Positions 1 to 64,000 of a stretch of DNA of 64,000 nt are shown here, in pieces (position 1 is the stretch's first letter; every line of letters begins with the position of its first letter). Source of the DNA: Branchiostoma floridae (lineage: Eukaryota; Chordata; Leptocardii; Amphioxiformes; Branchiostomatidae). The stretch is from assembly GCF_000003815.2 (NCBI RefSeq), contig NC_049980.1:18812059-18876058 (forward strand). Direction: 5' to 3'. The notes beneath the pieces were generated by a model that saw only the letters and a program-made list of their open reading frames with translations, had not been told where the DNA came from and searched no databases. A program made the translations under genes and the position numbers.

Positions 1-989
1 AAATGTCGAGGGTGACAGATGTCTGGGATTGATATGGGTATGCTTATCAGATGTAGATGTAAAATCTAGTTTGGAGACACTGTTTCATTTCTCCAATGTA
101 GGTCTCTGAACACGATCCTTTAATGTCGTCCTATGCATTTTATGTGTATATCATACTGCACTTCTGTTCTCCTGGAGTACGTGAATTGTCTTGTTGGTTT
201 GAAACACCCATCAGGGTCAGTCAACAAGCTTGGAACTGTAAAGATGGTAGATTCCATTTTCCCACTCTAATTTCAATTCACTCCCAAATATCACCACGCT
301 TCCAGTTTCCGGAAAGTCAATGCAGTGAAACAGTACTCTCCAAGCAGAGGTTAGGCTCCGGCTGTTTTTTTTTAACGTTTTTTTAGTCGTTTTTATCGGG
401 CTTTCTATTTTGTCTTTTTTCTTGAAGTGCGCCAGCCCATCTTTTTGTTTGGTTTTCGCCCAGGCGGGTGTCGCTTCCCCGGTTCGTGGGCCCGGTTAGT
501 CCGCCTTGGGCCGCGTTATGCTGGCGGCCGGGGCCTCTTCTCTGCTTGGGGCGTCGTCGCTCCCTCCTCTGCTGTTTTTTGGCGGGCGGTGGTGGCCTTT
601 CCTGTGGTGAGTGTTTCTGTTGTGTGGGAACAAAGCCCAAATTTTACAACTATCACTTTGTGTTAGGTGGCTCAATGAGCAGTTACGAAAAGTTTACAAT
701 TTCATGTTTACTTTGGTTTAGAAATAATACCACTGATAATAAATCTTATCATTCAACAGAGTGAATTCTACCAACACATGAACTTTCATACTTATGGCTT
801 ATTTCTAAAAGTCCTTTGCCCAGAAGAAGTGTGCCCATATGAACTAGCTGCCAAGTTTCACTAATTTATAAGACAGGACATAACAGCACTAAACACCATG
901 ACAGTCTTCTTAGTCCAAACTCTTGGTCAAGAAGTTATAAGATCTGTTACCAAACAATGTCTTTTGACCCTGTTATTCCAAAGAAAGTG
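1..989. other. no gene seen; flank and GC-rich patch
   Basis: Apart from the element end at 334-460, nothing here reads as coding. The GC-rich block 470-600 is open in several frames, but this is the effect of base composition and no frame shows a recognisable protein. Confidence 0.4.
334..460 (+). repeat. left end of the TACTCTCCAAGCAGAGG element family
   Basis: The terminus TACTCTCCAAGCAGAGG is followed by TTAGGCTCCGGCTG, a T run, AGTCGTTTTTATCGGGC and CTTTCTATTTTGTC. The same order occurs in the complete copy at 40016-40298. No matching right end was found before 1211, so this is a solo end or its partner has decayed. A GC-rich stretch of unknown nature follows to about 600. Confidence 0.7.
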
Positions 990-1626
990 TAATCTATTTG
1001 TAAACATCTTGGTTTCTCTGAAGTCAAATATAATCTTGTTTAACAATAGGCATTATTGGATCAATACACATGATATGCATTATATCATACAACACTTCTT
1101 ACAAATTTAGGTACAGAGGGAAATTGAAACAAATTATATTTAGTCCTGTAAGATCCTTTCCAGTGTACAATGTAACAAAAGGTGATTGTTTTCCATAACA
1201 TGCCAAAATGTACTCTCCAAGCAGAGGTTGGGTGGGAAAATTGTGACCTTTTCCTTATGTTATATGCCATATAGCTGGTCAAACAAATAAGATTGTATTT
1301 CTTTGTACCATTCAAGTTTGGCCTAATCTATTTGTAAACATCTTGGTTTCTCTGAAGTCAAATATAATCTTGTTTAACAATAGGCATTATTGGATCAATA
1401 CACATGATATGCATTATATCATACAACACTTCTTACAAATTTAGGTACAGAGGGAAATTGAAACAAATTATATTTAGTCCTGTAAGATCCTTTCCCAGTG
1501 TACAATGTAACAAAAGGTGATTGTTTTCCATAACATGCCAAAATGTACTCTCCAAGCAGAGGTTGGGTGGGAAAATTGTGACCTTTTCCTTATGTTATAT
1601 GCCATATAGCTGGTCAAACAAATAAG
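990..1626. repeat. 302-bp direct tandem duplication
   Basis: Copy 1 is 990-1291 and copy 2 is 1324-1626, separated by 32 bp. They appear identical apart from one extra C in the second (CTTTCC versus CTTTCCC near 1492), so the duplication is recent. Each copy contains one TACTCTCCAAGCAGAGGTTGGGTGGG terminus-like stretch (starts 1211 and 1546). Confidence 0.9.
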
Positions 1627-1667
1627 GCATATAATGAAAAGGTCACGATTTTTCCCGCCAACCCCTG
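1546..1667. repeat. hairpin MITE with imperfect terminal inverted repeats
   Basis: The left arm starts TACTCTCCAAGCAGAGG and continues TTGGGTGGGAAAATTGTGACC. The right arm (1637-1667) is its imperfect inverse: AAAAGGTCACGATTTTTCCC then GCCAACCCCTGCAT. The middle, ATATGCCATATAGC, is itself partly palindromic. The whole can fold into one hairpin. Only copy 2 of the surrounding duplication has the right arm. Confidence 0.7.
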
Positions 1668-1858
1668 CATGTTACAGATAGATGTATTTTTCTTTTCAAC
1701 AACAGGAAAGAAAGACATGGTCATGAAATATACTTAAAAATGACCACAGCGCTCTGCTTCATATATAGGTACAAAACAGCTCTCTGCACAAATAATTATA
1801 TACATGTACCGTATATTATATGATGAACAAAATATGTTAAAACTTAGGTCTTGTATTA

Positions 1859-4800
1859 TTATACACTACTAGCAATCTGTTTGTGCACTCTGGCTGTTGC
1901 AGCACTGTCCAGTATTCTTTGTCGAAGAAACACTGCAGCATATCCTGCCACAAAGACTCCAAACCAGACCCCCTCAAACATCCAGAAGGTATTCTCCTCT
2001 GCTCGCATGTTGTGACAACTGAAGAATAGGTGAACATGGAACAGGGGAAGAGTTGTCATAAATGGTGGGTACTGGTATGGTGCACCTGTACAAAACCAGT
2101 TACTGATTCATATTGGACCAGTCTGGAAAAACTGGACCTGAAAGGATTCAGTGGACCGGATGTTGGACCTTGAACAATGATTGGAAAATGAACAGCTTAC
2201 TCTTGTTCATTAATGAACTTACAGTACTAGTATATGATCAGGCATTCACACGTTTTTGGGCTTACCGGTCTAACAAAATAACAAGCAAAGTAGAGTAGAG
2301 TCTATAATCATTTCTACAAGTTTTAGAGTCAGTCATACAAAGGCAGTTAGCCTTGCAGGATTTTAAAATGCCAGTGGGAGTCAAATACTCCACAAAACAG
2401 ATTTCTTTGTAGCAAAATGGACCATTGTTTTGAGCATCATCCATTCACAAGTTTTCACATACCGAATCAGGTCCAGGTTCAGAGCTTGACCTGATTCTCT
2501 GGACCTGAACCAGACCTGAACCTGAATTTTCTTAACCGTTACCCACCTCAAGTTACTGGTGTTTCTGGGTAAATGTTATTCCATTGGGAAAGGCACTTTT
2601 AATTTTCCTCGCTCCACCCAGGTGTAAATGAGTTCCTGACTTCGGTTGGGAAGGTAAAAAGGCCTTGGAATTTGAGGGGTAGGCTCCCATTTCCAATACT
2701 GAGCCTAGACACAACAGATTACCGGCTCACTGCCTCAAACTTAAGGCCTTTATCTTTTTTCACTGCTAACAAATTCTAAGATGACAAATGAACCTAATTT
2801 TACCTTCTGTAAACCTCTCCTGAGCTCTTGCAAGATACTCTCTCCACATATCCCGTCACAGAGCACACAGGAACTGAGTTACTGGTCTGTAGACAAGAAA
2901 CAAATAAAGGAATCAAAGACTGCTGCAGTTCCATGAAAAGCTGCCAGGAGTCTCAAAATTGACACCTAAGCTACATAGACCAAATTACAAGTATCACATA
3001 TATACATCTACAGCTTCTTTAAAATCATTTGATGGACGGCCAGTGTGACTGCAGTGTGACTTGATAGTTAAATGATTTTACCATTATCATGCTGAAGAAA
3101 CCTTTCGGCCATGACCTAGTATCAAACAGTGTTACTGTTATTATCATTATCATAATTGTTACTATCACATTATGTTAGAACATACCAATTCAAACTGTTT
3201 ACATGGTCTGCATTTCTCTATCACTTCATATTTCTCCTGTAGCCAGCATTCTTCAGAACCTGCAGGAAACAATGGGTTTTGATCAACAACAAAAAAGACA
3301 ATGCCAGTGAAATTTTGAAATAACAACCCCATCCTTAAATTTGAAATACTGTAAATGGGGATTTAATTTTGCGGAAGCGGGAAAAAGGACTTTTCGCGGT
3401 GGTTCTAAGTTCACGGTAGCACCATGCACTGTAATCTCTTCTTGCCATGGAAAAATGTTCGCGAACATAAAACCACCACGTAAGTTTCTGCATTTACAGT
3501 ATTCAGAACAAGACCCAAGCTGGAAGTGCCCTACAGGACATCCCAGAAGAAGGTGGCACGGGTAGACCCCTGTGAGAATTTGCTCGTATGCAATTTACGT
3601 CAACATAGATTAAGTTCTCCAAATGGTAACAAGTATTGATTAATGTCAAAGTGTTGGTAAATTTCTCATTAAGATACTGGTGAAAACTGCACAATGTTCG
3701 CATTTGTGGATAAGCTGAGGCAAGTCCGAGAGTGCGGACATGCTAGTGCGTTCCCGTCCGTTGACAATGGTGCAGAATGGGTGGCTCATGACCAAATTCC
3801 CATAGGGCCTATGAAGTGAGTTTACCCGTGGGTGGAAGAACACCTTTGACTATGGATGGAGGATTACTGATACTGCCCTGCATTAGCACCTTCCTGTTTA
3901 ATTGTGGTGGCCAGGTAAAAACTCATGAAAATGACTAAAATGTACCAAGAGAATGAATAACTGATGTGGAAAAAGCAGAAATACTAAACAAATTCTTCGT
4001 TAGTACTTTTACTAAAGAAGACACAAGGTGTATACCACAACCTGAAGAGTCAACATACAAACAGGAGTTGAAAGGCATTGAACTAGATATCGAAGATATT
4101 CAAAAATGTCTATAGAAACTCAACCCCAACAAGTCCATGGGACCAGACCAGATTCACCCTAGAGTCCTAAAAGAGCTTGCTGGAACGCTGGCTCCACCTT
4201 TGTACATTCTCTTTCAAAAGTCACTGAACGAGGGAGAGGTGCCAACAGACTGGAAAATTGGAAACATTACTCCACTCTTCAAGAAAGGCTGTAGAAAAAC
4301 TCCAGGCAACTACAGACCCGTGTGCCTAACTTCCGTGGTTGGCAAAGTTCTGGAGGGTATAATAAGGGATGAGATTATAAAACACATGAGAAGGAATGAA
4401 CTTTTTACACGACAACAGCATGGGTTCCTCCCTGGAAGATCCACAGTAACACAAATCCTGGAATGTTTGGAAAGCTGGACGACCTGGCTAGACCAAGGTA
4501 TACCTGTGGATGTAATCTACATGGATTTCCGCAAGGCCTTCGACTCAGTTCCCATACAAAAGCTTTTGAGGAAAGTAGAAAGTTATGGGATCAAGGGGAG
4601 CCTCCTCAAATGGATAGCCTCGTTTCTCGAAAATAGAAAACAAAGGGTGTGTGTCAACGATAGTCATTCACGGTGGTCGGAGGTACACAGTGGAGTCCCG
4701 CAAGGGAGTGTTCTTGGACCAGTGTTATTCACAATATTCGTGAATGATATGCAAAATGCAGTTACCTGTCACTTAAAATTGTTTGCGGATGACACAAAAA

Positions 4801-6192
4801 TCTACCGAACAGTACCATACAGGCGTGACTGTGAAACACTACAACAAGACCTGGACAGTCTGCAGTTATGGGCTTCAAGGTGGCAACTTCAATTTCACCC
4901 AGATAAATGCACCCAAACTTCTCATACAAAATGAAGACGAAGCAAATCCCTTGCCTCTGTCCCTAGAATTCACGGAGGAAGAGAAAGACCTCGGAATTAT
5001 TGTAGACAAGGACCTGGGTTTTAACAAACACATCCTTACCATAACAAAGAAGGCAAATCAGATAATGGGACTGGTATGGAGAACATTTGAGTTTATGGAC
5101 AAATGTATGTTTTTAACCCCGTACAAGTCTATCATCCGTCCTCATCTAGAGTATGGAGCAAGTGTATGGTCTCCTCACCTATGGTCACTGGCAATCGAAA
5201 TTGAGAAAGTGCAAAAAAGGGCAACCAAAAGAGTACCGGGTCTGGCGGATCTACCCTACCCAGAGAGGCTTAGGAGTCTTCACCTCCCCACATTGGTATA
5301 TAGAAGACTAAGAGGCGACTTAATATACACCTTTAAATACACGAAAGGACTATACGACACTCCATGTTTAGTCCACTTGTCTGTAGAAACAAGAACAAGA
5401 GGTCACCAGTTGAAATTAAAAAGATCCATGGCAAAAATCGGGCCGTCAGCTGGTGGAACAATCTCCCAGAGGAAGTAGTGATGGCACCAACTGTGAACGG
5501 TTTTAAAGCAAGATTTGACAAACATCATTACATATGAAAGATCATCCTGTCGTATACAACTACAGGGCACTGGACCATCCCTTACGTCCGGAAATGTCAG
5601 TATCCTGAGTATTCCGAATTGAAGAGCAGGCCAAACTGGAGTGGATACTCCTACCGGACTGAAAAACTCTACTCTACTCTAAATGGCAGTTGAAATGATA
5701 AGAGTTGATGTCAAACTGTTAAAACAAAAGAGTATTTAGAGGGGGAGTACAGCTTACCTGTGACAGCCTGGCCAGAGCTCTTGACATCTGAGTTCTCAGC
5801 TGCTGATAAACAATGGAGGCTGCAGAGGTACACATTCAGCTGTTACGTGACATCTCTGATTGTCTGAATTCTTTGTGGCAGAAATAAGACTCACATACAC
5901 ACACACACACGCACACACAAGAACATAGGCACAGACTAGAGAGTAGACACACATGCGCATACATATGCTGACACAGAAACACATACTAACACACACTCAC
6001 TCACACACACACACACACACATACACATAACGTTACGTGTATTATTTAACGTTATGCCGTTTGTAAATTCTATATCTGAAACAACAAGAGGGGACACACA
6101 CACGCGTGCAGAGAGAGAGAGAGAACTCACCTTGAATACGTGAAGAATATATAAAGCAACACGGGTTTTGACAACCTTATTGGAGTTGACAT
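1859..6192 (-). CDS. JTB: JTB (jumping translocation breakpoint) homologue, five exons
   Basis: Single-pass type I membrane protein; the human family member is linked to mitochondria and cytokinesis. Coding exons in transcript order: 6131-6192, 5758-5819, 3186-3259, 2804-2886, 1859-2018; all introns are GT-AG and the phases join to 146 codons plus stop, the same length as I recall for human JTB. Residues 1 to about 27 form a hydrophobic signal peptide (VLLYIFF core) ending LSA. The ectodomain has cysteines 46, 58, 61, 74, 85 and 95 in the family pattern CW..., C-x2-C, TGYVE..., SC. Residues about 106-125 are the membrane span, preceded by the family hallmark FWxFEG and followed by a basic tail beginning RQR. 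The start is the only ATG in exon 1 that leads into the signal peptide. Intron 2 carries an antisense CR1-like LINE. No clear AATAAA was seen downstream. Identification rests on recalled family sequence; splice sites are read directly. Confidence 0.9.
3957..5681 (+). mobile_element. CR1/L2-like LINE, 5'-truncated and frameshifted
   Basis: Remnant of a non-LTR retrotransposon of the Jockey/CR1 group. Reverse transcriptase is readable in frame from 3957: motifs NYRPV, HGF-PGRST, YMDFRKAFDSV, GVPQGSVLGP and the catalytic FADD near 4789. A stop lies at 4113, a frameshift near 4910 moves reading to the next frame (DLGIIVDKDLGF, RPHLEYGASVW), and a second near 5430 returns it to the first, ending with WWNNLPEEV...FKARFDKH and a stop at 5535-5537. 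The endonuclease domain is absent, as expected for 5' truncation. The 3' tail ends in a short CTCTA repeat near 5680. It sits in JTB intron 2, antisense to the gene. Inactive. Confidence 0.93.
5891..6124. repeat. CA/GA microsatellites in JTB intron 1
   Basis: Interrupted AC runs at 5891-6022 and a short GA run at 6111-6124, between JTB exons 1 and 2. Long open frames across this stretch are artefacts of the repeat. Confidence 0.85.
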
Positions 6193-6431
6193 TATCTTTT
6201 TCGATACCAGTTTTTCTTCTGTCCTGAACGTTTTCTAATGTGTTTCGTCAACACAGAACATAACTCTGAACCCGGATATGATGTGACGAAACGCGACAGA
6301 GGTTTGCCGAGTTCCTACAACGTTGAGTGCCTGGAGTGGGTCCTATTTGCTGTCATGGGTCGTCAGGTAGTATCTGTTGGCCTTTTAGCTCGTGAATCTA
6401 AAGCTGGTTGGAACAGATAGGGACAGAAACT

Positions 6432-6521
6432 ATGGCTGATGACTCACAGAACATGTCCCCTTACTCATCCGGCTTCGACAGAGTGACCCCGAGTGACCCG
6501 TGTTCATCTAAACGCAAATAA
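6432..6521 (+). CDS. 29-codon small ORF, hypothetical
   Basis: ATG at 6432 gives a 29-residue hydrophilic peptide beginning MADDSQNMSPYSSG and ending in SSKRK, with the stop overlapping an AATAAA at 6517-6522. It lies about 240 bp upstream of the JTB start on the opposite strand, so it could belong to a divergently transcribed unit. I do not recognise the peptide. It may be chance; the composition and the polyadenylation-like signal are the only support. Confidence 0.15.
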   Translation: MADDSQNMSPYSSGFDRVTPSDPCSSKRK

Positions 6522-9021
6522 AAAGATAATGATCAATAAGGCAATAGAATAACAGTTTTGTCTACTTTACTTTCATATTATAATTTTATGATTTCTTAAA
6601 TTGTTTTTAAGTCTTCAAAACTGCTGTATTATGGCGGTATAGGTAGCAACATTATTCGTGTACACATCGTATTCATTACGATCTAATGTCATCAGGAAAA
6701 CTGCATTAGCAGAAGCGACCTCTAGTGACTATTTACATAAATGCAAGAAAATCCATTCTAACGGACGGTTCCAACTTCCGCATACTTTGCGTTTATATAA
6801 ATACTCAACAGAGTTCGCTTCTGCTACTGGAACTGGATTCTCATATTAGGAAATATTAAAGACATAATGGAGCGAAAAGGCAAAATGGACATGTCGTTAT
6901 AAGTGAAAACAGAAGCAGGCAGCCTGTGATGGATCCAAATACAACACAGTCAACATACCAGGCTGGTTATCATTTAGAATTTGAAACTCTGATGGATTAA
7001 CTTTTTTCTAGACTCTTGTCTACAAATCAGAAAAAAATGAAGCGGCAGTATATCCGAGAACGAAGAACTTAATGTGGCCTCGCTGTGTTTGGAAAGTTGT
7101 GTACTTCATTGGTGACAATGTTTAGTAGCCTGTACGTTTCATTCCCCAGAAAACGCACAGTACTAATAGTATTGAGATCGCTATACATATAACGTTATAT
7201 CCACACAGCATGACTAACTGCAGGGGTAATGCAGATAGAACGCACACAATACCACATAGCTGAAATGATTGACATTTGATTGACTTCTCCCTCTCGCTTG
7301 TATTGGGAGCGCATGAGAACTTTAATTTTCTCGACTCAAAAGTAATTGTCATCTCTGCGTGCGATTTTAATGAGAAATAATTTTTTGATAAAAGCGTCTA
7401 ATTGGTTTTTATATATAATAGCGCTATAGCCCTTACTCGCGGTTATATAAACACAATAGCATCGATGATAGAAAATCTCAATTGGAAAGAAAACACCGGA
7501 CAGATGCGATTCCATATTTGTTTTGTTATTTTGTTGTTGTTGTTTATTTCCAATTTATACACAGGATAAAATTGCAAAGTACGAGAGGAAATGCAGAATC
7601 GAAAGTACTGGGATAAGACAGAGACTAAGCTGAAGCTCGGCTATTCGTGGCCCCTATCTAGTTTACCGAAGTATCATATGTCCGACAAGGCACAAGAGCT
7701 AAAGACGATTAAAATAAATGGATGGTTCATTTCAAAAACTAAGGATAGCAAGAAGTGCACCAAAATGTAATACAAGCAAATGCATTTACATATACAAGGC
7801 ATGGCAATAAGGGACAGGTAAGAAATCAACCATGCTGTAAAAAAACATCCGGTAAAGGTACTGTAGTTTGCGGTGGTTGATATTTCTGTGTATGCTACTG
7901 TAGTACAGTGTAGTGACTTCAAGTGGAATAAGCAGGAAACCATTCACAACGTACACTTCCAAATAAAAGTTAACAGATGACTGGATGGCATCTAACACTG
8001 TGGCCATCGATGCTCTGTCAGATTTATCTTTGTTGTAAGGATGATGTTATATCGGTGTGGTACATATATGTGATACATTACATCCTTGGTCTGCTTAACA
8101 CTCATATCAGTATATTCCTTATGCAGTTAGTTCAACAACAACATGGTTACATACTAAGTATCCTGAGCGTCAGCCTGGAACTGACGTGCTCCAATGTGCA
8201 CAGTCCTCTGTCACGAGGCAAGGGAGAAAAACACACGTGACACACGTCAGTGAGGCGTCGCAAACAACACGCACACATGCCAACCGCCATAGGATGGAGA
8301 AAGAATCCCGGCTTGTTGCGCACAATGGGAGGCAGTTGGGATGATTGGCATACCTTTCCGCTCTTAGGATGTTGCCTGATAAACATCTTGTGTTGAAGCC
8401 TTGTTTTTCACATGTTTCAAACTCGAAAATATTCGCGACTACAGATGTCAAAGACAATTTTTCGGGTTGTACGTTTCCGTATCCCGACTTTTCAGCATCT
8501 CAGAAATGCTGACCAATAAACAGTTTTCTCTCTTGATAAAATGTTTGACCTTTTCAGTCTTCCATTTCGCACACGAGTCACCGTGCGGATCCACCTCCGC
8601 TTCATGAATTACATATCTCATAACAAATGTCGTCAGGCACTCCTTCAGACCAGTAATACCCTAATGATGTCATCTGTAAGAGTAGTATATAGTGATACAA
8701 AATAATATAACCTTTTTCATCACTCACTTAGTGACTTACATAAAATGTCAAGAGTCTTTAAATTGGAAGTCGCTGCCCAGCGCTCAACAACAATTCTAAA
8801 GATCAAAACAACCCGGGGTCATTCAAGAGACTTACAAATGTAAGGTTCAGTATTCTACAGACTGAAGTACCCTAATCTTTCCTGTACTACCGAAGTGGTT
8901 CGTCAGCCACTTGCTTGTAAATGTTGCACGCTCTTTTGGTGCCTCACTGAAAGAAACCGCCAACCTGGTTCAGATATAGAGATTTATTTGATGTGTCGAA
9001 CATGAAAAGTCTAGACTGAGG
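6522..9021. other. intergenic, no gene recognised
   Basis: No conserved domain was seen on either strand. The only ATG-initiated ORF with some character is 7122-7352 minus, 76 codons, with two hydrophobic stretches; I could not place it in a family. The rest is AT-rich unique-looking sequence. Confidence 0.35.
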
Positions 9022-9558
9022 CTATGATGAGGTAGCTTTAAACATCTGTAAGGATTGTGCTTCTAACATGATTTTGTTGAGTGACCGCCCGTCCCTTCCA
9101 CCGTCCGTCCTTCGGCCGTCCCTCCGTCCCACCTCCTGTTCCTCCAACCCATCGCCTATCCCTCTAACCGGCCCACTTCCCATTCCTTCTTGAGCTCTGT
9201 TCCACAGCCTGTCCCTCCGTCCCTCAGCCCGTCCCTCCTCCCTTTCTCCATCACACCCACTGACTGTCCCACCGCCCGTCCGTCCCATTCTCTCTTTAAT
9301 TTCTTTCTCCCTTTCCTCGGCCCCTTTTGAATTCTTTTCCACAGGCTTAACGAAATCTTCAATAGCGAAGTCCTGACTTTCCTCGGGACAAAAAAGCTTC
9401 CAAAAGCTCACTAATAAACAGAATGATCCTTTGAAGAATCGGCAGTGTATGTCCTCAGGGAATTCTTCCACTGACGTCCAATTTTGTTCATTATAGTGCT
9501 GTATTTTTCTCTCCTGTGAAAATTGGGCGATCCTGTCACAAGCCTTCAGGTCATTCAT
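9022..9558 (-). CDS. 178-codon ORF, doubtful; 3' half is low complexity
   Basis: The longest ATG-initiated ORF in the window that is not LINE, ubiquitin or gap. The first 80 or so residues have balanced composition (CDRIAQF, EFPEDIHCRFF, FWKLFCPEES). The second half (genomic 9085-9290) is an imperfect GTCC/CTCC repeat read as Arg, Gly and Glu. No family recognised and no splice sites or partners supported. It could be an exon of an unknown gene, but a chance ORF stabilised by the purine-rich repeat is equally possible. Confidence 0.25.
   Translation of the reverse strand: MNDLKACDRIAQFSQERKIQHYNEQNWTSVEEFPEDIHCRFFKGSFCLLVSFWKLFCPEESQDFAIEDFVKPVEKNSKGAEEREKEIKERMGRTGGGTVSGCDGEREEGRAEGRRDRLWNRAQEGMGSGPVRGIGDGLEEQEVGRRDGRRTDGGRDGRSLNKIMLEAQSLQMFKATSS
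9082..9295. repeat. imperfect CCGTCCCTC-type simple repeat
   Basis: Degenerate repetition of CCGTCC, CCCTCC and CCATC blocks over about 210 bp, strongly pyrimidine-rich on the plus strand. No constant period. Confidence 0.7.
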
Positions 9559-11242
9559 GCATCAAAGACTACCATAATCATATCTCGCTTCTCCGCCGAC
9601 TGTCTAAGCAAACTCATTTAGTGAAATTTAGAGCATCCGGTAAAACAAAAAGAATGTGTTGCCTTTTCAGTGTCCCCAGTGTTGTTGCCATGGTTACATA
9701 ACAAGCTAACATCGCCACCAACTGTTGGATTTTACTTTTTTTACTCGTCCTATCTTTTCTGTCCCTGCGACGTCCAAAGCTTGTACGCATGTGCATCGAG
9801 TCGACCTGACTGGAATTCTGGTGTCCCTCATTTACATGTCAATAGACCGGAGCTCAAGAGTATCTGGCGTTTCTCACTTTCATCAGCAGGTTTTTTTATC
9901 TATCATTCTGGTATTTTCTTTCATAAGCCGTACATACTTCATGTAGTTTGAGAAGATTAGAAGATGTCCAATATCACTCGCGCTACGATTCACAGAAGCT
10001 TAGGTATCTGTGGCCGCGTCGATATCGGCTTCCTTGTGATGTCAGGTTAAAAATGCTCTTTTCAACACTTTCGGCAGACCTACCCAAAAGTGTCAATCCA
10101 GATTAGCAGTTAAACCGATAAGATAATAGATAGGCCTTTCTTTTTTCCAATTTTACGGACGTAGGAGGGACTATGGGGTTGGTCTAGTAGCAGCCCAAGG
10201 CATTGCTGTTGTATTAAAATTTTGCTATTGAAAATTCAGGAAATTCTCCATCTCAAAACCTGCGTTTTCTATGACATACCGTGGTTATTGCCTCTCTTAC
10301 CCGTAACAGAGAAACGAATCATATTTTTTCCCTCTGATCAATGATACTGTCTATTAAAGATGAAGTAACGAAACACAATACATTCCGGTAAAACATTCCG
10401 ACAGACAACAAGTCAAAGCAAAATGAATTCCAGTCAAAGCAAGGGAACAAAAAACGTTAAATATTTCCCTTCTTGAGCAATCTAAGTCAGTTAGAAATTG
10501 CAAAGGTTTGTCAAATTGTTGTGGCTAGAAATGAATAATCAACTACATGCATGTTAGGAGTCTTGGACTTGGAAGAGGGTGTGTACGTAAAATGTTTCTG
10601 TATGTGTCTTGTTGCTGTCCTTGGTACTGAAAGTGCCACAATTCTCAAGGACAAAGACATAAAAGTGTAACGTCACCAAGTTTAGATTCCGTGAAGACTA
10701 AACAAGGAGTAGCCATTGTCGGATGCTTCATCATTATTATCGTCTGCGTTGTACAAACACGCAAAGCTGCTAGCTATGCGGTTGGAGGGAGTGCACAAGA
10801 CAGAAGATCGATCAGAACCATCGCTACCATAACTGTTTTCTCGCTTGCATACTCTAGCTTTATGGTAACAAAAAACATCAGAAAGTGGCACGTATTAGTG
10901 CAAGTGCTGCCTGTGAGCTGAGGTTGCGGGTCACACTGTTCTACTAACCCCTCCCTGTAAAGGATTTACAGAGCAAATATACTCCTTGTCCCCGGTGCCT
11001 TTCGTTTACCACTGCTACCACCTCTCGAGTTTGTTAAAACGCGAAAGTTACACAAAAAATGTATTTCCTTCTTTCTCACCCCATCACACACATAAACATA
11101 AGATACAGCGTAGTTTCTTGGTGGTTTGAATATGATGATACATGTTCTGTCTGTCGCCGCCCGCTACCCATTTTGCCGGCTAAATTCTTTAATTAAGATA
11201 TAACTTACCGATACATGGAAGTGCATTAGTCAGTTTAACATA
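9559..11242. other. intergenic, no gene recognised
   Basis: AT-rich sequence with no convincing exon or repeat found by eye. A hydrophobic reading frame at 10691-10921 has no ATG start and no recognisable product. Confidence 0.35.
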
Positions 11243-11458
11243 AACTCTAGATGGAGCCCTGGCCCTATTGACACAGAGCACTGGGAGGACCTTGCAAATG
11301 ACAGATCCAGTTGGAGGTGCACACTGTCCAGGCAGCTAAAATCAGGAGAAACCAGACTGATGCGCGTGGCAGAAGAAAAGCGGATCCTGCGAAAAGAGCT
11401 ATGCAACAGACCTGAGTCAGCTTACAGATGTGCCCTGTGTGGCAGGGACTGTCACGGT
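11243..11458 (+). mobile_element. LINE C-terminal fragment with zinc-knuckle
   Basis: One open frame reads WSPGPIDTEHWEDLANDRSSW, a basic segment, then YRCALCGRDCH. This order (D-x-WEDLA-DR--WR followed by a CxxC finger) is typical of the far C-terminus of some non-LTR retrotransposon polyproteins. The expected second half of the finger is missing: at 11453 the sequence switches to an unrelated repeat that also occurs at 34935. Confidence 0.75.
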
Positions 11459-11640
11459 GCACACCCCAGTTTATTTGGGGTCTAAAATCGAGGCTGCGCA
11501 CCCTCAAGTCGAGAGGCCGTCTCTTCAAGAAAATAAAGCTAAAGCAGAAAAGCCGTATATGGGAATGAAGGGCATCACTCCAGCTTTAAGAATAGCCGGG
11601 TTGCAGTTTCTTCACTCTCTCTACTTTTCATAATTTTTGG
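11453..11640 (+). repeat. repeat shared with 34935-35095
   Basis: Starts ACGGTGCACACCCCAGTTT and shares with the second copy the blocks GAGGCTG, GAGGCCGT, AGAAAAGCC and GTATGGGAATG in the same order and spacing. Possibly a non-coding 3' region of a mobile element. It ends near the TTCTTCACTCTCT stretch in both copies. Confidence 0.75.
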
Positions 11641-14600
11641 GGGAGAAAAGTTTTTTTCACGTAAAAAAGTATGCACAAAAGGGGGATTTTGACGTGGAAA
11701 TAAACCCATCACCTATATTTTAGTCATGAAAATGGCTGATATTGTCGGACAGAGAATACACCTAAGACTAATCAAGCAAAAAATAAAGAAAATCGTAACA
11801 CTGAGATTCTTACAATAACCCGACGCGCGAGGCATAGCAACACGGCTCACAGACCGCATATGGACGGGAAATCTGGGACAACGGGCAAATCACTTCCAAC
11901 GCGTAGAAATACAAGGAAGTGACACTCGGGCCAAAAACCAATTTGCACAAAAAACACATCACTTCTTACGCTTTTTAGCCATCCAAGTATTAAATGCCAC
12001 TTCGCAGCAGATTAGGAGAAATTTGAACTCAAACACGGACCCTCGAGACCCTTTCGTCACATTTTTGTCGCGGAAGAATTGGTCTGTGCACCGGTCATTC
12101 TCGTATAGGACTGTTAAGCCACAGTCGACGATGTAGGATTTTACCATGGTCAATATTGACCGAAGGAGGCCATACCAAAGAATGGAGCCCTCCCCTTAGA
12201 GCCTGGTCAATGAGAGAGCTGCTAGGGGCATGAACTGCATCTACTCACAAATTGTATCTTGAATTTCGCCGGAGCATAAGCTAATTGAAGTTTCTACCTC
12301 CTGAAAGAGATAAGAAAGTCTGACATAAGAAAAGTACATCTTCAAATGTTCGCGCTGGTTCTGTCCTTTCCACGGCGAAGTCATATCACCGCAGCATCTT
12401 AATTATGCGTGTCAAATCAAGGGCAATGTTCCTTTCTTCAAATGTATCATTACTGTGTAACAGATAAGTTTCATCCGCGAAACGAAAAAAAAAAAAACTC
12501 GACGAAAACGCCATTTCCCATTCTACCGCGAAAATAAGTTCCCCTCGAAAATGAACGAATTAACAGTGTCGAGAAAACTGCGTTCAAAACTGTGAACGTT
12601 CGTATTCTGGTTGACTGATGGTAGGTTAAACTAATCCCCATGAACAGTTTCACACTTTGGCGGAGAGACTCACCATTAAAGTATGAAAAGGGGTAAAAAA
12701 GGAGGTTTTAAAAGCTACGCTTCTAATCCGTTATTCCGACCACACAGCCGGAATCAAATGGGCGAAGAAGCGAGGTCTTTACGCACTTGAACCGAGAGTT
12801 CAAAAAGAAATTTGGGCCCATTTTTGTCCTGGCGAGAGCTACTTCAAATCCATCTATATATGCGCAGAAAAGTCAAGATGGAACTTCAACTGAGAGAACT
12901 TAGAGAACACATATTTCATGGTAGACAGAACCTTTTAGCTGTACATGTAGTAGTGGTCAGGGTCAGATGGCAAGTGTCTACCGGATGAACACAAAACAAG
13001 AGAGGCAACACACGCAAGCAAACGTTGGATATTTCACTCCCATACCCCCTCATGCAAAAATGGACGGCACCAAAGCACCACTAGTCGAAAAATGGAATAT
13101 TAGAAAATAATCATAACTACTGCCCCAAAAAACAATCTGTTCCAAAATCATCGTAATCCAAAATGGAACTTCCCCAATGCGATCTTCGTGCAAAATGGAC
13201 GATTCTAAAAAATATTCAATCAAACTCTACTCCAAATTCCAGGTCATTCGACCCTCAAAAGGAAACGACAATAAGAAAATGCTGTAAAAAATAATATTTC
13301 TCTCCCTATGATAGAGGGAGTGGAATAATATAGTAATACACTTAAGTGTGGCAATTTCGGAAAGTTTCTAATGGCTTTAAGACACTTTTATGTAACGCCA
13401 CTCCATCTATGGCGAACCGACTAAGCTGCACAAATTTTCTGAAACTTTTTCAAGCGTCGTTTTTTGACGTAAAATTCCAGGCGGGTTACCACGAATGGTA
13501 ATGGAAAACACTTGAAAACTGGCTGGAGAAAAAAGGATTTGAGAATTTTCTCCACTTGGGGAACCCATTAGCCATTAACACGTATAACGTTGGGGACCTC
13601 TGAAGGAAGGTCGTTGCCATTTTGCCTTGGTTGCACTGTTCCTCAACTTTTCCATCGTGACAAAAAAGCTTGATTCCGACAATCGTTTCGGAATGCGCAG
13701 GGTACGACAAATCTAAACTTCTTATTGATGAAGTCTAGACGGTAATGTCCCATACGGAAAACTGAAGTGTCAATACTTGCACAGTCTAACCAGTAGGAGG
13801 CAGTGAATTATTTTTTTCAGTGTAACGATTCAAACGTCTACTTTTGGCAAAGTTAGAAAATGGAGTCATCATCTCGCCAACTATAACAGCCGGCATGCGA
13901 TACGCGAAGCGACATCTCACGGTTGACATCTGTGTATTCACACGGTATAAATAGGCTCCAAAATAACCTGCAACGTTTGAACAAGCAGAAATTATTGCAC
14001 ATGTTAGGCAGTCGCAACAGTGCTGTATAAGCGCATATGACACTTTTGAACAGGTTAGATTTACTTAGATCACAGATGCAAAACACAAAAGTATATATTT
14101 GTCCTATTTCGCTAGATTCTTTTCGAAAATTATCTCTGGATCGCCCTTAGCATTATGTGAGTTCCACGACCTCATACCTTCGACAAATTATATAAACCTT
14201 TTGACCAAAGTATTATAAAACGTTTCTGTGATAATGCATAGAAGGCCATTAGCATTGATTTATAGAGGATCATCTTCTTTATCCAAATAACACAATTTCT
14301 CATTCAATCTTACATGCTGTTCAAAGTATAAAAGTCTTATCTTAGCAAAGAAAGCTATTGTAGCATTACTTCAAGACTTATGTAAATAGAACCCTTCTTT
14401 GCATGACATGTCTGAACAAGACCTTTGGAGGTTGCACCTGCCGCAAGAATCAAATTTCCATCATTTTCCAATGTGGTATTTCTCATTAATTATTCAAATT
14501 ATGTACATATTTGCACAATTGATGTCTATTCATATTTCTCTCTTTCTCAGTTACATATGTCACATTTTAGAGCCCTATTATAATCCTATTATGAAATGCA

Positions 14601-14785
14601 GCTGATTTATAAACTTCCCTTATCAATTATGAAAATTAGCTCATGGTTTGCATCTAATAATGTAAAAATCACCGAAGCTATCTACACCATTCATGTCCAA
14701 ATCTCAACATGAAAATGCTCACTGAGTCAGCTACAGTTCAAAACAAGCCACTAGGGAGCCCAAGCTTACACCCCTTACTCACTTT
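11641..14785. other. intergenic, no gene recognised
   Basis: Nothing conserved was seen on either strand. Between 13040 and 13220 the phrase CAAAATGGAC recurs in varied form (an ancient degenerate repeat perhaps). Long open frames near 13853-14086 and 12471-12653 have no recognisable product. Confidence 0.35.
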
Positions 14786-14789
14786 CACA

Positions 14790-15275
14790 ATACATATTAG
14801 CCTGGTTAAACCTCGCTTATAGCAGCCCGCCCAACATCCGTCCGGCCTCCGGCGGGGAGAGGCCAGTTTAACTATCAAAAGATAATGAACCTGGCACTTG
14901 CAGAACATTTGACCACCAACGTTGCAGGACCGTAACTCGCCGCTAGGAGGCCCATTATCAAACTTGACCTTCCTTTTCACAAACCCTATGAGTCCACCAA
15001 ATACCATAAGGAACCATCTGTACGTTGTCGGGTTATGTTGTCCGCAAACAAACAGACAAAGACGAAAACACACAAACATACGGACGAAAAATGCCAGCTG
15101 AATCATTTTCGAACTTGACATTTTATCGTAACCGCTACTCGAATACCAAATATCATGGATATCCATTCACAGCTTCTCGAGTTATGCTCTAGCCCTACAT
15201 ACAGACCTACACCACAGCCACTCCACCATGGCATAACATGAAAACATAACCTTCTTGGCGAAGGTATTACTAAAG
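14790..15275 (-). repeat. dispersed repeat with ACCTTCGCCAAGAAGGTTAT end
   Basis: On the minus strand the element opens with ACCTTCGCCAAGAAGGTTAT then GTTTTC, and has two internal phrases of the same design: CATAACTCGAGAAGCTGTGAA (15165-15185) and ACATAACCCGACAACGTACAG (about 15020-15040), each followed by a TTTGGT-containing stretch. I recall this opening, and a following GTTTGTTTGTCTG tract, as a widespread repeat in marine animal genomes; here the GTTTG/GTCTG tract lies near 15040-15085. No protein is encoded. Class of element unknown to me. Confidence 0.6.
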
Positions 15276-15946
15276 GGAGGAATATTACATTCGTGTATGT
15301 GAACATCTTTAACTCACAATTCAAACTGTTAAAGAATTTAATATAAAGAAATACGATAAATGACGATGAATCATCAGTGGTTTTGGTTTGTTCTTATTGT
15401 CAGTGATAGGTGTTGTAACTGCAGTGCCCCCCGTTGAAGTGCGAACAGAATTATGTACTAAAATATTCGCTGTCATGAGACAAACTGGCGCCATGTCAAA
15501 CGGCATGCGCCTTAGCTCGTCAGCATGTTACTGGGCGCGTCTAGCGATATCAGTGTGTTTGTTTATTTTGTTTGTTAGGAATTTCCATTATCAAATTACA
15601 AACATGAACCATGGGCTTCTAACTCTTCTTATACGATATATACATAAAAACAATAAAATAACAATTTAACATAGCTATTGACATAGTTATTATCTTAATA
15701 AACCTAACGATAACGTAGGAATGTTACAGGTCAGTCCAGTCATTACAAAACATGTCTTCAGTGCTGCAGTACTGTGCCATAACTTAGCAGTAAGTATCTT
15801 ATTACAACATTTAATCTTAATATGATAATAACAACAAACGGTTATGCCAGTACCTCTGGCAAAGATCTTGAAATAGAGTCTAGAATGAGTTGAACGACAA
15901 CTTTAGAAAGACGAGATGAAACACTTCATTTTGAACTATATTTCAT
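15276..15946. other. intergenic, nothing supported
   Basis: No conserved frame or repeat recognised. Confidence 0.3.
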
Positions 15947-16306
15947 GAAACCTGGGGCCTAACACAAGCCAACATTAAGAAACTCCAAACCTTCATCAAT
16001 GTAAGACTCCGCTACATCCTTGGCATTTGGTGGCCAAATAAGATCAGCAACCATGACCTCCTGGAGAGAACTGGCCAGGAACCTGTGGAGGTCACCATAA
16101 GGCGCAGGAAATGGAGGTGGATCGGACACACACTAAGAAAACCCCCACCATCCATTACGAGGGCAGTCCTAGAATGGAACCCCCAAGGCAAAAGACGTAG
16201 AGGAAGACCTAGGCTGTCCTGGAGGCGAGGAGTCATGAAGGACCTACAACATGCAAAGACCTCGTGGCATGAGGCTAAGACAACCGCCAAAGACCGACAA
16301 TACTAA
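15947..16306 (+). mobile_element. LINE C-terminal fragment (post-RT domain)
   Basis: One open frame of 119 codons plus stop, reading ETWGLTQANIKKLQTFINVR, RLRYILGIWWPNKISNHDL, RRKWRWIGHTLRKP, WNPQGKRRRGRPRLSW and ending DRQY. This is the classic tail of LINE proteins (GHTLR-P, WNPQGKR-RGRP, W-A-DR). The reverse transcriptase core is missing, consistent with 5' truncation. No frameshift in the remaining part. Confidence 0.9.
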
Positions 16307-18180
16307 CATAATAGTAACGATGTATAATAATCAAAAGAATCAGTTGGGAAGCGTTGATCTTCTGATGAATACAATTTGTGTTATACCGCTGATTTCAGAA
16401 TTCACAGTATGGTGTAAGTTAGGTTTAACCTCTGGTATGAAAATATCTGAAACGCGTATGGTAATAATACTACTAACGGTCGAATGGTTTAGGGATGTAC
16501 ATTCCCACCGACAGTGTTTTAATCTGCTACTTCATGTCTAGCCAACTGATCATCAGTTGGTGCCCAAACCACTTCCTGCAAATGATGTTACCGTGACAGT
16601 TACAGCACATCAAATCACAGCGTGTGGTCACTTCAACATATTGGGGGAAATCAACCTACTGATTTTGGGAAATGATAATTTCTTACAGTGTGTGCTTCTC
16701 AAACTTCAAACACAATACTGTAACGTTATATACGTAAGCACGACAAAGCGCGTCTATTTTGCTCTTGTGTAGACCCCAGGAAGGCGATTGCTGAGCGACC
16801 AGAATTGCATGTGTGTAACCGTTGGTTTTGCAATATTATTGTAATGTGATGGCACAAAACGTAAGAAAAATAGTTCTTCATCCGATACGAAATTCCTTCA
16901 TTGATACATGTATTTGTAAAATCTAGTAGAAAGTGATGTTAGTTATCAATGTGTCAAAACTTGAGATTGTACAGAACTACTTTGTCCTTAATTGGCAATG
17001 TCCATTGCTTTCAATTGGCGCCTTTCGTCATACTTGCTTGACTAAAAATAGATCATCCAAGTACAACACTAACGTTAGTACTCTAAATATTCCCCCAAAG
17101 TAGATGTATCCTCTACCAAATGTATCTTTTACCGAGATAGCCCCCCCTCCTCCGCTTTGAATGAATTCTAAAACGTATGTCTGACAAGCGTTATACCGGC
17201 GCCATCTCGTAATGTTGGGGATCATATCTGGGACGGATATGAAATGAAATATGATTTCAAAATGGCGTCACCTGTTGAGCATCCGGGAACTTTGCTGATG
17301 CTAGGCGTTAGGATCGAGCTAATAACGGTAACGGTCACTAAATCCGTCGACAGCTTTCGTTTTGACACCGCCGTGTTGTTGCTAGGGATCGCTTTTATTA
17401 CTGGCATATTCCTGCCCCATATTTCTCTTCCAGTCATCCAGTTACAGGCCACAATTTTGACATGATTTCGTAGGACATTTTAATCTTTAACGTGTTTCCT
17501 TGGGTTGGACACTGGTACACCCATTATTATTTTCAACCACTTCAGTGAATCAAATTAAACCGGCAGTCTTACCGATGATGTCGTGTTACATGAGGGCTCA
17601 TATGTTTCCCACAGAGGCAGTCGTTGTGTCACCCGTGGCGCAGGCATGTCGCGCTAGCAGAACAAAACAGGGCAATCAGAGCTAATAACCTGACAATTTT
17701 GGCGCGTAAGTGAAGTGCACCTGTGCCACCGAGGTACATCATTAGCAACACGGTTTGCGTACTCTAGAGCGGTCGCGTGGTTCACCACGACTCGGAGAAC
17801 ATTTGAAACAATGTGACTAGTAGCATGTTATTAGGATGACGGTAAAGGATGTAGTCACAAAGCCCTCTCTCGGGGCTGGCTAGAGATGACTTGAAATGTA
17901 TGAGGTAGAACCCGTAAGCGTTGGGAATAGGAGAAGAAGATTTTGTGTAAAAGTTGATCCCAGACATAGACATGCGGTATGATAAACAGTTTTCAACCTA
18001 AGGAAACAAACCCTCACCACTTTTTACTTACATCACAGCTTGATGTCGCCATAAATGACTATAGCATATCCAGTACAAAGAAGTTCTGCTGCAGTACCAA
18101 CGACAGCCCCCGGTGGGACACTCACCCGCATACCAAATATCATATTCATAGCAATCTATCCAGTGGTTCTTAAGTTCCGG
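16307..18180. other. intergenic, no gene recognised
   Basis: No family recognised on either strand. The overlapping frames at 17222-17465 on both strands show no splice sites or domain I can name. Confidence 0.35.
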
Positions 18181-18292
<112 letters not shown>

Positions 18293-18512
18293 TTAGTTTT
18301 ATTGTTCAGAGATGGAGGTACGTCAAGATACACCCGTGTGTTGACAGACTGGCTGAAGCTCTTTTTTTGTTCTCCGACATCTTGTTATAAAAAAAAAGTT
18401 GTATCGAAATAGAGTCCAAGAAGTCATTAGTTCTCTTTATAATTCAAAAGGAATGCCCTCCGGATTCTTCAAAACTGTATCCTGAAACTGAATCTGGCGT
18501 CTAGTTGCATTA

Positions 18513-18974
18513 GGCCACAGCAAGTGAATTTTATGGGTGACATACTCTGCAGACTGCAAAAATAATGAGATAGGGCGAAAAAAAAAAACAAGATGGGTAA
18601 AAAAACAAGATGACTAAATTTAGACACCATAAACGTTCTTATAAATGTACAAGTGACAAAACATGGTAGCACAAAAAATCATTCATTCCTATATTCAAGA
18701 AGTGAACTAGTGTAGTATAAGTGGCACTAGTGTGGTAGTCTGGTAAGTTGGCAACTACACTCATGATTTCCATAGCGGTGTCACTATCCAGCTAGTTTCA
18801 CTTCTATAAATACAGTCATGGCTATCTCTCTAATGTCAGTTCTACAAGTACAATCATTAGGCTAAAACAAAACATACTTTCCCATTTTGCTACTTTCTCG
18901 TCATGTTCACCATCCCCGAAGAAGAAATTTGTGAGCGCGGGGATGTCATTCATAAAAGTTACTTGCTGTGGCCT
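18513..18974. mobile_element. 462-bp MITE, AGGCCACAGCAAGT terminal inverted repeats
   Basis: The left end AGGCCACAGCAAGTGAATTT continues TATGGGTGAC; the right end is its imperfect inverse, GTCATTCATAAAAGTTACTT then GCTGTGGCCT. Inner blocks CTGCAGACTGCAAAAATA, GGGCGAAAAAAAA and CACTAGTGT are shared with the copy at 40705-41249, where they lie in reverse orientation. No ORF. Confidence 0.85.
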
Positions 18975-20310
18975 TAACGTGAAAAACAGGTTGATGTTTT
19001 TATGATATATATGAATATATTACATATATATATACATATAAATATGACAATATTTTGTCAGTCGAACACGATATCACATATAACGTTTATATGTACATGT
19101 GTAAAGTTATGGGTATGTGCGTTTTCAATTACAGTAGACGTTCTTTCCATGCGCTTTTATCTATAACTTCATACACCATGGGTTTAAACCTTTACAACTA
19201 TCGAAAATAAGTCTTGTGTAAGTCTTTGTGAGTTTTTAAACAAATGTGTTCGCTGCCAAAATTTCTAGCCAATTTTTTTTCAAACCAACAAGATATAAAT
19301 TTAGACAAGCGCTTTGTCTCATTCAGATCGTGATGTGATTGGCTTCGAGCTCGGCAAGGACCATCACAATAGACTAGTTTAAATCAATCTGTTCTCTGTC
19401 AAATTCTAACGGCGACGTCGATTCAACGTGTCCGGGGTTCTACGGTTGCCATGGACACGTAAATGATTGACGTCACTACGTGACGGGGGTACTTTTCACT
19501 GAAGTATTTGAAGGGATGAATGTGACTGTGATGTCTGTAGTGTAAGCGTGATTCAATTGATAGAATTGCATACACCAGAAGAAAACGTGTTGAGAGAAAG
19601 AGTTGACACCACATTAGGCAAACACACGAGACCGTCTTTGACTCACTTCAAGTGTCGTATTTTTTGTTTATCTTTATTCAGTTTTTACCTGATTGAAAGA
19701 AAAAAGGTGACCTCTATAAAACTGCCATGGTTCACATAATCATGTACAGTGATCGTATGCTACATTTAGTGTTTGATGGTGAATCCGCCAGAGAGTATAT
19801 AGCAGACATTTATTTGTGCGTTGCCACAAATCAACTTCCAGGATCTTTGCATGACTATACTATACCCATAATCAGTGATGAATTTGTGTCACTCAAGCTC
19901 ATTCTTTGTCTACTTGTATCTGTCTAAAAATGTCTTTGACGACGAAAACATGAAATCGCTACGCGCATGCTAACCATTCCGTGTGCTATCAATTCAACGT
20001 TATTCAATTCAATTGTATTCCTTCGGTGAGAACATCAGTGAGTCCTCGTCAGCGAGTAGTCTCTACCAGACTGAGTACGCTGGCTATTAAAGGGAGAAAA
20101 ATTACCAGGTGAGTTTTGCTACAAGGAGGAGTTGGTCGGCCGCGCTCCTAAGCGTATTTGACTCCCCTGGTCAATTTCCTGATTTTTTTTCAGAACTCTA
20201 CAATCCCCGTACCCCCGTAGGAAGGCCTGGTGGAGGCTAGTCAGTGGGTGGGGTTGTTTATCAGGTGGTATGGATGTTGGTGTTGGCGTTGGCATGTGAC
20301 AGCAGCGGTA
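18975..20310. other. intergenic, no gene recognised
   Basis: AT-rich with TATATA runs near 19000-19040. An AG|gtgagt-like site at 20117 has no supported exon. Confidence 0.3.
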
Positions 20311-20888
20311 CGAGGGGCATTCAATAAGTAATGCCCCTGACCCACTGCCAGTTGTCTGATCTAGATGAAATGTTGCATGTGTAATGAGTCATATCTCTAT
20401 GGGTTTTTATGCAAAAAACAGCTCTGAACTAATTGTGGTTACTGATTTACTGGTGTTTGAACTGAGTCAGGTGCGAAATGGACCAGGTGTGAAATGGAGC
20501 AAGTTGAGTGTCGCGCAGTGATCCGGTTTTTGTATTTGAAAGGACGCACACCAAAAGGGACTTTTGATGAAATGAAAAAAACTTATGGTGATGATGCCCC
20601 ATCATATGACCTTGTAAAACGCTGGCATCCTGAATTCAAACAAGGCCGGAAGTCTGTGGAAACAGCTACCAGACCTGGTCGTCCCTCTTCTGCCATTGAT
20701 GAGGCACCTGTCGGAGGACCAACCTGGGATGTCCTACAAGAACGGTGTCCAGAGCTACATCAAATGATGGGACAAATGCATAACTCTGGGTGGTTCCTAT
20801 GTAGAGAAAGACTAATAATTGTGCCAAGTTTCATTAATCTCCTGCTATGGGACATGGGTCAGGGACATTACTTATTGAATGCCCCTCG
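20311..20888 (+). mobile_element. internally deleted mariner transposon
   Basis: Terminal inverted repeats of about 34 bp (CGAGGGGCATTCAATAAGTA then ATGCCCCTGACCCA) with one mismatch, flanked by TA on both sides (20309-20310, 20889-20890), the mariner target duplication. An ATG at 20494 opens the N-terminal helix-turn-helix part of the transposase: [33 protein letters not shown]. Near 20705 the frame jumps directly to sequence resembling the extreme C-terminus (GGSYVEKD in another frame), so the catalytic D,D34D domain is deleted. Cannot move by itself. A second partial copy is at 51724. Confidence 0.92.
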
Positions 20889-22354
20889 TACACGTGCAAG
20901 CGTCAGAAACACACGCTCTACGCTAGTCTACGTGCAGCTCAAGAAGACTCAACAGGATATGGCTATGATTACTTGTCTCTTTTCCATTAAATACCAATCA
21001 TCTAGCGCATAACGGAGATCGGTCAAATTAATTCTGAAAAGACAAGAATCAAATGAGGGGACAACGTTGTTTTGTAAGTAAAGGTAGGTTGACTGAAGTC
21101 GCATATTTTCCGCTGATATGACTAGGAACTATACATGTCACGAATCAGTTGCATTAGCTTTGCTCTATCTAAGACAAAATTTTACCACGACAAGATACAT
21201 TTGTCTGGCGTCGTATTAAGTCACCATTGTTAATGTCTTGGAAAACAATCCTGAAAAACACAGCACCTGCAGCATATTGAATAGAATGGTCATGTAGAAG
21301 TTCCCGCTAACAAAAGTTACACGTACTGCGACATGTTATATACACATACATTACTCTGCATTAATCTTAAAAGAAAAGAATGATAGAGCATGGGAAATTA
21401 GTGAAATTCTAAACTTTTAGTACACCTAAAATTAGGCGAAGACATCATAGAGTAAGACAATAAACCGTATTCTGAATGGAATTCTATAGCGAAAATGCCC
21501 ACAACGAGACGTCCACTTATCATTTTTTCACTGTTTATACTCACCAATTCATTGAATTGTACAAAAAGTGTCACAATGAATTGACTAATCATTAGTAGTA
21601 GTATCACTTACCACCCAAGAACGTTATATATATATATATATCATATATCTGTGTATATAATATAGATTTATTTGCGACNNNNNNNNNNNNNNNNNNNNNN
21701 NNNNNNNNNNNNNNNNNNNNNNNNNNNNNNNNNNNNNNNNNNNNNNNNNNNNNNNNNNNNNNNNNNNNNNNNNNNNNNAGTCGGCTGGCGCAGACCACTC
21801 TTTGAGACCAGACCAACTTCCTTCTACAGATAACCTTGCTCATCACTAACTTACAGCCGTGGTCTAGAGAAGGCCATGGTCGGTTATGTGTGACAGGGGC
21901 TTGCCAATCAGTACACCGCGGTCATTTAAGGATCTGTCCTCAGTGAAGTCTAACCGCGAAAGGAAAAGAGTCTGCCAAAGAAATGTACGTGGGAAGAATT
22001 ATCAGCTATCTATTTCCCCTTTGGATTGTGGATTTCCCCTTTGGATTGTTGAGTAATACAGGCCGAGTTCTTCGTAATATTTTGTAGACTTTACGACCTC
22101 TTAACAGGCTACTAACTGCTAATATATTTTCTTTTAGGCCATGATGAATCAACCGATCGAAACCAGGGGAGTTCAAAGTCGTCTTTGCCTGAGGCTGTGC
22201 AAGATGAATAATAACGTAACGTTACATGCAGATGTGATCACTGTGTACAGACGTAACTTTCTTCAGCATTGAGTGTCCAGTGCTGAGGCTGATTCGACCG
22301 TTTATTCAGCACTGGCACATCAGTGCGGTACCAGCTGATTTTGTATAGCGCTAG
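20889..22354. other. intergenic with assembly gap
   Basis: Contains the 100-bp N-gap 21679-21778, an AT dinucleotide run at 21626-21665 and a two-copy 19-bp repeat (TTTCCCCTTTGGATTGTG) at 22014-22050. No gene recognised. Confidence 0.4.
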
Positions 22355-22552
22355 TTTACCTTTATCCGCGGGGTAATCTATATCCGTTGTATTTAAGAAC
22401 AGGTTGTTGTGAGATATCAAGTCGACGGACGGTAGCTTCAATTGCAATGTTTTAAAAATGTTGTAATTTACATCCACCCCCGTCGACCTGATATCCCCAG
22501 ATAACATGTTTTTGATACTGGCGGATATAGGTTACCCGCGGATAAAGGTAAA
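22355..22552. repeat. 198-bp inverted-repeat element (TTTACCTTTATCCGCGGG)
   Basis: The left end TTTACCTTTATCCGCGGGG runs on to TAATCTATATCCG. The right end is its inverse, CGGATATAGGTTACCCGCGG then ATAAAGGTAAA. A second, inner inverted pair (ATATCAAGTCGACGG and CCGTCGACCTGATAT) lets the whole fold as nested stems. MITE-like; no ORF. Confidence 0.75.
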
Positions 22553-25500
22553 TACTACATTAGCATGATATTGTACTTATGTAACCGCTATGTAAAAGGT
22601 CCCATGGATTCGTTCTTTTGTTAGACAGCCAAACCCCTCTACAGTATCTCTCAAGGAACTGGTCAGATGTGATCAGTGTGTACAGATGAGAAAAGGCTGA
22701 TTGATTTGACGGCACGAGCAAGAAATAAATAACCCGTGTTGTCCGTATCCACTAAATGTATTCACACACTTATGTAAATATTGTACAGGTCTTTTACTTT
22801 TGCTATGGGGACGTACAATTTCCAGGCTGTCCTCCCGTTTCTTTATTCTATAATCGAAATGTGCATTGCAAATGTAGCTGGTAATACACATATATTACAC
22901 ATGTAGCATGTAATACCCGCAGGCCCACAGCAAGAAACCACGGATGCACACACACACACAATACAGACACTAATGAGATCGACCTTTGGGGAGCAAAGAG
23001 CCATCCAGAGCCACCAGTACACAACTTGGGGAAACTAATTGCCCCCATTGTCAAGGCATATGGTTCTAAAATTCGTCTGGCGTTTTCTTTTTGTGAGGAG
23101 CTAACTTAATCTGTTGGCACCCCGTGGGTTCAGTACCCCCAACACTACCACACCTGAACCTTTAATTATGAGGAGACAGTACAGAAGAATGACAAGTGTC
23201 TCCGTCATTCAAATATGATTCAGGCGTATTCTACGACGGCCTATGGGGAAAATGATTGGGCTGCTTGTTTATTTGATTCCATTTGTTTCCTTACTTTCAG
23301 AATTGCACCGTTAATTGAACAAATGCTCGGAATGAATAACTGGTAAAAACATTCTTATTTATCGAATAAAAAAAACAATGTATACGGATCAAATGGTCTA
23401 AAATGAAATCAACTGAATATGAACTCTATCTGCGGCTATGGTGTTGTTATCGAAGGATATGTGCACCGTGCGCCCCCATCTGCGAACTGTGTCCGTTTTC
23501 ACACCCACAAATTCGCTTTTGATGCGACGGTTACAAACAAATAATGATGTCAGGATGACATCGAAGCAGAGGGCTGTTCAAAAACTCCTATTCTTCAGAA
23601 GTAGGGGCAACAGCTGTTATGCATATTAAGTATGAAATGATTAACTGAAGCTCAGTACGTGTGAATGGGTAAGGATCCCACAGACATCTTATTTATGTCA
23701 TACAAGGGTTTAGAGTGAAACCCAGCCTTTCCAAGTGTTTGGTAGGTATTTTTTTAGTCGTTCCGTAGTGTACGTTCGTGATGTTATAGAGAAGACAGTT
23801 CCCGCTCTTTCTTGTGGCCGCTTTAATACGTAATACTGTGCAGTTTCTAGTATAGTGTGCTTTTCCCCTGTAGGCACAACTGTTGTGCGGTACTAAAAGG
23901 GGTTCGGTGTCCTTTAATTGAATAATATCGCATCTTCTGGTAGAAATATCAGATAACATTTCTTATTAATAGTCTGCCTTTTCGCCGTGTTGCTTTCCAA
24001 GGATCAGGCGATTGCTGTCCTTTCATATGTATGGACTTCACTGACTCAATAGGCGAAGCATTTTACGTAGCTAGAGACCCGCGGAGGCAGATTTTAACAC
24101 ACACACCCGTGTAGCAGACCTCAGTGACCCTCCTAATATAATCCGCAGCGAGGTTGGGAACATTACGGAATCACATGTCTTTTCTCCATCTTGTATTTCA
24201 TACAGTAGATTATGAGAAGTTTAGTTGCATAATTCGCGACTTGGACCAGAAGACTAAGCATATGGCTGGATTCTTAATAAACCGTGTTAGTTTAGGTAAC
24301 AAACGTAGTTTTTGGACCGAAATAGAAATTACATCTAAGAACGTTGTTAGTTTAGGTAACAAACGTAGTTTTTGGACCGAAATAGAAATTACATGTGGTT
24401 TTATGGACGTTGAACACTGCACAAAACATTGGTGACATCTTTTTCCATCATAGGAAATGACGAGTTTCAAGCAAAATTGTCGCAACAGGTTGGTTTTGCG
24501 GCATATTTCGACCTGCTGATTGCCAACTAGGACTTCCAAGCCATTCCAGAAAGAAAACCGCAAAACATATAAAACCACGGGATAAAAACGCCGTGAAAAA
24601 TTCTGAGAACTCGACGCGATATGCAAGACTCCAAGCCAGGCTCCATCCCCCAGCTGCTCAGTAGGAAGGCGCAGGCAGCGTCTCACAGGTGGTGACGTCA
24701 CATCGCCATGACATCACACGTGGGGCTCTTCACTGCTCATTATAGCGGGAAATTGGTGAGGACCAGCGGGGATATAAAGGTACAAAAAACTGCCCCGCTC
24801 ACAGAGCCCAGTGGACGGCAGCATATATAGCGCCGGGCACTAGCCGCATCAACCGGCGGGAACGCCACCAAACCGCTCGGTCCTTTCCCCTGACGGTCAG
24901 GGTAGGGCCCGGCACGTCGCGGGGAGAACTCCCGCAGCCAGATAAGTACTAGCGTCAACTTCTCTGTGATTTTGTGCGATTTACTGAGATGATTATTGCC
25001 TGTCTTTTCTTGTTTCTTTTCCACCTCGCTTAACACCCAATTACCCACGGTATCCATTTCTAACCGCAGTTCGTCGGGCAATTTTCCTCAGTTTTTGTTT
25101 TCCGCCTCCAACATCAGACGATCATTACCGTTTGGTACGTGTTTGAGGAGAAAATGAGGCCATGTCACACGGTAGAAAGAACGAGGTTGGGAGATTTTCA
25201 AACTATCGGTTCTCCTCATACAATTATCGAGTTTGTTTATTCATGTCGTTTTCTTCTCCTTAACCAAAAGGGAAAATTCTCCAATGAAATCCTCTCAAGA
25301 TGCAGTCAACACACTCAGAGATTCTTTGCTCAAAAAATTCGATCGCTGCAGTGAACTGTAGACTAAAACCCCGCGAGAGCACAAGCCGGTTTGGCCACCG
25401 GTGCCGTCAGTACTTGTCATAGAACGTGCGTAGTCCTGTTCTTGCGGGGTCTGTTTTCCGATTGCTACGTCAACTATCGGTCTGTCCTCTTGTCAGCGGT

Positions 25501-27927
25501 CACTGCTGGCTTTCTGCTCCCCCCACAACGGAAGAGGAGAGACTAGAGGGGAAAGCCATCACTCCAATCTTCTATCCTACCTGTTGCCTGTAGTAACACA
25601 GTAATGTTGCCTATATGACGATACTAAAGTCTAGGCACCATTCCTGTGTTTCTCTCGGCGGCTAGGTGATTGCCGCCCGCCAGACTAGGACACAGGTACC
25701 CGCTGTTTTCCATCCTCCAAGCCAAGCCAGGTAAGCGAGTGTCTTAACGAATTAGAATTACTAGCTGATATGTGCAACAAAAACATATCGTCTTTAAAAA
25801 TACACTGAATGGACGACATGCATTAAGTATGGGACTATACCGTTCAAGCTGCCATGATTATGGATCGAGGTTTTGTATCTTTATGAAAGACTTAACTCTA
25901 AAACCGTTGCGTGGGTGTCATGGTGGCACAAACATCTCACATTCCGGTTTTAATTTCTCTATTCTCGGCTGCGTTAAATCGTAACCACTTTCGTGCTATA
26001 TGTATGTGTTTTAACTTGTCATTTGGGTAGCGAGTGTAAGGAGCCCCGGTAGAAATAGGATGGTACCCAGGCCATACCAAACCAGGTTCCGTGTAAATGT
26101 AAACATGTTACTTCTATCTACCTATGTGCAATTCTACATCTAAAACTAATAAAACGCCAAGACTAAAGCAGAATTCGTCCTACTTTTTTCCAACTGACGT
26201 TTCAATTTGTCATTGAATAGTCATATTTGAGCCTAGCCTGTCTCATCCGAGTAATTTTTGGAATCAGTATAAAGGGAAACCTTTACAGTGTGCGGGTCCA
26301 GGCCATCTTTTCCTTTCAATCTACTCTCCTCAAGTGTAATGCCATTTATCATGTTGTCTTCGATGCGATAACGCATTCATGCGCAAGCAGCTATACTTCC
26401 TGCTGCAAAATATGCCTTTTGAGGTGCTACGTTTGGAGATTCTACACGCTGATCAGAGCTTTGCCCGTTTTGGTGGTGCAGTCCAGATGAGTTGGCTCCT
26501 TGTACAATTTCTGCGAGAAGAGGGGCTAATACATACGTATAAATCTTATATATATGAGCACGGTCATTCTTTCCATAAGATAAAGGTGCTGAGCAAAATC
26601 TATCGGTAGCATATTTTTTTGCGTTTGTCGCAAGGAAAAAGTACCGATTATTTTGAAAGTAAACGCCGTTTCAAGCAGATGATATTTGCCGTAGGAAAAG
26701 AACCGATTGATCAAATAAACATACGTAATACTAAAACCGTGAAAATGATACCCTCCAGAAAATGTTTGTGGGTTCTCTGCTTTTCCGACCTTTTCATTCC
26801 CTCTTAGTGGTATTCTATACCAGTTAATCTTGTATGAATATTCGTTTCCAAATGCCACCCGCTTCGACGGCGGGATCACATAACACACGGGGGCATTTTG
26901 GCCCGGCGTTTTTGTCTGATGTTTCAAAGACAAACCTAGCCTTCAAAACGTATTCATTCGAATCTACAGTATCGACAGATTCTGGCACGATGTTGTATTT
27001 TGAAGTCAACAACCACCTGTTAACGCTCTAGTACATCGGCTTTCGGTCGGTATGAGAGAACTCACAGAAATACACATCTGTGCGCTGCGTAAACACTTCA
27101 AAAGAAGCAGCCCGTTACGTTTATTATTTTGATTGGTTTTGAAGAACCTTTCATCTAGTCTCCGTCAGAATTGGAATTGCGAAGAATTTAGTCAACCTAA
27201 AGAAGCATAGGGACTAATAAATTTCAGTAACGAATTCGAATTTCTGCCTTTAAAATGTTGATTCTAAATGTTTTTCAAAAAGAGAGATTTTTGCCGTAAC
27301 GCATATTTTTCTTGATAGTGTTCTTTTTCTCGTTCCACGTCGTGTCTCAGTACTGATCTTGTTCGCTTGTGACATTTACCCCGGCCCCAAATGAGCTCCC
27401 CAAATGCCAAGTGACACCTAAAATCTGCGTGGGACCAGAGTCTGAATATAGGTGTGGGAGGATTGAAACCCGGAAAGGAAACTGGCTTTTTATTACCGAC
27501 CGCCACAAATTCAAAGTAGGAATCAAACATGTACTACATTTCCTTCATTCGCCTTACGAATGCCACTATATTTTGTTTTGTTTTTTTTGTTATTGTTTAA
27601 CATTTGACAATTATGCTTTTCACTTCACCGGCACCGTGTTGTATGTATGGCTGTCCCAAGAGTCCATTCCATATGGCGGGAGGATTATAGTCTCTAGCCT
27701 ATGTACTCAATTGTTTTCAAAACCATCTGGGTTTTACGCTGGTTATGTGGGAAGTGCTTTGTTTTAAAGAAAGAAATAACAGATTTGGGTGGCGATTGGA
27801 GAGCTCTTACTCGCCGGGGTGAAAGAAAAGACCAAAGTCTTACCCCGCTAGTCTCCTCCGCAGACTCCTAAAAGCGCTGGCTTTTATATTCGGGTGAGCG
27901 CTGGATAGCGTGAAAACTATCAGAAAA
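22553..27927. other. intergenic, no gene recognised
   Basis: A 60-bp-period duplication lies at 24286-24394. A GC-richer patch at 24800-25730 contains a TATATAG on the plus strand (24822) and ends in a good donor-like CCAG|gtaagc at 25731; this could be a promoter with an untranslated first exon but no downstream exon was found. Remaining frames, including 26526-26933 minus, are not recognisable. Confidence 0.3.
24286..24394. repeat. two-copy tandem duplication, 60-bp period
   Basis: 49 bp beginning TTAGTTTAGGTAACAAACGT appear identically at 24286 and 24346 with an 11-bp spacer. The period is a multiple of three, so open frames on both strands run through both copies. Confidence 0.9.
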
Positions 27928-28014
27928 GGTTTCGGTCGGGGAGCTAGTAGTGGCCGTGATTTTTAACGTCTTTTTCACTTTTAGCTTCCCGACCGAAGCC
28001 TCTGCTTGGAGAGA
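27928..28014. repeat. hairpin ending in the CTCCAAGCAGAGG tip
   Basis: GGTTTCGGTCGGGGAGCT at 27928-27945 is the near inverse of AGCTTCCCGACCGAAGCC at 27983-28000. The right arm runs into CTCTGCTTGGAGAG, the inverse of the family tip found at 334, 1211, 1546 and 40016. Probably a further relative of that element family. Confidence 0.65.
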
Positions 28015-31000
28015 AGGAGACTGTCTCTCCGGGCACTAGAGAACCTTAGCCCATGTTGACAATCGCGAATCAGCGCTGCGGCCAAAAAAAAATTAAAGCC
28101 AGCACTGCTAGAATTCTTCGAAAGAGGTTATACCCCGCAGACTCCACAAAAGGTCACAAAGGCCGCCCGGCTCGTTACAGAGCGTGTTTAGACCCGTGAA
28201 ATCGCACAAAAGAAGATTTTGGGCATAGCAGTAATCGCCATAATGGGTGACACTTGTTCTCATTAGTAGAGATTACGGCGCGAATTTGCGCCTCAATACG
28301 GGCGGTCTGAATGTGTATGGAGTGGTGTGGTGTTCGCTTTCTCAGCTCACAAGGCCCGTTAGCCTACCGGCGTACAAAATCAATAGGGGCACAGCCTGTC
28401 TGCTTGTCTTCTGATTACCAGGCCCTTCCCATTCTAGTTTGTATCCAAGTTGCACTTTAGGTTCACATGTTTTCTTGATAGTCCGTTGGCAGCACTACAT
28501 TTCTGAAAATGTTGCCTCTGACATATTGAATGCAAAACCTTTTTTTTCGATGTCTGGTCAGGTGTGTAATCAAGCTGCACTTAAGTTGAAATATTTATTC
28601 ATTGTTCGTGTCCACATTTTCAGTTCTGTGTCTCAAAAATATTTAAATATACACTACATTTTCTAAATTTTCGATGTCTTGTATTTTTTGCAGTTCGATG
28701 TCAGCAATTAATGTTTGAAAATACCCCTTGCGTCTCAATAATATTCAAATGAACACAATTCAAAATAGCTTTTCTGAATTTTCCAATTTCTTCTCAGCTC
28801 GTTATTTCTGAATATGGCGCCTAAAAATCCATAGAAACACCGAGCAAATGCTTTTTCTGTTAATTAAGAATGTCTTCATCAGTAGTTACCACAGTAAGGG
28901 TAGTGGATCGTTACAAGTACGTGGCATGGGTTTGTACATACTGCTTAGCATTCGGAAGTTGTCGTTCTTGACATTTCCCTTTCATGTCGCGCTCAGTCCG
29001 GCTCGTTCGAGGCACACAGAGAGGTGCAGCAACGCACTGCTTTTTGAGGCACACAGAGGTGCAGCAACGCACTGCTTTTGTAAAATTAACATGTAAAAAA
29101 AATCAGAAATGAATAGCAACAAACAAAACCGAATCAGTTTCCCAATCTTTGAAGCGACCGCACATTCTACAAAGGCACACGTATGTTCATGTATGTACGC
29201 AGTAGTCTTTTTCTTTAATGGTTAGTCTCACTAACTGCTACATTTCAGAATTCCACACGCGTTCACTGTCCGTGTTTCGCTTGCAGATTTTGTTTCGAGA
29301 CCGTCAGTAAATCATATAAACGTACGTCTGGCTCTTGTTGTCAGGTTAAAGAAGTAAGGCGATACTAACTCGATCAGTATACCGACCTGGTCCTAAAGCT
29401 AGGAAAATCCCTTTTCTGTTGGAGGTCGGACTAATTTCGGGTATTTTGCGAAGGATTCTATTTCATTCTTTTTATCCGATTGGTGTTTTAGCGGTGTCTG
29501 TCTCTAATTCCGAACGTCGAGTCGTCTGCAATGTGACCGAGTCTTGTATTTGCTTTCAATCTTTAGCTGTTGTCCTAGCTTGATATACCAGTTACTGATA
29601 CTAAATTGATGAACTCCGTTCCAATACATAAATACGTATGTGTTAGAAAATATCTACTATTTGTAACCAACCACCTATACAGATGGACTTTCATGACAAT
29701 ATATCATTCATTAGTAATATATACATTTTTCATTTAGTGATTTTTTAGCAGAAATGTCCAACCGCTGCATAATAGACCCATGTGCTGAATGGAGTTGATC
29801 TGATTGAATGGCCATTGATTAAAAAGAAGAAAAAAAGATTATGGATTGTAAAGACGATTAGCAGGAAAATTAAGGTCTATTGTTTGGTCAAAAGACACAT
29901 TTTACTAATCTTCCCCCTCATTAAGTCAGCGGGTATTGTAGCTTGTTGAGCCTGGGAAATTGCCATTGCGGATCCCCATAAGGAGAACCTTGTGTTACAT
30001 ATTGAACGAAACGGTTTGGTTCTGTGATCACAGAAGGTCAGTATACGTTAACAGACCGCCATGATATAAAAAGATTCAGGAGACTAGAACTAAACGAAAT
30101 ACATTTAAAGTTAACAGTTGGACATTTGTAGCTAATATTATAGGCCTTGTAAAGCCCGGTGCGAATGGTCTCAAGACTTGACATTTTCAGTTGTTTTTCA
30201 TCCCCAGTGTACATGTATTTGAATGTTGGGTTTTTGTTGATTTCGTTACTTCCGAATCCTAGTTGAAGGCTCGAAAATGCAGTAAAGTGCTTTTTTTTGC
30301 GAGGACACGCCGTATTCCTAATTTATCTCTGATTTATTGTTTGTTGTCGTTCGATAGGGAGAAACGTTCAAATAGCGAAGAAAACACCATTACCAATCAA
30401 AGATGATCGCAGAGTCCTTGCCCCACAAAAACACAGCAAAACACTGCTAGATCCAATTGTTGTTCATTATCTCAATGAGGAGTGTGCATGGTTTCATGTC
30501 TGGAACAGTTTGCGTTAATCGGTGTTCATATCGGTGGCACAATAGATCAGGCTCTAATGGCGATCTTTCTGTCCCAATCCGTAAGCGCGCCCATCCGTAC
30601 ATAAACCAGCGCGCCCACTCATTGGAAAAGAGCGTCGCAATCGTGGTTTGACATTAGGTCCAAATGACATTACTAGGCTTACGAGTTGGGCTTTTTTGTG
30701 TGCTTATTTTAATATGCTTTTTGCTGATTGTATGTCACAGTGAGAATTGACACACAATCGATAAACGACATTTGATAAGTACACACAAAAAAAGTTTATT
30801 TGGCGTGAGGCGTCTTAGCCTGGGTACCATCGACCCTCTGTATTAACTGCAGACTCGATCGTTTCGCCAGCTCACCACAAGCAAAAGGTTGGATCTAGGG
30901 ATTACTGTGGAGGGTGGTGTCCTCCATACCCAGGAGTGGAAAGTTAACCGTGAGAGGTGGTATAACATTTCAGGGCTATAGACATTTCATAAACATTCCA

Positions 31001-33453
31001 AGCCACGGCAATACGAATATGCATACATAATGTGACCGCTTGTACAACAAAATAAGCTAGACGAAGACGTGTACGATTCCAGATTCTTTCTCATTTAAGG
31101 GATTTGCGAGGCAGAATGATGTACTTGTATGCTGGGTATAAGAATACACGAAATATGTCATTTGCAGTTCAGGCGAATTTCACTGACAAAAAAGTATAGA
31201 TTCTGAGAGTTTTACTGTCTTTTGAATCATACTTTTACATCGTGAAATATATTCTCAGTGTCTCCATCAAGTGAAAAGAGGCCCTATTCTTGGAAACCCA
31301 TTGTGCCGTGGCTTCACGCTTTCTGTTCTATTCTTCGTTTCTTTCTTTCTTTGTAACGTTATTGCCGTACCCGGCAAGTTGCCTCACATGTTTGTACCGA
31401 AGAGTGCAAGCTGCCTATCCGGACATAGATATATTTGATCCAACCGCGCACACTGAGATGGGCCCCCATGTTTCTCCTATTTGTTTGTCGACAAGTGTGA
31501 TGAGTTCTTTAACGAGCTCAATGTGTGTCTGTCCTGAAACACGAAGATACGTCCCAAACCGAATATAGGTACTGTACTCACGCTACGCCACGAGTCGAAT
31601 GAGGAAAGTGGCGTGCCGAGTGTTTTTTTTTTCTAATGGTACAATATCGGGATTCGAACTCAGTACCTCAGGCCGCCGTGAAACCTTATTCACGGTAAAT
31701 ATTTCAGTCTTGTGCTTCATACATTTCTTGGTAACACACGTGGTATAGTAATGTGTGACTTTGTGACTACATCGTTTCTTTCCTGTTGTAACAGGGCAAC
31801 ATAACCAGATGTGTTACAAAACTGGACAGCTCTCTGCAACAACTTCTTCACATGTAGTCCACTTTCTTGGTTTGCTATTCGATGACCAGTGGTCAATTTC
31901 AAAAACCCAGTGGTCAAACAATAGCAAACCCGGCGAGTGTGAAAGATCCACCATATAAACATTGATGTTTACCCGTACTTAACAAGTGCATGAATAAATA
32001 TTTCATGGCTATATGGCATCCTAGGAATCTTTTGAAGGGAACAGAAGGCGCACTGGTGAGAGAGAACGTGAAATGTAATGTTATGTATGGTGTGGGTGTT
32101 ATGTACAGTAAGGATACGATTTGTCGTATTATATTATACATGGGGCTAAGCCTGATCTTTTTGAAGATAGGATGTGATGAATCTCACAAATCAGCCTTTC
32201 GGCTGCAAAGAGAGCTCAATCAATCCATCGAGGTTTAGTGTTGTACATTTGTTGCAAATGATATAAAACCTCTTAATTTTCAGCATACCCAAAGTACCTG
32301 TTTTTTTTCATTCTTAAGTTGGTTTCATCTAAAACATTCTCCGATTGTACTCGTATGTTGACCAGAATATATGTCTGATACTAACATGTTTAGCTGCATG
32401 TGATACTTCTGTGTTTCAGTGGTTCAGCGCCTGTGGGAGGGTAGGGAGTCCAACCGACGTCTCTGTTGTCGAAGAAGTGGGACAGTTTTCAACATTAACA
32501 AAAAGATCAAAAGGAAAAAAGAAAAGAAAAAATAATCAGCCATACAAAGGAAAAAAAATCAAAGGAAAGATAGAAGAAATCGAAGATCCCATACCATGAT
32601 GAAATATCGAGTTTTTGTAAATTTCGCAATACCATAGCCATAGTTATCACGAATACTACTAATCCTCCCATCCCTCAATCAATCCCGAGCCACAGTATCT
32701 CTTTCCCATGAGAGAGAAAGATGACCAGCTATTTATACCACACTACTTTCAGGAAGAGGGTGCTGGTCCGTAATGCTACATTAAGAGGATGAACTGAACT
32801 GAACTGAACCTGAGAATACTGCTAGGCAAGAACTACCCATGCGAAACTCCATGCAAAAGTTATGAAAGGATCTGGAGTTATAGGTACGAACAAACATAAC
32901 TAAAGCAGTTCCTGTCGGAGGTGAGCCTCCTTCCCTGGGGTAATAAATCACGTGTGTTAACAACGTATACACGTACACGTTTGCCAGCGATCCTTCCTGC
33001 CACTTGTCATATCATGATGGAATACAGTTACAGTATATATCACGCCATGACGTCAACACTGCATTCCTGTCATTCTTGTCTCTCTGCTAGCTAAAGTGAG
33101 TTAGAGTGGGGTAGAAACTCCCGTGCGCATCCACACGACGTCCGGGGAAACCTCACGAGGCACGGCCCGTGACTGCTGTAATTACCAGGGTAATGATCTG
33201 ACGACTTAACGTGTTAAGTGTCCTTAATTGGGTGATGAGCCTGCCATCAAAGCCTGAAAGAATAAGAGGGACTGTTCAGCACAATTCTGATAAAGGTTGT
33301 ACGTGGTCTGTACATGTGTATGATGGTGTATTGTCACAGTGTATAGATTTTACCACAATATCCGGAAAATAGACGGAGCAGAAATATGCAAGAATATGAA
33401 AAATGCACTAGATGTGGATATGGTTATTTAGAATAACTATAAGAATTACCAAT
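28015..33453. other. intergenic, no gene recognised
   Basis: Includes a 36-bp two-copy tandem repeat at 29009-29078 (GAGGCACACAGAGG, GTGCAGCAACGCACTGC), a tRNA-like fragment at 31625-31695 and a (TGAAC)n run at 32790-32806 that may be a LINE tail. No coding exon supported. Confidence 0.35.
31625..31695 (-). repeat. tRNA-related fragment (possible SINE)
   Basis: The minus strand contains GTTCGAATCCC, a polymerase III B-box match (31649-31659 region), about 30 bases after a CCGTGAA/TTCACGG hairpin, and is followed by an A run. No proper acceptor or T stem can be drawn, so it is not a functional tRNA gene. Confidence 0.3.
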
Positions 33454-33715
33454 AACACACATTGGTTTCAAAACTATAGGTTAACACATACTGGTTTCAA
33501 AACTACAGGTTAACACACACTGGTTTCAAAACTACAGGTTAACACAGACATTGGCTACAGGTTAACACAAACTGGTTTCAAAGCTACTACTTATGTCACA
33601 TACACAAACCACTTGTCTCAAAACTGAAGATTAACACACTTAATACATTTCAAATCTGAAGGCAAACGCATGCTGGTTTCCAAACTAAACGCACACTGTT
33701 TTGAAAACTTAACGT
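33454..33715. repeat. minisatellite, 29-bp unit AACACACACTGGTTTCAAAA
   Basis: Three well-kept units beginning AACACA and ending CTACAGGTT at 33454-33540, then units that are shortened or diverged to about 33715. Unit similarity falls steadily from left to right. No unique spacers, so not a CRISPR-type array. Confidence 0.85.
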
Positions 33716-34934
33716 GCACAGCTTTTAACGCAAACCGGCTACGACAATCGATCGCCCCTTGTACATGTCAGCTCTCGCCCTATATTACAACAATTTGTTG
33801 ATGTTCATGAAGCTACGACGTTTATCATGTACAGGGTGTACTATTTCGGACGTCCTGGACAGCATAATTGTTGTGTATAATCGGGCTTCTGTGAGGAAAA
33901 GGTTCCATTTAGATTGAGCCCATTCCGTCTCCTTCAGTTCAACCCAACCTCAAGGGCAGGCCTTGATAGTCATTAAAGCCTTAATTGGCTTTGCCTTCAG
34001 ACACGAATGGCTTCATGTGTCATACTGCATCCCTTGACAACCCACACGGTAAGAACGCAGGAGGGATCCGGAGAGAGGGAGATAGGGAGCCGGGAATTAA
34101 CTCCAATCAGATATTGTTCAGACAAAAGTTAAAACAAAAGACCCGGTTATTTCTTCGGCTGCCACTGGAAGTGCCTCTTGGTGGGTCATTAACCCTTACA
34201 ATTCTAAATACCAAATCAAATCAAAGCATTTATAGTATACAGTACCACAACTTTTTCTTTGACCAGTGCATTTCTCAGTTTTACTATTTGTGCCCACAAA
34301 AGGATATACGTTTTCCTGTATCTTGACGAGAGAAAAAAACATTGTGATGTCACTGTGATGTCACGTCAAGTCACACATACATACACTAGTACTAGATGAA
34401 CACGAAATTACAGACAACTAGGTCATAAACACGTGAATTGGAAAACATGGTGCTGAAGTGTTCCCTACATACAGAGTACAATCCATACAACAAATTCACA
34501 ACAATTATATAATATCTAACAAAAGAAATAATAAAAATAGTGTTAAATATTAGTCAGTTATTTACAACGACGACGTAAATCGTGACACTATGATACTCAC
34601 AGGGATACATGTAGATGCAAGTACATAATTGCACTTCTGATGGAAGCCATTAGGGAACCCGGGCATAATCCTGTGACCTCATGCCCATTCAATTGTATTA
34701 TGACGGGGGGGGGGGGAGAGTTTGTATAAGCCACATGGCTTTTTTCTGCCCCCTTGCACGTTCTGTTGTTTTCTATAATTTTCTGTGTGTTATCATTTTT
34801 TAAAGTGCAAAATAAAATCAATCAAAATCAATCAGATCTAACCGGTTCTCTCCCAGACAAAGAAAGCTCTATCAAGGTAGAACCTCTTTGCCCAGACCAG
34901 ACCAAGACCCACCCACCGCCAAAATATAAAATAA
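33716..34934. other. intergenic, no gene recognised
   Basis: A possible short exon lies at 33999-34054 (CCTTCAG acceptor, ACACG|gtaaga donor, open in two frames), without a recognisable product. A G run lies at 34706-34716. Confidence 0.25.
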
Positions 34935-35095
34935 CGGTGCACACCCCAGTTTCTTTGAGGTCTCAATTCGAGGCTGTGCAAGGCAAGAGGCCGTTTATTC
35001 CAGAAAATACAGCTGAAGCAGAAAAGCCATGTATGGGAATGGAGGGTTTCAGTTTCTTCACCCTCTCTTCTTTTCGTAGTTTTGTTTTGTTTTGA
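34935..35095 (+). repeat. second copy of the repeat at 11453-11640
   Basis: ACGGTGCACACCCCAGTTTC and the following blocks match the 11453 copy in order. Sequence left of 34935 differs from the LINE fragment found left of 11453, which sets the boundary of the shared unit at ACGGTGC. Confidence 0.75.
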
Positions 35096-35552
35096 GAATC
35101 TAGAAATTAACAGACGTCTAGCAGCGTTGGCTATAATTTCTTTTGGGGAGGGGGAGCGCTCCTAAGCCTCTTACTCTCATTCCAAGAGCTAACTACCACT
35201 TATATAATTAAAAATCAGGACCATGGCATGCCCAGAACTCGAGATATCAAAACCGGAGGTTCCGTTGCAGTGCCTTAACAAGCCGTTAGGAACAAGCCAT
35301 CCAGACCTTCTACAATTATGCTGTCCATTATCATAGTAAGGTTTTCATATTCTACATGTAACTTCCATTGCACTGCAGACATGTGATCACAAAGCCTGAT
35401 TACAGTGCATCGGTTATCAAAGTATTGAATAACAGCTGAAACATCACCTTTTGATTAAGTACTGCGATATGGAGCGACGAAAAGTTAACTAGTAATCACT
35501 TTATTTTCACATCTTAAAAGGTGCCGTGCGCATGCCTAATATCATGTGCCTC

Positions 35553-35618
35553 TACCAGGCTCCACGTGTCGCTGGAAAAGATAGAAATTGGCTAACCAGA
35601 AACATGTGGAGCCTGGTA
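35553..35618. repeat. 66-bp foldback (TACCAGGCTCCACGTGT)
   Basis: TACCAGGCTCCACGTGT at 35553-35569 and its near-perfect inverse ACATGTGGAGCCTGGTA at 35602-35618 enclose 32 bases. Confidence 0.75.
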
Positions 35619-37056
35619 CCGGCCACAAACACGCTTATTCCCTGAAAATGTCTACCGTCAATCTCCCACCAAGCTGACAATACATGATGGGTGGGTAGCG
35701 ACTCCTAGCGGATTACTAGTATGATGCGTGCTCACTAATATCAGACCTAATTTACGCGGATATAATCATAGTAGGGCGCAGTTTTTAATCACGAAAAACC
35801 GTGTAATATGTTGAAGTCGAGGGTATAACCTACAAAATAACTGAAAATCAAAAATAAGTTATGGTTTCGAAATTTTTACGCCTTCTTTGAAATGGAACTG
35901 AACTGAACTGAACTTGAAATGGGATCACGCGGGCGCATACGGAACTGCAGCCGGCTCACCGACTGGCAGTCAGCTGTAAAGGTAACGCGCATTGATACAT
36001 TGGATGGACAGGCATCATGATCTTATATTATGATCTTATATATACATACGATCTGAAAGTTGACTCACTATACTACCATATAACGTTAGTAAAGTGCCCA
36101 GCTGTCTTTCACGTCACAGTGTTTACAGACGCTCCCAGATTTCGGCCGAACTACTTTTTGTACCACTATACGTCATTGAAAAATACTGGGTTCTGCGACC
36201 TCGAGCACAGATTTGTGCCCGCTTTACGCTTACTAAGTTACTGACAGGGACTAGCGAGACACCTGTGTTCCCTGATTTTCGAGAAATTGTAGAGACCGAA
36301 TGTGGCCTTTGACACATTGCGAGAGGGAACTTCCATCACGCTTTATACGGAGACATCCTGAATAAATGTCATTGTTTTACTAATATGTTTGTGAAGTTTT
36401 TTTTCTGATGGGAGGCGCACAAAAAAGGGTTTGGTAGCTCGGTTTTACAGTGGAAACTAGTGAATGACCACAGATTCTAATTGATCCCAACTTGGGACAC
36501 GCATTCCATTCACAAATTGTAGTCTACGTACGGTTCGAAGTCTCACAGAACCTCCGGACTACTCTTCATTTGTCTTTACATCTAGAGAAAAAGCTATGCT
36601 ACTAGTAGTACGGTAGTAGACTACGATGTGTAACAAGTTAGTACCACACTTTAAAATGGCAAGTGTAATTTGGGCCTAACATGCAATGACAGCCTGTTGA
36701 CATGGTTGACTTCATACTTTTTTCACGGTGATTCATTTCAAAGTATGTCTAAGTCCAATAGCTGATGACGAAACTTTTTGGGCGCGAGTCCAAGTATTTA
36801 TCATGACTACGAAGGTCCAATCTTGTCATTGTGAGGCCCAGGGTTGTCCACATGGGTCAGCGTTCTGTATAAGCTTAATATAAACTAGTACTGCTGTTAA
36901 CGTTACAGAAGAATCCAGAACTTCCAGAAATATTTCCTACGAATATTGCATTGATAATCATGGGTCAACTTTTAAAAAATACTTCACACAATCCCGGGGA
37001 ATTGGGAATGAGGGAGGAAGAGCTATATCGTATATCATAGAGTAGAGTAGAGTCTA
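35619..37056. other. intergenic upstream of polyubiquitin
   Basis: No gene recognised. A (TGAAC)n run lies at 35895-35910 and an (AGAGT)n run at 37040-37053; both resemble short LINE tails without bodies. Confidence 0.3.
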
Positions 37057-37365
37057 GCCAGGACGTTATATACATAGTTATTTAACGTTATAAACATATT
37101 TGTTTCAGACGCGTCCTGTCGCACTTTCAATTGCGCAATTATATCTATGACGTACCCAGAATGACCATGACTTGCCTGCACCGACAGTATAAACGAACTT
37201 GTTTGTTCACCCCTGCATTACGGTAAGAAATTTAAATGGTCTAGCCAAGATGTTACATTTATAGCCATCTAATGTAATAATATATTTGCTTCTGACGTGT
37301 CCAGCTCTACTTTCAATTGCGCAATATCTATGACGTAATCCAGAATGACTGTGACTTGCTCACCA
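37057..37365. promoter_or_regulatory. diverged tandem repeat with TGACGT sites upstream of polyubiquitin
   Basis: Two copies of about 130 bp start CTAGCCA at 37057 and 37242. Both contain TTTCAATTGCGCAAT, CTATGACGTA and CAGAATGAC...TGACTTGC. TGACGTA is the half of a CRE/ATF site. The second copy ends about 60 bp before the putative ubiquitin first exon. A regulatory role is inferred from position and motif conservation only. Confidence 0.45.
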
Positions 37366-37377
37366 ATCGTAATGCAG

Positions 37378-37535
37378 TTTTATATCATGTGATTAGAATT
37401 GGCCAATAGACGTTGATGTGGTGCCAAAAATAGTGTCGTCATACAGCATAAGTAGTCGAGCACGTCCGATCGGCGTCATTTCCAGACAAGAAAGAGATTC
37501 GAGTGAAAGAAATCGTCCTTTATCACAGAAAAAAG
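37378..37535 (+). promoter_or_regulatory. polyubiquitin promoter and untranslated first exon
   Basis: TTTTATATCA (37378) could act as a TATA element and GGCCAATAG (37400) is a CCAAT-type box, though their order is the reverse of the usual one. The sequence up to AAAAAAG|gtaagt (donor at 37536) is the likely 5' untranslated exon. The acceptor TTTTTTCAG|AATCATG is at 38398. An intron in the 5' leader is the usual layout of animal polyubiquitin genes. The start of transcription is not determined. Confidence 0.55.
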
Positions 37536-38020
37536 GTAAGTTTCCGCTGAAGTCTGCTCACCAAATCCCAAGTACTTTCCAAGCTTACGATAAGTGTTCA
37601 GAACGATTGGCATACGGTCAGTTTTTTCGATTATGTGCTCTTTTTTGGCGAAAGCTCGCTTGGACTCAATTGGCGCCATTTTGTTGTTTGTCTCGTAATT
37701 TTTCACGACCTGACTCCTGACTCATTTTATTCGTCAAGCACTTAACTTTGTTATGCTGTTATCCAACAGAAGTTGTCCCAGATGAAACAGTAATTTTATT
37801 TACGCAATGGATATTAGCTGCTTCCTGATAACGTTAGGTGAATTTTAGACAAAATGGATGGTCGAACCGACAGCTTCCGAAAATTTATAATTTTTTGGTG
37901 CATGATCAGAAACGGGAACTAGTATGTTTGTGACAGAATGTTCTTCGTTTTGTAACGTTAATCTCATGTATGGTTGAGATTTTGCTCGTTACTTTGAATA
38001 CAGTAAGTTTCTGGTGTTGT

Positions 38021-38035
38021 ATTCTGGAACGTTCG
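38021..38035. promoter_or_regulatory. perfect heat-shock element core in the leader intron
   Basis: TTCTGGAACGTTC gives three alternating units TTC-nn-GAA-nn-TTC with exact spacing (38022-38034), the binding pattern of heat-shock factor trimers. It is about 370 bp upstream of the polyubiquitin ATG. Confidence 0.6.
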
Positions 38036-38168
38036 CTGATAAATTTCTTTGTTTCAGTTATGGGCCTCAGGGCAGCTCTGTTATCTATCATGTGATGATG
38101 ACGTCATAGTTGTTTTTCAACAAGTCCAGACTTGTTAGTTACAGTTAGTAGCGCAGACAGTTTCCGGT

Positions 38169-38216
38169 CAGTTTCTAGGATTACCAGTTTCTAGGATTAC
38201 CAGTTTCTAGGATTGG
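38169..38216. repeat. three-copy 16-bp tandem repeat in the leader intron
   Basis: CAGTTTCTAGGATTAC three times, the last ending GATTGG. Confidence 0.9.
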
Positions 38217-38357
38217 ATATGTCTAGAAAAAAAATCGAAAGTAGACTAGAATTCTATAATGCAAAGCAAGATATTCTAACGTTATGTTACATAATGAAGA
38301 TTGTCCTCAAGAAATATAACGTTTAATTATATCTTTTGTGAGTGAGTAAAGATGTAA

Positions 38358-39092
<735 letters not shown>

Positions 39093-39315
39093 GGCAGTTG
39101 GGCAATCACAGGAGTTGTTCCTCATACGTCAATTCAAAGATCACAAAAATATAATGAACTGATAAGACTCAGCACAGAAGTCTGTATTTGCACTAGCTAT
39201 TCATTCCATGTAGTGTCATTAGAAGAATAGGATGTACTGTCTTGGTATTTTCTGTTGCTATCTATGTTATGTAATCCATTGCCAACCAAGTTATGTAATC
39301 TATTTGTTCTTTGTC

Positions 39316-39321
39316 ATTAAA
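39316..39321 (+). terminator. polyadenylation signal ATTAAA of polyubiquitin
   Basis: ATTAAA 224 bp after the stop, followed within 30 bp by a TG-rich stretch (TTGTGGTCTTATACATGTGG). Confidence 0.6.
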
Positions 39322-40006
39322 ATTGCTATGCTGAACTGACTTACATTGTGGTCTTATACATGTGGTTGTTCAATAGATTATAAGCCTTGTATAGGAAATT
39401 ACTGGTGTGTAAAGGGGAAAAAGGGGTGTTGAAAGCAGTAAATAGAGCCAGCTCTTTTCTGCTTTATTAAGCAAGATATTTTACATAATGTCAAATCTGA
39501 ATCCAGTTTACTGTAAAATACCAAGAAGGTACAACCTTGAAATACCAATATTGGGGCTTTGAAGGACCATTGGCATTGGTGACTAGGATTTGGGATAACA
39601 TTCACTTAAAAAAGAGAGGCTACCTGATAACCCAAAGTATGGCTAATTGATCTGCTGGATTCTAGTTTATGGTGCACACAAACTGTGGTCTGTGATGGTG
39701 TGGTGTGGACAAGAAGAGGGACTTGGATTGAGCTTACATTTCTCATTATCTGCTGCAAAATGACACAAAATACTACATGTAGTATGACTGAAAGCATAGG
39801 AAGTGAAGTGTTGTCAGTTAAGATAATATTTGGGCTCGATCGTTCCCTGATATCCTTCCGCTATGAATGTAAGCCTCTATGGTATTGTGTAAGTTAAGTT
39901 GCAATACCGCAAACCGTAGTTGATATGGAAAGTACGACACCAGAATTTTATTTACAATTTGCTCTATAGCTAGTATTTGCAAGGTTTTTCTCTTTGTGAC
40001 AATTTC
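39322..40006. other. between polyubiquitin and the foldback element; no gene seen
   Basis: AT-rich with no recognisable frame on either strand. Confidence 0.35.
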
Positions 40007-40015
40007 TCAATTGAT

Positions 40016-40298
40016 TACTCTCCAAGCAGAGGTTAGGCTCTGGCTGTTTTTTTTTAGTCGTTTTTATTGGGCTTTCTATTTTGTCATTTTTCATGAAGTA
40101 TGCCAGCCAAACACAGGTTTTGACACAGCAAGATGAAATACAAAATAGAAAGCCCGATAAAAAACAGCCAGAGCCTAACCTGTGCTTGGAGAGTATGGCT
40201 GGCGTACTTAAAGAAAAATGACAAAATAGAAAGCCCGATAAAAACGACTAAGAAAGACATTAAAAAACAGCCGGAGCCTAACCTTTGCTTGGAGAGTA
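40016..40298. mobile_element. 283-bp foldback/MITE with 9-bp target duplication
   Basis: Starts TACTCTCCAAGCAGAGGTT and ends with the inverse AACCTTTGCTTGGAGAGTA. The direct repeat TCAATTGAT flanks both sides (40007-40015 and 40299-40307), a clean target-site duplication. The arms extend over 90 bp through TTTTATTGGGCTTTCTATTT. A third arm in right-hand orientation ends at 40195, inside the element. No ORF. A 9-bp duplication and long arms are compatible with Mutator-like elements, but the class is inferred. Confidence 0.88.
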
Positions 40299-40704
40299 TC
40301 AATTGATATTGTCAGAAAAATCATTTCAATGGATTGCATCCTATGCTGATGTTAATAGTTATGTGAATCATTTTTGAGTTATGTGAATTGTTTTTCCCCT
40401 CTAATTTACCCAAAGAAGGGAGGTTGAAGAAACAAACTCAGCTCCTCTTATCCTTAAAAGGTTATTTTATGTCTTAAGATTCGCTGGAAGAAAGTCGTTA
40501 GACTTGAGTAATCTCCAAGCAGATCTTGCAGTGGCATAAGATAGTATCATAGGCTGGGGAAGGAGTTAAGCCGGCAGAGGACTCCTCTATGGCTAAACTT
40601 GAGGGCGTGCAGCCTCCAATTAAGACGAGAAATAAACAGGTGTGCCCCCTAAACTCCCGAGTTGTGTCTGCAATCAGTGAAAAGACCTTAGTATAGCAGA
40701 CCTT

Positions 40705-41249
40705 AGGCCACAGCAAGTAAATTTTATGGATGACATCAGCACGCGCATTAATTTTCACCTGATTTCAGAAAAAAAAGCAAGAATTTTTTTCTTCTGCAGG
40801 GATTTTCAGCATGACAATAAAGTACCGAAATGAGCAAATGTGTTGTAGCCTAATAATTGTACGCGTAGAAGTGACACTTGCAAGGTACCCAGGACTGTAG
40901 TTGTAAAAATGAAACTTATTGGATAGTTGTAAAAGTGACACCAATATGGAAGCCATGAGTGTGGTTACCAACTTTGTTGGTGATGCCAGTCTTCCACACT
41001 AGTGTCACTTTTACCACACCAGTACATGTCTTAAATACAGGAATGGATGCCTTGTTGGCTCTGATACTATAGCTATGTTTTGTTCCTTTTTATTCTTATT
41101 ACAAGAGTCATTGCAACTTCCATGGTGCCTATTCTTGAAAATGTGGCCATCTTGTTTTTTTCCACCTATCTTGTTTTTTTTTTCGCCCTATCGCACTATT
41201 TTTGCAGTCTGCAGAGGATGTCATCCATAAAATTTACTTGCTGTGGCCT
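40705..41249. mobile_element. 545-bp MITE, AGGCCACAGCAAGT terminal inverted repeats
   Basis: Left end AGGCCACAGCAAGTAAATTT then TATGGATGACATC; right end is its exact inverse (GATGTCATCCATAAAATTTA then CTTGCTGTGGCCT). Shares inner blocks with the copy at 18513-18974 in the opposite orientation. Lies upstream of RSL24D1. Confidence 0.88.
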
Positions 41250-41499
41250 TAGTAGAAAAAAATTGTTTCTGAGGCAACAGCTGGTTATTTTCCTCTGAAC
41301 AATCAGTGGTTTAGCTGGCATTGAAAGTCAGCAAACGGAGTGTAGTAAGGAAGCGACGAGATAAATGGACCAATAGAAAGAGTTAGACATGCAAATGCCT
41401 CAAAAAACGCTGTGCCGAACCCTACATCTGCTTTGATTTGTGTAGCCTCCCCCCCGAATCTAATAGAATGTTCCTCCTATGATGAATGCATTGTGGGTA

Positions 41500-41545
41500 A
41501 TAATCACTTCCGGAAAAGCTCCTGTGGGGAAGTCTTGCGAAAAAA
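41500..41545 (+). promoter_or_regulatory. RSL24D1 proximal promoter with ETS site
   Basis: No TATA box is seen. CACTTCCGGAA at 41505-41515 is a strong ETS/GABP consensus about 30 bp before the ATG, a usual arrangement for housekeeping ribosome-related genes with very short leaders. Confidence 0.5.
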
Positions 41546-44500
41546 ATGAGGGTTGAAAAGTGTTTCTTCTGTTCCAGTCCGATTTATCCTGGCCACGGGA
41601 TGCAGTTTGTTAGAAACGACTGTAAGGTAAGGTTTGGTCACATTTTGTTCCGAGGAGGCTGTACAGGAAAGAGAAGGGCACTGTCTTGTGGCATGTGCGT
41701 AGCTAGCCCCCCTCCCCCGGCGCATGGATAACATGTGCTAACTTGCTTGAAGTTCACTTTGTGTCATAACAGAAGTTAAACCAGGACAACAATAACATTA
41801 TTTATGAGAGTTGAGTTGAATTGCCCTTCGAGGAACAGGCGTATCCACACGCACACTGTAAGGCCCCTTTTTGATGTAAAAATCAAAACTGTTGTAACAG
41901 TGGGGTTCTAGCGCTGCCAAACTGACCACGCCAACAGCTCTTGAGCTTTTGGTGTTGTGGTTAGCACGTTGGATTTGTGATCCGGCTGCCCGGGTTCGGC
42001 GCGGGTTCGAATCCCGGGAGTCGGGGTGTTGTTTCTTTCTGTTCTTACTCGCCCCTCTGAATTTCTACAATGGTTCCCACGCCGGCCCTGTGAGTAACAG
42101 GCTAGTATGTGCCACACAGGGATGTCGATCTCGGAGATTCGAGGACGAATCTTGAAAAGAAAAGGGGGAGTAGTGTAACAGTGGGGTTCTAGCGCTGCCA
42201 AACTGACCACGCCAACAGCTCTTGAGCTTTTGGTGTTGTGGTTAGCACGTTGGATTTGTGATCCGGCTGCCCGGGTTCGGCGCGGGTTCGAATCCCGGGA
42301 GTCGGGGTGTTGTTTCTTTCTGTTCTTACTCGCCCCTCTGAATTTCTACACTGTTTTATATGGCTCCGCTGGCCTTGGCTTGCAACCACACTCAAACTGT
42401 TTCAGTTCGTTGAAAAGAGATCTCTCTCCCAAAGCTTTTATGAGCCAGCACAGCATAATCTTGTACCTATGTATCAGATGTGTTCTGTTTTTCCGGTAAT
42501 GGCCATGTGCCAAGGAATCAGCAATTACTGACATTATTCTTACCTGATGATACGCCATTCCAAAAGATAAATGTGGAGTGGGTTGAAGAGGTCGGATTTT
42601 ATCCAAGTTGCACCCCCTTTTTGATTTTACCCGAGTGCCCCGACTCCCCTTTGATTTAATCCAAGCGCATCAATCCCCTGTATATAATTTCATCCGAGAC
42701 CTCAACCCCCCTCTGATTTCATCCAAATTCCAAATGTGTCTATCCCCCTTTTATTTCATCCCAGTGCCCTTGTTATGTATTGTATTGTATCGTATATTAT
42801 GTAATTGTATTTGAATTTGTTTATTGTAACTGTCGCGTTCTGGCGGCCCTTCTTCGGAGTAAACAACAACAACTCGACGTGTTCGAACGGGCGGTGGCCC
42901 CGTCCGGAGAAGAGTGTTCTAGAACCGCCAGAACGCGACCAGTAATGTGATTCAAAATAAAGTCAGTCTTGTCTTGATCGTCTTACAAGTGTGACGTTTG
43001 TCTTGTGTGTCTCCGTCTTTGGTTGGTCTTCCATCCAACATTGGCGCCCAACGGTGGGATGCCGCTTTCGAGCGGCCGGACCCGTGATGAAACACCATCC
43101 TAAGGCCCTCTGCCCGCTACCGTGTCGCCCGACTCGCCCGGAGACCATCGGCCAACCGCCTGATCACCCGACAACGTCTACCATGTGTCAAGCCGTCTCC
43201 GCTCGCTGCCGCTGTCGACAGAGCCCGACTCCACTCCACCCTGACGCCGTCCGTCGCCGACCGCGTGTACACCAAGGACCCGTCCCTGGGCGCTGTCCGC
43301 GTCGATCAGAGCTACCCGTGTCACCAACCGTGAACTTTTGAGAATGAGCACCGGCGAAAACTTCTGCTGTGACCAGACCGAACTGTAAAAGGGCCTCTAC
43401 TTGCTCCAGGAAGGCCACTGAACTGTCATGCCGCAAGACCTGCGAACTTGAAATGTACTGCTGCACGATCTCCTGTCCAATGTGTTATGTATTTTGTCTG
43501 GAGAGTATTGTGATATTGAGTATTGTGGTGCTTACCTAGGGAGAACTAGAGCCTGCGGGACGACACTCCTAGGAAGAAGACTACTTTGTCCTTTGTCAGA
43601 ACCTGCGAGGTTGCTGATTGTCAAGGAAATATTGTCACGTTGATTGAATTTTGTATATTGAAACTATTTGAACTGATGCTTACCAAGTATACTAGTAGAA
43701 TCAATGACATTATTGATGCCTGCGGGGCGACTACTGCTAGTAAGACTATCCTGACCACACTGAGGGTGTGCCCACATGTATTGTTTGTGTTTTAAGATAG
43801 CGTTCTCTATGCCTTGACCGTAAGCCTGCGGGATAACGTTGATGCCTTGTTGAACCTATGCTGTGCTGTATTCTGAATTTTGACTGTATGATGCTTGCCT
43901 AAGGAGCGCTGATGTCTGCAGGACGTCTCTCCTAGGAAGATCAATGGTTGTATGATGCTCGCCTTAGGAGATAGAATGATTGCCTACGGGCTGACCCTAT
44001 TCCTAAGTGCTTAAACTTGATGTGGAAACTGCGTGTACTTGCCTAGCTAGATGTGGAAACTGTGTATTTGTAGCTACATAGAACGACTGCCTGCGGGCCG
44101 ACCCTATGGAATGTTTGATATGTCCAATGTACAGTAGTTCTGTGCCTTGAAATACTTCGAAGTGGTGAGTCCACAGAAATATTTTTAGTATTGTAAGCGA
44201 AACCTATAACTAGCTTAGACTTGATTTTAAAAGATATATGATTAGATTTGGTGAGATAACTAGCAGGTGAGGACACCTGCTAACTTGAGGGGGGAGGAAT
44301 GTTATGTATTGTATTGTATCGTATATTATGTAATTGTATTTGAATTTGTTTATTGTAACTGTCGCGTTCTGGCGGCCCTTCTTCGGAGTAAACAACAACA
44401 ACTCGACGTGTTCGAACGGGCGGTGGCCCCGTCCGGAGAAGAGTGTTCTAGAACCACCAGAACGCGACCAGTAATGTGATTCAAAATAAAGTCAGTCTTG

Positions 44501-47500
44501 TCTTGATCGTCTTACAAGTGTGACGTTTGTCTTGTGTGTCTCCGTCTTTGGTTGGTCTTCCATCCAACACCCTTATCCGCTCTTCACCCGCGCTGAACCT
44601 TGATCCTGATGTGCCAGATGCGCGTTAATCTGGGGCAGTTAAACTATTTGCCCAATCTTTTAATGCTTCGCAGGAGGGGATACTAGCACAGATTTTAAAA
44701 TGATAGCCCTGGTGCGTTTTGAAGCAGAGGCGAGGGGAGTGAGCCGGTAAAAATCCCGGAGTGAGCCGGTAAAAATCCCGGCCACTTCTAATGGTTTCAA
44801 AACAGCCGAGAGTTTGTTCAGAAAAATATCTTGCTATAATCTGTTTTGGAGCATTCATGGTGTCAGATTACTACTTGGCTAAAATGAATTTAACTATTTT
44901 TTGCACCCCTGCAAAAATAAATGAGCTTACAGTACTTTGAGATTTGAGCAAAAGAAGTAATACATCAAAACAATTACTAGGATACATTAATGTTGTAATA
45001 AGTTAACAGATGAATGATGTCCACATCAATATGACATTCACTCCATGCATATTTAACAAGTAGTTTAATGATTTTACTGTTGTAAGTTTAAGTTAAAACA
45101 TTTCTTTTCTGTCCTGTTGTAGATCTTCAGGTTTTGCCGATCAAAATGCCACAGAGCATTCAAGAAGAAGAGGAATCCTCGGAAGGTGCGCTGGACCAAG
45201 GCCTTCAGGAAAGCTGCAGGAAAAGACCTGGCTGTGGTGTGTATTTTTTTCTTTGTAGAATAGTTGTCTACTAGTATCTCAATTGCTACCTCCGGGATGT
45301 ACCACGGGGTATTGTTTTTGATTGTGTATGTGTGACTACACCTTAAGCTAAGTTATAAGTCTTTTGGGTGGATTTGTATGAATTTTGGTATGTAGTTGCT
45401 TTTTCAGTCCCCAAAGAAACTGACAATTTGGGACCTCCCTAGCAGGATGTTCAGGTACTGCAGCATTTCAGCAGGAAAACCCCTTCCTGAAGCCAACATG
45501 GTCCAACTGGCCATAGAATAAGGAAAGCAAATGGTCCATTATGGGAGGGAGATACGTTGTAGAAATAAAGTATGACACTATGAAGGTGGTACAAGGGAGC
45601 AGTGTATCTTGGTAAAGGGGATGATGCAGATTTCTGTGGAGTTTGTCATTCTAAGACTGACTGAGAGTAAGGGAGAGAATCCTGAAAGTATGAGGGCTCA
45701 GTGCCTCTGTTCCCTGTTTAAGAAAAAAAAAGTCATTTATGTTCTTATCTTGTTTTCTTATTCTAGGATGCTTCTCTGGAGTTTGAGAAGAGGAGGAATG
45801 TTCCAGCCAAGTATAACAGGGAGCAATGGAAGGACACAAGTAAGAATCTATTCTTACATCTGAGTCTGATGGATTCCAAAGCTTGTGTTCTTTAATCATT
45901 GACATGCATACAATGATGTCCATGTAATGTTATACCAATTTAGAATTGAAATGCTTGGTCTCGGTCACCATATGCAAGTGACAAGTCGCTTAAAATGCTT
46001 GTCATAAAACTCTATGGGGGGGGGGGCACTGAATTTGCACCTGCTACAATCAATGGTGAATTAAAGTGCAGTAGCTCATAGAAAAAGGCAGACCAGTTGT
46101 CTTGAATTTGGTGCATGTGTTCTACAATGCTGTTCATCCAGTGTGTCTGGCTTCAATTTGTGTTTATGCTAAGGATATTCTGTATATTTTGACTTTCTCT
46201 TCATTTGCAGTTAAGGCAATGAAAAGAGTAGAAGACATCAAGAGTAAGAGGCAGGCCCAGTTCATTCTCAACAGGTATGTTAAGTGTGTATATCTACCTG
46301 CAGTTCCAAGCCTAAATGTAAGGAGGTGCTATTATGCTGTTAGTTTACAAGCTGTGTCCCTATGTGATGCCTGATGGCTGAGTGAAAATACTGTGTAGCT
46401 ATGTGGAAAAAATAATCTTTTGGCAATGTGTGACATATTTTACTTAGTATGTGTAAGCCATGCCAATCAAATTTCTTGGCATTCAAAAAAGCAAATAAAC
46501 ATGGATACAATACCAGATGAACGAAGATGAGGAAATGAAACTGGATCAAACAGTTATATACTCCATCTAATTTTCTTCATGTTCAGAATAACCAATCCTG
46601 CATTTTTGCAAACCAGGTGAGTGTCAACTTGAGCTCTACATCCAGAGGCAGAATTGCTCACTGCTAGACAACACACGCTATGTCAACTCTTTTTAGACAG
46701 CTGTTTGACTCAAAGGTCTGTCAACCAAAGTCATGTTAGATAGGGAAAAGGTTGAACATGTTGTTTGTACTTCCAGACTGAAGAAGGGGAAGGAGCTGCA
46801 AAAGGAGGCTGATATTCGGGAGGTCAAACAGAACATCAGCCTCATCAAGTCTCCTGCTGGTAAGTCATGTCATTGTGGTGTACAAATGTGTGATTGCATC
46901 GTAGACAAGTTCTTGGGAATAAAGATCATCTTTAACGTCATGCACAAGGATGTTTGCCTGTAATTACCTCTGTGTGGGATTATCTCAAGCACCAGACTTG
47001 TTCTCAGACTTAAGCCTGTGTTTTGTCTTAACGGTTTGGGATAATCTGCGCAGACTGACTACAGAGACATACCAATAGGCTAGTTATGTTCATCAAAGAT
47101 CTTGAACGTTCTTGATACTGCTGTACTGAAACTTTATTTAAGTTAGAGGGACATAAAACGAGGCATTTGTAGCATGCTATTAAAAGTTAGTGGTGGGCAT
47201 GGAGAGTGCATCACTGACAGAAAACTGTTTTGTGTGCCAGTGCTCAAAACAGCCCAGGCGGCAACCTGAGTCAAAAACCAGGTTGGTCCATCAACATTTC
47301 AGGTTGCCTCACTCCCAGGACATTACTTTCTTCAAGTCAGCTATTCATCCATATCTTTTCTTGCAGTTACATGTAACTATGTTTATCTTGTCAAGAAATA
47401 AATACAAAAGCATATGCACGTTGGTGTGTACAAAATTTCAGGTTGCATACTTCGCTACCTGGGTTTAAAATTAAGTTGTGCCAAGCAAAACATGGTTGCA

Positions 47501-50500
47501 TTTGCAACTGTGCAAGTGTGTATTTTTAGCACTGTGTGATGGTTAATTGGTGGAGAGGTCACTGCAAGCATTAAACCACCGTAAACATTTGAATATTTGC
47601 AGGACCTCCATTAGCTGGAGCCCAGCCCCCACAGACTGTGCACATTGTAGACATTCACATTAAATGTAATCCTCCAGTCATCTACTTGGTTCTTTGTGGT
47701 AGTGGCTAATGATGTCATTAGTTTTGGATTGCCCTCATTAGACCCTTATGGTACCACTTATGGATGTCAAATGCTCTTTGAACACATACTTGTATATCTT
47801 CATGAGTTGTGAAGGACTTTTTAAATCCATGCATTTTTCCATATCTTGTTTAGTATGCAGGCCCTGTGTTACATGTAATTACATACGTAGTAATTGTCTA
47901 CCAAGAAAGTTATGTTTTGTGGTGCATGTTTCTGTGTCTATAAGTATGATTATGACATCAAAACTAGAGAAGTTGTTTATAACATTGGGTATGTTGGTAG
48001 GTACTTACAAAATGAAGAAATAATAAGATTTTGGACCCTCTAGTGGTTTTCCATGGTACTGAAGCAGAATTTTAAATCTTAATCTCTCGTTAGTGATGCA
48101 GAATCTAACTAAATAAAATTTCTTGCTAATTACAAGGAGAAGTGATTGTTGACCATAGTACTAGCTACAAAAACATATGTCAGAGTTCTGGAGCATGCTA
48201 GCAGGAGATGGCAAGTTCAGTGTAATTTTGAACACAAGAAAAATTGGACTTGCACAACTTTTCCAGCCCAATGAAGCTATTCACAGATCTCAGAATTGCT
48301 GTATTGTCCTCATATCACCCCCAGCACATTAATCTATCATGTACAACATGTATGTTAAAAGAAAAGGATGGGCATCTATTGTCTGTGTAATGTCAGGGCA
48401 CCACCTTTCAGGACACCCAATTTTGCAGCACCACATCCATTTCAGATAATGACAGTGGCCTTTTAGAACGATCTAGATGATTCATGCTCCCTCATACATC
48501 TGTACTTCGGCCAGGCCTTTCATGCAATTTGTATTAACTTTGTTTCCTTGGTATAAGTCTTCTATTCTAGAAAAAAAGAGTTCTCTTTGGCAAGGGAGCT
48601 CTCTGCTCAGAGTTTAAAAAAATATGGTGAAAGTAGGCATTCCTATGGATTTATGCCAACTTCATTATCACTCTGTATACAAACAAAATGTAGGCAAGCT
48701 ATTGGTTACCATGTGCTGCCTGAATATCATGTAGAACAGGCGGGCAAGATCTAGAGCAATTTGATCATTAGTTCTCAGATTTGTCTGCTTATTGATTAAG
48801 AAAATTTCACTGGGTACATCTTTAAGCTTGATATGTGTGTAAAAAATGTTTCCATTTATTCATTTGTAATTGTATAGTAAAAGTCGTTGGACAATGCATC
48901 TTTGATGAAGACCAATGTAATGGTATGTTGTCTATGGAAATCAAAGTTTGCATCCCATTATTATACTTTGAACTAAAAGTTAAAACACCTGTCAGCTAGA
49001 CCCGATTGGCACAAATCCAGTTGGGTTCACTTGCAACCAAATTACTAATGCTAGGGCAAATCATACCTCTTCTTTCTAACAGAAATCTGAAACCTGTTGA
49101 GGACAGTATGTTTGGCAAAAGATGAAAGCAGGTGATCTGAAAAAAAGTTTATGTTCCTTCAGGACATATTGGTTGAGTTTGACTGCAGGAAAATACAGAC
49201 TAGCTGGGACTTCTAATCTCAGGCCCAGCAGCTTGCGTGAAATTAGGTTTAGAACTGGCATTGACCTTTCGTTGTGTGGCGAACGGCACACCATCCATCA
49301 TAGATAGGGCCTTCTTCCCAGACTTACCAGTAATCTCTGTGGGTCATCACGGCAATTTGGATCCAGAAAGATTACTGTTTAAGATTAATGGAATTTTTCT
49401 TAGAATTTAGATTTAAAGACAAACAGCTGATGAGAGCATTGGTTGTCAATACTTAGGAGATTCCTATCTCTTGCTGACTGTTGTGTACAACTCCCCTGTG
49501 TCCTTGCCAAAGCTGTAACTCTTTTGTAATGGCCAGGGTGGGTAGGCCAGCATCTAGAATGGATTATTTGCAATAAACGTGTAGAGTAAGGTTCCTTTAA
49601 TGGTATAGTTCAAAGGAGCAATGTCATGAAAAATGCAGACCCCAGTCTCGGGCTTGACCTATAGTATGATGACCCCAGGTGCTGTTGGAAAGTTGGAAGC
49701 ACCAGGAACAATATAACCTGGTCTTCTTCATGGTAAACTATAGTAGCCATTAGCCAAGCTAGATTGGAAAGGTGACTCTTCACTAGTGAAAAGTACTATC
49801 GACCATTAATGATGTCATACCTGGGCCATGATAATGTTTCAGACCGTCATACGGGTGTTCTCGACCAGGTATATCGGTTGACCCAAATTGGAAGATTTAA
49901 CAGTGGGAGTTTCTTCAGCATACACACAAACCGCACATGTTTTTGTCACTTATAGTTGGCATGCGCGTTCATTTACACTGTAACAGGCTACGTTACAGCA
50001 GTAAACAGAGTGCGTCTTACCCTTCCGTGTGTATTCCCAACGCTAAGACGATCTTTGCTGCAGATTAATTTAAGCTAGCCTAGTGGTATGAAATACAATT
50101 ATAACATGTCGCCCAAGAGTAAGAAGCCAGCATTAGTGCAGGTTGAGTAACGTATGTTTCTTAGCAATAGACTGTATTTGTCTAAGTAGTGGATGGTATG
50201 TTTTTAGTAGTGGATGGTATGTTATCCGTAAGGATTGTATGTTTTCCGTAAGGATTGTACGTTTTCTGCAAGGATCATATATTTTATATAAGGATTGCAT
50301 GTTGTCCATAAGCATGGTAGGAATAGCCGGTATGTAAGCACTGCTGGGTATCCTGCATCATCCATTCCAGGTGTCCCACGAATCAGATTGCTTACCTGCT
50401 GTTGACGATCCCGGCATTGGTTAGGCTGGTACCTCGTGTGCAACAAAATACTTTTAGTACGCAGTGTTGTATTCTATATTTACAGACAGCGGTCCAGCAG

Positions 50501-52819
50501 AATACATTTACATTGTATTAGACAATGGAAATGATTATCAATTATGATTTATCCTACCTACCGGTATTTTTGGTACATGTATCTGAGAAGGTTGACAGAT
50601 TCTGCTTTTCCTTCAAGTTGAGTTCAAACTTGACTCTGAGTTCAAAATTCTGATCAAAGTAGAAGTTGAATGATGACGGCTGTCCAAAGGCAAAAAATTA
50701 ATTTCCAGTAGGGTTGTAGCCTGGTATCCTGGGAGAGAAGAGTCTCGGGAGCTATATTACGGCTGGAATCCAGCCGTAATATAGCTCCCGAGACTCTTCT
50801 ATGCTCTTAATATTTGTAATTGCCAAGAGGAGAGAAGAGACTCGGGAGCTATATTACGGCTGGATACCAGGCTAGGAGTGTTGGCCATGTTGGCATCATG
50901 GTAGAACTAGAAAGTTACCTGCATGGAAGGGAGGAGTTTCAACACTTGCATACTGCGTGGACGTGATGCATATACAATATTTTAGTTGTTTTTGCACAGT
51001 CTTATGTATCCTAGTCTGTAAAGACTGAATGACAGTATTACAGGTCCAGTACTAACTACCTTTACCTGTTTCCGATGTTACATTTAGGTACTACCCATAC
51101 ATGTTACTCAAAAAGGAATGGTTAGCTTAGCCAACAGTTCTCATGATCCTAAAAATGATAACTGTTACCCTTGGTTATCTCCTGTTCACAAATCCCCAAT
51201 TCATCATGATGTCAAGGCTCGATTTTCTGGGCGGATTGAAGGGATCTCAGGCAAAACTGCCGGAGCTTAGTTCAGAAAGCCAAGGCCAGCTGGCTAAGCG
51301 CTTCCCTTGGCACATGGTAATCCCCTGTTGCATTAGTTTACAAGTCTAGAGGATGTTATCGGGAATCTGTGGCTATCTCCCGCCATCACTGGTGCCACAT
51401 CACCCATTTGTATTCTGTTGTTAAGCCCCCACATTTATTCGTGCCTACAGCTACATCAATTCAGTTCTGTTGTTTACTCCATCAAGATAAAAGAAAATCA
51501 TGATGTAAAATTTGATGATTTGGAGAACAATACCGATGATTCAGATCAGCCCTGATGGCAACATCCACACAATGCTAGTGCTAAATGTTTTTAATGAAAA
51601 TTTTGGTTGGAGCTGTGCATTTTAGTCACGAATACATATGTACTAAGTTGTCTTAGGTACGGTACTGACATTGCATTCAGTATTTTGATCTGCACCTAGA
51701 AGATTTTTGCAGCATCACAGCTACGAAGGGCGTGCAATAAGTAATGGTCCTGACCCACTTCCAGTTGTCTGATCTAAATGAAGTTTTGTATGTGTAATAA
51801 TTCATATCTCTATGGGTTATGTTGCAAAAGACAGCTCTGAACTAATTGTGGTTTCTGATTTACTGGTGTTTGAACTTAGTCAGGTGCGAAATGGACCAGG
51901 TGTGAAATGGAACCAGTTGAGTGTCGCGCAGTGATCCGGTTTTTGTATTTGAAAGGACGCACACCAAAGAAGACTTTTGATGAAATAAATGAAACTTATG
52001 GTGCACATCACCCATTTGTATTCTGTTGTTAAGCCCCCACATTTATTCGTACCTACAGCTACATCAATTCAGTTGTTTGCTCCATCAAGATAAAAGAGAA
52101 ACATGGTGTAAAATTTGATGATTTGGAGAACAATACCAATGATTCAGGTCAGCCCTGATGGCAACATCCACACAATGCTATTGCTAAATTTCCGAAAATT
52201 TTGGTTGGAGCTGTGCATTTTAGTCACGAATACATATGTACTAAGTTGTCTTAGGTACGGTACTGGCATTGCATTCAGTATTTTGATCTGCACCTAGAAG
52301 ATTTTTGCAGCATCGCAGCTAGTAATTGCAATGTGCACAGGTGCATTATTGTCATGCAGTATTTTGGGCAACTTCTATTTTGAAAAACTTCTGCTTCTCT
52401 AGTTGTTGTTGAAGCATTCCTCTGCATTACATAGGTCTACAATCGTTTTCAGTGACTTCCATTAGTGTTTAAACCTTCTGTGGTGGTGAAAAAATGTCTA
52501 GAGAAATGGGGTTGCTTGGCTTGTTGTTTTACTCCTCCAAATAGAGGACAAAGAGACCGAGCAGCTATTATAGGTTTGAATACGAGGCTAGAAGTTTGGA
52601 ACTAGCTAAGTTATGATGAACTTTGACCTAGACCACGGTGCATGCATGTTCAGAACAGTGAAATGTCTTATTGCTTGATTATCTTCAGGTAGTTCTTTTG
52701 TTGTGTATGTCACCATGCTAAAGTTTGTGTGATCTGTCCTTGCAGCCTGCACTCAGAAACTGGAAGAGAAGATGGCACAAGTCATCCAGGAGTCGGACCA
52801 AGAGATGGCAGCTGAGTAA
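41546..52819 (+). CDS. RSL24D1: RSL24D1 / RLP24 ribosome biogenesis protein, six exons
   Basis: Homologue of yeast Rlp24, a nucleolar placeholder for ribosomal protein L24 during 60S subunit assembly that is exchanged in the cytoplasm. Coding exons: 41546-41626, 45123-45236, 45767-45839, 46211-46274, 46777-46859, 52746-52819; every intron is GT-AG and the phases (0,0,1,0 with two bases over, 1) join to 162 codons plus stop. Residues 1-60 are the L24e zinc ribbon: [18 protein letters not shown], with C6, C9, C32 and C36 as metal ligands, then [20 protein letters not shown]. The rest is basic and helical ([42 protein letters not shown]) and ends in an acidic tail, [10 protein letters not shown]. 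Human RSL24D1, as I recall it, is 163 residues. Introns 1 (3.5 kb) and 5 (5.9 kb) are swollen by mobile elements. The 3' untranslated part runs into the gap at 52990. Confidence 0.97.
41952..42025 (+). repeat. tRNA-like sequence inside the 5' LTR of the TRIM
   Basis: GTGTTGTGGTTAGCAC forms a D arm (4-bp stem), TTGGATTTGTGATCCGG forms a 5-bp anticodon arm with the loop TTTGTGA, and GGTTCGAATCC (42004-42014) is a perfect B box. A long GC-rich variable region separates them. No acceptor stem can be paired, so it is a tRNA relic or a polymerase III promoter, not a working tRNA gene. Confidence 0.7.
42233..42306 (+). repeat. tRNA-like sequence inside the 3' LTR of the TRIM
   Basis: Same sequence as at 41952-42025, displaced by 281 bp; B box at 42285-42295. 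Confidence 0.7.
42600..42770. repeat. degenerate tandem repeat, about 34-bp unit
   Basis: About five diverged units built from TTTGATTTCATCCAAGTGCC and a C-rich end. The LTR element that follows was inserted into its last unit: the CCCT duplication and CCCTTATCCGC continue after 44569. Confidence 0.65.
42771..44569 (+). mobile_element. 1.8-kb non-autonomous LTR retrotransposon (LARD-like)
   Basis: LTRs of 270 bp (42771-43040, 44300-44569) begin TGTTATG and end CCAACA, differ by one base (CCGCCAG versus CCACCAG), and are flanked by CCCT on both sides. A primer-binding site TGGCGCCCAACGGTGGGA (43042-43059) follows the 5' LTR and resembles the one complementary to tRNA-Lys used by several LTR elements. 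The purine tract GAGGGGGGAGGAA precedes the 3' LTR. The LTR holds an AATAAA (42954). The interior (1259 bp) has no gag, protease, reverse transcriptase or integrase frame. It contains a series of hairpin-like units (separate entry). Young insertion in RSL24D1 intron 1, sense direction. Confidence 0.93.
43531..44108 (+). repeat. array of hairpin units with GCCTGCGGG core
   Basis: Units recur in the interior of the LTR element: 43531-43577 (CCTAGG...CCTAGG around GCCTGCGGGACGAC), near 43601 (ACCTGCGAGG), 43678-43746 (CTTAC...GTAAG around GCCTGCGGGGCGAC), near 43824 (GCCTGCGGGATAACG), 43893-43940 (CCTAAGGAG...CTCCTAGG around GTCTGCAGGACG), 43957-44011 (CCTTAGGAG...TTCCTAAG around GCCTACGGGCTGAC) and 44077-44108 (CATAG...CTATG around GCCTGCGGGCCGAC). 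Arm sequences vary while pairing is kept in at least four units, and the core stays alike. Confidence 0.65.
44737..44782. repeat. two-copy 22-bp tandem repeat
   Basis: GAGTGAGCCGGTAAAAATCC twice in direct succession, in RSL24D1 intron 1. Confidence 0.85.
50188..50320. repeat. minisatellite of about 20-22 bp units in RSL24D1 intron 5
   Basis: Diverged units of the type AAGGATTGTATGTTTTCCGT and GTAGTGGATGGTATGTTTTT, about six in all. Confidence 0.75.
50717..50874. mobile_element. small palindromic MITE, TAGCCTGGTATCC ends
   Basis: Perfect 13-bp terminal inverted repeats, TAGCCTGGTATCC (50717-50729) and GGATACCAGGCTA (50862-50874). Inside, 50736-50800 is a 65-bp palindrome: two 32-bp arms around one base. 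The arm is repeated a third time near the right end (50833-50865). No ORF. Located in RSL24D1 intron 5. Confidence 0.85.
51396..52321. repeat. diverged direct duplication enclosing a mariner fragment
   Basis: Copy 1 (51396-51723) and copy 2 (52004-52321) both start CACATCACCCATTTG and end CAGCTA, with scattered differences and small indels. Copy 1 ends exactly at the TA into which a mariner fragment is inserted; copy 2 continues past the same TA into GTAATTGC without the mariner. Confidence 0.88.
51724..52003 (+). mobile_element. mariner 5' fragment
   Basis: Starts CGAAGGGCGTGCAATAAGTA, a diverged version of the left end at 20311, after TA. Extends through the transposase start (CGCGCAGTGATCCGG, GGACGCACACCAAAG) and breaks off at ACTTATGGTG. 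The right two thirds of the element are absent. Related to, and more decayed than, the copy at 20311-20888. Confidence 0.9.
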
Positions 52820-53250
52820 TGCTCACCATTGCAACAGTCATCAAGAAAAACAGCACCAACATAATGTAGAGAGCGAGAAATTTACAACAATTGTCAAACT
52901 TGCCAGAATGTCAGATTATAAACTAAACACAGCAGTCTACATGTACATGTAAACATAACCATGACTTCTAATTGACTCTAGACAAATGCNNNNNNNNNNN
53001 NNNNNNNNNNNNNNNNNNNNNNNNNNNNNNNNNNNNNNNNNNNNNNNNNNNNNNNNNNNNNNNNNNNNNNNNNNNNNNNNNNNNNNNNNNNNNNNNNNNN
53101 NNNNNNNNNNNNNNNNNNNNNNNNNNNNNNNNNNNNNNNNNNNNNNNNNNNNNNNNNNNNNNNNNNNNNNGTAGCGTTAAGCAGAAATGATTGGAACATT
53201 GATTTTATAAGACAGCCACACCCGCTGATCTGTATCGCCATCCAAGACTT

Positions 53251-53508
53251 TTATGACAGGCACCACTGATTTAGTTCAAAGACGGTGTCGACATGCATCA
53301 TCTTATAGCACATAAACCTGTAATTGTGCCTTTCCAATAAAGAGGCAAATGTCCCCCATCGCTTCAGCTCCTGCGCTTTGATGCCTTGCACATTTTTCAC
53401 AGTCACTTCGGTGAGTTTCATCGCCAGCACTTGTCGGCCCCAGAGACTGAGGACTGCCATGATTCGCTCTAAGCCTTTTCCATTCAACAGTCTGAGGTTA
53501 TTATCCAT
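53251..53508 (-). CDS. 85-codon ORF, hypothetical
   Basis: ATG-initiated frame with balanced protein-like composition: MDNNLRLLNGKGLERIMAV, WGRQVLAMKLTEVTVKNV, LLERHNYRFMCYKMM, ending NQWCLS. The run of aliphatic and charged residues looks more like a real protein than other orphan frames here. A possible acceptor (AAATCAG) precedes the ATG. It lies convergent to RSL24D1, just after its last exon and next to a gap. I recognise no family; it might be a terminal exon of a gene on the minus strand or a processed fragment. Confidence 0.3.
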   Translation of the reverse strand: MDNNLRLLNGKGLERIMAVLSLWGRQVLAMKLTEVTVKNVQGIKAQELKRWGTFASLLERHNYRFMCYKMMHVDTVFELNQWCLS

Positions 53509-53737
53509 ACTTCTGATTTATGCCATTTCGGTTATGCAGATGAGAAAGTGATCACAGGATAACACTGTGAATCTGCTCACAAGTACACAAGTATGATTAG
53601 AAAGGTGTAACTGGGGACAGATTTTCTGCAAAACTGCCTTCTCCAACTAATGAAACCTTAACTATCTTTGTAGCATACCTTTGTTACTAGCAACCCAGGC
53701 TTTTCTATGCTATTGTGTATCTTAAAGGAACAACAAC

Positions 53738-54097
53738 AAAGGCAACCTAAGCAATATCACATCGTTAAAAGTGGAAATATTCTGAATAAGGCAGTCTGTA
53801 TAATATTGACATCTAATGCACTATTTTAGCACATTTACATCATTATTTCATAAATTGAGCCGTTGAAAACAGCGCGGGAATGAGTTGCACAAGGATTCCA
53901 GATCAAGTCTTATTTTTGGGGGGTACAATAATAAGGCATATCCTCGTGCAACTTGTATCTGGGCTGTTTTTAACTGCTCAAAGTATCAAATTATTATGTA
54001 AATGTGAGAATACAGTGCAGTAGATGTCAATATCATGCATATTGCCTTATTTAGAATATTTCCACTTTGATGCTGTAATATTGTTTAGGTTGCCTTT
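53738..54097. mobile_element. 360-bp long-inverted-repeat MITE (AAAGGCAACCTAA)
   Basis: Ends AAAGGCAACCTAAGCAATAT and, inverted, AAAGGCAACCTAAACAATAT. The arms pair over roughly 150 bp with some mismatches (AAAGTGGAAATATTCT, ATATTGACATCTA, GCACATTTACAT in both arms), leaving a short loop around 53910-53925. No ORF. Confidence 0.85.
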
Positions 54098-57000
54098 AAT
54101 ACCAAGCCTGATCTGTTTTCTTGACTGTGAAATTCAGTTTGTTTACATACCTGCAGTCTGATGAATTTTATTTCTAGATGGCAGATTGGTATCTAAAGCT
54201 CTGAATGTAAGTAATTTGTGAGAGGAAACAGTGTTGGATCCATTCCTCTCCCTGATCACTTCCCTGTAATACTACTAGTGCTGGGTGCTAGTCCATCTGA
54301 CAGCTCCATGACTAGGATATCTTGCTGGCCTGGCCTGAAACAAAATGGCCTTAAAAACTCTTAGTGGAGTTTTTTTTTTTTTTATAAAATGTCTTGGGTT
54401 ACCAGACCAAGAAAGCAAAAATGCATTGTGTCTAACCGCATAACTCCAGACATATAATACTACTATGCTGTACTGCTGAACAGGTTCAGGTATTAACCTG
54501 ATCCTCTGGACCAGAATGATCTAACCAGTATATTAGGAGACAGGGCACTGTGGGTAGTACAGGGTCCAAACATCATCACCATGACAACTTCTACTCAGTG
54601 GATGCATACTGTATCTGGTCCTGTCTATATTGTAGTACCTTTTTAAGCCCCCTTAGCTACTACTAGTACTAGAACCCATAGTATTCTGTGTCCCCAGCAT
54701 GCAATGGAACCTGAGAAAAGGTCTATGGAAACAGGTATTTGCACTCACATGACTGAGGTAAGTGCAGCAGCCATGATGGATGGTTAAACCTGAAAATTTG
54801 AGTCTGTCACTTTGCAAATAAATACTTGTACAGTCACATAATCACAACATGCAAATTATAGGTCTGGTTGTTCCAGGTTCAAATGAACAAATAGCAAGGT
54901 TCTATCCAAATATGTGGTGTGCTTGGCTTGTTCATTGGTACCGATAACCAGAGAACGGAGGTAACATAGCCCACAATTAGTGCAGATAGCGTTTCAACAG
55001 GTACCTTGGGCCCCAGACCTTATACTGCATCCAATTTTCTAACTGCAGGGTACCTACGGTCAATCTGATACCCCTGTTGACCTTGGCATTGCACTTGGTT
55101 GACCCATGACTCACAAACATTGACATAAAATCAGATCCTTAGCATGGAGACAGGCTGTGGTTGGTATCTGTTGTCAGAGTCACTGAAGTGATCTGACCCT
55201 ATTCCAACAGTTCAGAGGCTCTAATCTCCTAGAAGATCTGGTGGCAAAATTGTAACTGCAGGCCAAGAGTACGTTTTTGGTGGCTTATAAAACTCGAAAA
55301 GACGTCGCTGGCAATTTGGTATGATTTTATCAACGGGAGGTTGCTGGGGCGTCAGTGTTAGAGGCCAGTCATAATTGTTTGTTTATTAAGGAATTTCCAT
55401 TAATGTTGACGTACAGCAACTACTCTTACTGGATAAATTATGACTCCATTTGTGAAACANNNNNNNNNNNNNNNNNNNNNNNNNNNNNNNNNNNNNNNNN
55501 NNNNNNNNNNNNNNNNNNNNNNNNNNNNNNNNNNNNNNNNNNNNNNNNNNNNNNNNNNNGTTTTGATACTTATTTCTATTTCGCCAACCCGCTTCATTAT
55601 GTTCCTACTAGAATCTGAGAACTCATAAAGTAACCTGTTCAATGGTTAGCCATGAGGTATTTTCTCCAAATATATAATGACAGGTGTTAAGTTTTAAAAA
55701 GCTGACGTTTGCCATTCATTTTTTTTCTGCAGTACTGTACAGCGTTTAAAAACAGCTTTAATATGTGACCTCCCACTTTTTCACAAAAATGTTTTGACCT
55801 TAGAACTTTACCTCAAGCCAACACAAATCCACCTATAAATGGTTGTTTACTTAAGCTGTGATCTTGAGAACGTGACTTGCACACCACCTGATCTAAAAAG
55901 GAGGCAGAAATCACAAGAGGGAACCTGAGGCAATGAAGAGACGGTCTCCAGCCGTGACTTTCACAGATTCAATAGATAAGTGAGGAAGAGACAAAGATAT
56001 GGATGTGGTTGGAATGAAAACGATACAGGGGACAATCCACCGAACAAACAAGTGCCGTTTTGACTGAGTAATTCGGTGAAAGTAACACGGGAGTTCATTT
56101 CACGTGAGGCCACCGTTGTACATGTTCGCCGCCATGTCGGTGTGTCTCTCTTTGCATTTCAGAGAATCATAGCTCAATCCTTTCTGAAAGACCTTCTGAT
56201 CCAGTATAGCAAAAATAGTTAAATATATCAAAAACGACTTATACCTTAGAACCAATAGTGTAAATGACACGCTAGACTCAACATGTTGACTTATTCATAT
56301 CTATATATATGATATGACTGGTTTATTTCGAAATTCAACAAATTGACAATGACATTGCAGCCACACGGCTGAATTGCGACTTGTCATTACAAACCGTTAA
56401 CATCAAAGTGGTTAAAATCGAGGCAATAACATAGTTCTTAAAAGGCATTTCAGACCGACAAATTAAAACAGTATTGGGATAAAATGAAGTGTCATTACCA
56501 AAACATTTAAGATAGAATTTACTTAACACAGTAATATCAGTATATAGCTATTCAAAATACATAATGCTATTTGGTACAAAAACACTGAGGTGACAATTAC
56601 TCGTTCAAAAGGCGGACCATGAAGGGTACAGCGCTGTTGCGATAGCGTTCAGTTCTACAGCGAGTAGTGTTCAGTTTGTGGGATGATCTTGTCAGTCTGC
56701 CACTATAGATATTCATATATGTTTATATGTACTGTAAGTAGTTCTTATAGACATTACGAAAGCCTTTTGTGGTGTCAGTAAAGATTTCTTCATCAAATGT
56801 GTACGACCTAAAGAAGAGAAGACTGGAAGAATACTTGAATAAAATTACTGATGAAACACAAAAATTTCTGTGTACGATGGAGCTTATTACATTTAGAATC
56901 AAATATTGACAACAAGACGGCAGTTACTAGTAGCATCTGCCTGCTTGAATGAATGAAGTATTAAGAATTTAATAATACACAATGTATTCGATGTGAAAGA

Positions 57001-58278
57001 ACTTATCATAGATACAGTGATATTTTTAAGCAGTTAAATCGTGTACTAGCCTGTCAGAGAAATTACAGACGCAAATAGTGCTTAAATACAAAATGATATG
57101 TGGCGTAGATTTTATCTTGCTGTCTTTCAAGAATATGACTTTCATTCTGGCCTATTTACCGTCTAAGCGGCCTTTAGAATCGTTGAAATAAGATAAAGAA
57201 GATCATTAGTTATCAAGAATGCCCCTATAAGTGAGGTCATAATCGACGAACTTTCAGAGGCACCTGCTTGTCTGGTTGCTCTAAAGATCAATTAGAGAAT
57301 GTCATGGCATTTCTGTCAGACAAACGAATGATATTTCTGCGCAAACGGGGAAGACAAAAAGTGTGATATGTAGGATACAATGTACAGTGTACGTATTTTA
57401 GCCGGGGATTCATTTACAAATGTGTGACTGTGAACCATGTATGTTTCGTACACTTGGATGTAAAGGCCATTTCGCACATCGTCGCACGATCGCAACGTGA
57501 GTGCATTCTTCAGACCGTGTATGCGACCAGCAAAATCCAACTCTTTTTTTTTCGGAAAAGCGTGTCTAAGGTTGGTTCTGCCACAGCCTGTTTGAAAATT
57601 CTACAACAAATTCTTACCACGGCCCAAGACGAATGTGACCGCACGGTAAGTATGCGAACATTAGGACGCTAGTTTTACCGACGCGGAATGATAGCTCGAA
57701 AATGTTGGTATTGATTTTCGTCCTTGAGCTCAGCTTCAGACCACGCTATCAGGTGTCCAAGGTAAAAATTAAAAGTTCGCACGGCCGCAGATAAGACTTG
57801 ATGTATTCCTGTCGACACGAAGCAAGTTCTGCCCAGGGCAGTTAGCGTAGGTAGGGTTGGTGTAATGCGGTTGTTTCAATTATGGTCTTGACATTCATCA
57901 ACGTGCCAAATGTAACATCTTGATAAGCTAGATTTACGTCTCGACGCTTTGCCCTCCTAAGCCTCAAACTGCGTTTTCCTTGCAAAGAGTTTGCCTTAGC
58001 AAAATCCCACATAAATCTTATCACCGAATGAACCTATCGTGACTAAGGGCACAAGCTATAACATTCCTGTTTGGGCGTACGTTAAGCCGACCAATGTTAC
58101 ATGCCTCACACAACAGGATTGCGACAGCGAATCGAGGACATTTCTGGGGCAGTTCCTCTTCTCTGTGAATAGGTGGCCACCATCATCTTATTGATGTTTC
58201 TGCCACATTTATAAGTAGTCCTGGTACAGAAGGTTCCAAGTATTGGACGGTCTTGAATTTGGGGATCTACTGTAAGTG
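54098..58278. other. intergenic with one gap; no gene recognised
   Basis: Contains the 100-bp N-gap 55460-55559. The minus strand at 56110-56140 has a ACATGGCGGC start-like motif but only an 11-codon frame. A site CACG|gtaagt at 57646 follows an open frame (57424-57672) with no recognisable product. Confidence 0.3.
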
Positions 58279-58560
58279 TTAGTGTAGATATGCTACCTTA
58301 CCCCTGAAGGATTCCAGGGATGGGGCAGTCACCATCTCTGCAGGTACCAAGTTCCACTCAGGTAAAGTTTGTGGAAAAAAGGTCATCTGTCTGTACTGTA
58401 CTGCCTAGATGGATATTGTAGAACGAGACCATTAACTTGATATTGCTGCGGATGAAACCGAGGGATCTGTTGGCTTTGTTTGAGATGTTCATAATGTGGA
58501 GGCCCCACTTTAGGTCTTTGGTAAAGCCCCGTTTACAAATCAAGAATTTAGCTCGGCCGA
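58279..58560 (-). mobile_element. LINE 3' fragment with internal deletion
   Basis: On the minus strand the frame next to the gap reads KDLKWGLHIMNISNKANRSL then GFIRSNIK, typical of the segment after the LINE reverse transcriptase core. Further on, after a loss of sequence, another frame reads WNLVPAEMVTAPSLESFRGK and stops at 58279-58281, typical of the C-terminal end. The part between the two blocks is missing. Upstream sequence is hidden by the N-gap 58561-58660. Confidence 0.85.
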
Positions 58561-58660
58561 NNNNNNNNNNNNNNNNNNNNNNNNNNNNNNNNNNNNNNNN
58601 NNNNNNNNNNNNNNNNNNNNNNNNNNNNNNNNNNNNNNNNNNNNNNNNNNNNNNNNNNNN

Positions 58661-59414
58661 GGTAGAATCGTAGGATAAAATTACACGGTGTATGTATGAA
58701 CCAAACAGACAATGTTTGGAAAGACGTGTCAGGAAGCTTATTAAAGATTTTCTTTCACTTGGTTTCCCAGTAGGATGAAATGAATGTGACGTTTACCTGA
58801 TAAACCAGCGACACAGATTGCAATTTATGAGGCCATAATCCGCCCCCAGCCATGGCGGCGCCATCAACCGCCACTTTGACACGTGGGGGCAACTGGTCGA
58901 GTACAATAAACCCTGCAATATAGATCCTAAAAACTTTATGGCCGTGAATTACCTTGCAATCGTTTTAAGATTTGGGGCATTGGCAATCCATGATAATACC
59001 TTTTCTATTTATCGCCCAAAAGAGTGCATGTGGTTTAATCTGAGCGCTGATATTTGTTTGAGCAGTTAGTCAAAAGCGAGAGACATGTTTGATAGTTCTG
59101 AACCCTTTTCCATAGATAATACTATTATCCCCGTCTTGTCACAACAGCTAACGGTAATACATCTAGGAAAGATGTGGGGAAATTTACAGATTGCTGATTG
59201 ACCCTGAGATGTTTTTCCACACACATAGGACGGTTACGGCGGGGTCACAAATCTCACAATGGTAGTAGGTCATTGCACGATTTTGTGGTGGTAGGATCAA
59301 GCATGGCGTGGCATAACCGAGCGCCATCAGGGATGTGAGACGTCCCTTTCGATACCTAAAATGTGTGTACGACGCATGCACGACCCAAGAATTCCCTCAT
59401 ATTGCGACGAACCA
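58661..59414. other. intergenic, nothing supported
   Basis: An ATGGCGGCGCC start-like motif at 58853 opens only 23 codons. No domain recognised. Confidence 0.3.
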
Positions 59415-60473
59415 GGCCGGTGTCACAGCGATCTCGCCCCCCGTGATCTCGCCCCCCCCCCGGGGGGGGCGAAATCGCTAGCGATCTCGCCCTCCCCGGC
59501 TAGTGATCTCGCCCCCCCTATCTCGCCCCCCTTTTAGCGACTTCGCCCCCCCCCCAAAAAAAACGATAAGACAGTTGAAGTTGTTTCGGACAAGGAGGAT
59601 TGGATCCCCTGTATTCCCATTATTGCATATTCTTGAGTCTCGACATAAGATGTTTTTAATTGTATTCACCTGTCCTCAAGCAACCTATATATCTCCAATA
59701 TGAAGTATCTACCATGAAGTGGCCACACAGAAGTATGAAATGTCTTTATTAGTTATGTAGATAAGGTATTCATTTGAATATCGCACATTTTGTTAAATGT
59801 ACCTAACCTATGGATATCCAATGTGACTGTTTTTCTAGTATTTAGAAAAATTTTATGGCTTATTTATGGCTTTATTGGTCCATTAGCTGTGATACAAGAT
59901 GGTACACCGCTAGTCTTCCTGGACACGAAAGTTCACACATGACATAACGTACACGTAACACATACAAAAACTTTACAGTGCAATTATTTACAGTGCAAAT
60001 CGTTCCATCGAGATACGGATCTGTAGCTAACTTATTCCGTACCGTAGATGGTGTTGATTTTTACGTTCGCGATAGCGTTGTCTTATTATGCCACCTAAAC
60101 TGCAAAAATGTGTCTTTTTCATTTCAATGGCTTGTTTCAATGCACTGAACCATATAGTATCGACTTTCGAGGTACATTGTATAACGCCTTTAGGTAATTC
60201 GGTGCCATATAGGTACCAGGTAACACACCATATACGTTACTCCCCAGGTGCAGTATACTACCAGGTAGCGCGCCTAATATGTAGTAACCGCTTGCTCTTG
60301 AGAAACCTCCGAGAAGCAATGTTCTTAAGGGGGACGAAAACACTGGCGGGTATGGGTGGGGGTGGGGGGCGAAAACGCTAAAGGGGGGCGAAAACGGTAG
60401 TGATTTCGCCCCTCCGGGGGGCAAGATCACGGGGGTGGGGGGTGGTGGGGCTGAGATCGCTGTGACACCGGCC
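59415..60473. mobile_element. 1.06-kb element with CGATCTCGCCCCC-rich terminal inverted repeats
   Basis: The outer 21 bp, GGCCGGTGTCACAGCGATCT, are exactly inverted at the right end (AGATCGCTGTGACACCGGCC). Inside both ends the phrase GATCTCGCCCCCC or its variants (CGATTTCGCCCC, CGTTTTCGCCCCCC) recurs many times over about 150 bp. C and G runs of up to ten bases sit back to back at 59451-59468. The middle (59600-60300) is AT-rich and has no recognisable transposase. Non-autonomous DNA transposon by structure. Confidence 0.82.
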
Positions 60474-62363
60474 CATAGTGAAACAACGGTAAAAGTTGTA
60501 AATCGTCCTACAGCTAGCTACACCTACACTGGGCTTCCAACCTGCCATATATCCTGGCACGTCCGCAATCAAATCATCCATCCGTCCGCCCCCGCGCTGT
60601 ATATTATAACCAGATTCAACAAGTCAAACTCCATATCACGGTTATGATCGCTCCTCAACAATCTCATCTAGTTCCAATAGACGCCAAGCTGCGAAGTAAA
60701 GACGTCACACGAGCCTTTGGGGACCACCTGGTAGAACAAATGCGTCTATACCGTGACGTCAGAGATGTCTCAATTATCAAGTCAAGGTACATTTATCAGC
60801 ACGGCTATAGCTCGAATGGAAAGTTCTTGAATGGCGTCGTTTGTCTTCTTCGGGGTTAGACGGGGTTTTTATGGTACTCATCGTCCTGACAATGAAATTA
60901 CGAACGCCAGTGAGCGAGGATGCGGAACTGTAGGTGAGAAAGATGTTTAATTCGGCGAGTAATGTATGCCAAAAAGATTGTAAATGTGAAAGAAACAAAA
61001 ACTTTCGCGAGTTTCGAAATAAATACTTTGTAATGGAAACTCTTGATTTGAGATAAGTCGAGTTCATGACTCTTTATTAAGTGAGCGTTTGACACATAAC
61101 TGGGAAGGATCGAAGAGGGCTGTTTGCTAGACTGCGGTGGCGAAAGAGGTTAAGTTACTTTTAATTGATGTTTTATCACAAGTAACTACGGGTCGTGTTT
61201 TTATCCAAGCACATCGGGCCAAATGTGTTGGGTTCTCTTATGTGCAGTGCTTGGACACCTGCGCCTAACGCCTCAAGCTCCTCCGTATACACGGGGCAAC
61301 CGCCTTTACGTCCCCATCCGAAAGGACGNNNNNNNNNNNNNNNNNNNNNNNNNNNNNNNNNNNNNNNNNNNNNNNNNNNNNNNNNNNNNNNNNNNNNNNN
61401 NNNNNNNNNNNNNNNNNNNNNNNNNNNNNNNNNNNNNNNNNNNNNNNNNNNNNNNNNNNNNNNNNNNNNNNNNNNNNNNNNNNNNNNNNNNNNNNNNNNN
61501 NNNNNNNNNNNNNNNNNNNNNNNNNNNNNNNNNNNNNNNNNNNNNNNNNNNNNNNNNNNNNNNNNNNNNNNNNNNNNNNNNNNNNNNNNNNNNNNNNNNN
61601 NNNNNNNNNNNNNNNNNNNNNNNNNNNNNNNNNNNNNNNNNNNNNNNNNNNNNNNNNNTGCCGATATGGATATGATTTCATTTTGTTAGACGAAACATGT
61701 ACAGATGATGTTAAATTTGAGCAATTCGGTTACACACCGGAAAGACGTGTCTCTTTGATAACTTTAAACACCGCGTGTATCATATAAGTATTCCTCAAAG
61801 TATTGATCATTCATACATACACAGTAATCGGGACGACAAAGAAACAAAGTCCCATGGTTCCGTCGTGTTCAGTGGAATAATATTGTTCGTTGCTAATGAT
61901 CTCCTAAAGAAACAATGCCTCTGCTTTTACGGAGGTAACAGCCATATACAAACATTTCAGACCCAGACAGATATTGTGCGGAAAATCGTTATCTTTTCCT
62001 ACTTCCCGTTTTTGCTAGGAACATCCTTTCTAATAGTTGATACACAGAACAGGATGGCCATTTATAAAAAAAAAAAAAAAAAAACTAGGAGCTGGAAAAG
62101 CGTGACGATTTTGCGTTCCAACATCTGCTTGGTGATTACTAGTGGTAGAGCCTCGGGCCCCGACGCGATCATGTCGCCGCATTTATGTGTACGTACAGTC
62201 GACGTTAAAGTTTATTGCAAGAGGTAAAAACAGATCGATGATATTGAGGGGCCCAACCAGACATCCCTGTCAGGACTCTCCCCACTAGAGCCCAGCACGA
62301 CCTAGAACTCACAATCACTTCGGATCAGACGGACCCCCTGCCATACCCTCGCCTCCCAGTTGC

Positions 62364-62611
62364 CTACATATAAACGTCGCGGCGGCGTAACTAAGGTAGA
62401 ACTTCCATCGTTTATCAGCAGGCGCGACCCGCGAGGTACTGCGGCAGACCAGCCTACGCGCCGGCATCTCGGTTGTCAGACTGCAGATCGCTGCCAGTCC
62501 TGCTGGTGGTGCCGGCTGCTTGCGACGCCCTCCTTTATAAACTTTGAGAAGGCATTCAGCAGTTTCTTCGACTGTAACATTCACCCTCCGACGCCCATGG
62601 AAGTTGGACAG
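62364..62611 (+). promoter_or_regulatory. possible promoter and first exon (MEVGQ)
   Basis: ACATATAAACG at 62366 is a TATA-like motif in GC-rich, CpG-containing sequence. About 230 bp later GACGCCCATGGAAGTTGGACAG is followed by a near-perfect donor gtgagt (62612). The layout fits TATA box, leader and five codons of a first exon. No second exon was identified before the window ends, so this stays a candidate. Confidence 0.3.
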
Positions 62612-63280
62612 GTGAGTCATTGTCTATCAACCGTTTTGGAAACCACTACTGCTAAAATCTCAGCGGGTGTGGCATATACATGTGTAGCATGGTTTTTCTA
62701 GAGACAGCGGGAAATTGTCGGTTGCATCCTCTGAATTTTTCGCACGACATATCAAACTTGGCCATATTCATATCATATCTCGTGTCGTGGTCCATATCAA
62801 CACGTCTGTGCGAAAATAGCATGACCAGAGCTTCTATCCGCCCTTTCTTGCCGAAAGAGGAACAGAAAGGAGAGTATGTAATTTATGGTGTGGCCGTTAT
62901 AAACTGCTATTAGATTTCCGCTTACTTTGAACTTTGAAATCACCACGTCGAAACGATAGAGATCTTTCCCGCGCGCGAGCTTGTTTATCTCGGGGCGCTC
63001 TTCCCTTTGACCGTGACCCCTCTCTGCTCTATCCTTCTCATGTTCTTTCACAGAGTTCTCCCTCGCGGGTGCAGTTATGTAGTCTGATGTATCAACACAT
63101 TTACCCGTGCTGTAAAGACGCGTATACTTGCGTATAACTGAAGGTTGACAAGTTTCAGAAATAACTTTCAGAATTCGTATCGTCAGGACAAAAAGACCCA
63201 TACCCTGGGCTTTTAACTAAAGAGTGAAGTGACGCAGCTTTGTGATGGTGAGGGAAAGCTGAACTCGGACAATGCAGTCA

Positions 63281-63511
63281 TACTCTCCAAGCACCTTTTC
63301 CAAGATAGAATTTCCTTGTGATCGGTTTTCATAGCTCCACGTTTCTGTTGCAAACAGCCATCATTATCATAGAGGTCCATAACTTCTTGAGTTATGTTAT
63401 GCAGAAACCCTCAAACAAGCAAAGGAAAAGCGCTTGTACCATAGTTATTATACAGAAATTGGGAGCTCGTAAAACGAACGATCTTACATTCCAACATCTG
63501 CTTGGAGATTA
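63281..63511. repeat. pair of CTCCAAGCA tips in inverted orientation
   Basis: TACTCTCCAAGCACC at 63281 and ATCTGCTTGGAGATTA ending 63511 face each other 231 bp apart; similar tips are at 62121-62137 and 63728-63744. The arms inside do not pair well, so these may be decayed elements of two subfamilies. Confidence 0.45.
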
Positions 63512-64000
63512 GTTTAGACAAGGCTGTGTCTCGGGTTGCACAGTTTACCAAACACAGGCAAGGTGACCCAGGACTGAACCCAGCTGCCGTGCGGACCGTT
63601 TCACGTATCTATGATAATTTGTTAGCCAGTGGAATGCCACTTCATCAATTCTTCATCACTGCGGCAATATTTGACACTGCCAAATGGTACTGCAGGCCGT
63701 GAGCACGCTGCTGTCCGTCTCTATGCCTATCTCCAAGCAGATGTCTTTCACCCTCCGCCGTTTCTGTCACAAACGACCTCCCTGAACCATCCTAACATTA
63801 GTTAAAGAAACTGGGGCTAGAAAAAAACGTACGATTTTGAAACGGAGAGAGACGCCGTCATATACAGCATATAGGATGTGAAGGACTTTTAACTATACCT
63901 ACCGCACAGTGGAATGTCCCCAGTGTGTATTGTTTGGGTGTTCCTGTAACCTGTAATAGACACCGTAACAGCTTGTACATCTCCACTTTGGAATCACGGA

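Follow-up and report, generated by a model that had tools for sequence, protein, structure and literature searches.

The element at positions 41893 to 42350 of the 64,000-nucleotide stretch of the Branchiostoma floridae genome analysed here (the window, whose numbering is used below) is a real and recently active miniature LTR retrotransposon (TRIM), an ordinary copy of a family of the Helenus group. We consider, with a probability of about 0.88 for the reading as a whole, that this family is a Helenus-group TRIM whose LTRs each contain a putative Pol III promoter derived from a tRNA, that it is primed by tRNA-Glu and presumably mobilised by Gypsy elements, and that read-through of the primer has given rise to fusions with that tRNA. 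The novelty sits in this primer read-through record of its relatives, and not in the element of the window.

A Helenus family in the lancelet genome

The element, read on the forward strand, consists of two 177-bp LTRs and a 104-bp interior, 458 bp in all. The 5′ LTR (41893–42069), which belongs to a type that we call A, and the 3′ LTR (42174–42350) run from TGTAAC to TTCTACA and are identical at 177 of 177 bases; the repeat search returns 183 nt at a spacing of 281 bp because a few adjoining bases match too. The target site duplication (TSD), CTGT, lies on either side (41889–41892 and 42351–42354). The interior (42070–42173) encodes no protein, and it holds a 15-nt primer binding site (PBS), TGGTTCCCACGCCGG (42071–42085), and a polypurine tract (PPT) of 17 purines, GAAAAGAAAAGGGGGAG (42154–42170), which is followed by TAG and then by the 3′ LTR. 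An initial annotation of this DNA had described the TG...CA ends, the CTGT duplication, the PBS, the PPT and the 104-bp interior, all of which the sequence confirms, and had taken the likeness of the two LTRs as a sign of recent movement; their identity holds base for base, and we likewise judge the element to have been active recently. Another locus, L020, carries an LTR identical to that of the window element. Just downstream lies a second LTR element (42771–44569), with near-identical direct repeats of about 270 bp (42771–43040 and 44300–44569, TGTTATG...CAACA) 1529 bp apart, CCCT on either side and a PBS-like TGGCGCCCAACGGTGGG after the first repeat, and 2.8 kb upstream of the TRIM is a polyubiquitin gene (38402–39085) of three tandem 228-bp units, the start of which translates as ubiquitin by eye.

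In searches of the LTR and the interior against the 513-Mb assembly of the same species, at least 45 LTR matches were found (the best 40 of 1295 candidates were scored), most of them end to end and many of them paired 281 bp apart, and 39 of the best 40 interior matches (492 candidates) agreed with all 104 bases at 100%. For the TSDs, the sample was 30 interior matches with loci (L009–L038), from which eight with a common flank, the nested group discussed below, were set aside; 15 of the remaining 22 have both LTRs complete. Exact 4-bp TSDs, each different, surround 14 of these 15 copies, and in the last one, L019, the TSD matches at three of four bases. Eleven further loci around LTR matches include eight single LTRs, six of them with an exact 4-bp TSD and two without a clear one (L091 has none, and L093 lies within a TG repeat). 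Thus, the copies show insertion of the integrase type, with 4-bp duplications. The PBS 15-mer has 133 exact matches in the genome (backward control, 0), and a variant of the PBS that has A at base 11 and continues with CCC occurs 38 times (control, 0).

These data decide between the TRIM that the initial annotation favoured and the alternative that it had itself named, a tRNA-derived SINE duplicated in tandem without LTR-type replication. tRNA-like boxes do occur in every 177-bp unit, and pairs of PBS sequences at a spacing of 281 bp, found at two places, suggest tandem arrays of LTR and interior, both of which speak for such a duplication. Nevertheless, copies across the genome stop at the same TG...CA borders, exact 4-bp TSDs flank complete copies and solo LTRs in the proportions just given, a PBS and a PPT are present, and copies of the primer tRNA begin at the PBS border. 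A tRNA SINE would be recognised by insertion of the LINE type, variable duplications, a 3′ tail and a single unit, and what we find are constant LTR ends and 4-bp TSDs. We therefore take the TRIM to be correct and reject the tandem SINE, which the ends of the copies already refute and to which we concede hardly any probability. The PBS pairs themselves (G000:C5:28346893/28347174 and C14:15547782/15548063) point to LTR-interior-LTR-interior-LTR arrays, and tandem arrays have likewise been reported for zebrafish Helenus and for Cassandra (PMC10886601). Among the best 40 of 492 interior candidates, there is no intact autonomous partner; judged by PBS length, candidate partners are L098/L136, L109 and L122, with 18–20 nt, and L140, with 15 nt. 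One candidate for a long-interior ancestor, on C17 (L046), was rejected, as it has a normal interior (one mismatch) and another insertion in its 3′ LTR.

Helenus has been described as a group of TRIMs with tRNA-derived sequence in their LTRs, found in fungi, animals and Selaginella (Kojima 2024, PMC10886601), with chordate hosts that include coelacanth, sturgeon and carp-like fishes; its animal members make 4-bp TSDs, and their dependence on Gypsy elements was judged from the likeness of the PBS (PMC10886601). The family described here shares with them the TRIM structure (two LTRs, less than 1000 bp in total, no protein), boxes A and B in each LTR (motifs beyond chance, with no full tRNA recovered), a PBS that matches a tRNA 3′ end (15 nt, tRNA-Glu), a PPT (17 purines) and a 4-bp TSD (seen in the copy of the window and, with the nested group set aside, in 14 of 15 complete copies); tRNA-Glu is named in that paper as the PBS match for some bivalve families. 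It is a further Helenus family, with a tRNA-Glu primer site, and not a new kind. The initial annotation had seen in the element a tRNA-like counterpart of Cassandra and a parallel invention in a chordate; the counterpart is real, but it is not novel, since Helenus was published in 2024 with chordates included (PMC10886601). Cassandra, as portrayed in the same paper, also has a Pol III promoter inside its LTRs and differs in its plant host and in the 5S rRNA of its LTRs, whereas the present family has tRNA-like sequence; an Rfam search of 41800–42450, up to E 1, gave no match to 5S rRNA. The names Branchiostoma, lancelet and amphioxus are absent from the main text of PMC10886601, and the host is not in its Table 1; our literature search, with most subscription journals outside its reach, recognised no earlier TRIM or Helenus from a lancelet. 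The exchange of U3 and box A and the LTR-tRNA fusions that we report below are not described in the abstract, results, discussion or tables of the Helenus paper.

The tRNA-like module and the LTR types

In each LTR, a box A-like motif, TGGTGTTGTGG (41950–41960 and 42231–42241), is followed by box B, GGTTCGAATCC (42004–42014 and 42285–42295). Box B alone occurs twice in the window, where 0.08 matches would be expected, and boxes A and B together also occur twice, against 0.00 in 100 shuffles, with the letters of box A taken from this element. ARAGORN called no tRNA in the LTR, and Rfam (same interval and limit as above) gave for each LTR a T-arm match to the tmRNA model, below the gathering threshold (14.3 bits against 47, E 0.0012; four weaker matches of the same clan were omitted by the tool); no acceptor stem was seen in the LTR. 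The tRNA-like parts that the initial annotation had pointed out therefore stand in so far as a box A-like motif and box B occur in each LTR beyond chance, and fall short of a full tRNA, which neither ARAGORN nor the Rfam search recovered: the likeness of the LTR to a tRNA is partial. The spacing of tRNA genes, which we take to apply here, would put the start of Pol III at about 41930–41940, and the earlier estimate of a start near 41945 may be slightly late.

A second LTR type, B, was compared with type A in six copies. Within LTR bases 12–82, the two types show 22–23 aligned differences, and elsewhere only 1–4; both share U5 and have the same interior, PPT included, whereas U3 and box A differ. 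Box A reads TGGTGTTGTGG in type A and TGGCCGAACGG in type B, both near the box A consensus, and box B is kept. We read this as a probable replacement of U3 and box A by recombination, with U5 and the interior retained. Some elements combine a 5′ LTR of type A with a 3′ LTR of type B, and their interpretation as hybrid products of replication was dropped, as eight of eight have the same flank and four of four that were extended lie within one transposon. The latter (L080, ~2765–6510, and L081–L083) is a DNA transposon of about 3.75 kb without long reading frames, with ends CGCCCATTCCTC...GAGGAATGGGCG, terminal repeats of 12 bp and, by eye, 4-bp duplications in three of four copies. Given the flank common to eight loci and the one larger transposon around the four that were extended, the A/B elements probably represent one amplified event.

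In both LTRs of the window element, box A is immediately preceded by TTTT (41947–41950, the sole TTTT in the LTR, and 42228–42231). Of the LTRs in the genome with a recognisable box A, 83 were counted; TTTT adjoins box A in 65 of them (50 of 68 once the nested group is set aside) and occurs elsewhere in the LTR in 3. The LTRs counted are not independent, since both LTRs of one copy and the eight nested copies are included; among distinct box A surroundings, 21 of 26 have TTTT. By likeness to Cassandra, whose transcript stops inside the 3′ LTR and gives an 18-bp repeat, as told in PMC10886601, we propose that the TTTT of the 3′ LTR would end the Pol III transcript and set a short terminal repeat. 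TTTT is missing beside box A in 18 of the 83 LTRs, and 13 of these 18 are of type B with CTTTATGG, a form that includes recent copies (L026 and L038); thus, TTTT cannot be the sole terminator, and, lying so near the start, it could stop the transcript of the 5′ LTR as well.

It could be argued that the LTR carries its tRNA-like part as a passenger and that Pol II transcribes the element from U3, as it does conventional LTR elements, and that no full tRNA is recovered by ARAGORN or Rfam would fit this view. However, the box A sequences of types A and B differ and yet both are consensus-like, box B is retained, and TTTT adjoins box A far more often than it occurs elsewhere, even if the LTRs counted are not independent. 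We regard the passenger as unlikely and consider that the box A and box B data support a putative Pol III promoter in the LTR. In the main text of the founding paper, Pol III transcription of Helenus is likewise putative (PMC10886601).

Fusions of LTRs with the primer tRNA-Glu

The PBS complements tRNA-Glu(CUC) with its CCA exactly over 15 nt. The gene with that end is L073 (L073:1442-1513), which, among 11 matches to the CGTGGGAA form, is the only one to be a gene without CCA; the commoner isodecoder end, TGTGGGAA, occurs at 17 places without a following C, ten of them on contig C12. Ordinary PBS copies number about 126 with G at base 11 (133 minus seven matches to the fusion pattern described below) and 38 with A, which suggests that the tRNA is the source from which the inner PBS is restored. 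Pairing stops at 15 nt, where the element has CCC instead of GGA, and copying beyond base 15 would leave an unpaired 3′ end, which may account both for dead ends and for the persistence of CCC.

Fusions were sought with a pattern of the 15 PBS bases, with either form of base 11, and a next base other than C; this pattern excludes ordinary copies and leaves the rest of the tRNA unspecified. It occurs at 63 places in the genome and at none in the control; with mismatches allowed, 52 of the 63 extend into tRNA-Glu for 31–75 nt, and the other 11 end after 15–20 nt. The tRNA copy reaches base 11 or lower in 35 cases and base 1 in nine, and in L007, where the automatic end lies some bases too far because flank bases aligned by chance, it ends by eye at CTAGACA. 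In 44 of the 52 fusions, the tRNA copy is preceded by CA plus one base, like the end of an LTR; base 11 is A in 46 and G in six, fitting the isodecoders, and 51 have a T opposite A58. Among the 35 fusions with at least 240 bases upstream, 29 have a Helenus-type box A, three have a Gypsy LTR (L070, L074 and L075), and L076, L105 and L137 have neither. Relative to the ordinary PBS copies, the fusions are not rare. A pattern for tRNAs with CCA (spacing 22–34), which is limited to tRNAs whose D arm contains TAGTGGTTA, namely those for Glu, Val and His, has 36 matches, and 16 of the 17 listed are tRNA-Glu (control, 0).

The fusions start at the U5/PBS border and carry the CCA of the tRNA, which, together with the PBS match, argues for priming by tRNA-Glu; to judge from their sequence, they show that tRNA-Glu has been copied, and we interpret them as the outcome of reverse transcription that did not stop within the primer tRNA at its usual place but continued along it. 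No earlier description of LTR-tRNA fusions was recognised in our literature search, most subscription journals being outside its reach.

What follows the tRNA copy was sorted into four classes, which, like most duplications, were read by eye and cover the named fusions with a resolved upstream flank. In class I, a short LTR end is followed by flank, with exact 4-bp TSDs in four of five testable cases (TAGT in L118, where the LTR end has TATG in place of TACA, CATT in L119, CGAC in L134 and GTTG in L149) and three of four bases in L079. Class II has an inverted LTR start, with CCAC around L125 if one extra G is counted as insert and three of four bases around L139. Class III re-enters the LTR or the interior (L060, L095, L102, L105, L106, L108, L111, L113, L117, L124, L131 and L133); for instance, L060 runs from LTR through tRNA-Glu complement, nine LTR-end bases, PBS and interior to LTR, with CATA on either side. 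In class IV, the flank follows at once or after a few extra bases, as in L007 (LTR, tRNA-Glu complement and flank, with GATA on either side) and L129 (CTTG); CTAG around L128 is ambiguous, and L115 needs one extra G. Exact 4-bp TSDs surround at least six fusions. No duplication was found around L116 and L120, nor around L096, which lies within another LTR; that of L141 is ambiguous, and the LTR start is missing in L099, L104 and L138.

Other origins could be imagined for these fusions, either as SINEs with a tRNA-Glu head and an LTR-complement tail, copied by LINEs, or as tRNA-Glu pseudogenes that abut LTRs by chance. The opposite strand does read tRNA-Glu, CCA and tail, in an order like that of SINEs, and ARAGORN calls tRNAs in four fusions (L070, L072, L074 and L076). 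Against this, several LTR types, including a Gypsy LTR of about 510 bp, are joined at the same border, the end points on the tRNA range from base 1 to about base 45, the duplications found are of 4 bp, and many fusions re-enter their own LTR or interior. We consider both origins very unlikely in comparison with read-through of the primer.

An LTR of another kind is joined to tRNA-Glu in L070, L074, L075 and, by eye, L101. In L075, there is a 5′ LTR from 987 and a second LTR copy from 2986, with the tRNA copy and the end of the pol frame between them, and in L070, which has the same order of LTR, tRNA and pol end, the tRNA is followed by an integrase core (Pfam rve, E 1.3e-13), the stretch covered there not including a 3′ LTR. 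Both look like internally deleted Gypsy elements, the deletion joint of which would be the primer tRNA. The PPT/LTR border of L075, TTGAGGACAAATGTTCGGTGAGGGGGAGGTAG/TGTAAC, resembles that of the TRIM, TTCGAGGACGAATCTTGAAAAGAAAAGGGGGAGTAG/TGTAAC, and this likeness supports a putative mobilisation by such a Gypsy lineage. In L074 (~1183–1447, locus coordinates), the Gypsy LTR-tRNA copy is followed by part of the same LTR in inverted orientation, a fold-back product.

Proposed replication and its implications

We propose that transcription by Pol III would begin in the 5′ LTR, upstream of its box A, cross the interior and stop at the TTTT that precedes box A of the 3′ LTR, so that both ends of the RNA would carry a short repeat of about 10–20 nt. 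The 15-nt PBS would pair with tRNA-Glu, and gag, reverse transcriptase and integrase would come, as the PBS, PPT and TSD suggest, from a Ty3/Gypsy element. The second DNA strand would often copy the primer tRNA past the usual stop, up to its first base, and the read-through plus-strand strong-stop DNA, unable to transfer normally, may jump to an LTR end, to an inverted LTR or to the interior. The products of such jumps would then be inserted, in what we presume to be this order of events.

A review of HIV and mammalian tRNA describes plus-strand strong-stop synthesis as normally halting at m1A58, with unmodified tRNA being copied to its 5′ end, and the HIV-1 read-through product, “P1”, as not usable for the second transfer; it also reports low m1A58 in the tRNA-Glu(UUC) isodecoders packaged in SARS-CoV-2 particles (PMC13191261). 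A missing methyl group at A58 may therefore be the cause of read-through here as well. Read-through strong-stop DNA of HIV-1, as described in that review, resembles the fusions in that an unmodified primer tRNA is copied to its 5′ end and the ends are useless for the second transfer; it differs in that the HIV-1 case comes from in vitro work and, for extension beyond A58, from methyltransferase-mutant cells, whereas here a genome assembly contains dozens of cases and the primer is tRNA-Glu. We offer tentatively, and at somewhat less than even odds, the combined proposal that a sizeable fraction of germ-line tRNA-Glu is without the A58 methyl stop, that the whole primer is often copied, and that template switching rescues the dead-end strong-stop DNAs, which integrase then inserts. 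In 1993, Ohshima, Okada and colleagues reportedly advanced a strong-stop DNA hypothesis for the origin of tRNA SINEs, which predicts tRNA plus CCA plus LTR-derived sequence. The fusions have that predicted structure, but they are dead-end-like insertions, with no SINE-type amplification among the loci examined.

The fusions create tRNA-Glu-like sequences with CCA, and ARAGORN calls tRNA-Glu or tRNA-Asp in four of them, as noted above; thus, counts of tRNA genes in this genome may be inflated. For the family, our results extend TRIMs with a putative Pol III promoter to a cephalochordate genome, with very young copies that make transcription testable. The fusions would constitute a natural record of the behaviour of reverse transcriptase where the primer tRNA ends, which experiments with HIV have described, and dozens of read-through products could be used to count the stops of copying on the tRNA, to test the strong-stop idea of SINE origin, and to see how internal deletions may arise. 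If the combined proposal on germ-line tRNA-Glu is true, the internally deleted Gypsy elements would represent a route to the birth of miniature non-autonomous elements, and the LTR-tRNA chimeras with a complete tRNA-Glu promoter would have the structure that has long been proposed as the seed of tRNA SINEs.
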